A DNA stretch of 64,000 bases from Alitta virens. Lineage: Eukaryota > Annelida > Polychaeta > Phyllodocida > Nereididae. How positions within the stretch are numbered: the stretch's first letter is position 1; each line of letters begins with the position of its first letter. Positions 1 through 64,000 of this stretch are shown here, in pieces. The position numbers and the translations under genes were made by a program. The stretch spans positions 53,104,329 through 53,168,328 of the forward strand of contig OW028573.1 in NCBI GenBank assembly GCA_932294295.1, given 5' to 3'. The notes under the pieces are model-generated. The model had not been told where the DNA came from. It did not search any database and worked only from the letters and a program-made list of their open reading frames with translations.

Positions 1-292
1 TGCTGCCTTCTCAGACGAATATCACGCTTAATATTTGGTCTATTTTCAATCTGAAATTCTGTGTGAAATAAGTATGAACTCTTCTATAATTCAATATTTA
101 TTTGACGCAAATCGGATTAATATTAATGGAGCAGCAGCCGCCACCAGACAACCGCCTTCTCAGGAGAATATCTCGCTTAATATTTGGTCTATTTTCAATC
201 CGAAAACACCGATGGAGTCAGTATGAATTATACTACAATTCCGTTTTATTTGACGAAAATCGGACTAATATTAGGGGAGCAGCAGCCTTTTA
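1..292 (+). repeat. 149-bp unit, two tandem copies
   Basis: Two copies of a unit starting GCCTTCTCAG (positions 5 and 154) and ending near GGAGCAGCAGCC. Key words are GCTTAATATTTGGTCTATTT, a TATGAA segment and TTTGACG-AAATCGG. The same unit, single or double and in either orientation, recurs near 29.3, 30.5, 31.1, 32.4, 34.9, 35.6 and 36.9 kb. It always sits at the inner edge of a Harbinger subterminal array, beside a TATATAC-like box. Confidence 0.85.
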
Positions 293-298
293 AAATAT

Positions 299-505
299 AC
301 TCCTGGAAGCTGCGAGTTACTCCTACTACTCGCCGGCTTACTCCTACAACTCGGCGAGTAACCCGTAGAACCCGCCGAGTCACCCGTAGAACCCGCCGAG
401 TCACCCGTAAAACCCGCCGAGGCACCCATAGAACCCGCCGAGGCACCAGTAGAACCCGCCGAGGCACCCGCGGCAGCCGGCGGGTAACCCGGCGGGTGCT
501 GCCCC
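299..505 (+). repeat. Subterminal array of ~21-bp units
   Basis: Tandem units of the form ACCCGTAGAACCCGCCGAGTC, about nine copies with drift. The core GGGT-ACCC is palindromic. Equivalent arrays flank both ends of the complete Harbinger element, so these are probable binding sites for the element's own MADF/Myb-like protein (inference). Confidence 0.8.
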
Positions 506-617
506 GCCCCTTTTGGCTGCCAGAACCGGTCGCCAAACCGGTGGAAAGAGCTGTTACATAACTATTACGTAATACTACGGGTTCACTACGGCAAAACCGG
601 CCTGTGTGACAGTGGCT

Positions 618-738
618 TAAGTTGGATGGCTGTTTCAACCTTCGTCTCATTGCCATGGTCCCTGCCTGTCCTAATTAGCCCAACTGGTGCAGAAATACAG
701 GACGTAAAGCCCTAATCACACACACACACACACACACA
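618..738 (+). mobile_element. SINE body, interrupted by the upstream element
   Basis: The non-tRNA body of the window's main SINE, from TAAGTTGGATGGCTG to AAAGCCCTAATC and a (CA)n tail. The tRNA-like head is missing because the Harbinger-type element ending at 617 is inserted exactly at the TAA of the SINE's GAGCC-TAA-GTTGG junction. The head should therefore lie beyond the left edge of the window. Confidence 0.85.
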
Positions 739-1239
739 TTTGCGGCAATATAATATCACATTCAGTTGTTACAAAGTGTGGTAAGTTAACAGTTTTACAC
801 AACAAGGGGATTTTGTTAACCTAACTTTGTCATCAGTACATAAAATGTATTTCTTGGGAGTTAAAACGTCTGAAGCCGTAGCATGTCATCTTACAGACTC
901 AAAAAACCATCACCACATCACGATCACATAATACAAGCAAATCCGGACCTGTGCAGCGGAAACACGTAACATGAGATACTTTTGCTTAATTGATTTTTCA
1001 TATATTTTTGCATGTATATATATATATATTACATGATATATAGATAAACACGGGTGTTAAAACTACAATGGTGGCAGCACTGTATAGTGTTATCACAGGT
1101 ACCACTGACGCCCTCTTCAGGAATGGCTAGTTTTGAAATGACATTTAGTACTAGATATTTCTCTGGGTTTGCTCATATACCATTTCAGCTGAACTAATCA
1201 GTTAAGATATTTCCACATAATTCAACATTATTTTTTAGT
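739..1239. other. Noncoding stretch
   Basis: AT-rich sequence with a short (TA)n run near 1016-1030. No coding exon, repeat match or regulatory signature recognised. Confidence 0.5.
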
Positions 1240-1453
1240 TTGACAGCTGAATCGGGCGGAGGCCTAGCTCAGAGGTAGCGCTCTGGGCTTCCAACCGCTG
1301 GGTCCCGATTCGATTCCCGGTCGAGCCTAAGTTGGATGGCTGTTTCATCCTTCGTCTCATTGCCATGGTCTCTGCCTGTCCTAATTAGCCTAATTGGTGC
1401 AGAAATACAGGACGTAAAGCCCTAATCACCCACCCACCCTTGACAGCTGAATC
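1240..1453 (+). mobile_element. tRNA-derived SINE with target-site duplication
   Basis: The SINE occupies 1254-1439. Its tRNA-like head has an A box (TAGCTCAGAGGTAGC) and a B box (GATTCGATTCCCGG region). The head is followed by a conserved body (AAGTTGGATGGCTG to AAAGCCCTAATC) and a short CACCCACCC tail. A 14-bp direct repeat, TTGACAGCTGAATC, flanks it at 1240-1253 and 1440-1453, as expected for LINE-mediated retroposition. The anticodon-loop region CTTCCAA resembles tRNA-Gly(UCC), but this is not a functional tRNA gene. Confidence 0.93.
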
Positions 1454-1548
1454 AGTGACACATGATATGGTGTTGTCATATGCGTAATTATACAGTAAGG
1501 AGATTTCATGTGAAGTCGACAAGAATGAAGGAAATTTACCATGTAATG

Positions 1549-1710
1549 TCTTCTTATTTGCTTGAAAATCCACTATTTGCAACTTTATCTGTTTAATGAG
1601 GAAATTCAAATTTTTGTGTACACAAAAACTGCTACAAGTAGGCCAGGGATGCATATCCTCATTAAACGTATCAAAGTTGCAAATAGTGGAGTTTCAAGCA
1701 AATCTGAAGA
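1549..1710. repeat. Imperfect inverted repeat, ~54-bp arms
   Basis: The arm at about 1549-1602 is repeated as its reverse complement at about 1656-1710. Both contain the core CCACTATTTGCAACTTT. The ~53-base spacer contains a second palindrome, TTTTTGTGTACACAAAAA. The right arm belongs to the reverse transcriptase fragment on the minus strand, so the structure is an inverted duplication within a retroelement remnant. Confidence 0.75.
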
Positions 1711-1902
1711 CATGACCTGGGAACCACTGGACCATTTCACATGGAATGTCCCTAGAAAATCTGTCATGGTATAGAACATTAAATAATGTAGGACCGAGTA
1801 ATGAGCCCCGTGGGACTCCTTTGTCATAAAATTTCCATACACTTGAACTCTTTCTTTTCGTTCAGAAATATAACTAAACATTAATTGTATGACTTGATTC
1901 AT
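1620..1902 (-). pseudogene. Non-LTR reverse transcriptase fragment
   Basis: On the minus strand one frame reads a segment like YISERKERVQVYGNFMTK. After a one-base frame change it continues with GVPRGSLLGPTLFNVLYHD, the diagnostic GVPQGS-LGPLLFNIFIND stretch of non-LTR reverse transcriptases. The frame change and stop codons show decay. The catalytic YADD region is not present here. It abuts the larger retrotransposon at 1905-4440 but is a separate, inverted-duplicated piece. Confidence 0.75.
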
Positions 1903-2089
1903 TATAAAGATAAGATAGATAAAATTTTATTTAAAGTCGGTGGTGATACAAATAACAATAGAACAAGCTATAAAAGCTTTTTGCCGACAGAAAATTGTGA
2001 CAAAAAACAAGGTGAAATATTTACAAATGAATAGATGAGAAATAAATAGATGAGTTGGTAACATTGTGTAAAAATAAATTAAATTTTAC

Positions 2090-2566
2090 AGGCTGTTTCT
2101 TTTACATAAAATGCAGTTGCCACATTGACATGTACTTAGAACATTGCTACTTCTTAACGAATTGGGTTCTTTACATTGATAGGTAAAGCATTCCACACCA
2201 GAGGACCTTGATAAGCAATTGAACGCATGCCAAATTGGACTGTATTGTATACTGATTTGATTTATTTGAAGTTATCCCTCATATCATATGGAGTGACTTG
2301 TCTAGTAAAGAAGGGATTTTCCATTGGAGGTGCCATATCGTAAAGCACTTTGTAAACAAATTCAGCTAGATTAATTTTACGTGTAACATATAACATTCTT
2401 TTACCTGTCTTTAACAGTAAGTCATCATAGGGGCTATCGTAGTCATTGCAGATGAGTCTTATCGCTCTTCCATTTAGTTTTTCAAGTTTTTTATCCTGCC
2501 TATTGTAAAAGAATTATAGACAGTTGAGCAATAAACAAAGTTTGAAGCTACAAAAGATTCATAGAT
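2090..2566 (-). pseudogene. Retrotransposon C-terminal domain remnant
   Basis: After the TGA at the end of the palm block, the minus strand reads IYESFVASNFVYCSTVYNSF. A frame change follows, then KKLEKLNGRAIRLICNDYDS, later TPYDMRDNFKQ and IAYQGPLVWNALPINVKN. This order is typical of the C-terminal region in the Jockey/CR1 group. The sequence carries at least one stop and one frameshift. Confidence 0.7.
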
Positions 2567-3079
2567 TCAGAGTTTACTTGTATAGTCAAGGTTTTTACAT
2601 AGCCTCTGTAGGGCATTTATCTGCCGAGCTGCTTTTTTACAGATACATGGTTGTGATACATTCTCTTTGCTAAGGCAGATGGCCTGAAATTTAGATGGGT
2701 TGGCTTTCATGAAGTTCACATCAAACCATCTCATTGCTTGTTGAGAGGCTTGTTCTAATGTGCTTTTAATTATAGATGGGTTACTGTGTGAGAAAGACAG
2801 TGTGTTGTCATCAGCATAATTATATACATTGCATGTGCTTTGCAGATCATACAAAAAGTCATTTATAAAAATATTAAACAGAATAGTACCCATGAGAGAT
2901 CCCTGGGACACACTTGTTTTAAGGTTGAGCCATTCACGTTTAATGTTACCTAATTTTACAGCTTGTTTTCTATTCCTTAAGTAATTAAGTATAAGTTTAC
3001 ATGATTTGATTGATACACCACAGGCATTTAACTTTGCTATTAATAGTCCATGAGGTAAGCAATCAAAAGCCTTTGACAA
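2567..3079 (-). pseudogene. Reverse transcriptase, palm domain
   Basis: The frame holds SKAFDCLPHGLLIAKL (motif A, first catalytic Asp), VSQGSLMGTILFNIFIND (motif B) and YNYADDNTLSF (motif C, the catalytic DD pair). The catalytic residues survive even though the surrounding polyprotein is broken. The frame ends at a TGA just after NLDYTSKL; downstream sequence still resembles the family (IYESFVASNFVYCSTVYNSF). Confidence 0.88.
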
Positions 3080-3096
3080 ATCTATTAGAATGCATC

Positions 3097-3480
3097 CTAC
3101 ATGGTGGTTATTTCAAGTGCTTTTCTCCAATTTTCAACACATTTTACCAAGACATTGCTGCAACTATAGGATTTTCTATAAGCTGACAGATCTGTGGATA
3201 AGGAAGAGGAGATGAAACCGAGTAGTTGATCACACATGATCCCTTCAAATACTTTGGAAGTTGATGTTAATACACTTAGGGGCCTATAATTTTCTTTTGC
3301 TAATTGGTCAGATTTTTTATACAAAGGAGTTACTTCAGCTCTCTTTGTATAGTCAGGGTATTTATTTTGGCTAATGCTATTGTTAATGATTGGTTTGAGA
3401 GAGTGACTTATGTGTTCAGCTCCTAATTTGAGGAATTTTGGAGATATGTTATCAAATCCACTTGCTTTATTTGTCTGCAT
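3097..3480 (-). pseudogene. Reverse transcriptase, N-terminal part
   Basis: The 127-aa frame shows KASGFDNISPKFLK, AEVTPLYKKSD, NYRPLSVLTSTSKVFE and a fingers segment ending in SCSNVLVKCVENWRKAL. These are conserved early RT motifs. It continues into the palm block at 3079 after a short interruption. Confidence 0.85.
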
Positions 3481-3531
3481 AAGTTTAAGTTTCTTTTCAG
3501 TGATTGTTTGAGTTACTTGTTTGAAATCAAA

Positions 3532-4002
3532 TTATTGATCATAGCTGACCTTCTCTGTGATTGATTTCACACTTGGATGATCTTTATAATGGGCAATGAC
3601 CTGATCAGCTGACATATTGTTTATGGTATCAGATTCACAAAGGTCTTGGGTAACATCGATATAATATTCATTGAATACATTACATACATCGTTTGGGTTA
3701 CTGATTAAAGAGTTATTTTCATAGAGTGTTATGTTTTGGTTATTTGTTTTAACATTATTAGTCATGAAGGGTTTAATAGTTTCCCAGAAATTTTTTCCTT
3801 TATTGTTACCAGTATGAAATTTATCTTGAAAGTATTTTTGTATGGATGATTTCTTTAATTTATTAACTAAGTTTCTCTGTTTCTTGAACCTTTCCCAGTT
3901 TTGCTGGGTATTAATTCTGTGATATTTTCTTCGAAGTGCACCTTTGACATTGATAGCTTTTCTGAGATTGTCATTCATATAAGGCAGCTGTTTTAGGGTC
4001 AC
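3532..4002 (-). pseudogene. Linker region between endonuclease and RT
   Basis: A 156-aa frame rich in Lys, Asn and Gln, with YMNDNLRKAI, WERFKKQRN and KGKNFWETIKPF. This is the typical inter-domain region of Jockey/CR1-group polyproteins (the FW-TIKPF stretch is characteristic). It is separated from its neighbours by stop codons and short frame changes. Confidence 0.7.
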
Positions 4003-4041
4003 AATCTTTTGTTTCTTGGGCGCATTGTTATCTACAACATT

Positions 4042-4407
4042 TTAGAGTAAGCTATTATGAAACCAGATTTGATCATCGACATCACTGAATACTTGTGACA
4101 CATGAAAAGGGGCTTCAAGTAAGTCTTGTTTGTATGTTTCTTCTTCAAAAATCTTAAATGATCTGTAGTAGATCAGTTTTGGCTCACTAGTTGGGTATTT
4201 GATTTTGGTTGCTGTGCTAATATAATTATAAAAATCGCTTATGCCTAGTGGTAGGTTTATGGGTGCAGATAATGATTTTGAACAATTTGTTAGTATGACA
4301 TCTATTAAAGAAGGATTGTTTGTACTTTTAAAACAGGTTGGGCCTTTCACAATTTGCTTGAGGTCATATACATCACATGCTTGTGTTAACTGATTTGGAT
4401 TTTGCAT
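4042..4407 (-). pseudogene. Endonuclease C-terminal part of the retrotransposon
   Basis: The 121-aa frame contains IVKGPTCFKS, PSLIDVILTN and GISDFYNYI. These match the late motifs of the apurinic-endonuclease domain in this retrotransposon group, where the last is usually SDH(N) or SDFHN; here the histidine position reads Y. The catalytic N-terminal motifs are absent. The start codon of the open frame is not meaningful because the domain is truncated upstream. Confidence 0.75.
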
Positions 4408-4424
4408 AAAATAACGATATCCTC

Positions 4425-4616
4425 TTATTTTTGCAATAAAACTCCATTGGGAATAACATCGAAAGCTTTGCTTAGATGCATTAGGAGTGCTCCTACATAT
4501 TTACCTTCATCCAAAGCTAGCTTTATGTCTTCAACTGCTTTGTTTAGTACACTAAGAGTGCCCAGAGGTAGTATCATATATTTACAGTATAGTAATATCA
4601 TATTTAATAAGTACAA
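4425..4616 (-). pseudogene. Second RT fragment joined out of order
   Basis: The frame contains ALDEGKYVGALLMHLSKAFD and VIPNGVLLQK, a motif A segment from a related reverse transcriptase. It lies 5' of the endonuclease piece of the neighbouring element, which is the wrong order for one element, so it comes from a different copy. The join is near 4425-4440. Confidence 0.75.
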
Positions 4617-5031
4617 TATTTTAATGTTATATATTAATGAACTATGACTGAATAGTTCAGGAAATAGAACTTAAGCAAGCCAGCTTAAAGGCCACTTAAA
4701 TGTCACCACTTAAGAATGTTAACTTAAATGTACATAAGGGGTTGTGACCATTGTCCACCTCAAGGCACAAGCCAATAGACACAGGCCATGTATATGTGCA
4801 CTGAAGTAGAAAGAACCAATAGGAAACTGACCCCTGGAAAAAGGGGCTTTCATATACTATTGTAACAGTGACTTTAATCAGTTTGCTAGCTGGAGCTGAG
4901 CTTGACTGTTGTATTGAAACATTGTCTATGCATTACCTTGACATTACATATATGTTGGATTAAAAGCCACCCTCTCTTGCAAAGTTACACTCTGTGTTAT
5001 ATGAGTTATTCCTCAACTATAAGACATAACA
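4617..5031. other. Noncoding stretch, weakly LTR-like
   Basis: No coding sequence. From 4717 (TGTTA) to 5031 (TAACA) the segment has short inverted ends and a TATA-like CATATACTATTG near 4852. It was considered as a solo LTR, but no target-site duplication or internal region was found. Confidence 0.25.
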
Positions 5032-5344
5032 GTAGTGCTCTGCGCTTCCAACTGCTGAGTCCCGGGTTTGATTCCCGGTCGAGCCTAAGTTGGATGGCTG
5101 TTTCATCCTTCGTCTCATTGCCATGGTCTCTGCCTGTCCTAATTAGCCCAACTGGTGCAGAAATACAGGACGTAAAGCCCTAATCACCCACCCACCCCAC
5201 CCGGGTTCGATTCCCGATCGAGCCTAAGTTGGATGGTTGTTTCATCCTTCGTCTCATTGCCATGGTCTCTGCCTGTCTTAATTAGCCCAACTGGTGCAGA
5301 AATACAGGATGTAGAGCCCTAATCACCCACCCACCCCACCCACC
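5032..5344 (+). mobile_element. Two partial SINE copies in tandem
   Basis: The first copy (5032-5198) starts inside the tRNA-like head at GTAGTGCTCTGCGC and runs through the body to CACCCACCCACCC. The second (5199-5344) starts at the B box (GGGTTCGATTCCCG) and repeats the whole body and a CACCCACC tail. The truncated second head suggests unequal exchange or template switching at the tail/B-box boundary. Confidence 0.88.
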
Positions 5345-5640
5345 ATGGGCAAAACTCATTGGGAAAACAATGCGGAATATTCTTTTTATGAAAAATGCGA
5401 CGTAATAAATTAAAAATACCTGTCGGGTGGATTGACAAAGTGGGATTCTGCAAAAAGATGATCACTGCAGACCCTTCATGACTTAAGCGCCTCTTGTCCC
5501 AGTCCGGCCAGGTCAGCTCTTCTCAAATTCTGGACCCATTCAGCACATCTGCCATAGACAAGAAAAAGTTATAGTCAGATTTACAACAATCAGAACATTA
5601 ATTTTACCATTCACAAGGGACATCTGCAGACTGCACAACA
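5345..5640. other. Noncoding stretch
   Basis: Nothing recognised; sequence between the SINE pair and the candidate promoter of the phosphatase gene. Confidence 0.4.
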
Positions 5641-5880
5641 ACCTGATCAAAATATTAACCGGCAAAAAGCCGGTTTGACGTCTGCACCTCGCCATGTTGA
5701 CAGCATTCAAGGCATTCCTGACAACGTTCTCCTAATAAGAATGGCGGCCGGCGCTTAACCAATGACAATGCTTGTCAAAGGAAGTTGCGTCTCTCTGTCT
5801 TCTCTCTGATAAGATGTTGGTGTTCGGGTGTGGCAATGTTTTTTGAGCTGATTTCGGCAGATTTTAAAATTGTTTTTTTT
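5640..5880 (+). promoter_or_regulatory. Candidate promoter of the phosphatase gene
   Basis: A local CpG-containing stretch in an AT-rich background. It holds AAGAATGGCGGCCGG near 5738 (resembling a YY1 site), a CCAAT box at about 5759, then a pyrimidine-rich tract (GTCTCTCTGTCTTCTCTCTG, about 5788-5808) suited to an initiator. It lies ~850 bases upstream of the coding start, with a good splice acceptor at 6366 between them (TTTTTTCATATTTAG). This suggests a noncoding first exon. No donor was identified with confidence. Confidence 0.35.
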
Positions 5881-6625
5881 CAATGAATGTTCGATAAAGT
5901 GATTTCAGTGGCCAGTTGAGAACTATTCTCTCTGCCTTCACTAACAAATACCTGGTTGGTTGTAGAACTGATTGACTCTGTATGTAACAGCATCACTCAA
6001 AGAGTCGGATCTTTTGCCTTTAGTTTTGCCAATCAGCCTGATGTTAAAGAGATATGTGCTTTATTTTATTGAATAAACCTTTAGGTTTCTGTTTCCTATG
6101 GTGAAGTGCACTGGAGTGCGATAAATCAAAAATTGCACATGCCTCTGCATAGGACTTTGGTGACCTTGAGATCATATACCAATCTAAAGATTTTGTAATT
6201 TTCATAGACAGGCATAATCAGTTTAGCAATCATTAATATTTTTTTTTATTAATTTGCCTAGGTATATTTGACCACCTCAATGCTTAGCCCTGTTTTAAGC
6301 AACTGAACATCGTTCGAGAAGATGCATATCTTTGGTATGTTGAAAGATTTATTTTTTCATATTTAGCTGATACGAACATGTGTGGCAATGTATATATATA
6401 TATATATCGAATATCCATACATATTCATAAATGTTTGGAGGAGTTCCACACTTGGATGATCACATCGGCCGTCATGCTCCACTGGCTTCATGGTTCCATG
6501 CACTGGGTTCACCTCAGACTAGCACTGGTGGTGAATGTTGTTGTGTTGATAGTTTCGGACGTGGAAGCAGTACGATTAACATGGTTAAATGATGTGATAC
6601 CAGGTATTGCTGGTCCACAACAGTC
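5881..6625 (+). other. Probable 5' intron and 5' UTR
   Basis: The stretch between the candidate promoter and the coding ATG. A polypyrimidine tract and AG at about 6345-6366 could begin the exon that carries the start codon. A (TA)n run lies at about 6389-6407. Several upstream ATGs occur, so the exact 5' UTR is uncertain. Confidence 0.35.
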
Positions 6626-6704
6626 ATGGCAGTATTGAAGTGCAGACCCCAGGCTCTGACCTTGGTTGCAGTGGTGGTATCTCCTTTGGTAATGTTGTTC
6701 TATG
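6626..6704 (+). CDS. PXYLP1: PXYLP1-like coding exon 1
   Basis: Codes for 26 residues plus one base, from MAVLKCRPQ through the hydrophobic anchor to LFY. It ends TATG|GTGAGT, a strong donor. The ATG is chosen because it opens directly onto the basic tail plus membrane anchor expected for this family. Confidence 0.85.
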
Positions 6705-8889
6705 GTGAGTAATTATACCATACGGGCATGTTCAACTGTATATTATTAATAATTCATCAATTAAAATAATGTACAAGGCGTGCCTAACAAGAGGGAGAAC
6801 ACATGCACTCAGTCATTGGAAGAGACGGCATGTGGTGTTAGAAGGCAACACGTATATTATGAATATACTCAGGAAATTGATATATGATTTAGCATCAATG
6901 TATTTTACGTTACTGTATTATAAACTGGAGACCTGGAACTTTCGGATCCAATTGTATATTGTAATTTATATCAATATTAAGACAACCCCGTTCATAGTCA
7001 ATTATATAACATAACATTTGGTAGTGCAGAGTATTATTAGTTTGATTAATCCACTGGTCCTTTCCTTGCAGCTTTTAATGCAGAACGTCAGGATAACTTC
7101 TGTCATTCCATCACTCGTTATAATGAACAATTCCAGGCCATATCTTATTACTGTAACTTCATTGATGCGCCTTTGACCGGCAGAGAAGGTTAGTGCATTA
7201 TACCTGAACCATGCTGCTTAAGCCAAAGTAATCAAATATAAAGAATGCTTATAAGAAAATGATTAATATCAGACTGACTACAGTTCAGTTCATTTTTATT
7301 TTACTAATCATCACATGTTGACAAAAAAAAATGAATATGTATGATTGTGATTATGAGAGGGAGTTGTGTATTCGAAGACACTGTTGTATCGCTTATGGAA
7401 TACACAACCTTGGTCTTAGGAACACAGGCAGATATTTACTAGGATTAGTTACTTGTAAGTTTCACAAAAAGATACCACACCAGTTGCATTATGTTTATAT
7501 TTCTGGATATTCATGATATGCCACAGCACCATGCATATAACATGCCACGTCGGCTCTTTAGTCGACTTCAGACATCATTGATCCGACGTTGACCCGATCT
7601 TGCATGCTATTTTTGCAGTGATGCCAATATATACTTAAGATACTGTATATATTTTTTCAGGAGACGTACAGTTAGATGGATATAATTTGGAGCAGATCCA
7701 AGTGGCCATAAGACATGGAGACCGCGCTGGAATACACATTTTGCCCAATTACGTAAGACCCCAGTTGTCATGTCAATTCAGCAACTACCCTCATCTATTC
7801 CCTGTCACTCCTGGCCTTGACAAGTTGCTGGAGACAATGAAGCACAATGAGGACCTGAAAGGCTCCCTCCCGACTTCTTTGCAAAGTTTTAGTCTTTACC
7901 CCTTCCTAGATTTATGCACTCCTGGGCAACTGACTCCAACAGGCATGGCCCAACATGTCAAGAATGGTGCTTTCCTCCAAGACAGGTACAAAAAGTGGGG
8001 TCTGTTCAACAGCCAAAGTAGCAGCAGTCATAAAACTGTCAAATTAGTCAGCACGAGTTATGAGAGGACGTTCCAGAGTGGCCTAGCTTTTCTATATGGA
8101 CTTCAATCCGAATTAAATCTATCTAAAATTGAAGTACAGGCTTCTTTGAATAGTAATATGTGTTCTGAGGAATCAAAACGTTCCAGAATTCCGTGTGTTT
8201 GTGAGGCTGTGCAGAGTTATGATGGCTACACCTCTCAGACATATGGCCTAACATTTGCTGATGTGGTGAAGGAAGAAGCACCTTACAACCAGATTGCAGT
8301 GGCTTTTAATGTAGAAAAAGATAAAATACCCAGCACACAAAGCCTCATTGATATTGGGATGATCCACATGTGTCACATTTTGCCTTTACCCGGAAGCCCT
8401 GGCAAATGTATGGAAATAAGCTCTTTGAAACATGTCGTAGATGAAGCTAATGGACATGGTAGGGCTCACTCAAAACATGGTATTTTTCCATCTATTGCTA
8501 AGTCACGCATGCTTCCCTTAATTGACCAAATTTATACTAGCATGGCAGCTTTTAGCAAGGGTGAAGCTGCTCAAAAAGTTGTTTTGTATTCTGGTCATGA
8601 CACTACTCTGGACCCTTTACTTGTTGCACTAAATATCAGCACTGGGGAATGGCCCATGTATGCATCAAGGCTTGTAATAGAATTGTACAGTAATAAAGAA
8701 GCTACCGCTGAAAACAAATCATATTTCTTTAGAATATTGTACAATGGTGAAGACCGGACTTCAGACGCTATCAATTGCCAAAAATCAATCAGACATGGAC
8801 TTTGTCCTTTGAAGGTACTGGATGACTTTCTGGAAATGTCCAGTAAATCTTGTGATAACCCTCAAGAAACTGTGATGGAAAAAGTGTAG
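6626..8889 (+). CDS. PXYLP1: 2-phosphoxylose phosphatase 1 (PXYLP1-like)
   Basis: Three coding exons (6626-6704, 7072-7188, 7661-8889) join in frame through two phase-1 GT-AG introns to give 474 aa, close to the 480 aa of the vertebrate protein. Residues 10-26 form a hydrophobic signal anchor after a short basic tail, as in Golgi type II membrane enzymes. The histidine acid phosphatase signature RHGDR is at 83-87 (nucleophile H84), and the C-terminal HD pair is H378-D379 in SGHDTTL. Family-specific stretches include YYCNFID, LTPTGMAQHVKNG, FQSGLAFLYGL and FFRILYNGEDRT. The known enzyme removes the 2-phosphate from xylose in the proteoglycan linker, allowing glycosaminoglycan chains to extend. 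The motif reads RHGDRAG, without the RxP proline of classic acid phosphatases. The reading frame is undamaged, so the gene is probably functional. Confidence 0.92.
7072..7188 (+). CDS. PXYLP1: PXYLP1-like coding exon 2
   Basis: The acceptor is TTTCCTTGCAG at 7061-7071 and the donor is GAAG|GTTAGT. The exon reads from AFNAERQDNFCH to APLTGRE and includes the YYCNF segment that matches the start of the conserved lumenal region. Intron 2 (7189-7660) shows nothing else of note. Confidence 0.88.
7661..8889 (+). CDS. PXYLP1: PXYLP1-like coding exon 3 (catalytic domain)
   Basis: The acceptor is ATTTTTTCAG at 7651-7660. The exon encodes residues 66-474, the complete histidine phosphatase domain, without interruption. 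The stop is TAG at 8887-8889. Residues upstream of the RHGDR motif (GDVQLDGYNLEQIQVAI) are needed for the domain's first strand and are read only if the exon is joined at 7661. Confidence 0.93.
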
Positions 8890-9302
8890 TACCTGTTGTT
8901 ACAATATATGAAGAGACCATGAACTAACTATTAATCAAATGGTCACGGGTTTTATTACAAATGTATACATTGTCTTGTATTGCAGACCTTTTTGTACATA
9001 GAAATTTTGACGTTACACAATGTCCTTTGCTGGGCTATCAAATTTAAAATTTATTTCAACTTCCATGTCCGGTGAAAGTGAAACAAGGATGTCTGCATGA
9101 AAGATATAGGGCTGCGTCTCAATGTCATATGTAAGTTACTGTCTTGTTTGTAATTTGTGATTTTCTGTTACTGTTACATAGTTATATTATATTAGAATAT
9201 GCTTTTTGTTGTAATTTGTATACAAAGCATGGAACAGTGCAGTGTGGATGATTTCTTTGCTGATAAAGGGAAGTATCTCACCATGTAGCTGAAATAAATA
9301 AA
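8890..9302 (+). other. 3' UTR and polyadenylation signals of PXYLP1-like
   Basis: AT-rich sequence ending in overlapping AATAAA hexamers at 9293-9298 and 9297-9302. This gives a 3' UTR of about 420 bases. Confidence 0.65.
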
Positions 9303-12300
9303 CAAAACAATAAAAAAAAATATGGGTGTCAAGAGAAATCAATTTTTTTTATTTTACTCGTGGGGTTGTCATGTTATAGTCCATGACAGGAGCCTGATTT
9401 AATGTACCAAGGCTGGCTTTTCGTCTTGCAAATACACGAGGTGGCGCTTTCAGTTACATCAGAGCTGCACAGGGAGCATGTGGAGAGCATTTAGAAGTAT
9501 CACACCATGAGACTTCTATCATTTATTAGTGTTTCGCTAGTACCAACATAGTCATAGAACAGGATGCATAATTTGCAATGTGGCACAATATTAGAGCCTA
9601 ACCTGCATATGTAATGGTTACTTTGTATTTGTTCCTGCTAAAATTGTCGTTGAATAATTTGTATGTTATCTCATAAAATGGGGGGGGAAACAATCTCAAT
9701 CTCTGATAGCATTGATGCACTATGCATCATTAAGTCGTAGGGTGTCAGTTATTCCTGCTGAGCTGGCTTGATTCTTGTGAAATATCAGGGTTTTGGAGCA
9801 AATCTAATTCCTTAAGAAACAGCCGTCTATTAACCAAAAAGTTGGTAAGTTTGTGTTTTATTATGTAAATGATAAATACACTGGCGCTGATTTTAGCAAG
9901 AAAAAGCATATCTGAAAAGACGTAAGCTATCAAGTGTGCTTGTAGCAGATATTTGCTATTTATTCTAATTTACGGAAAGAGGCTTTCTGTCGGATGTTAT
10001 TCCGATTTTGTTGCCATGCAATACAGAATATTTTCTTAATGGAACCTGGCCAGCTTTAAACCTATCTCACCATTAAGAGCACTCGTTTTTTTCCCACCCA
10101 GGTGTATTTTAACATTGTATTTTACCTTTACTAATACCACCTCACTATTAAGTTCCATAAGATTGGTATTAATGGCATTGCAGGTTCTGTTGCACCAAGA
10201 ATAACCTCCATTTCCATGTCAGCGTGAGGCTGATAATCTCATTATTCTCTTTTACAATCTGCCTACGCTATAATGCCTTATTTATTGGATTTTTTTGTAA
10301 TTCAATTATCTCATAAAAAATTGGTATTTTTGTAAAAGTCCATATTAATCACAATTTATATAAACTCATATTGTGCTGATAAAGTAATAGTGTTTCTTGA
10401 GTGAAAGACAGGTAGAGGCATATCAGACCTCATCAGCCTGTGATGATGGGCGTGGTTGATGGTCACCATAACGACAATAACTGCATTTGGATGAAGATTC
10501 CACCTGAATAATAGTGAAAATGTTTGTCAATGGGGATTTTCAAACTAAAAGAGATGTGAATGGTGACTTAGCAAAGGAAACAAAACCAAACCGGTCAATC
10601 AAATGCACAAATGAGAAACTCAACTTTCTCCTTGTAACGTATGAGATGACAGTAACAAAATGTCATATAAACATGATTAGCCAATGACATATAACGTTCT
10701 TAGCAAAAGCTTCATTTGGTATTTGTGCATTGATGGAAAAAAATAATAATAAAAGCTTACTCGAGTCTGCAACACTATATAATAGGAGGAGAGTTCCATT
10801 CAGAAAAATTTTGGAGAAAAATGTTTCTTTGATGTAATTGGCTCAGTGATTGGATTGGACTTTTTCTTATGGTAACTGAACAAAGTAGACAGCAGCCAGT
10901 GGTGGAAAACTTCAAAGACAGCAAATCAAAAGGTAACATTGATGAATTGCCTGCACTTAAAGGAGAGGAAATTGAAATTAATGATTAGGGGACGTTGGTG
11001 TCGAGTTTTCAATAGGGGACTTAGTATGTTCAAGATTGCACCTTACTAAACCTAGTGGGTAAGCCTATATTTCTGGGAAGTTAATGGCAAAAGGTCATGA
11101 ATAGAGTTGTAATGTATATGTCAACGGCTTTTTTTCCTAACCCGTTAATCAATCCTATGTGGATAGAGTTTGGCAAATTGGCTGAACTAGATAGTATAAT
11201 ATGCAGGTGGTCAGCATAAGCGCTTAATATGTTGTTTTTGTGAAAATTCAAATGCATTTGACGTTAATGATAGATGGATCATTTGCGATGTAGTAAAAAT
11301 AGATTATGTGTGACATTAATTAAAGAAGACATTGGCCACACCCGAACTCGAAATGCGTTTCTGGTGGAGATTGTTAGTTCTTCAGCTATTCATAATATTT
11401 CGTGTATTTATATCAAGTTAGTCCAATCAAAGAGATTGAAGTAATGTAAATGTGGGGATCCACAGATCATTATTATTGCAGACAGAATGATATTTAAGGC
11501 TTCTCTTTCAATATGCTGCAATAATTGACTTCTGCTATTTGGCCTTCACTTCTGACGGCCTTGATTTCGTCAGCTATAGTCAGCAGAAATTAGACTGCTG
11601 TCTATTCTGGGAACACAATAATGTTCTCACAAAGCTAACCACATTGAAAACCGCAAAAATCGTTCTGTGTAGACGTAGACTGGGAATACCTTAAATTTAA
11701 GTAAAATTATTTAAGGTCATACCTTAACGAAGATATTTATGTTTGAAGAAAAAAAAAGCCAGTAAGAGTCATATTTGTGGATATATAATTCCTGTGTTAC
11801 AGTAACTGTCAAGAGTGCTGGTATTCTGAAGAGTGACGTGGATTTAATTCAGCTTTAAAACAGCTTCGTAGACTATACACCCCTGTATGGGTTTCGGCAA
11901 AGGCAACAGCATTTCTCACCTTATTATGGCCATTACTTATCAGCTGGATTACATTTTCTTTTGCACAATCCAATAAGCTGAACAGCCCCAAGAGTGTTGT
12001 GGAATGAAGTGGTTGTAGGTCGAGCATGAAAATCTCATTGTCCGCCCCAGTGGCCAGAATTGCAATGGATGATCGTCCCCCTCAGCTCATGTTGCCCAAA
12101 AGACACTGCTACTTGCATGGTCCAGCATCACATACTATTAGGGATTCCTTCTGGAGTAATTTCACTCTTGGTGAGAATGCAATGCAGGTGGAATCAGTGT
12201 GAATTTATTGTCTGGGGGTCAAGGAAATAATGTATGGCGAAAAGACATTTTATTCTTGGTAATTTCCAATAAACGTATTATTAGGAAACAAAAAAGCACA

Positions 12301-13440
12301 CAAAAGACTGATTTAAAAATGTAGTAAGTACATTTATAAATCTGTTTGTATATCACTTTATGATTTTATGTATTCTGTTGTATTTATATTGTAAATGACC
12401 TATTTTTTACAATTCAGATTTACAATTTACACAGTGAAGTACTTTGATGTTGATTGTGCAATGTAAAGTTAATACTAATCAAACCCCATTGATTGATTTG
12501 CTGAGTAATGCCCAAAATCCCATCATTAGACATTGTTATTTGTGTTTAGACGCAGGTTAGATGCACTCTGATTGGAACTGTGGCTTAATTGGAATCAAAT
12601 CAGCCATGCAATGAATCCAGGGTAGCACTTGGTCCTAGAGCAACGCCTTGCATTATGCACATCTTATCCTTGGGTTGATGGCTTTATCAAAGTAGTGGCA
12701 ATACTTTTGCAGTAGACTGGCTTACGCGATTGCTCATCTCAGAATTATAACACTTTAATTACAAGGAGGCTAACCTGGGGCCCGTAATATTTCACATTGC
12801 ATTGATTTCCATATGAATATCTTTAGGACTGAAGACAAAATAAAATGGTTTTATTATTACATTTGGGTTTATTATTATATTGTAAATATTATTTGTTAAC
12901 GAGTATTTAAGTAGACATGACCAGACCCACTGGAAATAATTTCTTGGATCACTTACTCTTGGCTGGCTGATGTACAAGCTTTATGATTGAAGATACCCAA
13001 TGTGGAAATGCTTTTATCACGATGTACAGATTAATATGGCAATGCAAATAGCGTATGGTATTGCACTGTTGTCCTTACTATGGAACATTATGTGGCTTCC
13101 TTTGTGTTGATATGATAAATTACAGCTGAGTGCATCAGGTTTGCCGACAAACCTTAAAAGAGATTGCCTATCCTTCCCAAGGTCAACAAACAATGATCTT
13201 CTGGTCATATCTTTCTGTGCAAACCCCTGATGGGCATCAATATCACAGCCCTCTGTCTTTTAGGTTAGCTTTATTCAACATGGCATTGAATCTCTATTCC
13301 TGATGCTTTTTATTTGGTTATTTATGGATCAAATTAATTTATTATGTTCTGTAAAATAATGGAGGTCATGATATTTAATTTCTGTTTTATAGGTGGAACC
13401 CAACTGCAATTGTTTATTACAATAAATAAAGTTGGCCTAG
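9303..13440. other. Noncoding stretch with no recognised gene
   Basis: About 4.1 kb without a convincing exon. Open frames are short and lack codon structure or recognisable motifs. The segment 13320-13385 matches 18297-18360 (shared core TAATGGAGGTCA), marking an old dispersed repeat. Confidence 0.5.
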
Positions 13441-13483
13441 TGGTTGGACATCTTGCAAGCCTGGACTCGAACCGGTAGTCATA

Positions 13484-13548
13484 TCCTACTACTGCTACTA
13501 ATACTATTATTACTTCTACTTCTTATGCTACTGCTACTACTGTATTGT
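13484..13548 (+). repeat. (TAC)n-like microsatellite
   Basis: Interrupted TAC/TACT triplets. The poly-leucine frame it produces is an artefact. Confidence 0.8.
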
Positions 13549-13621
13549 AGCCATCATTGTGAACCTGAATTTGTCTTGCAGAAAAAACGAAATCCTAAAC
13601 ATCTATTACCAGCAGCCTTTC

Positions 13622-13790
13622 GGAGTGGGGGCCTAGCTCAGTGGTAGCGCGCTGGGCTTCCAATCACTGGGTCCCGGGTTTAATTCCAGGTCAAGCCTAA
13701 GTTGGATGGCTGTTTCATCTATCATCTCATTGCCACGGTCCCTGCCTGTCCTAATTAGCTCATCAGGTGCGGAAATACAGATATTATTCA
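13622..13790 (+). mobile_element. Diverged SINE copy
   Basis: The tRNA-like head GGGGGCCTAGCTCAGTGG is followed by a recognisable body. It carries more substitutions than other copies and has lost its tail after GAAATACAG. Its antisense B box reads DLELNPGP in one frame (see findings). Confidence 0.85.
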
Positions 13791-13989
13791 CCACCCCACT
13801 ACCAGGAGCCATTCCATGTACATTTAATTTGTATACTATGGTATAGTGCAATAGGGAAACCTTTACAGAAGATAAACTTTGGTTCACATAAGTACTCACG
13901 CCATAGACACTTATAATTCAGATCAGGAAGAACAAGCTGACAGTCTTCCTCTGCAGTAATTTCATACTAGTATTTTCTATCATGTAAGT

Positions 13990-14160
13990 AGGAAGTAAAT
14001 ATAGAGGAAGCCGAGACAATCTTGTGGATCATAAATATGGTAATGACATTTAATGTCATTGTCTGACTGAACGTTGTTATGGCTGAATATTCTGGGCATG
14101 TTTATCATATAGTAACTGAAATGGCTTGATGGGAAATTGTGGTCAGCAATTATGTAACAT
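13990..14160 (+). repeat. Old dispersed repeat, copy 1 (partner 18841-18975)
   Basis: Shares GTGGATCATAAATATGGTAA, a GTCATTGTC block and TTATGGCTGA in the same order with 18841-18975. Class unknown. Confidence 0.6.
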
Positions 14161-14939
14161 CCTTGCATTTTGCAATGCATAAAGAATATGTAGTTATATT
14201 TCCCAAACGCAAGAATGAAAGATTTGGTATTTGTAGGTGACCAAATGTACCTTCTACCCTGGTCCATGTAGAATTTATGCTCAGAGTCTTGAGAGTGAAT
14301 CGTGAATTTATTTTGTATATTCCAGTTCGTTTGAATTAAAATGATATACTTTTCACAATCTTGCAATGTTCCAAGTTGAACACAATATTTAGTTATTAGT
14401 GAAAGATAATTTTAGCTTATTTTATATATCAAAAGTAGAGTATTTCTTGAAGTGATGAGAAGTCATGTGTCTGTGTTTACCCGGAGCTGTATTACTGTAG
14501 CACTCTGATTTTGAGCATATAACTTCAGAACTTTGCTAGACGTAGCATGTAAGGGAAATTGAGCTGGTGTAGATTTTGCATGCCAACATTATTTCAGTGA
14601 TAAATATTGTATCATGCAAACATGCTCTTTTGACATTACAGCAAGCAATTTTAATCAGCACCTGATTGATCTCTTTTATGTAACTGCTTCAGTATCTCCT
14701 AGTCCATCGGCTCCATCCACACAGAGATGTCACTGCTATTACTGCTGAGGTTGACCCCAGTGATCCTTCCCTCCAAAATGTTGAAATGGTACCAGATTAT
14801 GCTTCAGCTGGTGATCCTGAATAACCTCAGGCAAGTCCCAGCCCTGAAGATCAAGAATTGTGTGAAGCTCTGATGATGAAGACCTTACTGCAGATAAGTA
14901 TCTAACCAGGGTTCTTAGGAACCCCACTGGTGATTTTTT

Positions 14940-15480
14940 CTCAGTCTGTGATGATGTGATGGAACACACCTGGATACTACCCTAAAGCTGCTTGCTGATC
15001 ATAACCAGACACGTGTATGTCAAATGCTGTCAGCCAGATCTTAAATGCCATATGGCACCTGGCCCAAAGAAGTATTTACTGAAGCCGCAAATATGAGACG
15101 GATTATTGAACCTCACATGTTTAGTAAGGAGATGGCACTCGTCCAGCATGATATGCTGTTGCTTCGGGTAGGGGCCTAGCTCAGAGGTAGCACTCTGGGC
15201 TTCCAACCGCTGGGCCCCAGGTTCGATTCTCGGTCGAGCCTAAGTTGGATGGCTGTTTCATCCTTCGTCTCATTGCCATGGTCTCTGCCTGTCCTAATTA
15301 GCCATCAGGTGCAGAAATACAGGACGTAAAGCCCTAATCACACACACACACACACACACATATGCTGTTGCTTCAAAACTTTTAAAAACTATGGACTTAA
15401 CTTCCTCATTTATAGGGTACAGACTTATGGTGTTGACTTTTCTCTACACCTATTATTTTCCTGTACACTAGCTAGCCATA
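14940..15480 (+). repeat. Dispersed repeat copy with SINE inserted (partner 59765-60120)
   Basis: Outside the SINE at 15166-15359, this copy aligns with 59765-60120. Shared segments include CACCTGGATACTA, AAAGCTGCTTGCTGATCATA, AAATGCCATATGGCACCTGG, CCTCATTTATAGG and TTCTACACCTA. Stop codons in all frames indicate a decayed element; its class is not recognised. Confidence 0.75.
15151..15374 (+). mobile_element. SINE with 15-bp target-site duplication
   Basis: A full-length copy (15166-15359) with A box, B box, body and a (CA)n tail. The direct repeats ATATGCTGTTGCTTC lie at 15151-15165 and 15360-15374. The related repeat at 59.8-60.1 kb has the uninterrupted site (TTTCTGTTGCTTCAAAGC), which confirms the insertion boundaries independently. 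Confidence 0.93.
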
Positions 15481-15489
15481 CTTCTGTAT

Positions 15490-18400
15490 CCATACAATAG
15501 TCAGACGTTCATGACCTAAATAGGTTAAAACGTCGTTATCTTCAAATACCCTATGATTTCCAGTAATATGTGATGTGAAAAACAAGTACTGGCAAATGTT
15601 AAGCACCAACAGACATAATGAAAGGTTTTAAAAGTCATAGCATATTCATGGCCAGCATAAATTATGTATGGCTGTACATTTATAGATTTGTTTTTAAATA
15701 TTCATGAAAAGTGATCTTTTATCTGATTGTGCATATATATGTATTCTTGTAGTGGTTATCTTCAAAATTTCTAGTTCTAAGTCTCAATAATATTGGGTCT
15801 GAAGCTTAGTCACCTTATATAATCAGTTGCCAGATGCAGACGTGATGATGAGATAATGGGTGGGGTCTTTTACTTGCTTCAGCATAGACACCAGAGTACA
15901 CGGCACCTCCAATTTAACGTCTCATGCAATCGACATGGTTTGAAGCAAACCCGGGACCTTTAGCAGAGCTGGCCAATATGGAATTGGCTGATGCCTTAAC
16001 TATAAACTACTTTTTCCATCGACCATTTTAAAGGTATTCTGTGTTTGTTTCAGTTATAAGTATTACAGGGAAGGTCAACCAAATTCGTAGGACAATGAAA
16101 TCCCTGCTATACTGTTGCACTTGAAGCCTTTCGGAAACAGCTGCTTTGTTTACTTGCCTAATTGGAGTCATGGCATTTTGTCACGCATCCACCAAATTAG
16201 ATGAGAGGTTATTGTTTTTATCTTACAGGCTCCTTGTTTAAGTTTACTATTAGTCAATGACAGGCATTTAAAAGACAACGACCTGGTAGATTTAGGATTA
16301 CTTCAAATCTATAAGAAGAAGGAAAAAAAGTGTGGATACTATACTAGTTGGCCTAGCCAGAACCGACCTACATTGCATTAGATGCGTTGTAGAGTCGGAA
16401 CGACTTTTATAGGAATTCTTGGAAGTTGACATTTACGACACATTTTTCTCAATAAACACGTTAGCATACCTTATTTCGTCATTATGCACGCGAGGACTGC
16501 TCTGTTTACTATCAGCTTGCACTCAGATATTACTGAAAAAGCCACTGGAAAAATGCTCTTTAGAAAGAGCATTTTCATAAATCATATTCGCTAGTTCAGG
16601 CTTTCGCCATTGCAATGCCCCCAGCAGTCACATGACGGTGGCACCGTTGAAACGTTGCCGGAGCCCTTTTGTGAGTTTTGGCGGAACTAGGCAGCCATTA
16701 CTGTCATGTATAATCAAGGAAACATGAGTTCAAAATAGTGCAGAAATCGATGATAATTGGAAGAAATCAATCATATCAGAGCGCGATACAATAGAAAAAA
16801 GATTTGTCTAAACCTAAAGCAGGTGTATTTCGTGTGGCAAACGTTTATTGAAAGGCTAGTTCCCACAAGCCGAAATTCCATCTTTTTTCATCTTGGACGT
16901 TGTAACCCTGTCCTGTGGACAGGGGACTTGTAGCTATAGTTGGCCCTGTCCTTTTACAGGAGCTCATTTTTGACTGCTGGTTATGCAGTGGCCTTGTTAA
17001 AGAGTTTTATGTTTGCATTAGCTTTGCACTAAGGTAGGTGGCCATCACCAGCTAGTTAATGGGCTGCTGCTATTTTTTGTTAGCTGATGTGTCCACCATT
17101 TTCCCATATCTAGAATTCGTTCTCCAAGTATTAAGAACTAATCATTGAGACCATATTTTATGTGTTCAGGAAGATCATTGAAGTGTTCTCCAGAGATAAA
17201 CAAAAGGCTTCTTAATTGCGGTATGTAAAGTAACCATATAGGCCGACAGTTTCATTAAAAACAGCCTGTCAAATTGAACCTAGACAGAGCCAGACAACTT
17301 ATGCTATATGATGCTACCTGCCACAAAACAAAAATTGTCTGGCTACAGCTGGCTACTCAAGCCAGATCTAAAAGTATACATGTAGCACCATTTGGTGCAT
17401 AAGCTGTGGAAATGATGCGTGTCGATTGCACATACATATTTATGATATATTAGATGAATTTCTTACATTAACCAAGGTTTATATTTTTTCAGTGGTTGTA
17501 GTTTAAGCCGACTATAATTAAACAAAAGCGGCTGGCTTTAGCCAGTTACGGTTTCAGCCAGGAATAGGTTGCCACAGCTGACCACGGTCGACCATATTTT
17601 ATGAAACTAACTGTACCTTGTTTGTTCAGATGCCTTTAATAACCAGACCTTGTGGGGTTAGTGTTACAGACGCTTTTGGCCTTAACTTCGTATGCATGGG
17701 TTTGTAACCCACTCAGTCCTTCAATCCAAACGACGGGTTGTCAAGATGAGTGTGGTCATATATGCCACCCAGTTATTAACAACTGGTCAGCTAGTGCCAT
17801 ATATGACTACCCAATATAATAGTCATTTTGGCGACTTGGTTGCCTGAAGCCATGTCTAAGTCCATGCCATGTGGCACCCCGTTGTTTAGACATTGGCATT
17901 TTTGAAAGTGGTTTTCTGTAGTGTAAAGAAAACTAGGTGCGAGCAAAACCAGTATATAAGAATACTTACGAGAGCCTTTATGATATTATGCATCTGGGTT
18001 TGTAGGAATGGAACACTTGCGTCCTTTGGCCGTTAGTTCAGTTGCAACAACAGCTCAAACAAAAATATAGTGTGTAAATTATTTTATCAAGATGTTTGTA
18101 ATATGACAAAAGCTCTGTTGACCTTGCTTTTGGCTATATTGTAGACCTTCTTGTGTGCTACTGTGATGAATTGCCGTCTAATGCATTAGGTTTACAGACA
18201 AGACTTCAAAGATATTGGACATCCGAAGGTTAAAAATGATCTCCTGCTGTATCCAGATAATGGAGCATGCCATCCTTCTGTTGATGCTACATGTGCTTGT
18301 ATGGAACAAATTGATTTATTGTGTTCTGCAGAATAATGGAGGTCAATTGAGTTTATTGCTCTGCGTGATTTTACGGCATTATCATGGTTGATGGCAGAAA

Positions 18401-19357
18401 ATGGACAATGGATAAATAAAGAATGGAAAAGAAAACGCGCAAAATGGAAGTACACGAAGTACTCTCTGAGCTCAATACCTGTGTGCAATGTGCCTGTCAC
18501 TCATCAAATAGGAAATTCCAAGAAATGGCTCGTTGTATTAACCTAATTTTTGGCACAATGGAGATTCTTGGAAATAGTTTTAACTTCAGGTTTGTCTTCT
18601 ACTGACTAATGTAATTATTCCTGGCAGGGTCATTGTGGTAGTTGGGGGATTGCAGGTCTGTTTCATCTTGTAATCTGTTCTGATAATTTGATTTCACGTT
18701 GAAATGGAAGGCGTGTAATAAGGTTTGAATTCTTATCGTGTGAATTGACATCTTTAAGAAAATGTAATACATTACTGAAAGATCTGAGAGAATATTATGG
18801 AGTCCACCACTAATAAGAAACAAGAATAGAGAAAGACAAGACATTCTGGTGGATCATAAATATGGTAATAGCACTTAGTGTCATTGTCCGAGTATATTTC
18901 ATTATGGCTGAGTTTATGCTGAACACGTTCATTCATTTACCATGTAGAAATTGAAGTGCTGATGGTGGGCAATAGTCAGTCTGCAATCACTTCAGCTCTT
19001 TACATTTAATCACTACATTAGTTGCGCAAGGAGGATGTTGTTGCCTACACAACAGGATGTGTTTCAGGAAAATACCAGCAGAAGTTATGTCCCTCGTATT
19101 GTCTTGTTTATGCATTTCGCGGGTTGATTTATTTTGGATTCTGGCACATTGTAGGGTTAATAACACCATTAAAAAACGTTCTTTAATGTAGCCAAGGTTA
19201 TGTGTTCTTGATGAATGAGCTATTCGGTTTAACTGAATTTGTTTGAGTATATCCTTGTGACAATTTGATTCAGTATAGGTGTCTTTTTAACAAGCAAACA
19301 GTTTTTTTTTTTTGCTTATGTCAGTCTGTGTCTTACGTCTGTTAATGCTGTGTCATT

Positions 19358-19398
<41 letters not shown>

Positions 19399-19572
19399 CA
19401 CGGCTTCCTATATACATTACAAATTTTCACATAAGATGTTCTGTCTTTTTCAAGGTAGACCAAGCTAGACTAAACTACACCAGGAATACACTTTGCTATT
19501 GATATTTTAAATATGTGTCTATTCTATGGCAAATAATTGAATGAGAATTGCTGGAAATTTGTTAGAACATAA
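15490..19572. other. Noncoding stretch with old repeats
   Basis: No coding exon found. Diverged repeats are present: 15850-15990 (partner 38280-38420), 16135-16220 (partner 24100-24180), 16965-17090 (partner 24395-24545) and 18841-18975 (partner 13990-14160). A small CpG-bearing patch lies at 16560-16700 (TCACATGACGGTGGCACCG). An (AT)n run is at about 19365-19397. Confidence 0.5.
15850..15990 (+). repeat. Dispersed repeat (partner 38280-38420)
   Basis: Both copies contain GGGTGGGGT, CAGCATAGACACC, GGCACCTCCAAT and AACGTC-CATGC. They end with CTTAAC-like words, about 140 bp in the same orientation. A SINE or other short interspersed element is likely. Confidence 0.65.
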
Positions 19573-19630
19573 AGCCCCTGTCACACGGGCCGGTTGTGCC
19601 GTAGTGAACCCGTAGTATTACGTAATAGTT
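19573..19630 (+). repeat. Left terminal inverted repeat (58 bp)
   Basis: Identical to the reverse complement of 23500-23557. It includes a palindromic TATTACGTAATA block. Perfect identity over 58 bp indicates recent insertion. Confidence 0.95.
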
Positions 19631-19689
19631 ATGTAACGGCTCTTTCCGCCTGTTTGGCGACAGTTTCTGGCAGCAAAAAGGGGCGGGGC

Positions 19690-19925
19690 AGCACCCGTCT
19701 GGTTACCCACCGGGTTCTACGGGTTACCCGCCGGGTTCTACGGGTTACCCACCGGGTTCTACGGGTTACCCGCCGGGTTACCCGCCGGCTTTCACGGGTT
19801 ACTGCCGGGTACGGCAAATTAGTTGACGGCTTCCAGGGGTAGCCCGGCGGCTTCCACGGGTTGCCCGGCGGCTTTCACGGGTTGCCCGGCGGCTTCTACG
19901 GGTTAACCCGGCGGCTATTCCGGCG
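19690..19925 (+). repeat. Left (T1) subterminal array
   Basis: About nine units of 20-21 bp with consensus close to CCGGGTTCTACGGGTTACCCG. They grade into CGGCTTCCACGGGTTGCC forms toward the promoter. Probable protein binding sites, and possibly part of transposase promoter control because they sit directly upstream of the TATA box. Confidence 0.85.
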
Positions 19926-19941
19926 GAATTTGCCAAAAATG

Positions 19942-19949
19942 TATAAATA
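19942..19949 (+). promoter_or_regulatory. TATA box of the transposase gene
   Basis: TATAAATA, 57 bases upstream of the ATG at 20007, at the inner edge of the subterminal array. Confidence 0.75.
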
Positions 19950-20006
19950 GGGGCTGCATCTGTTGTTCTCCATCATTCTGTCTCCGGCTGCTGAAGAGGA
20001 AAGACC

Positions 20007-21314
20007 ATGTATCAACCCCAACGAAATAGAGCCTTGCTACTACTAGCTGCTCAGGCCAATTATACACTTATTTTACAACTTGCTTGTATGGAAGCACTAG
20101 CTGAGGAGGAGGAGAGGAAGAGAGAAGAAGAAAGAGAACTGGCAGCCAGGAGGAGGAGGAGGTTTTGGGTGAAGCCTTGGCTGTTGAGAAGACCGCAGAT
20201 GGGATATTATGATCGTCTACTGAGAGAACTGTTCCACGAAGACACCGCAAGTTATACCAACTTTATGAGAATGGAACCAGCCATTTTCCGAGAGATCGTT
20301 GGCAAAATTGATCATAGGATTAGAAAACAAAACAGCTGTATGAGGAAAGCTTTGGACCCAGGACACAGACTTGCCATCACCCTCCGCTATTTGGCAACTG
20401 GAAACAGCTACAAGTCCCTCATGTATGGCTTTAGAGTGGCCCGCAACACCATCAGCTTGATAATTCGAGAAGTCTGTGAAGCCATAATTGCAGAGTATTC
20501 CGACGAACTCCTGACCTGCCCCTCAACTCCAGAAGAGTGGAGAAAAGTCGCTGAACTATTCTTTTCGAGATGGAACTTTCCTCATTGTGTTGGAGCCATT
20601 GATGGAAAGCATGTGGCCATCAGATGTCCTCCCAAAGGTGGTTCCGTGTACTACAACTACAAGGGATACCACTCCATTGTACTCATGGCTCTTGTGGATG
20701 CTGACTACAAGTTCCTTAATGTAGACTGTGGAGCTAACGGAGCTGGATCGGACGGAGGAGTATTTAGCACGACAGTCCTGAGGGAAGCACTTGAAGAAGG
20801 GACCCTTGGGTTACCGCCACCTGAACCAATCGTTCCTGGTGAAAGACCTCTTCCCTACTTCATTGTCGGAGATGATGCCTTTCCTTTGAAAACCTGGCTG
20901 ATGAAGCCACTGCCCCTAAGAAACATGACCAAGGAGCAGAGGATATACAATTACCAACTCTCCCGGGCAAGAAGAATTGTGGAAAATGCATTTGGGATCC
21001 TTTCAGCAAGGTTCAGGTGTCTCCTGACTACCATGCCACAGAGGACCAAGACAGTGGAATCCATAGTCCTTGCATGCTGCTGCCTCCACAATCTGATGTG
21101 AATAAGGTATCCAACTACCCAGAACACCATGGTGGACCAGGAAGATCCAGACACACATGTAATCACCCCAGGAACTTGGAGGGCAGCTGGAGAAATTGAT
21201 GAAATGCCACCACCCACTAGAGGCCATTCAATAGCCAAGAGTCAACGGCAGTACCTGGTAGACTATGTTAATTCAGAAGAAGGAAGTGTGCCATGGCAAG
21301 ATGACATGGTATAA
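20007..21314 (+). pseudogene. Harbinger DDE transposase with one in-frame stop
   Basis: The frame runs 364 codons to a TGA at 21099-21101, then continues in the same frame for 70 codons (IRYPTTQNTMVDQE to WQDDMV) to TAA at 21312. The domain order fits PIF/Harbinger (DDE_Tnp_4). There is a charged N-terminus (E/R-rich 33-52), then a helix-turn-helix-like region at about 121-160 (LRYLATGNSYKSL). The catalytic domain follows, with GAIDGKHV (D199), GAGSDGGVF (D249), VGDDAFPL (D289/D290) and RRIVENAFG (E326). The usual ending of the core domain, LHNL(L/M)R, is broken exactly at the R codon: CGA to TGA is a CpG transition. AATAAA follows at 21313-21318. The enzyme would cut and paste the element at TWA sites. 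Truncated protein, readthrough or simple inactivity are all possible; a pseudogene is most likely. Confidence 0.88.
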
Positions 21315-21440
21315 TAAAGAAACCACAAAACAACCCCGGCCTTTTTCAAGGCCACCAAATCCTCCCAAAAGAGCAGACCATGTACACTTCTTGTGTAATA
21401 AAAAAAAATTTCCTGTCTGACCCACACAAAATATTTTATT

Positions 21441-21776
21441 GGTTCAGAAGTGCCGTAGTTGTTGGTTGTTCAGAAATGCCGTATTTGTTGTTTTTTTTGG
21501 TTTAATAAAGTTTTCATATTTCCTTAGGAAACAAAGTTGCAATTAACTTAAGTGTGGTGGTGTCAGGGTTACTAATATTTAGCAAAGAAGATTTTTTTGG
21601 TTCAGAAGTGCCGTAGTTGTTTCTTGTTCAGAAGTGCCTTACTTTTTTTTTTGTTCAGAAATGCCGTATTTTTTCTCTTGTTCAGAAGTGCCATAGTTGT
21701 TTCTTGTTCAGAAGTGCCTTACTTTTTTTTTTGTTCAGAAATGCCGTATTTTTTCTCTTGTTCAGAAGTGCCGTCG
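21441..21776. repeat. Tandem repeat between the convergent genes
   Basis: Monomers with core TTCAGAARTGCCGTA spaced 26-28 bp, about nine in all. From 21601 a higher-order 80-bp period is almost perfect for two copies. It contains the C-terminal codons of the minus-strand gene. A minus-strand AATAAA is at 21435-21440 and a plus-strand one at about 21503, so the block may carry 3' end signals for both genes. Confidence 0.88.
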
Positions 21777-22567
21777 AATGTGTCCGTGTCCATCATCAGG
21801 CACTCCGCAACGATGTAATCTCCCATCGCCCGGATTCTCCTTTCGTGGAGATCTGCTGGATGACGAGGAGGAGGAGGAGGAGCAGCAGCAGCCATTTGAT
21901 GAAAAGATGCCTGCAGGGCACCTGTTGAGCTCCTGGCCAATTCCATGAGTTTGTCCATTCTTCTTTGCTGATGGGGTTCCTCCTGGGGTTCCTGTCTACG
22001 TTTCTTGTAGGGGCCGCCCTTGGAACGCTTGGCAGGAGCTGGGGGGATATCCATGGAAATATCCGGGTCATCCGAAATCTCCAGGGGCCCGAATTCTTCT
22101 GCAGCACTGCTGCTGTTGTCTTTTGCAAGTCTTTTTGAAAGAACATTGCTCCCTTGCCGACTGGGAATTCTAGTGATATGGTCAACTAGAAATCCGAAGT
22201 TGGCACATATCCACTGTTCTTTCTCTGTGGGATTTCTCTTGGCAGTTCCGGATGGCCCCTGCCTCATAAGTTTTCCGGCACTAGTCCTGATGGATTCCAG
22301 CCAGGTCCTGAGTTGCAAACCGGTGCAGGAGACACTCAACTTGGCAGCCATTGCATTAAGGAGGGCCGTCTTCTTCCCGGAGTCCTTATAATCCGATAGG
22401 GTCCGGTCATAAAATATCGGGTGGTCCCGGTACCAATCCGCAACTTCCTGTTCATCCTGGTGTGGCAGGAAGAGCTTATCCTGCTTCTTCCGAGGCTCAT
22501 TTCCTCTACCTGAGAAAACAGGTGATGCAGGACCTGCAGAGCGAGCAGGTGAAGTGTCAGGAGAAGT

Positions 22568-22600
<33 letters not shown>

Positions 22601-22915
22601 ACGAAGACGCAAAAGAGGAGCAGCAGTGGACTTCTGGGACTCATCCGTGCTGGCAGCATCTGAGGATGACCTCGTGGCAATTTTTCGTCTCTTCTCAGGT
22701 CCCTTGGCAGGTACAGTCCGCTTGGCAGGTACAGTCCGCTTGGCAGGTGCAGACTTCTTCGCCATCTTCTCCTTCACAGGAAGAGCACTCTTCTTCTTTG
22801 ATGAAGCAGAAGATACTTCATCATCGCTGGCTTGAAGTGAAGAAAGCGATTTTTCTGTGTCCTCAGCAGGAACTGCAGTTGTCCTGGTCCTAGGTGCAGT
22901 AATCTTCATCGGCAT
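21719..22915 (-). CDS. MADF/Myb-SANT-like DNA-binding protein of Harbinger
   Basis: An intact 398-aa frame. Residues 1-150 are basic and low-complexity, including a short tandem of AKRTVP and an AP-repeat at about 106-116. Residues ~157-248 look like a MADF (Myb/SANT-like in Adf-1) domain: VADWYRDHPIFYDRTLSDYK, AAKLSVSCTGLQLRTWLESI, then the W/F-containing QWICANFGFLVDHI. A basic region with KRSKGGPYKKRRQEP (about 300) follows. Harbinger elements typically encode such a protein, which binds the subterminal DNA and helps bring the transposase to the nucleus. The start is the first ATG downstream of a TATA box. The last ~20 residues (GTSEQEKKYGISEQKKK) are read from the intergenic tandem repeat, so the C-terminus may vary among copies. 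Confidence 0.85.
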
Positions 22916-23000
22916 GATAAAAAATATTTTCTGGAGCGGTGTATTCTTCGTCTTCTCAATTTGGTAGCAAGATGCTGAATGATCTGATAGCCACTGGTCA

Positions 23001-23010
23001 ATCTTTATAT
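23001..23010 (-). promoter_or_regulatory. TATA box of the MADF gene
   Basis: The reverse strand reads AGTATATAAAGAT about 90 bases upstream of the ATG. It mirrors the arrangement on the transposase side. Confidence 0.65.
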
Positions 23011-23114
23011 ACTGCCTGGATAACGTACCCCGCTGTGATTACATAATAAACCCAGCTCATTGCGTCGCATTGGATCCACACAGGATGACACTGGGCAAAC
23101 ACGATTGCTTGCTA

Positions 23115-23345
23115 TGCAAGCCGGCGGGTTAACCGTGGAAGCCGCCGGGCTAACCGTCAAAGCCGGCGGGTTAACCGTCAAAGCCGGCGGGTTAACCGTA
23201 GAACCCCTCAACAAGCCGCCGGCTTTACTAAAGGGTGAATTTAGGGACGGTTAATTCGCGGGTTCTACGGGTCACCCGCCGGCTTCTACGGGTCACCCGC
23301 CAGCTTGTACGGGTCACCCGCCGGCTTCCACGGTTTTTTTTTTCA
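23115..23345 (+). repeat. Right (T2) subterminal array
   Basis: Units such as GCCGGCGGGTTAACCGTCAA and, further out, CTACGGGTCACCCGCCGGCT. Cores GGGTTAACC and GGGTCACCC are near-palindromic. About nine units in all. Confidence 0.85.
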
Positions 23346-23360
23346 CCCGTGAGATTTCTA

Positions 23361-23390
23361 CGGTTGTGCCATGCTTGCATGGCACAACCG
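23361..23390. repeat. 30-bp perfect hairpin in the T2 end
   Basis: Arms CGGTTGTGCCATGC and GCATGGCACAACCG with a 2-base centre (TT), centred 182 bases from the right tip. The outer arm repeats the CCGGTTGTGCC word of the terminal repeat itself. Equivalent hairpins occupy the same place in the related elements. Confidence 0.93.
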
Positions 23391-23499
23391 GCTACTGGGG
23401 CCGGGTTTCGCGGCTTGGCCAAGGGTCCCACGGGTGCTTGCCGGGTATCCCCGGGTATCCACGGGTGGCCGTATTGGGGCCGCCGGCTTGGATTTCCGC

Positions 23500-23557
23500 A
23501 ACTATTACGTAATACTACGGGTTCACTACGGCACAACCGGCCCGTGTGACAGGGGCT
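23500..23557 (-). repeat. Right terminal inverted repeat (58 bp)
   Basis: Perfect inverted copy of 19573-19630, ending GTGACAGGGGCT before TAA. Confidence 0.95.
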
Positions 23558-23560
23558 TAA

Positions 23561-26395
23561 GGCACATTAATAATTAAGTTGTTAGTTATTTATGGTGTGT
23601 GTTCTCATGTGGGTTGGTACTGCTAGGTTTGGTTTGCCAGAACTTACAGGATTTGCTGGGCAAGTAATGGAAACAAAATTTAACATGTGTGGATATTGCA
23701 TGTTAACAGAATATGTTATGATGAATTTAATGTCATGCCAACACACTCTTTGATTTTGTGGCTGGCAATTTGTAATCAGCACCTGATCTCATGTACTATG
23801 ACAGCAATGTTGCAGGACAAAATGCTTGGCGAGTTGGCACTAACTTTTTTGGGGAAGCTTTTAGTGATTGTATGGGTTTACATGGCTGAATATATGAGCT
23901 ATCTGTCAAAGATTCCAGAGTGCTTTTATTTTTACATGAGCAGGTTTAATTATTTCTTTCGAAAATACCATAATTTACGAACTCTTCCTTGGTTTCAGTA
24001 CTTCTACCTTTCCACAGACAATTTAGCAAAAATGGCTCCAACCCAGTGTCATGACAATGCTACTGACAATGCTACTGATGCACTAGAAATCTTACTACTG
24101 CAGTTGCCTTGTTTATTTGCTTAATTGGAGTCGTGACATTTCATCTATTTCGGTCTGTGCATCCACCATATTAGATAAAAGTCTGCCATTGCTTCTCACT
24201 GTAGCTCATTGCTTACATTATACTGTTTGACTAGTGTTTTGATTTACTGTAGATTTGAAGATTTGTTTTGTGGGTTTAAATTGATGGGGCATGTAAATTG
24301 ACTTTGGATGGCTGCTGGCAATGTCTGAAAGAACCATTTACTGCTTATTTTGGTGTAATATTTAGGCTAGTTCATTGGTGCCCCATCTATTGGGAGTGCA
24401 CTTTTGATTGCCTGTTATTATGCTATGGGGCACATTAGACAGTTTTGTGTTGTTGTTCATTGGCTCATTGCAGTAAATTCTGTAATAGCATTATGCTAAG
24501 GTAGTTATTTGTCAGGAGTCAACAAGCTGCTGCCATGTTGTCTCAGTGGACCGTTATTGATTGACATTCTTCTGGCTCTGTATCCAGGGCCTGCTAAAGG
24601 CTTTTACTGCTACAAGAAGAGAATATACCGTCCTTGCAGGATGTTTGTTTCCTTCATATATTTGTTTGGTCAATGTTTACATGTTTATAAAGCGTTATAT
24701 GATACTTTTTACTCACTGGTGCATATAAATAGTAATGCAATTTGTAAATGACAAAGCGCCAGAGGCAAATGAACAGGGATATGTTTTGTGTTTTGCTTGT
24801 TGCATATGGGTTACAAAATGTAACTAACGTAAATGCTACTAAAAGCAATTAAACTTGTAGTAAAACTGTGTAGACTGGGTTTTTGTCTCTCATCACATAA
24901 CAACAAAGCCGAATCCTTTAAAATTTGTGATAACGTCTTAGGATAGGATATAACTATATTCACTGCAACAAAACTTGCAATACATACTTGCTGCGGCTGC
25001 AGAAAAACATTAGGGAACAATGGATTTGATTTACTCTTTAAGCATTACATTTTTGGGGCTTTTTGAAGCATACATTTTTAGGGCTTTTTGAAGCATAATG
25101 TTGTGCACGTTCAAGCCACAAACAAAGCAATACATGTATACCTTACTCTCTAACGGTTGTGCTGTCATGACTGAAAAACGGCACTCGCTGATAAGCAATG
25201 GTAAAAACAGTTGTTTGGTCATCTGCCTTTGATATTGGAGCTGATGTTGTTTTCCCCTTGTGGGTGCTTTTATCCACTTCCTGTCTAGTGGCTGTACAGC
25301 ATATGCATTGTATATTTATGCCCAGAAAAAAGCTATATCTATTCATTCAAAAATGAACAAATGGTATTTGTTTGTGTTTTTTTTTTCATCTGAATTAATT
25401 ATTTATCCTGCAATTATAAAGTTGATATGACATGTGGACACGACTAAAACTGCGTATAGAAGCTTAACAAATTAGTGAGCTTTCTGCAGATAGAGAAAAA
25501 AAAAAGAAGAACATTTTGAGTATTTGAAAACAATTACTTTAATATTTGAACCACTCACCAGTGCAATTTAGCATAAGGTACACCGTTGTACAAATCCTCA
25601 TGTACAACAGTTAGCCAGTAATGCTGCCCTTGGATTGAAGTAGCATCGCAAGTCTCACGCTAGAAATCATGAATTCAGCTTATTTACAAACGAGTATTTT
25701 ATATTTGTTAACTTTGTCAGTTTTTATCCGATTTTTAATCAAACATTTTCTGAAAGCTACGGTCGTCTATCTTGATATGTGATATCAATCAATTATATTA
25801 ATTGTAGACGGAGCGCTACTTTTCCTGTGATTCTTAATGGGAAGTAGAATAGCTGAGATTTTTACTGACACGTGTATCGGGTTCAAAACAATCACACAAT
25901 GGTTACATTGTGAGACATCAGATATGTACAACCTCAAATGTTGTACATTGACATTTGAAGGTGTATATATCTTCATGTCTCACATGTTACTATTGTATAA
26001 TTTTATTGTTTATATTATGACAATATTTAAGTAAAACCGTGGTGCCAAACAAGAATATGACAATAAAAGTATTAAAAGTGACATTGAAGTCGTATTGGAA
26101 AGCCAAATAAACGGCACCAGTGCCACTGTAACTGAAAGAGTTAGATATATCAAATGGTCGAAAACTTTTCCTCCTATGACAATCGTGGAGAGCATTACAT
26201 GCAGATAAACAATGGAGATATCTATTTATGGTATTTATTTGTTGTAAAATTGAAACTAAACCGATTGATATTACTTGAGTTTATTTCATTGAGAAATCTC
26301 AAATACTTGTAGGCTGCTAATTATCAAACTAATCCAGTAATTTGTAAAACAATATTTCGGAACGTTGTAGGATAAATTCTATCGAGAAGAGGTCC
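23561..26395. other. Noncoding stretch with an old repeat
   Basis: No coding exon recognised. 23690-24545 matches, in order but with gaps, pieces of 14570-17090 (cores AATCAGCACCTGAT, TTGCCTAATTGGAGTC-like and GCATTA-GCT-AAGGTAG). This indicates a second copy of a long diverged repeat. Confidence 0.5.
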
Positions 26396-26398
26396 TAA

Positions 26399-27200
26399 AG
26401 GGTCGTTTACACTGTCATGTATAAGACCTACGTATGACCACATGTAAAAAATTGGCTATACGTGCTCACCCATGGCTTTGTTAATCACGTATAAATTCTT
26501 TCTAGGAGCGTATGTGAGGCAGTCATAGATTGTTCGCTGGACATCCATCAAAAGCTCGCCGAACGTTCGTCACCAAGCATCCATGAGGCATCCGGCAGGC
26601 ACTCTTAGGCACTCATAGATCGCTGCAAGTGGTTTAAGGATGGGCAAGGATGGGCCCGGAAGACGATGGGAGGGTGACGAACATCCACGGATCATTTTAC
26701 AAGCATTCTACGAGTGGATGCAAGTGGATGGCGAGTGTATATGGATGGACAATGGCTATGTATGGCTACGTATGGCTGCATATAGCTACGTATGTAGAAC
26801 GTACGTAGAACGCCCGCAGAGTGAATCGCGAGCGAGTTATGTAACTAATGTAAGCAATTCAATCGTAGAACGTCCACCAAGCTTTTTAACATGTTTAAAA
26901 ATTTTACGTGGCCATACGCAGCCATACGTAGCCACTATCCATCCGTATATACTTGCCACCCACTCGTAGAATATTCGTGAAACAATCAGCGGACGTCTGT
27001 TGCCCGCCGTCGTCTTCCGTGCGAGCTATCTACGAGTGCCTCACAGATGTGATGCCTCAAGGATGCTTGACGATGGACGTTTGGCGAGGGTTTGACAGAC
27101 GTTTGGCAAGCATTTGACGCCCCTTAAATAGGCTCAGTCTATGGCTCGAATATATATAAACACAGCTGCAATGAAAATTTCTGGTAAATCTTGATGCCTA
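26399..27200 (+). mobile_element. End of a second, unrelated TIR transposon (remnant)
   Basis: Starts after TAA (26396-26398) with AGGGTCGTTTACACTGTC, a Harbinger-like tip. It is followed by repeated words in both orientations: TATGGCTACGTATGGCTGC at about 26758 and GCCATACGCAGCCATACGTA at about 26911. These could be subterminal sites. A TATATATAAACACAGCTGC box near 27150 resembles an element promoter. No matching right tip and no transposase were found in the window, so this is a left-end remnant. Confidence 0.5.
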
Positions 27201-28344
27201 ATAAACGTTTGAGTCATCATCCATCATCTGGCATTAAACATGTTGACCATTGTTCTGAGAGTCTCTGCATTATAAACATTTGTATACCATATCTTTGATC
27301 TTGTATATTTTTACATACATGTATATACGTTCCTTTTAATTACCTATGTGTTAGATCATTTGTTATGGATAATGCTGTATGATGTATATATATAGATATA
27401 ACAAGATTGAACATCACATTGAAAACTGTACATTATTATATTGCTATTGTATTGTAACAAATCTTTATCGTAGCTGGAACCTAGTTTTATTTACTACTTT
27501 TCTATTATTCTTTAATTGTTATTGTATGTAATTTACTTTGCATTTTCCGTTTACATTGTGACACATATGTCATGAATGACATGAAGCTGTCAAATAAAAA
27601 ATATATATATAATGAAAACGTTTTGTGCAAGAATTAATAGTGAAAGACCACAGCTACAGTTTGATCATGGAGTCATAAGCACTGCTCCGGTAGGTGTTTA
27701 AATTTAACAAATTAGTCCACCTTAGTCAATTTACTGTAGAGGTAACATGCATTTATTTCCATTATATATATAGAATAAACATTTTTTTTTAATAAAACGT
27801 ATTTCCTAAACTTTAAATGCTTCACTAACACCACAAAAACAATGTAGTTTTAAAAACAAAAGTTAGTCATTAATCAGATTACTAGCAATCCCTCTGTATG
27901 AAAAACAAATTCAGAATTCGTTTTTAATTGTAGAAAAAAATGCTGCTCATGTCATGTCAGCGTTAATGTTGTCAAGTTATTATTGGCACAATTTTTAGTG
28001 TTTTTGTCTTATTGAAATCTGCAGTTGGCTAACCACTCCCATTGTTCTACCTGAATCATCGTGTATGGAACATGCACACTAATTGGTCTTGGCATCAACA
28101 AACTAATGATGTGTTATTCAGCACGATTTTATGAACTTCGATCATTAGTTTAAGTAATATGAAACTGGGTGGATGGAACTGTCTGGTCTGATTAATCTTA
28201 TTAACCGTACAAATGCCTAGGCTAAATGATGAAGCACCATAAAATTCTGCAATTTCACAGATGGCACGCAATACTTACCTCAGCATAGAAAACCTAACTG
28301 TGTATGTTGTCATTAAAAGAGAATTGGACCTCATGCCATCAGTT
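27201..28344. other. Noncoding stretch
   Basis: AT-rich; no gene or clear repeat recognised. Confidence 0.5.
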
Positions 28345-28795
28345 CTGTAGTAGTAGTAGTTGTAGTAGTAGTAGTAGTTGTTGTAGTAATAGTATTAGTA
28401 GTTGTAGTAGTGCTGTAGTAAAAGTAGCAGCAGTAGTAGTAGCAGTAGTAGTAGTGATGTAGTAATAAAAGCAGCAGCAGTAGTAGTAGTAGTAGTACTG
28501 TAGTAATAGTAGCAGTAGTAGTAGTAGTACTGTAGTAATAGTAGCAGTAGTAGTAGTAGTACTGTAGTAATAGTAGCAGCAGTAGTAGTAGTGCTGTAGT
28601 AATAGTAGCAGCAGCAGTAGTAGCAGTAGTAGTAGTGATGTAGTAATAAAAGCAGCAGCAGTAGTAGTAGTAGTACTGTAGTAATAGTAGCAGTAGTAGT
28701 AGTAGTACTGTAGTAATAGTAGCAGCAGTAGTAGTAGTGCTGTAGTAATAGTAGCAGCAGTAGTAGTAATAGCAGTAGTTGTAGTAGTAGTAGGT
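28345..28795. repeat. Interrupted (GTA)n minisatellite
   Basis: Triplet repeat GTA/GCA/GTT, about 450 bp. A ~33-bp sub-unit (ACTGTAGTAATAGTAGCAG plus GTA repeats) recurs. The distinctive block GTGATGTAGTAATAAAAGC occurs at 28454 and 28635, giving a higher-order period of about 181 bp. The long Tyr/Thr/Leu frame on the minus strand is an artefact of this repeat. Confidence 0.9.
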
Positions 28796-28848
28796 TGAAC
28801 TTATTGACGTGTTAACCACCAAGGGGTCATTTACGTCAGGATTGCTAA

Positions 28849-28910
28849 AGCCCTATTCCCACATAGCCGGATTTGCCGTAGTGAACCCGTAGTATGATGT
28901 AACGGTTACG
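28849..28910 (+). repeat. T2-type terminal repeat, left
   Basis: Aligns with the complete element's tip through GCCGG-TTTGCCGTAGTGAACC. It then runs CGTAGTATGATGTAACGGTT, which is the sister-family form. Confidence 0.8.
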
Positions 28911-29269
28911 TAACACGCTTCTCGGGCCCAATCCGTACTAAACCCTACGACTACTCCTCGCTGTCGGGCGATACCCGGCAGGTAACTCCTGGGACCCGTG
29001 GCCAATCCGGGAGTTTTGGAGCCGGCAGCCGAGTATGCCGCGCTGCATGGCACACCCGTCGGATTCGCACAGATTTTCAAAAATCCGTCATGAATCTGTC
29101 GAACTCGGTGAGTCACCGGTCGAACCCGCCAGCTTACCCGTTGAAGTCGATGGATTAATTGTTGCTAATTTCACTCGTATTACACCCGGCGGGTTGTTCA
29201 GGGGTGCGAGGAGTAACCCGGCGGGTACCAGGAGTGACTCGGCGGGTAACTCGGCGGGTAACTCGCCAA

Positions 29270-29365
29270 ATAATTATGAATTATAGTAGAGTTCATACTT
29301 ATTCCACACAGATTTTCAGATTGAAAATAGACCAAATATTCGTCTGAGAAGGCAGGTAGTCTGGC
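29270..29365 (-). repeat. Partial 149-bp unit
   Basis: Minus-strand copy containing AAAATAGACCAAATATTCGTC and CTGAGAAGGCAGGTAG, next to the left T2 array. Confidence 0.75.
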
Positions 29366-29477
29366 GGCGGCAAGGTGGTGTGGTCAATATTTTTGACCAT
29401 GATATATACATTGTTTGGATGAGCTTTATTGCAATTCATTTCTACTCATTCTGCCAACTGCCATGACTGTTATGTCA

Positions 29478-29760
29478 ATTGCTATTAGCATTTTGAATGA
29501 TACAAAGAATGGGTGTAGAGAATACAGCAAATGCTCAATACATGTGTCAATTGCCTAATTGCCTAAATTGGGGTTATTTGACCTGTCATTTCATGGTTTG
29601 TTCAAAGATGACACAGTAATTGCTATTAGCATTTTGAATGATACAAAGAATGGGTGTAGAGAATACAGCAAATGCTCAAAACATGTGTCAATTGCCTAAT
29701 TGTCAAATTGGGGTTCTTTTACCTGTCATTTCATGGTTTGTTCAAAGATGACACAGTAAT
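29478..29760 (+). repeat. 141-bp tandem duplication
   Basis: Two copies starting ATTGCTATTAGCATTTTGAA at 29478 and 29619, nearly identical, in the body of the left half-element. Confidence 0.92.
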
Positions 29761-30417
29761 ATGACATTGTCTTGATTGTTATTCACAATTACAAAAAGAT
29801 GTAATTGCTTTCATTAATTAAAAGCAATGTATTTTATTGTAATTACCAGGCAATGATTATATTTGTATATTGGTATTTTTTTTTTATACATGTGAACATT
29901 CTTATCTTTTTGTGTTAATTTGAATCTTATTGTGATATTATGGTCAGTATTTGTGTATATTTTTGTAAAATTTAAATCTAATATTAATATTGTAATTAGT
30001 ATTTGTGATTTGATCTGTGATTTTATTTGCTATCTTTAATGTACTTATATATATTATTTCGCCTTAATACTGAATGTTTAAGAGCAGGACTCTGTCCAGA
30101 AAACATCAAATTGTGGCAACTGGGACCTTGAACGTTAAGCCGTATATTATGTATAAAATAATGAGAACTTGTATATCATAATTTTGTAGATGTAGTTTAA
30201 GATAGACGTAGTGAGTAGATATGTGACATATGTATCTTTTCTGACATGAAAAAGTGTCAATAAAAGCTATATATATATTATAAATGAATGGCAGTATAAA
30301 GAAGGTGATACACTTTGCAAAATTCTTGAAAGAATATGCAGATAGATAGATAGATGATAGTTTATTCTTATTCTTCATATTCTTCTTATATAAAAATATA
30401 CTGCTGGGGGTTGTATA

Positions 30418-30735
30418 TACTTTTTAAAAGGCTGCTGCTCCCCTAATATTAGTTCGATTTTCTTCATATAAAAATTGAATTGTAGTATAGTTCATACTTA
30501 TTCCACACGTTATTTCAGATCGAAAATAGACCAAATATATAAGCGAGATATTCGTCTGAGAAGGCAGTTGTCTGGCGGCGGCTGCTGCTACCTTAATATT
30601 AGTCTGATTTTTCGTCAAATAAAATTGAATTGTAATTGAGTTCATACTTATTCCACACGTCCTTTTAGATCGAAAATAGACCAAATATTAGGCGAGATAT
30701 TCGTCTGAGAATGCAGGTAGGCTGGCGGCGGCCTA
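30418..30735 (-). repeat. TATA-like box and two 149-bp units
   Basis: On the minus strand two units are followed by CTGCTGCTCCCCTAATATTA. At the edge, GTTGTATATACTTTTTAAAA (plus strand, about 30410-30428) is the recurrent TATA-like box. This set has the same position relative to the arrays as the transposase promoter in the complete element. Confidence 0.8.
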
Positions 30736-30738
30736 TCA

Positions 30739-31090
30739 TTCGACGGGTGACTCTACGGGTGACTCGCCAACTTTTCCGGCGCTGTCGTAGCTACCTTGAA
30801 TAACCCGGCGAGTCTATCGTACAACCCTGCGAGTCACTCCTACAACTCGGCGAGTCACTCCTACAACTCGGCAAGTCACCCGCCGCGTCAACCGAGTCAC
30901 CTGCCGAGTCACCCACCGAGTCACCCGCCGAGTCACCCATAGAACCCTTTTTGGCGGCGTGTTCTATGGGTGACTCGGCGGGTTCTACGGGTCACTCGGC
31001 GAGTTCTACGGGTCACTAGAAGTAAGCCGACGGGTAGTAGGAGTAACTTGACGGCTTCCAGGAGTAATCCGCAGACTTCCATGGGTGACT
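30739..31090. repeat. Head-to-head T1 subterminal arrays
   Basis: Left part: units such as CTACAACTCGGCGAGTCACT. Right part: GGTGACTCGGCGGGTTCTAC. They meet in an inverted arrangement at about 30945-30965. The T1 word CCCTTTTTGGCGGC is the last trace of the lost tips. Confidence 0.85.
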
Positions 31091-31099
31091 CGCCGACTG

Positions 31100-32300
31100 C
31101 TACCAGCGTCCGATTTTCGTTAAACAAAGATTGAATTGCAGTATAGTTTATACTGATTCCATACGTGTTTTCGGATCGAAAATATACCAAATATTAAGCG
31201 AGTTATTCGTCTGAGAAGGTAGCTAGGTTGGCGGAGGCAAACAGTGGTGCTCTCGCAGACGTCCGTGCCGGGACTGGCTGCTGCTCCCCTAATATTATTC
31301 TAATATTGATATTGTAATTAGTATTTGTGATTTGATCTGTGATTTTATTTGCTATCTTTATGTACTTATATAGACCAAATATTAAGCTAGATATTCTATA
31401 TTATATAATAAGCAATAAAGACTGAATTATTCAGGGAAATGTGTAGAATTTATATGATAGTTAAGGTGGGGAAAATTAATGGAATATACTAGGCACAAAC
31501 AAGAATATTCTTGTTAATAAAGTTAGTAATACCTCATAGAGTATAAATATGTAGATATGTAGATAAACAGATAGTTATAAGATCTACACCTTATAATATG
31601 TAACTATCAATAATTCATTGATTCGTAATCAATAACAAATGAAAATAAAACAATGTTTGTTGCCTTGTTGCCAATAAAATTCTGACTTGATAAAGATGTC
31701 TATGGAGCTATAACAACTATCTATAGATAGATATATACTCTAGTTTAGAGTAATCATTTTAGATATTTATTTCATTTTATATAAATTATCAATATTTCGT
31801 TCTTGTTGTTGTTTCTGAATATAATCCAACTGGAATTAAAATTGATATTGCATGTTCCATCCATGATCAAAACAATCTCCCTCTTTAATATGCATAATAA
31901 ACAGGAATCAGTTGAAATTCAGAATTTCAATTAATGCTTGTGATCAATGATGAAAAAGCATGACTTACCCCATTCTTTGTATTATTCAAAATGCTAATAG
32001 CAATTGACATAATGGTCAATTCAGAATTTCAATTCATGCTTGTGATCAATGATTTCAATTCATGCTTGTGATCAATGATGAAAAAGCATGATTTACCCCA
32101 TTCTTTGTATTATTCAAAATGCTAATAGCAATTGACATAACGGTCAAGGCAGATTGCTATTACATATATAGGTTAATTGACTTTACAAAACCAAAGGAAA
32201 AGTCCTTCCCATTGGCCATTTGGCAGAATGAGTAGAAATTAATTGCAATAAAGCTCATCCAAACAATGTATATATCCTGGTCAAAAATATTGACCACACC
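31100..32300 (-). repeat. Element body, inverted copy of 35985-37010
   Basis: Extended near-identity with the reverse complement of 35985-37010. This includes AGACGTCCGTGCCGGGACTG, CAAGAATATTCTTGTTAATA and ATGCATAATAAACAGGAATC. An internal short duplication at about 32015-32090 (TTTCAATTCATGCTTGTGAT) is specific to this copy. Confidence 0.88.
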
Positions 32301-32344
32301 ATTCAAGTCATGACCATACACAGAGCACCTTGCCACCGCCAGAG

Positions 32345-32640
32345 AACTGCATTCTCAGACGAATATCTCGCTTAATATTTGGTCTATTTTCAATCTGAAA
32401 ATCTGCGTGGAATTAGTATGAACTCTACTATAATTCAATATTTATTTGACGAAAATCGGATTAATATTAATGGAGCAGCAGCCGCCGCCAGACAACTGCC
32501 TTCTCAGACGAATATCTCGCTTAATATTTGGTCTATTTTCAATCCGAAAACACTTATGGAATCAGTATGAACTATACTACAATTCATTCTTATTTGACGA
32601 AAATCGGCGTAATATTAGGGGAGCAGCAGCCTTTTAAAGT
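32345..32640 (+). repeat. Two 149-bp units, plus orientation
   Basis: Starts CATTCTCAGACGAATATCTC and CTTCTCAGACGAATATCTCG for the two units. Almost identical to the pair at 1-292. Confidence 0.9.
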
Positions 32641-32679
32641 ATATACAACCCTCCACCCTGCCTACGCTGACGCTGGTAG

Positions 32680-32900
32680 CAGTCGGCGAGTTACTCCTAC
32701 AACTCGACGGGTTACTCCTGGAAGCCGTCGAGTTACTCCTTCTACTCGTCGAGTTACTTGTACTAGCCCGGAACAAGCCATCGTGGTCACTACGCCTAAA
32801 ATTAGCGACCAAGTTGTCGAGTGACTCGACGGCCTCCAGGGATGACTCGACAACTTTGAGGGTTAATCCGCCGAGTTGTAGGAGTAACTGTTTACTTTTG
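32680..32900 (+). repeat. Right T2 subterminal array of the fused element
   Basis: Units such as GGCGAGTTACTCCTACAACT and CGACGGGTTACTCCTGGAAG, ending near 32890. AT-richer than the arrays of the complete element. Confidence 0.8.
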
Positions 32901-32923
32901 GACACCTGCGATTTTGCCACGGG

Positions 32924-32945
32924 AATTCAATGCACGCATTGAATT
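32924..32945. repeat. Hairpin of the right T2 end
   Basis: Arms AATTCAATGC and GCATTGAATT with a 2-base centre, 195 bases from the tip. Same place and design as the hairpin of the complete element but a different arm sequence. Confidence 0.88.
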
Positions 32946-33132
32946 TCCGGCTACCGGCGCCGGGTATCCAAGCTTGGCCACGAGTCCCAGGACTGACTCG
33001 ACGGGTATCGCCGGATATCCACGGGTATCCAGGGGTAGCCTTCGGGTTGGAGCCGAGAATCGCGTTGCGTAACCGTTACGTCATACTACGGCTTCCCTAC
33101 GGCAAAACCGGGTATGTGAGAGGGGGGCTTTA

Positions 33133-34418
33133 GGTCATCACATTTCGCTAAAATGTGTTCCACAGTGAAGATATCACTGCAGAGGTCACATAATGGCTGA
33201 GTCTCCCATTGTAGAAGCTATGAGTGTGTTAACCATGTAATACGAAGGTCAAACTGCTTTGGATATTGACATCATGATGTTCCCACGTTACAAATTATGG
33301 CGATCTTTAAGTGTGGCTTATTACATGCCTTCAAAAACAATATATGACGTAATTTCTTTATTTGTTTGGAGACAGACATGCACCGTACACGACTTTTATG
33401 CCTATTACCCATTTGGAAAGATGTACAATAAATGAAGTCTGATGAAGCTTGTGTGAGAAGTATATTTCAAGGGGAAACCTCCAGTGATTCAGTGTGGCAG
33501 CTTGTCACTGCAGTGCCATTGTTCAGAATTGCTGGCTGCAGAAGAAGTGCATATGGTGTTGTCAGGAAATTGGCATCTGATAAAAATCGGATGTGTATAC
33601 GGATGAAAAAAAAAAAAAAAAAAAAGTACATGTATATTGTATACGTCTTTTGTTGGACACTTTATACCAAATTATTTCTAATATACAGGGTGCAGCATAA
33701 AAACTTGCACCAGCAGCTACTGCTACCTCTGTTGTTATTGCCTCAATTGACAGTGATCGCATGCAGCTGCAATCATACACATTGAAAGTAATAATAGTCC
33801 TAAAATTATCTTTATAAATATAGATAATATGGATCTAAATATAGCACATGCACATTTATCACAAAAATAGGGCAAATAGATTGATTTTTAATAAGAAGGT
33901 AGAGCATTGCCACCTTTGAGGTGGAAAGTGCCATTTTGGATTCTGTTCATTTTTCTGTCTTTTCTGTCTAATTAACTGGCCAATCCTCCTGAAAATCATG
34001 TGATTATTTCCCAGATTAGTTGTAGATTCAAAAAGTCCCTCTTGAATGCCATTATATTTCTCTGTTTTAATTTCATGACCTTGCTGAATCAAAACTGGAA
34101 CCAACCTCTTATCATCTAATACCATGATATATATATGCACATATAAAAAAACATTAAAAGAGGATTCTGTGCAAATATTATATTTTCTGTGACTTCAGAG
34201 GTGTAGTAACTAGGAAATCTCTAATTTGTAAACTTTCTAAAACTAGAGACACCATGCAAGCAGACAGAAATTTGACTTCTGTGATGTGTGTCACTCAGAA
34301 CAAGCCCTGTAGCATGAACCCTCTCAATAATTCAGAGACTGATATTGTCTGACATTATAAGATCAAAAATATCGCAATGACCAATTGCTTATATCCCTTA
34401 CTAAATGTGACAAAACTT
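33133..34418. other. Noncoding stretch with a dispersed repeat
   Basis: 33465-33600 matches 39880-40030 (cores GGCAGCTTGTC-C, GTG-CATTGT, GAATTGC-GGCTGCAG), an old repeat. A poly-A run lies at about 33606-33625. No coding exon seen. Confidence 0.5.
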
Positions 34419-34421
34419 TAA

Positions 34422-35119
34422 AGCCTAGGTCTTACATAGCCAGTTTTGCCGTCGTGAAGCCGTAGTATTATGTAACGGTTATGCAACAGCTTTTTTCGCC
34501 GGGTTGGCGACGAATTCTGGCGGCAAAAAGGGTTCTACGGATGACTCGACAGGTTCTACGGATGACTTGGTGGGTTCTACGGGTGACTCGGTGGGTTTTA
34601 CGGGTGACTCGGTGGGTTACGGCCAATTAGTGGACGAATTCCAGGAGAGACTCGACGAATTCCAGGGGTTACTCGACGGGTTCTACGAGTTATTTGACAG
34701 GTTCTACGAGTAACTCGACGGCTTCTACGATTTTAACTTGACGTGTACGTCGTCTGGTCTAATTTTAAAATATACCATGGCAAAGTCGGCGAGTCACCTG
34801 TAGATCCCGGCGAGTCAGTCGTCGAATGATATTTTGTACATGCAGCAGTGGAGGGGGGTTGTATATACTGTAAAAGGGTGCTGCTCCCCTAATATTAGTC
34901 CGATTTTGGTCAAATAAAGACTGAATTGTAGTACAGTTAATTCAGAACGAAAATAGACCAAATATTAGGCGATATATTCGTCTGAGAAGGCAGGTAGGCG
35001 GCAAACACTGGTGCTCCCTCAAGCGTCCGCGCCCGGACTGTATTAATACAGGCAGAGCTAAGCGCTTCTTTAAAAGGCTGCTGCTCCTCTAATAAAACAG
35101 GCTATGTGAAATAGGGGCT
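34422..35119 (+). mobile_element. Harbinger-type element, T1 left end, deleted right end (698 bp)
   Basis: Preceded by TAA (34419-34421). The left tip AGCCTAGGTCTTACATAGCC leads into the T1 features (TTTTTTCGCCGGGTTGGCGA, then GGCGGCAAAAAGGGTTCTAC). An array, a TATATAC-like box near 34862 and a 149-bp unit follow. The right end keeps only ~25 bases of tip (AAACAGGCTATGTGAAATAG and GGGCT), joined directly to the inner unit. It is followed by TAA at 35120-35122. Confidence 0.82.
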
Positions 35120-35309
35120 TAAAGCCCAGGTCTCACATAGCCGGTTTTGCCGTAGTGAACCCGTAATATTACATAACGGTGACGCAACACACTTCCCGGC
35201 TCCAACCCGATGGGTACCCGTGGATACCCGGTGATACCCGGTGATACCCGTCGAGTGACTCCTGGGACTCGTGGCCAAGCCAGGAGTTTCGGGCCTGGTA
35301 GCCTGGTAT

Positions 35310-35325
35310 GCCATGCTTGCATGGC
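35310..35325. repeat. Hairpin of the T2 end
   Basis: GCCATGC-TT-GCATGGC, sharing its core with the complete element's hairpin. Centred 195 bases from the T2 tip. Confidence 0.88.
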
Positions 35326-35339
35326 TCACCCGTGGCAAA

Positions 35340-35545
35340 CTCCCAGGTGTCCCAAAAGTCGGCGGATTACCCGTGGAAGTCAGCGGATTACCCGTCGAAG
35401 TCGGCGAGTTATCCGTCCCTAATTTTACCCGTAGTAAAGCCGGCGGTTTACTAGGAATAAGCTGACGGGTAGTAGGAGTTACTCGACGGCTTCCAGGAGT
35501 AATCCACCGAGTTGTAGGAGTAACTCGCCGACTGCTACCAGTGTC
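35340..35545 (+). repeat. T2 subterminal array
   Basis: Units such as AGTCGGCGGATTACCCGTGG and GGAGTAACTCGCCGACTGCT. Confidence 0.8.
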
Positions 35546-35741
35546 AGCATCAGCGTAGGCAGGAAGGGGGGTTGTATATAATTTTAAAGGCTGCTGCTAC
35601 CCTAATATTAGTCTGATTTTCGTCAAATAAGACTGAATTGTAGTATAATTCATACTGATTCTATACATGTTTTCGGATCGAAAATAGACCAAATATTAAG
35701 CAAGATATTCTATATTATATAATAAGCATATAAATCTATCT

Positions 35742-35752
35742 GTCTCTCTAAA

Positions 35753-35787
<35 letters not shown>

Positions 35788-35808
35788 CATATCTATCTAT
35801 CTAACTAT
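35742..35808 (+). repeat. (TCTA)n microsatellite
   Basis: About 15 tetranucleotide units with a few interruptions, inside the element body. Confidence 0.92.
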
Positions 35809-35984
35809 CGAACAGCGATTAATGTTGGGGGCGTTCTTGACAAGAATATTCTTGTTTTTGCCCAGTATACCTTATTAATTTTCCTCACCTTATCTATTAT
35901 ATACTGCCGTGCTGCAGGATGTACAAAGGCTGCTGAACTGATGCTTTTCTCTTTGGCATTTTCAAAGTGTACAGTCAAATAGTT

Positions 35985-37010
35985 TTGACCATCATATATA
36001 CAATGTTTGGATGAGCTTTATTGCAATTCATTTCTACTCATTCTGCCAACTGGCCAATGGGAAGGACTTTTTTCTTGGGTTTTGTAAAAGTCAATTAACC
36101 TATATATGTAATAGCAATCTGCCGTGACCGTTATGTCAATTGCTTTTAGCATTTTGAATGATACAAAGAATGGGGTAAATCATGCTTTTTCATCATTGAT
36201 CACAAGCATTAATTGAAATTCTGAATTTCAACTGATTCCTGTTTATTATGCATATTAAAAAAGGAGATTGTCTATAATTTGTTTTGATCATGGATGGAAC
36301 ATGCAATATCAATTTAAATTCCAGTTGGATTATTTTCAGAAACAACAAGAACGAAATATTAATAATTTATATAAAATGAATTAAATATCTAAAATGATTA
36401 CTCTAACTGGAGTATATCTATCTATAGATAGTTTCTATCATTGTTTTATTTTAATTTTTTATTGATTACAATTCATTGAATTATTGATAGTAACGTATTA
36501 TTAGGTGAAGATCTTATAACTATCTGTCTATCTACATATCTACATATCTATACTCTATGAGGTATTACTAACTTTATTAACAAGAATATTCTTGTTTGTG
36601 CCTAGTATACTCCATTAATATTCCCCACCTTAACTATTATATAAATTCTACACATTTCCCTGAATAATTCAGTCTTTATTGCTTATTATATAATATAGAA
36701 TATCTAGCTTAATATTTGGTCTATATAAGTACATAAAGATAGCAAATAAAATCACAGATCAAATCACAAATACTAATTACAATATCAATATTAGAATAAT
36801 ATTAGGGGAGCAGCAGCCAGTCCCGGCACGGACGTCTGCGAGAGCACCACTGTTTGCCTCCGCCAACCTAGCTACCTTCTCAGACGAATAACTCGCTTAA
36901 TATTTGGTATATTTTCGATCCGAAAACACGTATGGAATCAGTATGAACTATACTACAATTCAATTCTAATTGACAAAAATCGGATATATATTAGGAGAGC
37001 AGCAGCCTTT
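35985..37010 (+). repeat. Element body, inverted partner of 31100-32300
   Basis: See the partner entry. The high similarity dates the two elements as close relatives. An extra GACAAGAATATTCTTGTTTTT stretch also occurs at about 35840-35860. Confidence 0.88.
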
Positions 37011-37059
37011 TAAAGTATATACAACTCCCTGCCTACACTGATGCTGACGCTGGTAGCAG

Positions 37060-37275
37060 TCGGCAAGTCACCCGTGGAAGTCGGCGGATTACTCTTACTA
37101 CCCGTCGGCTTACTCCTAGTGACCCGTAGAACCTGCCGAGTGACCCGTAGAACCCGCCGAGTGACCCGTAGAACCCGCCGAGTCACCTGTAGAACCCGCC
37201 GAGTCACCCATAGAACCCGCTGAGTCACCCGTATATTCCGTCGATTCCCCCGTCGAGTCCCCCGTAGAACCCTTT
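37060..37275 (+). repeat. T1 subterminal array
   Basis: Units GACCCGTAGAACCCGCCGAG, about eight, very regular at 21 bp. Confidence 0.88.
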
Positions 37276-37382
37276 TTGCCACCAGAATCCGTCGCCAACC
37301 CAGTAAAAAAAGCTGTTGCATAACCGTTATGTAATACTACGGTTCACTACGGCCAAACCGGCTATGTGAGACCTAGGCTTAA

Positions 37383-40300
37383 GAGACTTCATAAGCATTT
37401 GAGTAACCTAGAGCTATCCTAAAAAAAGGAGATGCCTGGTGCAAATTTTTAGGTTGCATCCTGTAATATACCATATTTCTTACAAATAATGTTGCAGTTG
37501 CAGAAGTTGTGTACTTTGAATGCATGTCAAGCTTGGTGGGTTAGTGATCCGTGATAGTAGATTACACTTTATTACAAGCATCCAGTGTCTCCAGTTTCTG
37601 TCTATATCTGCAGAAAGGGTAGTACAGGATGTGCGGTATTTGCTGTGATTAAATAAATTGGTTAGCTGACACATATCCAATTGTATTCGTTCATATGTGA
37701 TCATGCTATATGGAATTGGCAGAATTCACCACAATTTTGAAGACTGTATTGGTTTTTATTTTGCATCACAAAGAGTTAGGGTAATTATTGTTTTGAGAAG
37801 TGAATGTATTAATATAGGAGAGATGTGGCGTTTCTCTCGATCCTGGATTGCTCACTGAGAGGAACTCTTGGGTATACATAAGTGGAATTATATTTCACAT
37901 GGCTTATCGCATGCACCATATTTCTAATAATGTAGGTTAACATTATCACAAGAATTATTATATGCACATACGGATATGTGTAATATTATACTAATAGTAA
38001 TCTTGTCATTTGCCAACCGAAACACATCACGTGCCAAAGGAGGTCACAGAGCATGCGTGGTGGAAGACTGATTTCTGGATGATTGTAGATGGTGCACTAG
38101 CTACAATTTGCCCAGTGCTAAAGATTTTTCCAAGCAGATTAAGTACTGGACAGTTTAATGGAGAATGGGTTGGGAGTGAGCGATTTAGTGACATGGGCCT
38201 ATATCAATCTATAGACTACTCAATGTCTCATAATGAAATGATACGACTTGGCAGTCCACACCATGGGACACATTTACCTTACGGGTGGGGTATTTTATTT
38301 GCCTCAGCATAGACACCGAGCACAAGGCACCTCCAATATAACGTCCCATGCGATTGCGATCCAGCTAGATATGGCTAATGAAAAGTGACAGGTGGAATTA
38401 GCGAATACCTTAACCATTAGGCTGATTTAAACAGGGATGCTTCATTAATAAACATCCAACTTCTTTCGGCTGTTTACGCTCTGCAAATTAATTACGTATT
38501 CCTTAACATACTGTAACAGGTATTGATTTATGGTAATTTATAATCACATCTGATGCTCATAATTGCATGGGTTCTGTGTGAATGTCCTGATGTACACAGA
38601 ATGAAATTAATATGTGCATGTACAAGAGCAAAATGCTATTCTCACGTTAATCCCCAACAGCATTTCAGATAGATGTGCTACGACGAATCCTATCTCTCGA
38701 GAGGCACCTAAATAAAAGAGAAGCGATGACTCAGAAGTGAGTGCACACAGGATTTTTTTACCGCCAGTAACATATATACAGATTTATTACACTCAGAAAG
38801 TTTTGTCTGAAGAGAAGTTTTCTGGAATGAATCAGATGTGATTGATTGGTCTGGCTTATTCCCATTTCCTTCTGAGAAGATTTGTTATTCTTTGTCTTGT
38901 AGGGAAAAACTTAGTATCCAAGAAGATGGATGTTTGGATGATATATACCCCTACTTTCTGGGTGATTCCTTGAAGCTTAAAGCATATATGTCCAGTTAAT
39001 CAATCAGGTTGTCTGTTTGAATCTTGTGCCTGCTATTTCTCAAGAGTAATTAATGTAACAACGACTGTGTGATCAGGACCAGAATAAGATGTAATCTGTA
39101 GTTTAATGCATTGATAGCACACCAACATACAAAAAAAAGAAGCTGCTAATCTACCATTCTCATAAAATCTTAAATATTTGGTCTTACAATTATCATAATT
39201 TGAGAAAGACCATTATGGGATGTACAAGTCAATTAATTACACGGAAGATCAGTGATGGCAAACCCGCAGACCATATAATAGCCAGATGTGTCATTTAACA
39301 GGGACATCTGGTGCCAACTGCCTGAATTGCAGTCTTTCTTAGAATGTCGAATAGTGATTGGAACGTTCATAGTGGCCCTCCCTTCTACGCCAAAGGAAGG
39401 AAGGACAGAGTAATACTAGGCTGTCAGGTCAGATGCTGCTTGTCACCACAACCTGTATAACCACCTCAGAATTTCATATATTTATCGTAGGCTGGACCAA
39501 GTAAACAGCTGATATATATCATGAGTATATGTTACAAATATTCATGAGCAATAATATTGGATTGCATCTGGGTTTCATTGTGTCGTAGATGTATTTAATG
39601 TTACACAGACAGTTATTACAACAGCCACACATATATTTGTCAATTTGGTGAATATTATTTACCACTACCCAACAGCAGGTCTTCCTCATATGAACATTAA
39701 TGGGCTAAAATTGAATTATGGTTTGTACATGAACGACTCTAGTACTGCTTCGCCTTGAAACTTCAATATGGCATGAGAACACCTTGTAAATGTTTTGCAG
39801 TTAGAGTGACTTTGACAACAGTAAAACAATTCCCTGACCACTCTGGAACTCTAGAGAATCCAGATGTTTAGCAGTAATTGGGAGAAAGGTTTTTCGGAAA
39901 AACCTTTACAAAGATTCAATCAGGCTGGCAGCTTGTCGCACAGCAGTGGCATTGTGTGGAATTGCCAGCTGCAGCCTCAGTGAAACTGTTTCAGAGCAAA
40001 ATTGATACTGTGGGAAAATTGGATGTTGGCAAATCTCATATGATGATATAGTTATGTCTAAAGGGGTAAAAAGGGTAATGTAGTAGAAACTGAGATCCGA
40101 CAGTAGTTTATCAAATTACAAAATAAGTCCATCTGGTGTCTTCATTCATTTCTCATATATGTAGGCATGTAGGCCTATTGATATTATGATATATTATGTG
40201 TAATTCACATTAGTTGAATACGTTTATTATACAAGTAAAAAAAACTAAGGTGCTCTTGATCAGTGTCATCCTGATTTTCCCTGGTTTTCTTGTTTTATTC

Positions 40301-43300
40301 TCAAGTGATAAGTAGACAAGATAATATGTCTTGTTATTTTTGCAGGCAAGTATCGTTCGCATATGTATGACATTTTTCTTGCCAGACATGTAAATAGATT
40401 CGGTATCCATTTCTCGATGAATCTGGCGATGTCAGGTTGTGATGGATTTATTGTGGAAAACACTAGTCAAGGGACTAACATAGCCGGAAGATGTAATCTT
40501 GGCCAGGAAAAAAATTTGTCAAGAGAGATGATATGTGACTTTTCATAAATGTAATCATGCAATATTGAATTGGCAGTATCACCTGCTGGGCAGACCAATA
40601 TTGATCCTAGTCTTGGCATTTTAGCTGCAGAGCAATGACCTGAAAGGATATCATATGATTTATTTCCTCCTTTTTTCTACACTGATGTTTTTTAAAGGAA
40701 GAATGAAAAGAAATATGAGACATCAGTTACGTTTAAAATGTAAGGAGAATCTTGACAAACAGTGAAGAATCTTCAAGTTGGTTCTTTTCCCTGAATGTCG
40801 TGAATTTCAATGTGTATCAATATTCTGGAATTTATGGTAAAAATAGTACCTTGAAAGTGAGACTCAGCCTACTTGTGTTTAGGGCCACTAGAGACTCCAC
40901 TGAATAATGTACACTCTAGTTATACTATCTACCTTCCAATTGAAAATCAAAATTATATTGTAATCACTTGGAAATATAATAAAACCACTCTAGGATGACA
41001 TTCCAATATCTGAATGTACTTTTTTTGTTACATAATATTATTGTATTATGGGTTTATTGTACAGTCCAACTTCAGGTTATAATTATTTTATAAACAAACA
41101 ATATATGTGTAGAATATCATTAATGTTTTTTTTTGAAGAAACTGGAGAGTGATATAAAGATAATGCAATTAATCCTTCATAAAAGTTCTAGCAGATATGC
41201 AGGTCTCGCATATATTCAATAAACCCAGGACACAAAGGGCTATTATGAGTCTAAAAGAGGTATTCCCTTCACTTTGTGAAGATGATGTTGGTGTGATTTA
41301 ATAACCTAATGGAAAATACTCTACTTCAGTTAACCTGGCCATACAGGTTATTTGCTTTTAATGGGTGCCCTCCATATGGGTTCATACGTGTATACTGAAA
41401 TAATACAGGGAAGAACAAGGAGTTATTGCAAAACGGAATGGGTATATTCTGTGTGTGAAAAAATATGAATGAATGCAATGGAAGGCCATACAATTGCCAT
41501 ATGCCCGGGACGGCCTCTAATATCTTAGATGGACAACAAACATGAAAGAGAACAGTAGAATGATATACTGTGAGTCAGAAAAAATAACTCGGGGGTTAAC
41601 ATGAGAATGGTACTTGAAGACAAACGAAATACCAGGACTTCTTTGTATGCAAATGAAAAAACACAGAAACAAAGAAACCACTGAAAACGAAATTTTTGAA
41701 AAGATGTCAGCAATATCGGTGTGTGGTTGTGTCTGTATGGTGCAGAATCCATTGGGTTAATGATTGTTGGTGATATTTATTTATTATAATGAAGCCTAAT
41801 GCCATTTTAAGGGACAATATACATACCCTTGTCCACGACAAGCACTTTTGTCTATGTCTTTTATTGTACCATTTATCTTACAGTACATACCATTTTTACT
41901 TTTACTGGCTTACTAACTTACTTTTCTTATGGTAGTACTTCATTACTATGCAGATGAAGACCTCGAAGGTCCTGGGCCTCCACGTGGCGAGGGTGGAAAC
42001 ACTTGAGTAAAGACCTCGAATTCCAGTCACCAAACGGCAAATCAGCGGGAAACCAGGCTGTGGTCGAAAAATGCTACTGGAATTAATTGAGATGCTAAAC
42101 GATCTCGAACAATATAGATTAGAATGGTTCAGATGAAATGTACAGAACCAAATCCTGGCCAAAGTTTCTAATAATCAGCAGAACAAACAAAAGATTCATG
42201 AAGTTATCTGCTATCACCATCTGCATAACGTTTGAGAAGCTGGTGGGACAAATAGAGAACACCAGACGTTTAGGTCTGGTTCTCTGTTGGTCCAAAGCAA
42301 CAGCGGACATCAGACTGAAACACTTGCAAATGAGTAGTGCTTCGCAGGACTTAAAATACATGCAAGGGAACAGTGTTGTCCCATGAAGACATTCTATGCA
42401 CAGACGAAGAACTAAAAGAATAGATGTTGGACAGAGACGTGCTAAACATTCAGCAAATCAAGCATATAGTAGAGGCCCCTGACGTAGAGTCTGTGACCAT
42501 TTTCTCCGACCCAAGGTTTCTAGTGCTGAAAAATTTCGGGCTAACTACACCAGAGGGCCAAATCCAAAATGGCTGCTGAAAAGCTTATTTTCGCTCTATA
42601 TCTACTTATATTTGCAGTAATGATATAATTTTTGCATCAAAATATTGGTTTTTGAGGTCAAGGAATTCAATGGACATCATTTCAAGTATATTGGACACCA
42701 GGGGGCTATATCCAACATGGCTGTGTTATTTGGCTATTTTCCTGTAGCACATACAGTCCATTTGCCACTTCTATGTATTCTATTGAGAACCAATGAAATT
42801 CTGCAATAGAAGGCCTTTTGGTGAATTTTAATCAATATTGATGAACGATTTCAGCTTAGTTGTCCTAATGATAACCTCAGGTAGCCTTTAAAAAAGGCAA
42901 ATTATAGTCGCCATTGCCAGAAATTGTATCTTTTCCTACATTTCAGGAACTAAGCGTGACATTGAGGAACTTCTGGTGGCTAAACCTATGTTTTCAAGGT
43001 CAAGGAAGTGAAATAAGGTACTTCCAGTATTTTTCAATAAATATCTATAGCCTGAATAGGAGAAATTATTATATTGGATTGCAAAAATTGGTTTTCTCTT
43101 ATATTATTGTTCATTTAAATCCATGCCTGTAATTTTTTTTGCAGGATTGTGGATTAACACGAGACATTGTATTATAATGTTTCCCTTTTGTGAAGATGAC
43201 AAATATCTTTATTTGTAGTGACAATTTCTTAATTTGTATGCCCAATTCTGTGCCGAGGAGCTAGTACCTTCTCACATTTTATTGGATTTGTGCTTATACT

Positions 43301-43600
43301 TCTTTGCAATCCTGTACCTAAAATGCTACTTTTTTGTAATTAAATCTGATACTTTTTGTTTCATACTTCAAAAGCCCTCCATTGCAGTCAAAACAGGCTA
43401 ACCTGTGTACATAGTACAAAGATACAATTCTTAATAATGGACTCATCATTTGAGCTGTGGCCTAATTAGAGAGGTGATCTAAAGGCATGCTATATATATT
43501 GCGTTCATTTAATCTGTTGATCATCATAATTATATTGGACACTCCCATGTTTACACCTTCTCATTTCTGTAAATGAGCACCCAGATTATTGGGATGGAAA
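37383..43600. other. Noncoding stretch with dispersed repeats
   Basis: No convincing exon. Repeats: 38280-38420 (partner 15850-15990), 39880-40030 (partner 33465-33600) and 41945-42010 (partner 53570-53630). The phrase AGGTCAAGGAA recurs at about 42655 and 43000. Confidence 0.5.
41945..42010 (+). repeat. Dispersed repeat (partner 53570-53630)
   Basis: Shares GAAGGTCCT-GGCCTCCACG, GGCGA-GGTGGAAACACTTG with the second copy. Similarity ends within ~65 bases. Confidence 0.75.
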
Positions 43601-43619
43601 AATGCCTTGACACAAGAAA

Positions 43620-44070
43620 TCACTGACTACAATATACCATACACAGATTTTAGACCAATTATAAATGATTTTATCATGTCTTGCTGGCAAACAATGGAAT
43701 GAATGTAAAAATAGCAAACTACGTTCCATTTTACCTAGAGTTAAGGATAACCTATCAATTAACATTAATACATGTCGAGATGAGGTTTTAATTCAAAGAT
43801 GTCTTATTGCACATACTAGACTGATCCTTTCACATCTCCTTTGAACAAAGCTGCCCAATATTTGAAAGATGTCAACACCTCTTTGCAGTAAAACATATTT
43901 TATTGGAATGTAACAATTTACAGCAAAGACAGGGGTCATTATACCAATCAAATTCTCTGAAACTCCTTTTTTGTGTCATATCCTCCAAATAGCATCCTAC
44001 AAGTATTACATATCCCAATAGGTCCTGATGAGGCATTAAAACACAAATCACACACACACATCGGGCAGAT
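43620..44070 (+). pseudogene. 3' end of a Jockey-like retrotransposon (RNase H C-terminal tail)
   Basis: The + strand, read with frame changes, gives TDFRPIINDFIMSCWQTMEW, then NSKLRSILPRVKDN, then LIQRCLIAHTRLILSHLL, and after a shift KHILLECNNLQQRQGSLYQ. This is the order found after RNase H in Jockey-like elements (motif R-IGHTRL-H-yLL, then VKHILLEC). It is decayed and truncated at its 5' side. It ends near CTGATGAGGCATTAAAACAC and a (CA)n tail. Confidence 0.7.
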
Positions 44071-46694
44071 GAAGGACATATAGGTCTTTTGTGACCTCAA
44101 CATGTCGGTAAAATGCGTTCATTCATTCATCCATTCATTGAAGACTGCACTTTTACGAGACATTGAGAAGCAGCATTGTTGCTAAGAATGACCCTGATAT
44201 GATTTATTGCTCTAGCCTAATCATAGAATTCTCTGGGATGATTCACTGTTTTGTCTTCTTAGGGGAAAAGCTCTGAAGCCTGTGATGGATGAGCAGATGA
44301 TTTATTGTCTCTATTTTATTGTTGGGAAGCGAACGAAACTTTCGCTATTAGAGTAATACGTTTGACTTTCTTACATTAAAAGCCTTGTCCATGTATAAGT
44401 CTTGTGTCCATGTAGTTACAAAGGGTGAATCTTGGTATGGCAGACCTCAAGACTAAGTAGCTGGTCAATTGCAGTCTTTGATGGTTGCATATCAAAGGAT
44501 TCGCAAAGGATGAAAATTATCAGTCTATGACATCTTATGACGTGAATTTGTTGCTAATATTCGCAGCATAGCAAAAGCCATTGGAAATGGAAGCAGCAGT
44601 GTGTGTACGAAAACCATGACTCAATTATCTCAGAAACCTTTGGCGTGCCTCACGAATTAGGACTTGGCATTAAACTGTGGGTTGAAATGCCATTAGATGG
44701 GTTAATCTGAGAAAATCTCCCTGTCTGTTATGATAGGCTGTCAGTGTGGTTGCAATGACTGGCATTTTCATTTTGAAAGTGCAGCATGCATTCGCCCATG
44801 GAGCCCAATACCATGAAGATTACATTTATTGCAATATTGATAGAGTGACCAGTCTCCCAATCCATTCTGCCATGATATATTTATCAGCTGGCACATTGAC
44901 AACCAAGGGGCTGATCTGGTTTGACTCAATCTGATAAATGAAGAGACATAAGAGGAACTGTTTTGCAAATATTACCACCCAATCCTGCATTATCCTATAT
45001 ATGAATGTAACATGCCGGAAAGTTTCTGTTATTTACTCAGCCAATGATTACTCTCTTCTCACATACCACCAAAAAAATAGAACCATATTTTGGAGACAGA
45101 GTACGTGTGTCCGTCATAAACCGTTTGTGGAGAAAGTGATGTGTCATTCTGAGAAAAGGCAGAGGAAAACACCGTGCACATAAATCGTTGTTACTTCAAC
45201 CAGCTTATTATAGCAAAGATTCCAGCTAATGCTTTTTTGCTTTTCCTAGAGCAGTGGATCCAGGACATTTAACATGCCATAAACGGATAAACTACATCTG
45301 CCACTTGGAGACATCACCATCAAAGTCACAAAAAAATCCAGTTATTTTACCATTTAATTGATAAATTGTTGGAATGATATATGTACTGTAAGTGAAATAG
45401 CTGTTAGGGTTCTAAAGAATGAATTCGCTGGCTGCATTTTCAGAACGTAATTATATCCAATGCAATGCGCTTTGAAATTCAAGCATCTGTTACAAATACC
45501 TGTAACAGTATGTATCTTTTATAAGCAACACAAGACCTTTCCATTGCAAATATCTTGTTCAGAATCCCTTTCCATTGTCTTTTTTTTTTCTTCTTTTTTG
45601 TTGTTGTAATTTACCATTTATTTGTGAGTTGCAGTATGCTTTATAGCTGTTGGCTGCTTTTTGTTTGGGTATCAAATCACGCAAGCATTATGAGATAAAA
45701 ACAACATAGTTGTATCCTAATGGATACACCAAGACAAAAGCAGGTGTGGCTTTTTTTCAAGATGGAAAGGACACAAAATTAACGATGCATCATCTTTCTA
45801 TCAATGATGCACTGGCCCTGAGAAGCAATCTAGTTCGTATGTCTGCAAAAAATTATTTATTTTGTCTGCAATATTAGTTCTTTTGTCTGCAATGTGTTTA
45901 CTGCTTGTCAATATTTACAGACAGTGCCATTGTAGCGAGCTGGCTCTATACATATTGTGAAGACCAAGCTGGTTTAGTTTAACCAATATTCGAAACAACA
46001 AAAGTAACTAATATCTTAGATAACCATTGTGCTATTTCAACAGGAGACTTAAAGAATTAATTATCATTGGTTACATTCATTGTCAACGATTTCATTAACT
46101 TAATGCTTGTCACAGCTGTTTACCCATTCAATGACATTACCTCCATTTGTAAAAGTTTTTAAATCAGCTCTTAATGGAAACATTGGAAAATAATCTAGAC
46201 ACCTGATGCTAACGTGGTTTGAGGTGTTGGTCAGTGCCTTTTTTAGGGAGCATTTGACTTGGTTCTGTGTTGAAGCTGTGTACCTGTGTACTACACACTT
46301 TAAGATACAGTTAACTACAGCTGTGTTATGGGAGAAGGCCATCTGTATATTGCGTAACTCCAGTTAACTCTACATTATGTCTTGTGGCATTCTTGAAATT
46401 ACTTCTCACTGAGATGGCAGCTGCCAAGACTTTGCATTTTAGACAACTTATCTATATTGGATCTTCTAATATGGGGGAGGGGGAAGAACTTCCATAAGAA
46501 AAGCGACTAATAAAAACTGCAGTTCAGAAAAACAGCCACCAAAAACTGCAGTTGAATCTGGTGGCACCAGATGCAACTGCTCAATAGAGCATCTAGCTTG
46601 CAATTTTTAAGCACTTGGGATTTTTTTTTATCGCATTCAACGTTTTTCTGCTAAAGTATCTAATGTTTCCATCAAATTATTGGTTCCCTATATA
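44071..46694. other. Noncoding stretch
   Basis: No gene, TE or regulatory signature recognised with confidence. Confidence 0.45.
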
Positions 46695-46908
46695 GGGCGT
46701 TCATCGGCGGGGGCCTAGCCCAGAGGTATACTCTGGGCTTCCAACCGCTGGGTCCCAGGTTCGATTCCCGGTCGAGCCTAAGTTGGATGGCTGTTTCCTC
46801 CTACGTCTCATTGCCATGGTCTCTGCCTGACCTAATTAGCCCAACTGGTGCAGAAATACAGGACGTAAAGCCCTAATCACACACACACACACACATTGGG
46901 CGTTCATC
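46695..46908 (+). mobile_element. SINE with 11-bp target-site duplication
   Basis: The SINE is 46706-46897, full-length with a (CA)n tail. GGGCGTTCATC flanks it at 46695-46705 and 46898-46908. The head has a two-base loss in the D-arm region (GAGGTATACTCTGG), so its A box is damaged. Confidence 0.92.
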
Positions 46909-49900
46909 AGCCTGGATTATAGAATCAGTCTTTCTGCGATTTACTAGAATCGGCCTTACTTGGCATTGCCTGTGAAATGCTAAGATGCACTTGAACTAGA
47001 ATGTCTTTAACAAAAGTGGTTAGCTTTGAATGCTGTTTTCCCTTTAGTGTTTTACTTTGATTTACTTTGGTGTTTAGACAATGCTCTTTTGCTTTTTGTC
47101 TTATTTGTAATAACAAGGGACATATTAGATTATGGATTATTTCCTGCTGTGATTAAAGTGGAAATGTCTTCTTGAGAAAACTAGTGATGAAAGTTAATCT
47201 ATTGCATAAAGTCATTTTCATTATGAGGGGTGGAAACGGGTTTGAACAGGCAGAAATTTTGCAATTTTGTTTTATTCATATGTTTCGCTGTAAGTTACAA
47301 GTTTTGAAACTTTCAATTTTTTTAAATTTCAATTTTTTTTAAATTTCAATTCTTTTTAAATTTTGGTATCTATTGGCCTTTCTGAATTTTTTGTCTGTTG
47401 CTGTAATATAACGACGGAATAATCTCCAGGGAGGGAAAGAAGGGATGATGTAACTTTAGGAGGCCAGCTAAATGATGTTGAGAAATGTTGGCTGGATATT
47501 GGCAAGGAACATACAGTTGATTATTTCAATCTTGAGTGAATAATGTACTTCATCTTCTTGCAATTCTGTTGGGAGGATAAGCATTTTTATTGGCGTTTTG
47601 TGAGCCATGAGTTATTTAAGTTTTCTTAAAAGACTACAAATAAGATGTCATAAAATGGTCGAGGTGTAACCATTGCCCACCTATACATGTAGGTACAAGG
47701 GTATCAGCAGTATGCGAAGTATGATTATGAAATGTAATATAATAGCTACTAGAGAGGCGTAAGGCTACCACAGTTATGAAAGACTGCAGATTGGCATGCC
47801 AAGGAGGCAAATTGGAATTTTTGCAGGATACAATTATGCACATTGCCTAGCAGACTGTTAGCCAATGACATTTATAGCATTTTGGTTATTGAATATTGAT
47901 ATACAACTGTATATTGCGAGCATGGTGGTCTTGAGGAATGCCGGGTGGCATTAATGGTAGAATATACCGTAGACTTTGCATGGATTGCTATCAAAAAATA
48001 TACTCATCAGATTGCCTTTGGTATTGCCATCATCAAAACTAGTAGCAATGTGATAGCCTGCCTGCGAAATATATTATTCCATGAAGTCCTGATAACAAAA
48101 CGAGCTTTTGTAGAAGCTATTATATTAGACATATTCCATATATTCCACATGCAAGTGATAAACGTGACACCATCTATTATCAAATCCACTGCTACAGCTG
48201 GTGTAGATGACGAGGTTTAGATCAATATCGCCCTGCCCTTATGTAATAGTATGGCTGCAGCATTCTATAATTGCATTCATGGAGAGTTGCATATTACATC
48301 ATTCAGATAAGTCTAATAGTGACAGTCTGTCAGAATTAGTGAGAGTCTTGTTAGGTTATGTGTCAGTGCAAGGTAAATATTATATTGATGATATACACGT
48401 TGAGTAAAGTGTAAACACTTCTTATATTCTGTCCAAACAGATATATATCTTTATTAGGGTTAAGTTGATTTTCAAAGGAAGTATAAAACAAAATACAAAT
48501 TGTATTTCAGATGCAGTGTTGGAAGTAAGGTTTTTAGTTCGCAATAAGAATTGTCCTATCTGTTAGGTATGATGTTTTGAGAGTATGACAATATTTTTAG
48601 GTAATAACTCGAACTGCATGGAAACCATAGAAGGCAACATTGCATAATTAAAAAAATTTGCATTGTGTAAATGTATGCACAGTGTCTTTAAATAATATTA
48701 TACTCCCATTGCGTTCATTTGTTTGCCTCAATAAAAACCTTCACATTCAATAAGTAATGTGACATTAAGCTTGTGGGCGTTCAATGAATGCTGTGAAAGG
48801 TCAAGTACCCCATATTTACTGTTGGACGAGAGCGTGGAAAGGTGGCAATTGTATTTGAAGCTGGAAACTGTCACTGTGTCCAAGGCCGCTGCCCACACCA
48901 TCTATATTCATTTTAATTACTGGGCGAGCAGCGCGAGCGACTAACCAAGCCACTTTTGACCTGTGGTCATCGATTTAATGTTGCTCAATAGTGTTCAAGG
49001 AATACAAAACCGCTGAAATTAGAATATTATCAGGGGTCTACATGGACCCTTCTTAACAAGGGACACAGCGACACTGAACCTCTTAAATAATGACAGACAT
49101 AAGAGGAGTATCTCCTTAAAGAGTGACAGGCGACAGTTTAGATTTTTTTAAAGTTATTAATTATTTAGCTAAAAAGTGACATGAGACATTAGATTTTCTT
49201 AGAAGGCGACATGGGACAATTGCCTCCTATTTTTGAGACCCATTTAGCCCCCTATTGTCCGCTATTTAAGAAGCAATCTAGAGCAAGCTACAAGGGTCCT
49301 GGGCAGAGAAAGACCATGTCGGATTTGTTGTCTCCATATTTAGACGTTTGTAAATGTAGAATTATGAGTGTGTTTACAATGATCGACAAACACAGCTTAG
49401 TCGACTAATGTTATTAAAAACTGAATAACTTATTAGATAAAACCGGACTTGTTCAATGTATATCTTGGCACCGAATGGGTTAATCAAAAGATTTTTAGTG
49501 TTGTGGATATCCATTAAATATTCCCTGTGTTTTTCATACCTCACAAGTGTGGTATTTAGCATCAGATTGAATAAATATTGTCTCTAGGCATTATACATGT
49601 ATAAACACCTTTTTAACTTAATCAACAATAAAAGATGGTATGTTATTTGATTTCTCGCCGATTACAGAGTCTTTCATTACCAAAACCATCAAATACAAAA
49701 GAGCGGGAAAATAATCATGTGCAGTTGGATCAGAAAGAAAATCCTTTAATAAAATCTATTTATGATTATAATCATTTAGTATGTAATATCCATCAAATTC
49801 TAGTTCATGTTTAATCCTTTTGACAAATTATTATCGACAAATAGTTCGAACTTAATCATATCAGTCTATACAAATCAATTAGTTGATTGATCAATCAAAA

Positions 49901-50339
49901 TGCAGCGCTCAGAAATAACACAGTAGAAATTACACATAACATTGAGTATCAATTCCAAATATGATATTTAGTAAGATATATTATATATAAATATGCCTGT
50001 ACGGTTAGTTTTTTTACTTGAAGCAGGTTAAGTGAGAGGTCCTGTGGCTGGCCCATACATATTTCACCAGTCTCTAAAAAGGTTTAAAATTTACATGAGG
50101 CTGTAAACCACCCCATATGAATTATGAGGCAAACTTCTGCAGATGTTTTTTGTCCAAAATGAAATTGCATTTTTTATGTTAATTTTTTTGTGGTTGAGTT
50201 TTACAGTACCCTATGTGATGGTAGCCTTAATCCTGTTGCTTCACTTATTACCTCACGCGGTGTTTTCGATAACAGCTCTAAATCAATTAGATTGACTCCA
50301 TCTAAGCTTGCCCTTTGGGTGTTTCTTTCAGCTCGTTGG
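46909..50339. other. Noncoding stretch
   Basis: AT-rich. Repeated AAATTTCAATTTTTTTT units occur at about 47310-47365. No exon recognised. Confidence 0.45.
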
Positions 50340-50482
50340 CTGGAAACCTACCTGGTGGGTGGGTGGATTAGGGCTTAACGTCCTGGATTTCTGTACCTGA
50401 TGGGATAATTAGGACAGGCAGGAACCATGGCAATGAGAGGATGGATGAAACAGCCATCCATCTTAGGCCTGGAAACCTACCT
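50340..50482 (-). mobile_element. 5'-truncated SINE, minus strand, with 14-bp duplication
   Basis: Only the body (50354-50468, reverse strand) is present, from CCTAAGATGGATGGCTG to the GGTGGGTGGG-side tail. CTGGAAACCTACCT lies at 50340-50353 and 50469-50482. The head is absent, yet the target duplication is intact, so truncation happened during reverse transcription. Confidence 0.9.
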
Positions 50483-50699
50483 AGGGTGTTCAAAACTGCT
50501 GTTAAGACATTTAACCAACATTTAAGACATCTGGACTAACTAGACATGTTGGCTGTATGCAATGCATGATATCTAGAATGCATGACCTTGTAGCCATTTG
50601 ATAATAGTTAACTAATGCCAAACGTGATGTAGAAAGAATTTAAAAAAAAATTAGGTTGCATAGGTAGCCTCTGAGACTGCATAGTTCATATACCATACC

Positions 50700-50909
50700 T
50701 CTGTTTCTCCAGGGCGGGGGGCCTAGCTCAGAGGTAGCGCTCTAGGCTTCCAACCGCTGGGTCCCGGGCTCAATTCCCGGTCGAGCCTTAGTTGGATGGC
50801 TGTTTCATTCTTCGTCTCATTGCCATGGTCTCTGCCTGTCCTAGTTAGCCCAACTGATGCAGAAATACAGGACGTAAAGCCCTAATCACACACACACCCC
50901 TGTTTCTCC
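50700..50909 (+). mobile_element. SINE with ~10-bp target-site duplication
   Basis: The SINE is 50711-50899, full-length with a CACACACA tail. CTGTTTCTCC flanks it at 50701-50710 and 50900-50909. The B box is altered (GGGCTCAATTCCCGG). Confidence 0.9.
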
Positions 50910-51360
50910 TTTTTTTCGGCAACAGCTTACCGAACTGCATTCATTGTCACTGTTGGCTAAAACAACCGTGAATACATTGACTAACGTCTTGAGACAGGCA
51001 ATTTAGCACCAGCCTGCAGCCATCCAGGCTCTCATTTATTAAATGGTCTGTTCCTGTCCAACCCTTAAGTGGCACATACCTCATGTCAAACAAAGGCTTT
51101 CAATTCTGGTCAGTGCAATGCCAATTTCACCTGCAGAATGTATTTTCTGTAAATCATGCTGCTTCACCACGTTAAATTATTTCAAATATAAATTTGTTTT
51201 TTTGTTGTTGACACAGATAGAATTTAATTTAAAGATACAAAGCTGGTAGACAAGTGCAAAGTGTAGTGTATGAATGGATTATGGATATGTATTGCATGGA
51301 TTGCTATCAGTATGGCATGTATAAGAGAAGTTATTATACAATGTCATACATAATTGACTT
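50910..51360. other. Noncoding stretch between two SINEs
   Basis: Nothing recognised. Confidence 0.45.
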
Positions 51361-51574
51361 ATCTCTGCTGTTCAGGGGTGGGGGCCTAGCTCAGAGGTAG
51401 CGCTCTGGGCTTCCAACCGCTGGGTCCCGGGTTCGATTCCCGGTCGAGCCTAAGTTGGATGGCTGTTTCATTCTTCGTCTCATTGCCATGGTCTCTGCCT
51501 GTCCTCATTAGCCCAACTGGTGCAGAAATACAGGACGTAAAGCCCTAATCACCCACCCACCCATCTCTGCTGTT
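51361..51574 (+). mobile_element. SINE with 12-bp target-site duplication
   Basis: The SINE is 51373-51562. Its head keeps both intact promoter boxes (TAGCTCAGAGGTAGC and GGGTTCGATTCCCGG), and the tail is CACCCACCC. ATCTCTGCTGTT flanks it at 51361-51372 and 51563-51574. It is the best-preserved copy in the window. Confidence 0.94.
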
Positions 51575-53569
51575 GATGTATGCTATCCTGGAATTGTAAA
51601 AAGTAACCAGCCTGTAAGTGGTAGATAAGCCCAAGAATGCCGGGTAACACCAATTATGTTGTGATCTACAAGTGATATATATTGTATACCTACCACTATA
51701 TGGAAATAAAATACTCATAATACTTAAGACTTAGATCAAATGACTTGTTTGTCACTTTGTCAGGGGCATGGTTTCCTTCCTGCGGCAAATACAATTTGAA
51801 CTAAATTAATTTACCACTAATTTAGCAGCTTCGGTCTTTTCATCTAGCACATCGTGGAATTTTACACCGTGTAGATTTACAAGTAATATTCTAGATAGCC
51901 ACTGTAATTTCAGTTCATGTCTCCAGGAAACCGCCTTGGTCTTAAAATAGAAAAAAACTACACATATATTAGTCTGAATATTGCATGAAGCTGAAACCAA
52001 TCTCAAGGTCTCAAGGTCTCATGTCTTCCTGGCTTGCTGAATAAGTTTGTCCTGAGAAAGGAAGTGGGTGGTAATTATATGCCTTGCTCGTGGATATTAG
52101 AAAAGTTCAGAACGGGTTACGTATTCTGACATATCCTGACATATTCGCAGGATAATGCACTGCCCCTCGAATGTCACTATTGTTATGCTAAATGATTGGC
52201 GGGGAACCGAAAGGTGATATTATATTCCTATATTTAGGTGGAACTTGTGTGACACTTCTAGAGTCTGCTTCACAATGACTATCTTCTTATATTAGTCAGA
52301 AACATGTCTTATTATGTGGCAATGACTATGGGTGACTAATTTGTCAGATAAAGCTGACTAATTTGCTATATTATTCAAAAGCAGCTATGGGAGTGAGTCA
52401 TTTTCTAGACAAGAGTCAAATAGTTGAGATCTCAGGTAAAAAGGTTGTCAGTGCAGGAGATGCATATATTATGACAACCTGATTATCATCTTATCCTGGT
52501 CCTTTTTCCCTGAAACACCAATTAAGAAGAAAGTATAATTGATGTGAAGAAGTAATCTGAGTACATAGAATAATACGTCAGTTATTTTAACTAAGATGGA
52601 TGTCAGACAGCGATTGGACTTTTAGCGTTCCGTTAATCTTGTTATATTTTCTGAAGAAAAAAAAAGAGATAAAGCTGAATTTGATAAATTATCACTGAAA
52701 CTGAAAAAAAAAAACCCCAGTTAAATGGTGATACAGTGTACTGTGAACTACTATGAAATGAATAAGCATTAACCTGGCCTGTCCTTTTTGATCCACGTTA
52801 CTTGTACACATCTTGTTGCTTTGATATCTGTGACATCTGCAAGTTTATTTCTTGCTCGTCAAGCAGAAATTGCCATGAAAGTCCTATATTAGACAGATAT
52901 GTGGTATAATGTGCATTCTCTACTGGTTAAGCTTGTCTTTACGACAGCTGAGAGCTGCATGAATAATAGATTCCATGATGGGAGTGTACGACAACTTTCT
53001 GACACGTAACTGCCACAAATTTCATATCTGTTGTCACCTAGTATGCATGAAGTTAAGGACAGGCTCGTATGTTACATTTATAGAATTTTTCCACTGAGCA
53101 TTACTAATTTCCTGCTCATGTAAATCAAGTATAATAAATGGGAGCTAATGGGAAGGTAGTAGCTCTGTCTGTGTCCAATAAATCAGCTGGACAGCTCTCT
53201 AGTAATTTACCGAGAATGATAGGCTTATTCAACCATTCTTGAGATTCTAGAGATTAATATTTATTCTTCATAAATCATTCGTCAGTGGATGGAAATTACT
53301 TTATTTCTCTGGTATAGGAGTGGAATTCTGAGTTTAAATTTCCAATTTATTGGTTGCCGCAGTAAAGACATTTTATGGATGTAGTGTATTATCTGCTTAG
53401 CAAGTTTACATATTTATGTTAGATCTGTGAAGTATGGTTTTTAACATGGTTTAATTACCATTTAGAACTCCATTTGGATTATACGTATATAAATAAGACA
53501 TTTCTATGAAACATAAACTAAAATGCAGAAAGAAATCTTGCATATGAAAACGGTAAATAGAAGCCTCAC
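51575..53569. other. Noncoding stretch
   Basis: No gene or repeat recognised. Confidence 0.45.
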
Positions 53570-53840
53570 ATGCCCTTGAAGGTCCTAGGCCTCCACGCGG
53601 CGAAGGTGGAAACACTTGGGGTGAAGTCAGTCCTCTATCCCCAGTGGCTAAAACAGGACAGTGCGCATTGCACAAGCTGCTCCAGCTATCCAACCCAGAC
53701 AATTATTGATTTTTTACATGCTTCTGGTTTCTACTACCAACTATAGATAATCAATCTTACCCTAGAGAGCCTCTACATAGCCCACTCAGGTGCTGATGAG
53801 GCGTTAAACAATAACACTAACTAACTAACTAAGAAGCCTC
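53570..53840 (+). repeat. Dispersed repeat with LINE-like 3' tail
   Basis: The first ~60 bases match 41945-42010. The end, CAGGTGCTGATGAGGCGTTA followed by AACA and ACTAA units, resembles the 3' end of the Jockey-like remnant at 43620-44070 (TAGGTCCTGATGAGGCATTA). It may be a SINE or a short LINE end. Confidence 0.55.
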
Positions 53841-56800
53841 ACATAAGACTTCGAATCATCAATATCATAATGGCGAAAAAGTCTTCCTGGTGAACACACA
53901 GAATGTTTCGCAATATGGATAGATCCCCTGGAATTGAATTTGAGTCCGTGACAGTAATCTCGGGGAACTGGGTGGATTGTATGTCAAATGACAATCTTGC
54001 TCTAGATTGCGTTCAGTTATAAGGCATTGGCTTGCCATTCAAGAGCAATTTCTTTGATGTAGAACTGCACTCAGCTACTGGTGAGGCAGAATGAGGTATT
54101 ATGGCTTATCTGTCAGTTTGTGTCAAGGACATCTAGTGGGTAAAAATGATGACTTTCTAAGAGCTGAAACTTGAACTTCATTTTTATCGACTTTTCAGCT
54201 GTTGTCTTTCAGAAATTATTCGAACCTTCATGAAAATCTGAACATTACATCATATTTGATTCAATTGTGGTGATTCCTTTGGTGTAAAATGTCGTTTTAA
54301 GACAGCGTTGTTATTGAATATGTACCAAAGACGCACTTAAAATCACATTCTGCTTGATCTTCTTTTCACACAAAACCACATTCGTGTAAAGCGCTTCACT
54401 GGGTAATGTCTACTCTACCAAGGCTGTGTTGATGCCATCAAGTCTGGCAGTATAGCTGTCCATGTATCTGCGTTACTAGTGGAGAGAAACAAACTTGCTT
54501 GAATAGTTTATAGTTAATCATTCAAGGCGTGCGTTTTTTTCTCTCCTTTTTTTCCAGTGAAGAACGGAGAGTTGTCATCTGTCATATTGATCTTACTTCT
54601 CTAATTCCTGTTAGCTTTCACGCCATTGGTTCTGAGAAAGGCAAACTCAAATAGAAAATTAACATTTACCACATATAGATAAGCATTTCAATGTGGTACG
54701 ATCTTTCGAAATACTCCAAAACCATATATAGGTAGCAGACAAGTAATTTTTTCTCTTAAGTTTTCACAAATTACTGTTTCAGTGTTTTGGCTTGGTGATA
54801 TTTACTGTCTTTATGGCTTACCACTGATTCTCAACATAATTATCTTGCTGTCAGACTGTAAAACTAGAGTGTCATTTATAGGAAACTAATTGACATGTAA
54901 CAGCTAATTTGTGTCACCATATACAACAGCACAGCACTGTGCAGGATACAGAATTTTTAGATTGTGGATTTTGTTACTCTGTTCCTTGCCTGACAGGATC
55001 CTGTAATATCAAATTTATTTATAATGATGTTATTTGCTGTAAAACTATCCTAATTTGACAGTGATGTGATAAGATTAAGATGTCCGCATGGTGCAGGATT
55101 AGCATTGAATATATCATAAATTCTCCCAGTAAACTGAATTTGACCAAACTCAGAATTCAGTTAACAACATCACGAAACGTTGTAAGCTTAATTGAATATA
55201 TATTTTATAAGTCGATAGGGGTGACCCTGGAAAAAAATCTTACTATTCTTTCCACTATCACGGTTAGAATTTCTAATATTATCTGCAAAAACAGCACTGC
55301 CAAAAAGTTCGTGAGTGATCTTGGTTTGTCTACCAACTTTCGATTTCTAATTTGGAACAATTTGGTATATTCCCAAGTGAGTAGGAGATTTCTTGGAGCA
55401 CCTTCTCAGACAACAACCAAGTCCAAAGTAAAAACGTATAGAGCATAAAAGGAACAACAATATATGATATCAAATTTTTATGATATTAAATGCATAAGTG
55501 ACCTGACCTAGGTGTCGTGATATAATTCAACTACAGGCGCCAGAATCGTCATTTACATGACCTTTGTGTCTAACATTAATGCTAGAATGATTGAAATGCC
55601 TGTGGCAGAACATGTAATGTCTGCTTGGATTTTTTGTGTTACATGGCTCTCCGTAAGTTTTTACGTAGCATTTTCGCCACAAAGCCTTACTCAATGTCTG
55701 GTATGAGGCTTTGCTACAGCTGTATCAAGGTCAGTGATGTGAAGTAGTAATTTAACTCACAGACCTTGGTGACATTTAGGTCTGTGAGTGCTTCGGGTAA
55801 TCCACAAAATTGGAAATCTGCATTAATGGAGTTTCCCCATGAGACATCCAGGGATAATGTTTGTTCCTTCTGAAAGGTTTCTTGCATGCAAGGATGAGTA
55901 ACAAAGAGCATTTTCGTTGCTTGAATTTACAAAATCTTCATGTAATAGTCGTGTGCAAATGCATACTGTTTGTGATCTAAGGGATTATACAAATATAATA
56001 TTATTATGCACATTATGAGAGGAGCATTATAGCAGTAAACATGCTATGACTTAACATTGGATCATTTTGCAACATCTTTGATGTGAATTATCTGGCCGTA
56101 GACAGCCATGTCTGTGCTTTTGAAGTTGTTTCACGTCATTTACCTTGATACAGGCAAGATTGGAGATAATGATTAATGGGTGGAGCATTATTCATGCAGT
56201 GCTACAGATCATGTCCTCAGCCAAATTTTATGATTTATTTAATTATTGCAATTTACCTGACAAAATTTGTAAATTGACATCTAAATCTAGATAGATAAAT
56301 TCAGTTTATATTGAGTGGGCAGATATTACTGCGTTCTGCATTTTAATATCAGGATGAGAAGAAGTTCTCTGACTACATTTTATGTATTTTAGTTTTAGTC
56401 CATTAAATAGAATCAAAGGAATGCTTCGAGTACTAGAAAGTTCTCATACAGAGAACAACCAATTTTGATTAATTATATCAGCTACATTGAAATTAGACAA
56501 TTCAATTAATGTATGCTGGCAAGCACTGGCCACTGGATTGTACAAAATATGACATAATACAGTGGAACGAATTGGAGATTGTTGAATTTTATCAGATCTT
56601 GAACTAGTTGTTATATAAACCGTATTGACAGGGAATATTGGGTTTTAGCTATATATACTATTTTATGGTTCTGTTTTCTGTCACATGATGCAGAGGGATC
56701 AGTGGGAATACACTCAGCCCAGCAAATCCTCAGTCAATCTGGAATAAAGCCTTCCAGCAATCAAGGTCACAGATGTGAGGCCAGTGTCTCAGATTCTTTT

Positions 56801-59150
56801 GGGACACAATTTGATTTGCAAGTGTTTTGTGTCGGCTACAAAATTGGATGTCTCCATTTATGGAGTTTTGTGATCTAAATATAAGTTTATCTTGCTAGGA
56901 CTTAGTTCTTGCTTTATCTTAAAGTGTCTTGAATTATATATGTGTGGACTTTCCTTAAATAAAGGAACTTTGTATTGGCATAAGATATTTAGAAGGTGCT
57001 GTTCTGTACATAATGTGCTGGGATGAAAGAACTTATATGTGGGGTAAATGTGAACCTATTCTAGACTCCAAACTGTATCATATTACATTATATTGTGCTG
57101 TCACAACGCCAAAGGCCTGAAGCTTCGTCATCTTATACTGCCAGCAGCTACAGGCATATCTAATATTTTACTGCAGCTCTGTTATAGGATAAGTTTGCTC
57201 GACCTTAAAGGACGGTGCATTTTTTGACAAAATTGGACAATTTGATGCTTCGCAGATCTTGGAGACAATGTAATTACATTTTTTAAAGAAGAACACCTAC
57301 TGTATGGTCGGTTTCCATTTGCGTTCTATTTAAATTTAAATTGGAAGTATGAATTTCAAAGTAATATATTTAAACAGACTTGCTTTGCTGCTAGAATTTG
57401 TTTGCATTTATTTAGCTCGTCAGTGCTGTTTGTGATATCGCAGTGATTGGGTAGCATATTCTCGGACTGGGCAAACTCATGGCATAGATCATATTTTTGA
57501 TAAATGAGGCTTTCACTTCTAACAATCACAAATGCCGTGGAAATATATGTTGGTGTAGGTTTGTGAGATGATGAAACTGTGATGGTCAAGAGGAGTGGGC
57601 TCAAGGTGTTGGTCAAGGTGACAGTTTTTTTCTGTCCATGCAGGCAGCGATTACCCTATGAACAGTTTTGGCACTAGAGTAATAAGACTTTTTCTTATAC
57701 TAAAAGGCAAATATCCTAATGGATAGCACTAGATGGATCGGCCCTTTCATCTCACTTGGTTGAAAAATGTGCTTAGTTTGTTTTTTAGTGTCATTCATTA
57801 AACGGTCCAGATGAAAATGAAGTGTTTTTAGAACTGCAGAGTTACAGCAAAGTTGTAGAATGTGCAATACTTCGACATAAACACAAAACATCCATTAATA
57901 AGCGATCTAAAGATATAAATATAAGGCATTTCTTATAGTTCTGATATGAAAAAATTGAGTCTACTCACTTATGACGAATTTAGAGTGAGTTTTGAAACAT
58001 CTACTGATTGGCTGAATTGAAATTATTTTTATGGCTTCCATTTTTTTGCAGCATCTGTAATATGATGATACACTAATTATTATCAAAAAAGAAAAGGTTA
58101 AGGTATGGTTAAAAACGCACCTAGTATAGATATAAGAAAAGCGTATGAATAGCATGATAAATTTACCATTCCAAATAATGAGGCTTTGTATGTGCCTCTG
58201 ATGTTGCAACACATCTGTTACCGTGATACAAGACAGCAAGATGGGAGATAATGATTAATTGAGAGCTATTGCACTTATTAAACGAAGTGCAATTCATCAT
58301 TGAGACATTTCGTGGAGTGCTATTGATCATTTTTATCCTTCAAAAATCTATTCTGATCTGGATTTGTTCCAGTCTCGGCTCTTAGAAGTTTTATTGAATC
58401 TGATGCTTTATCTCAATTAACTTCAGGGCTTTTGTAAATTGCCAAATCTAATTTGCACATGAGACACTTTCTTATGGACTTTATGCTTATGAAATTGATA
58501 CAGTGAATAATTGAATGATTAGGGAATAATTTGCCTTGTTGGTCTTATGCGAAACATCGTCGTTTTGTGTTATTGCACGTATTAAGCTTTGTCGGTTCGG
58601 AAAACCCTTGGAATTGCAGGAAAGTAAAAAACCCTGGAATTTACCAGGTAATTGGTTCGTGTAATTTCCGCCAGCGGCACTGCTGTTCATTACGCCTTCT
58701 TAAAACGATCCTTAATCTTGGTCAGACTTTCATCATATAAAGATTGAATTATTCAGAAATAAGTCTAGAATTTATAATTTACATAAACATCTCGGTTGGA
58801 ACATTTCTTTGTCTTCAAAATAGTTAAGAAACATAATCCCCCGTTGACTCCGTACTCTTTTAAGATCCTTGGTCTAATGTAGAAGAAGTAAGTCCAAGAC
58901 CCAAACATTTTGTTTCATGTGAATGTCTTATGGTTTGACAAACAATTAGTCAAGTTATTTTCTTAAGCATGTAGCAATGTGTAGGGTCTTTTATCCCTTA
59001 CAATTCTCACAATCTTAGCACCGCTTCTTATAAATTACAAGATAAGCCTGGAAAAAACCTGAAAATATCTGACGACCTGGCACGCTTACACCGACCGCCT
59101 TCATGAAAAACTGAAATATTTTTCACCAATTTCTATCTGTACGACATTGC
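53841..59150. other. Noncoding stretch
   Basis: The longest open frame (55080-55448, 122 codons) shows no recognised motif and sits alone, without splice or promoter context. No other structure recognised. Confidence 0.45.
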
Positions 59151-59159
59151 AAGATCTGG

Positions 59160-60120
59160 TTGATGAAACGGAGGGCACCCACTCTTTACGGTTAGGGTCC
59201 CTCCTTGTTCGAGCTGCAAATCAAGGGCAATCTAATAAAATTGCAGGAAGTACACAACCTAGCTGGAGCTCCTGTTGAAGTTGCCCCACATAGGCAAGGG
59301 AGTTGTGAATTCCAGAGAGAATTTGACACTTTTGCCATTTGCCAACCAAGGTAGGTTCTTCCCAGCTCATCATCTTAACTTTCGAAGGCACCTACCTGCC
59401 TGATCGTGTACCAGTGGAAATTGAGTTGTGCATGTTGTTTTCACTGCCAGCACTATGGCCATATGAGCCATACCTGTTCAAGATCATAGAAATGTGCCCA
59501 ATATGGCTTAATAATGGACCATGCGCATTCCCGGGAACAGCTGCTTAAATTGCGGTCAGGCCTGCCCAGCCTTTGACCTTGGTTGCCAAAGGGGGATACT
59601 TGAGAAACAGTTTCAGGCTTTACATTTTCATTCATAAAGACAACTTAAGAGATTTCCCTTTTGTAAAACCACAGATTGGCAGAGCAGCCTGTGGGTCCTG
59701 TAAGGTATGCCACAGTTGCATCATTAACAGCTGCTCCCAGGTCATCTCCAAGATTATTAATCAGTTAGTGATGATCTGGTTGAACACCACCTGGATACTA
59801 TCCTAAAGCTGCTTGCTAATCATAACAAGACAGTGCATGTAAAATGTAATCAGCCAGTCGGAAATCTAAAATGCCATATGGCACCTGGCCCAAAAATTAT
59901 TTACTTATGCTGTAGACGTAAAACGGATTATTGAGCCTTGCAGTTAGTAAGGATCAATATCTTGCACTACTGACAGTTTTACACTCATCCTAAGTGACAT
60001 GATTTCTGTTGCTTCAAAGCTTGCTAAGAAAAGTCCCTCATTTATAGGTATATGATAGGTATATGAGCTTCACTTTCTACACCTAGTATTCCCCTGTACA
60101 CTTTGCTATATAACTTGACA
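59160..60120 (+). repeat. Decayed repeat, partner of 14940-15480
   Basis: 59765-60120 aligns with the 15-kb copy and holds the uninterrupted version of the SINE target near 60000. The upstream part, 59160-59760, contains coding-like stretches (ILTFEGTYLPDRVPVEIE) broken by stops. It may be part of the same retroelement, but the class is not certain. Confidence 0.6.
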
Positions 60121-60254
60121 TACAATAGTAGATATTAACAAATATACAAATGTACAAAGTCATACACATGGAAGCAGTTTCGTCAATGTGCCGCCAGCCG
60201 CTAAAAGATTTATATTCTACTGTCTAATTTTAATGCTACCTCTAGGAATTTACC

Positions 60255-61170
60255 AAGAGCAAGTTAAGGTTAGTGTTCTTATTTGTTAATATTTGTAAGA
60301 ATTGTTCAGTTGGATCGAGAATAGTTAAGCCCTCGACACATTTACAAGCAATTTGGAATAAGTTTAAGCGGATATCATTCCATTTTTTACAACTCATTAA
60401 ACAATGAAACTCATCTACTTGGTTCAGATTGCATTTTTCACAAATTCTTTCATCTGCAGGAACATAAGGATGTTTGTGTCTGCCACATTCAATATTAAGG
60501 TTGTGTGAGCTTAGTCTAAAACATGCTATATTACAAAAGACAGATTTGGGTAGGGTATAATTCAGATAGGGCCCTATTCGAATATCATTCTTGAAGGGTT
60601 TGTATGTTAATTTATCTCAGTGAGCATCTTAGTATGAGCCTTTTCGAACAAGGATAAAATGTGCTTGTTTAAGCTGGAATTGTCAGAATCTATATCTAGA
60701 GTTTCTGTGACTTTATAAAGTCTTGTAAGCCAGCAAGGAACATCTCTTTGATGTAACTTAGTCTGAATGTCATTACAGCTATGTAAGAGCAAGGGGCATG
60801 TATTTGACCTTAGCCTGCCTAGAAATTTGATTGCTGAAGCATGTCTGACTATCAGTGGAAATCGACCTGTATCAGCCAGAATGGCAAGTGTTGAAGTTTA
60901 ACACTGAACACTGAGCAGGTTTTTAAGGAATCTACTTGGAACCATATTTCACTATTGTATTCAAGTATTGGTATTATATGTGTGTCAAACATTTTGATAC
61001 TCAATTTTGCTGGTATATAGCCAACTGTAGACTTTTCTTTAAGAGCATACATCGATTTTTGTGCTTGGATTGCCAAATGCTAATACATTACTTTGTGTAT
61101 GTTGCTAGAATTACTAATTACATGGCCCAAATATTTGTATTAATTAACTATTTCCTGAAACTCCATTATT
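60255..61170 (-). pseudogene. Non-LTR retrotransposon, C-terminal half
   Basis: The minus strand reads YKYLGHVISNSSNIHKVMY, a stop, HLAIQAQKSMYALKEKS, then IPILEYNSEIWF. After a frame change come DTGRFPLIVRH, ASAIKFLGRLRSN, HQRDVPCWLTRLYKVTETLD and FKNDIRIGPYLNYTLPKSVF. It ends with a Cys/His tail (ERICEKCNLNQVDEFHCLMS). This is the post-RT region and zinc-knuckle-like end of a Jockey/CR1-group element, a different family from the copy at 1.9-4.4 kb. It is 5'-truncated, with two or more stops. Confidence 0.82.
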
Positions 61171-61315
61171 AAAACATGGAGAAAAGAAATGTGGTGGGTG
61201 ATAGAAAACAAAATTTAAAGAAACAAAGTGGGACTGTTTATAGGCCTATATTAAATTTAGGATGGAGTTTGGTATGATTCAAATGTGTTTTCTTCGATAT
61301 CATATGAGTTATTTA

Positions 61316-62374
61316 AGGAAGCCCATGTTTGGGGCGAATTTTCGCGATTTAGTAAATGTGTTTGCAAAATTATCAATGTTTTTGCGAAATAACTTTTTTT
61401 ACATATATATTAATAATAACCATAATTGAATTTCTAGATTCTTGCAGTAGAGGAGAAAGTGTATAATTGTTTCTGAAGCTGCTTTGCATAAGGGACCGTA
61501 CTTCTGTGAATTTTCCTGCACACTTTGATGATGAGAGGGGTACCGCCCAACCAACAGCGATGCCTTTGTGGATAGGTTGTACCAATCTTGCATATCTGGA
61601 TGTCCACGTTTGACAATGAGGTCATTTTGCTGGCTTGTTTCTTTAGCGTCTTTTCCCAGTAACTACTTACAGCATTCTTTACAGTTTTGTTCCATGTTTT
61701 CGAGTCGATCGATTTCTCTAGAAATTGTAATGGTGATGGTATATTGTACGTGAAAAGGACTCTGTTCAGCTCGGTAACCCAGCTACAGGACGACATATTG
61801 GCTACTTATAAATAAGTTTACTGCTGGGGTGACTGGATTCGAGGAGGCCCTGAATCTATCTGAGGAGGCTCCGGTGACTTTTGTCGAGCTTGAGGTAGTC
61901 TAGTTGACTATGTGTGTATCAGGGTTTTGGAGATATGGGGAGATATCCCATTGAATACGTATAGTCCTGCTCCCATGAGGGCATAGGCAGTTCTCCTTCC
62001 CATTTTCAGCCTCTCTCGAGTAGAGTCAGCAAATAAGTGAATACAACTATGAACATACATACAATGGGATTATTAGTAACTTTTAAGTGGAGGGATCTAC
62101 ACCAAAAAGTTTAATTGCCTTGAATATTTAATTAAACCGTGCCTAAGTATTTACTAATATGATTTTATTTACCACATTGTAAATTAAATACACCATTGTA
62201 GAAAGATAGAGTGATGGAAACCTAGAAGTTTGGATTAATTTGAGTCCACTGTACCAAGACGCAAAGACAATATGATATTGACCAATAAAATCGCGAGATT
62301 TCGCCAAAATAAAGAAAAAACCTTTAATTTTCGCCGAAAGCGAAACATTTCTCCATGGCGCTAATGGGCTTCCG
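61316..62374. mobile_element. Possible TIR element enclosing a retrotransposon piece
   Basis: The left end GGAAGCCCAT at about 61318 and the right end ATGGGCTTCC at about 62364-62373 are inverted. Just inside, GGCGAATTTTCGCGATTT (left) and, inverted, GGCGAAATCTCGCGATTTT (right) also match. Length is about 1.06 kb. No target-site duplication is clear. Confidence 0.45.
61373..61796 (-). pseudogene. Retrotransposon C-terminal fragment
   Basis: The minus-strand frame with SKTWNKTVKNAVSSYWEKTL, SNVDIQICKIGTTYP and (other frame) KYGPLCKAASETIIHFLLYC resembles the C-terminal tail of some non-LTR polyproteins. In those, CPLC-E-ETIEHFLLHC is a zinc-binding end. Frame changes break it. A third retrotransposon family in the window. 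Confidence 0.65.
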
Positions 62375-64000
62375 TAGATATTACCTAATGGAATTTCATA
62401 TGCGCAGTAACCATTCTCAAATTTGCAGATTCAATGTCTAATGGGATATTCCAGACTTGTCCAGAAAAGCCCACAAAAGCCCAAACAAATCTGGGAAAGT
62501 GTGATGGAGAATTGAAGGTGTGGTTCTTCTGACAATGTTTTGTCTATTTTAGACACCATCACAATAGTTTAAATCTTATTTCTATTGACAACCAGTGCAC
62601 CTTAACTGCTTTCTTGAAAAATAATTAACATGATTGAATTACTTGGCATGCATCACGAAAAGTTATAATTAGATACATTTTTGTCCATGCATGTCATTTT
62701 CATCATGTTTTGGTTAAGGGTTGTTTTTAATGTGGAATATCATTAATTGCTGAATTGCTACCCACATTTTAAATTAGTGTCAAACAAGCATGGTAGATGA
62801 TAATTGATTGAAATTAATTTTTAATGTTTATTTTAAAATAACTACGACATTTTCATAGAACATTCCATACTGCTGTTTTCATGTTCATTGTGCTGGTTAG
62901 CAATATTTGATGTTAAATCTCTGTTGGTAATTGCATTCAACATTGGGGTTTATTAAGTATTCATTTTACAAATTGCTTCACTGCTAAGTGCTAAAGTAAT
63001 AAGAATATTCTTTAGAAGTGTAAACCTTTTAGATTTTGTGTAAATGTGAGAAAAAGAATAAACCATCAGAAGTTTCTATTCTTGGCTGTTATTTCAGAAA
63101 GATGACATTTGTATGTTAGAGAAATATCCACTGGCAGCTCATATCACTTTTTATTTTGTCTGACGTTAAGTGGTTGTCATGGTAACAGTCAGTGTCACTA
63201 ATATTCTTTCCAATTCCTGCCAGTTTCTGTATGTAGCTTATTATTTCTGAAAAGCCAGGTGATTATTTCTGAAAAGCCAATCTAGAAACTTCAGAAGAAC
63301 CATATAAACAGCATATCTATGATTTGAATCAAATGTAGTTAATTTAATTGAAAGGTTTATAGCACAATCTCCACCTAGATGTAGTTACAGCAGATCCAAT
63401 GTAGAACTAATTGAAACCCTCATTAATCATAACATAATGCCTTGTGGCTTTATCAAGACAGATTTTGTCTCATTAACCAACGACCCTAAGGCAGTTTTTC
63501 AGATGTTTTATTTTAAAGGTACTTGGATTAACAGACAGCAAAACTTGCCAGCAGTATCAATTAATATGCTGCTCACATTGTTACTATGGAAACGACAGCC
63601 CTTGAGAGAAATTGAGCAATATAACGATATTAATGAAAAGTCTCTGACATATGCAGATACCACCTGCCTAGAATATTAATTGATGAGTTTGCTTCCATTC
63701 CTTAATTAAGAAGAATGATAGTTGGTAACAAGGAATGATTCCATCATGAAATTATGTTCTGTCTCAACTGTAATTGTCTGTAGGTTTTGCTTGGGCAGAT
63801 GATATCGGGAGATAACAAAACTCTAAGTCAACAATTGTCATGAATGATGTAGTATGGCAACTAGAATATTGTGCATTCAATGTATGCTTATTATTTCTAT
63901 TTCAATTTGATGGGCACCCACACCTTAAATTTCAGTCTGTGCTGTCCTTAATACAGAAACAAATGGGCCCCCTCATTCAAGGCGATGGGCTAAGATTGCA
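62375..64000. other. Noncoding stretch
   Basis: No gene or repeat recognised to the window's end. Confidence 0.45.

Follow-up and report, generated by a model that had tools for sequence, protein, structure and literature searches.

Two ends that share a tip and differ beyond it may have different tasks in transposition, or they may differ by history only. This locus, a transposon of 3,985 bp within the window (the whole 64-kb stretch of DNA analyzed), raises that question. We consider it probable that the element belongs to a recently active two-gene PIF/Harbinger family with distinct cis modules, T1 and T2, which would be loaded with its MADF protein and be productive as a T1-plus-T2 pair. 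The structural variant of a known superfamily is real; the function proposed for it is no more than plausible.

Structure of the element and probable activity of its family

A sequence-only reading had described a complete, near-intact, recent Harbinger insertion with 58-bp perfect terminal repeats, TAA on both sides, and both expected genes. The repeats (TIRs) and target-site copies (TSDs) proved exact, and both genes are in place (Table 1). The transposase matches PF13359 (E = 5.2e-31) and PF04827 (6e-10), as IS5-like DDE transposases do, and four of the relatives listed for it bear the name putative nuclease HARBI1. Across 20 aligned sequences, D199 and E326 are invariant and D289 is nearly so; we read these residues as the putative catalytic triad. 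The nearest related transposases of other species stand at 97% and 80% identity. The second gene gives a modest match to the MADF domain (PF10545; E = 2.4e-6; 28.2 bits against a cut-off of 22) and occurs, entire or fragmented, in four further elements (L009, L011, L012, and L013). By its transposase, second gene, TWA TSD, and TIRs, the element is a PIF/Harbinger transposon. It is also complete, but “near-intact” needs a qualifier because codon 365 of the transposase is an in-frame TGA (21099 to 21101).

TIR identity is 56 to 58 of 58 positions in 13/13 family elements, and the 58-bp length exceeds the 14 to 50 bp quoted for PIF/Harbinger TIRs in the source excerpt. The TSDs of scorable T1-T2 elements are TAA/TAA or TTA/TTA in 25 of 31 cases, TAA/TTA swaps in four, and other in two, a count made without L027, whose tip lies beyond the fetched stretch (the TAA in L047 would match). 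Allowing up to three mismatches, the TIR core has seven matches in the window versus none in 100 shuffles. Between the genes, the core GTGCCGTAGT stands at 21608, inside the tandem array, which encodes the end of the MADF frame, and at 21450, outside it.

The transposon family is abundant in its genome and probably recently active. Most transposase matches listed in the same genome are 95 to 99% identical, and 82 of the 99 listed (some partial) have no internal stop. Support for the claim of a recent insertion thus comes from the family and not from the matching TIRs. No relatives of the transposase were found in the viral contig collection (single protein and alignment) or in the genome contig collection (alignment), and the TIR core had no matches in either; the MADF protein search returned one relative, with 97% identity over 41%. 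A PXYLP1-like exon had only distant matches, the named ones reaching 31% identity at most.

Table 1. Features of the host element and related elements in the window
Feature	Positions	Strand	Remarks
Whole PIF/Harbinger element	19573-23557		3985 bp; exact boundaries
Target-site copy, left	19570-19572		TAA
TIR, T1 side	19573-19630	+	58 bp, identical to T2-side TIR
T1-specific stretch	19631-19700	+	TTGGCGACAG at 19654-19663, CAAAAAGGG at 19674-19682
T1 outer block	19701-19788	+	Forward 21-bp units only; T1 position 139 holds the first one scored
T1 inner block	19827-19916	+	21-bp units, all forward; homology to non-coding relatives stops about here
TATAAAT	19942-19948	+	Candidate transposase promoter (T1 position 370)
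Transposase gene	20007-21314	+	DDE_Tnp_4; 435 codons + stop
Tandem array, 27/53/80 bp	21592-21774		Between convergent genes
MADF-domain protein gene	22915-21719	-	398 codons + stop
TATATAA	23005-23011	-	Candidate MADF-gene promoter (T2 position 547)
T2 inner block	23118-23199	-	21-bp units, forward (direction: T2 tip inward)
T2 outer block	23259-23333	-	21-bp units, reversed
T2 hairpin	23361-23390	-	Two perfect 14-bp arms, 2-nt apex
T2-specific stretch	23420-23499	-	~10-bp GGATACCC units
TIR, T2 side	23500-23557	-
Target-site copy, right	23558-23560		TAA
E1, non-coding relative	1-617	-	T1 end at 617; opposite end beyond window
A, two relatives fused	28849-33129		Outer ends both T2 (28849, 33129); target-site copies TAA/TTA
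B	34422-35119	+	T1 end at 34422; opposite end shrunk to 26-bp tip
C, complete non-coding relative	35123-37379	-	T2 (35123) to T1 (37379); TAA/TAA

Two end modules

Beyond the TIR, all eight full ends in the window fall into one of two types: T1, a module of ~340 bp on the transposase side, and T2, ~440 bp on the MADF side. The motifs earlier ascribed to each, and the hairpin ascribed to T2, were located, and the same two types do recur in relatives, as had been proposed. Scores over inner ends (positions 66 to 230), including those of E1, A, B, and C, are 58 to 163 within a type and 14 to 21 between types, with a shuffle maximum of 29. C has its TIR and TSD in common with the autonomous element, as Tourist-type MITEs do, and no transposase or MADF frame appears among its listed open frames. 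Typical MITEs are smaller than its 2,257 bp. Older T2 ends of the C type have at least 40 matches.

Pairing of the ends in the genome

In 38 stretches of the same genome, covering all 39 other scored T1 matches, there were 30 T1-T2 pairs, no T1-T1 elements, and eight T1 ends without a partner inside the stretch. With exact tip patterns, contig C1 gave 28 T1-T2, no T1-T1, and no T2-T2 elements, and contig C2, up to 21.3 Mb, gave six T1-T2 and one apparent T1-T1. The latter (15517887, L035) was rejected: the exact pattern had missed an intervening T2, which pairs with the second T1 (TAA/TAA) and leaves the first as an orphan. Every complete single element that was resolved pairs T1 with T2. The ends are thus structurally asymmetric, as claimed, and the family does not consist mostly of symmetric copies.

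Fifteen T2 ends on C1, L051 and L052 among them, have no exact T1 partner; one, at 59168118, has an open transposase gene 3 to 4.5 kb away, in the direction expected. Two T2...T2 structures were rejected as T2-T2 elements. In A, the target-site copies disagree, the halves differ, and remnants of T1 face each other head to head around 30947 to 30955. L051 has TAA on both sides and is a chimera by its two levels of identity to L015 (81 to 89% over positions 1 to 1336 and 98.5% to the T2 end over positions 1334 to 1532). In L031, a second T1 lies just outside a T2-T1 pair, and either pairing gives TTA/TTA.

The pairing suggests that the transposition machinery may distinguish a left from a right end. 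It may also be mere inheritance, and pairing alone is no proof of a requirement because a cut-and-paste copy carries the two ends of its parent.

The 21-bp arrays and the T2 hairpin

A new finding is that both modules hold arrays of a single 21-bp unit whose polarity is fixed. Scored with a matrix derived from one T1 end only, and within T1 positions 100 to 430, the T1 units are all forward in 35/35 elements (four with a single unit), and the first lies at position 139 in 31 of them. In T2, scored within positions 215 to 560, units are reversed outside and forward inside in 33/33 ends having both blocks. These counts leave out single matches nearer the tip (T2 ~89 to 148), forward or reversed, and a reversed match in B_L, at position 368; B_L does not belong to the 35 elements. 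Applied to A_R, an older end, the matrix from one T1 end finds one reversed and two forward units and a stray forward match at 89.

A 12-bp piece of the TIR (GCCGGTTGTGCC) recurs in the outer arm of the T2 hairpin and its flank. T2 features are indeed shared by other full-length copies: in the first set of 13 elements, 12 have the hairpin. The hairpin covaries in older relatives; in four sequences, five pairs changed on both sides, versus 1.7 in shuffles. Arm deletions occur in 5 of 33 T2 ends (C and L049 not included; those of L029 and L040 may be one shared event), and the idea of the hairpin as a strict requirement is unsupported in view of them; the deleted hairpin of L044 still makes 12/14 pairs. 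Three T1-T2 elements with matching TSDs (L031, L035, and L040) have only one scored T1 unit left. Neither the T1 array nor the hairpin is demonstrably needed, because T1-T2 elements with matching TSDs have lost most of the one or part of the other. These losses may have followed insertion.

Proposed mechanism and alternatives

We propose that the 21-bp units are binding sites of the MADF protein, which would thereby sit on one DNA face, as 21 bp is two helical turns. It would load T1 as a one-way array and T2 as two opposed blocks and recruit the transposase to the tips, where the TIRs are identical; T1 plus T2 would be the productive pair because the two loaded ends differ. Non-coding copies would retain both modules because these are recognized in trans. 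A precedent is Harbinger3_DR, a zebrafish PIF/Harbinger element whose Myb-like protein, according to the source excerpt, has a 9-bp motif in the subterminal DNA as its binding site and also interacts with the DDE transposase (PMC9710019).

Several observations count against this proposal: 8 of 38 stretches have a partnerless T1, T2...T2 structures exist (A and L051), mPing, also a PIF/Harbinger element, has ends that act similarly in the portion of the report available (PMC9921582), and T1-T2 pairing is the outcome expected from descent of one T1-T2 founder. The units seen in A_R, the partial losses of T1 units and hairpin, and the modest PF10545 match also weigh against it. If TIRs suffice, the ends may differ by history, and all copies would be T1-T2 because the founder was. 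We regard such neutral inheritance as unlikely, although the single-unit elements and mPing speak for it. The arrays of C, A, and B have diverged widely, yet end type, polarity, and hairpin symmetry are kept; gene-less non-coding elements preserve both modules; and L049, at 367 bp the one stripped-down element among those read, is single-copy by its junction.

The arrays and hairpin could instead be by-products of slippage and template switching, regular by mutation rather than by selection. The number of units differs between copies, hairpin arms can correct each other, which also gives changes on both sides, and substitutions per site per copy are few in the hairpin (0.0061, versus 0.0136 at positions 60 to 179 and 0.0077 in the TIR). 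Slippage by itself, however, leaves the constant reverse-forward switch of T2 unexplained, and the hairpin is retained although it is a deletion hotspot (five of seven deletions fall within 30 of 173 positions, with a deletion of 1 bp and, in three copies, the loss of a 10-bp unit excluded). We consider this origin improbable. That the subterminal arrays regulate the two genes, as promoters or repressor sites, with ends that differ because the genes do, is very improbable: each module lies directly upstream of a TATA box and gene, and dual use is possible, but non-coding elements keep the modules, and their homology to the host element ends at T1 333 to 344 and T2 419 to 440 (host-element positions), before the TATA boxes. 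In L015 and L028, the two non-autonomous elements checked, the first 700 bp of T1 contain no TATAAAT; the motif lies far deeper in them, at T2 703 and 714.

The MADF-loading proposal has a stricter form, which we find doubtful. The ends would be obligately left and right, and the 21-bp MADF sites would act as a code of direction that, together with an extruded T2 hairpin, licenses only T1-T2 synapsis. In vivo, this hairpin would be opened or cut, with deletions in the arms and breakpoints at the apex as the result. The earlier functional reading is supported in its structural asymmetry, whereas “orientation-specific complex assembly” goes beyond what pairing proves.

Comparison with known systems

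The PIF/Harbinger transposition mechanism is described, in the text available, as lacking thorough characterization (PMC9710019). End choice and pairing are little characterized, and the present family bears on both. With many open transposase copies, a unit whose direction can be read, and natural deletion variants, the end-pairing question is directly testable.

Unlike this family, Harbinger3_DR has no two end types or polarity-coded 21-bp arrays in the excerpted description (PMC9710019). The rice mPing/Ping/Pong elements share TTA/TAA target sites and non-autonomous partners moved in trans, but have 15-bp TIRs and ends reported with similar roles, and mPing and mPong have no internal sequence in common that promotes transposition (PMC9921582, PMC4561436). 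MtPH-A6-4 of Medicago truncatula, also PIF/Harbinger, carries subterminal tandem repeats in variable number, in some elements at both ends in opposite orientation; its unit is 60 bp, occurs variably at one or both ends, and is described, in the part available, with no fixed two-module layout, polarity switch, or hairpin (PMC2213677). Galileo (P superfamily, Foldback-like) likewise has long ends with multiple protein-binding sites, but as long TIRs instead of differing ends, according to the accessible text (PMC3688188). In Hermes (hAT), DNA-binding domains treat the left and right ends differently, an asymmetry that, as the excerpt has it, comes from the transposase's own BED domains and was shown experimentally (PMC10368747). 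Although it belongs to another superfamily and is known here from its sequence, the present family shares with this Hermes-like class two structurally different ends that are paired, the chimeras A and L051 excepted.

The element and its family

By every feature testable here, the main element is a PIF/Harbinger transposon. Between its convergent genes sits a tandem array that includes the TIR (terminal inverted repeat) core GTGCCGTAGT and encodes the final residues of the MADF frame. Codon 365 of its transposase is TGA, at which the closest relatives are open in an alignment with 19 relatives hand-chosen from the 120 listed; over the 365 residues searched, identity to the nearest of these listed database relatives is 96%. 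G000, the genome to which the window belongs (671 Mb, 23 contigs), holds at least 99 transposase matches (97 scored of 2573 candidates). Among the 99 listed, 82 lack an internal stop, some being partial, and most are 95-98% identical to the window copy. Together with its own TGA, these figures point to a young, large family in which the window copy is a member with slight damage.

Coordinates of the main element and other features of the window
Feature	Position	Strand	Remarks
Main Harbinger element	19573-23557		TAA flanking each side; TIRs 58 bp, identical
Transposase gene	20007-21314	+	convergent with MADF gene
MADF protein gene	22915-21719	-	convergent with transposase gene
Tandem array	21440-21774		27/53/80 bp
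Element A	28849-33129		non-coding relative
Element C	35123-37379		non-coding relative
Internal repeat of non-coding relatives	30430-32770, 35444-37147		common unit of ~150 bp, both orientations; forms long inverted repeats, e.g., 31130-31655 versus 36439-36964 (97%)
139-bp repeat	5061-5341		two tandem copies
E1 (non-coding relative), right flank	618-720		from TAA onward, 98% copy of 102 bp of the 139-bp repeat
Retroelement-like broken frames	2570-4500	-	resemble non-LTR type; RVT_1 4.9e-18 in piece 2570-3112
Phosphatase frame	7639-8886	+	long open frame; PF00328 2.6e-29

Two end types in the window

Nine window ends were oriented from the tip inward, eight of them full and one (the right end of the non-coding relative B) reduced to a 26-bp tip. 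The full ends, compared over positions 66-230, fall into transposase-side type T1 (19573, 617, 34422, and 37379) and MADF-side type T2 (23557, 28849, 33129, and 35123), with scores of 58-163 within types and 14-21 between them; the highest shuffle scored 29. Element C is T2-T1 with target-site copies TAA/TAA. Both outer ends of element A are T2, and we read it as a fusion of two elements because its right part is collinear with reversed C, its left part terminates in a T1-like array, T1 remnants mark a head-to-head junction of the halves near 30947-30955, and the flanking target-site copies are unequal (TAA at 28846-28848, TTA at 33130-33132); the remnants and the mismatch argue against a true T2-T2 element.

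Pairing of ends across the genome

With a 128-bp T1 query, 40 matches were scored of 1953 candidates in G000, and all 39 other matches were read in stretches of 5.9-8.4 kb (L009-L046). A convergent T1-T2 pair was present in 30 of 38 stretches and a T1-T1 element in none; L031 and L035 carry an additional T1. In eight stretches (L010, L014, L038, and L017-L021) T1 had no partner within the stretch. Five of these, L017-L021 on contig C3, are probably one event, since L017-L020 are at least 99.8% alike over the 6.8 kb compared, flanks included, and L021 has the same immediate flank; their T1 fragment seems to ride inside another young, large repeat.

Scanning G000 for exact tip patterns gave 589 T1 and 385 T2 occurrences, and none of the reversed control patterns. 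When adjacent, convergent ends <8 kb apart were counted as pairs, contig C1, which both lists span entirely (79 T1, 43 T2), yielded 28 T1-T2, no T1-T1, and no T2-T2 pairs, leaving 51 T1 and 15 T2 ends partnerless by exact patterns. On contig C2 up to 21.3 Mb (21 T1, 10 T2; 13 and 4 partnerless by exact patterns), there were six T1-T2 pairs plus a single apparent T1-T1 at L035, where the extra T1 lies beside a T1-T2 pair. Two of the 15 partnerless C1 T2 ends were read: L052 is T2-T1, and L051, T2...T2 with TAA/TAA, is a chimera in which an old T2-led segment adjoins a young T2 segment of 199 bp, not a genuine T2-T2 element. If the 28 C1 pairs were drawn randomly from their own ends, symmetric pairs would be absent with a probability of 3.5e-8, which is not a test of function because copies inherit both ends.

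Polarity of the 21-bp units

A single 21-bp unit, CGGSTTCTACGGGTYACCCGC or a close variant, is common to both modules. A matrix made from only seven units of the main element's T1 end was scanned over the remaining window ends and then over 35 T1-T2 elements (32 of the G000/window set plus L049, L050, and L052). T1 units all run in the same direction in 35/35 elements (L031, L035, L040, and L049 have a single scored unit each), and the first is at T1 position 139, counted from the tip, in 31. In T2, a reversed block lies outside and a forward block inside in all 33 elements having both; L049 has no T2 units and L050 the outer block only. The step from the last reversed to the first forward unit is 62 in 24 elements, 72 in 5, and 37-83 in 4. 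Unit numbers vary (T1, 1-10; T2, 5-10 in the 33 elements with both blocks) while direction does not, which indicates that the arrays expand and contract by whole units. In older relatives, with weakly similar units, the pattern is clear at the left end of A and both ends of C; the left end of B has the T1 pattern plus one reversed match at 368, and the right end of A has one reversed and two forward units.

Module borders and the T2 hairpin

Measured from the tip, homology of the main element extends as far as T1 333 and T2 440 with L015 and L026, T2 419 and (in pieces) T1 342 with L028, and T1 344 with B. The homology shared with non-coding elements thus stops short of the TATA boxes (T1 370, T2 547). 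In five of five gene-bearing copies examined, each module has a TATA box at its inner edge; T1 of L015 and L028 lacks one, and their T2 has one only far deeper (703 and 714). This argues for a role of the modules in transposition rather than gene transcription, although they may serve both.

The T2 hairpin has 14-bp arms, with 12 bp of the TIR repeated in the outer arm and its flank. In the four window T2 ends, 87.5% of pairs form, and pairs altered on both sides number 5 versus 1.7 in shuffles (2/500 as high; four sequences only); such changes could also come from arm-on-arm correction. Across the 35 elements, all 14 pairs form in 25 and at least 11 in 30. The hairpin is a deletion hotspot: among 33 T2 ends, 5/7 deletions (≥2 bp, excluding 10-bp unit loss) fall inside its 30 bp (p ~0.002, assuming that positions 60-232 are equally liable and events independent, which is doubtful for L029 and L040). 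Two more junctions (L049 and L051) begin at its apex. We take this clustering, with the apex junctions, as a sign that the hairpin folds out at times.

Target sites and neighboring sequences

A middle-base swap between target-site copies (TAA versus TTA) was seen in 4/31 scorable T1-T2 elements (L012, L023, L030, and L044), as well as in fused A and in L052, and other mismatches in 2/31. The swaps could arise from inter-copy exchange or from a mispaired overhang during insertion. On C1 (12367036-12376400) there is a tandem of two T2-T1 elements, both 4681 bp long, whose tips are exactly 3 bp apart and whose transposases score equally.

Elsewhere in the window, the 139-bp repeat, which by eye we take to be partly tRNA-like, had no Rfam match. 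The histidine-phosphatase frame resembles 2-phosphoxylose phosphatase 1, with named relatives at 31% or less, and is probably a host gene.

Comparison with known systems

The superfamily is known; what appears new is the two fixed end modules and their polarity code. We limit novelty to these because the element has the PIF/Harbinger features, variable subterminal tandem repeats are already published for this superfamily (PMC2213677), and our search, with Repbase and subscription papers outside it, found no paper describing, for PIF/Harbinger, either a polarity code or two end modules of fixed type. Beyond the anatomy, pairing, polarity, and module borders established here, the MADF protein may sit on the 21-bp units, T1 and T2 would be loaded differently with it, and T1 would preferentially pair with T2. 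In published accounts, a 9-bp subterminal motif of Harbinger3_DR is bound by a Myb-like protein that interacts with the transposase (PMC9710019); excision of mPing is thought to use staggered breaks at the target-site copy (PMC4561436), and both mPing ends have a similar role (PMC9921582); in Hermes, BED domains bind the left end and none bind the right (PMC10368747).
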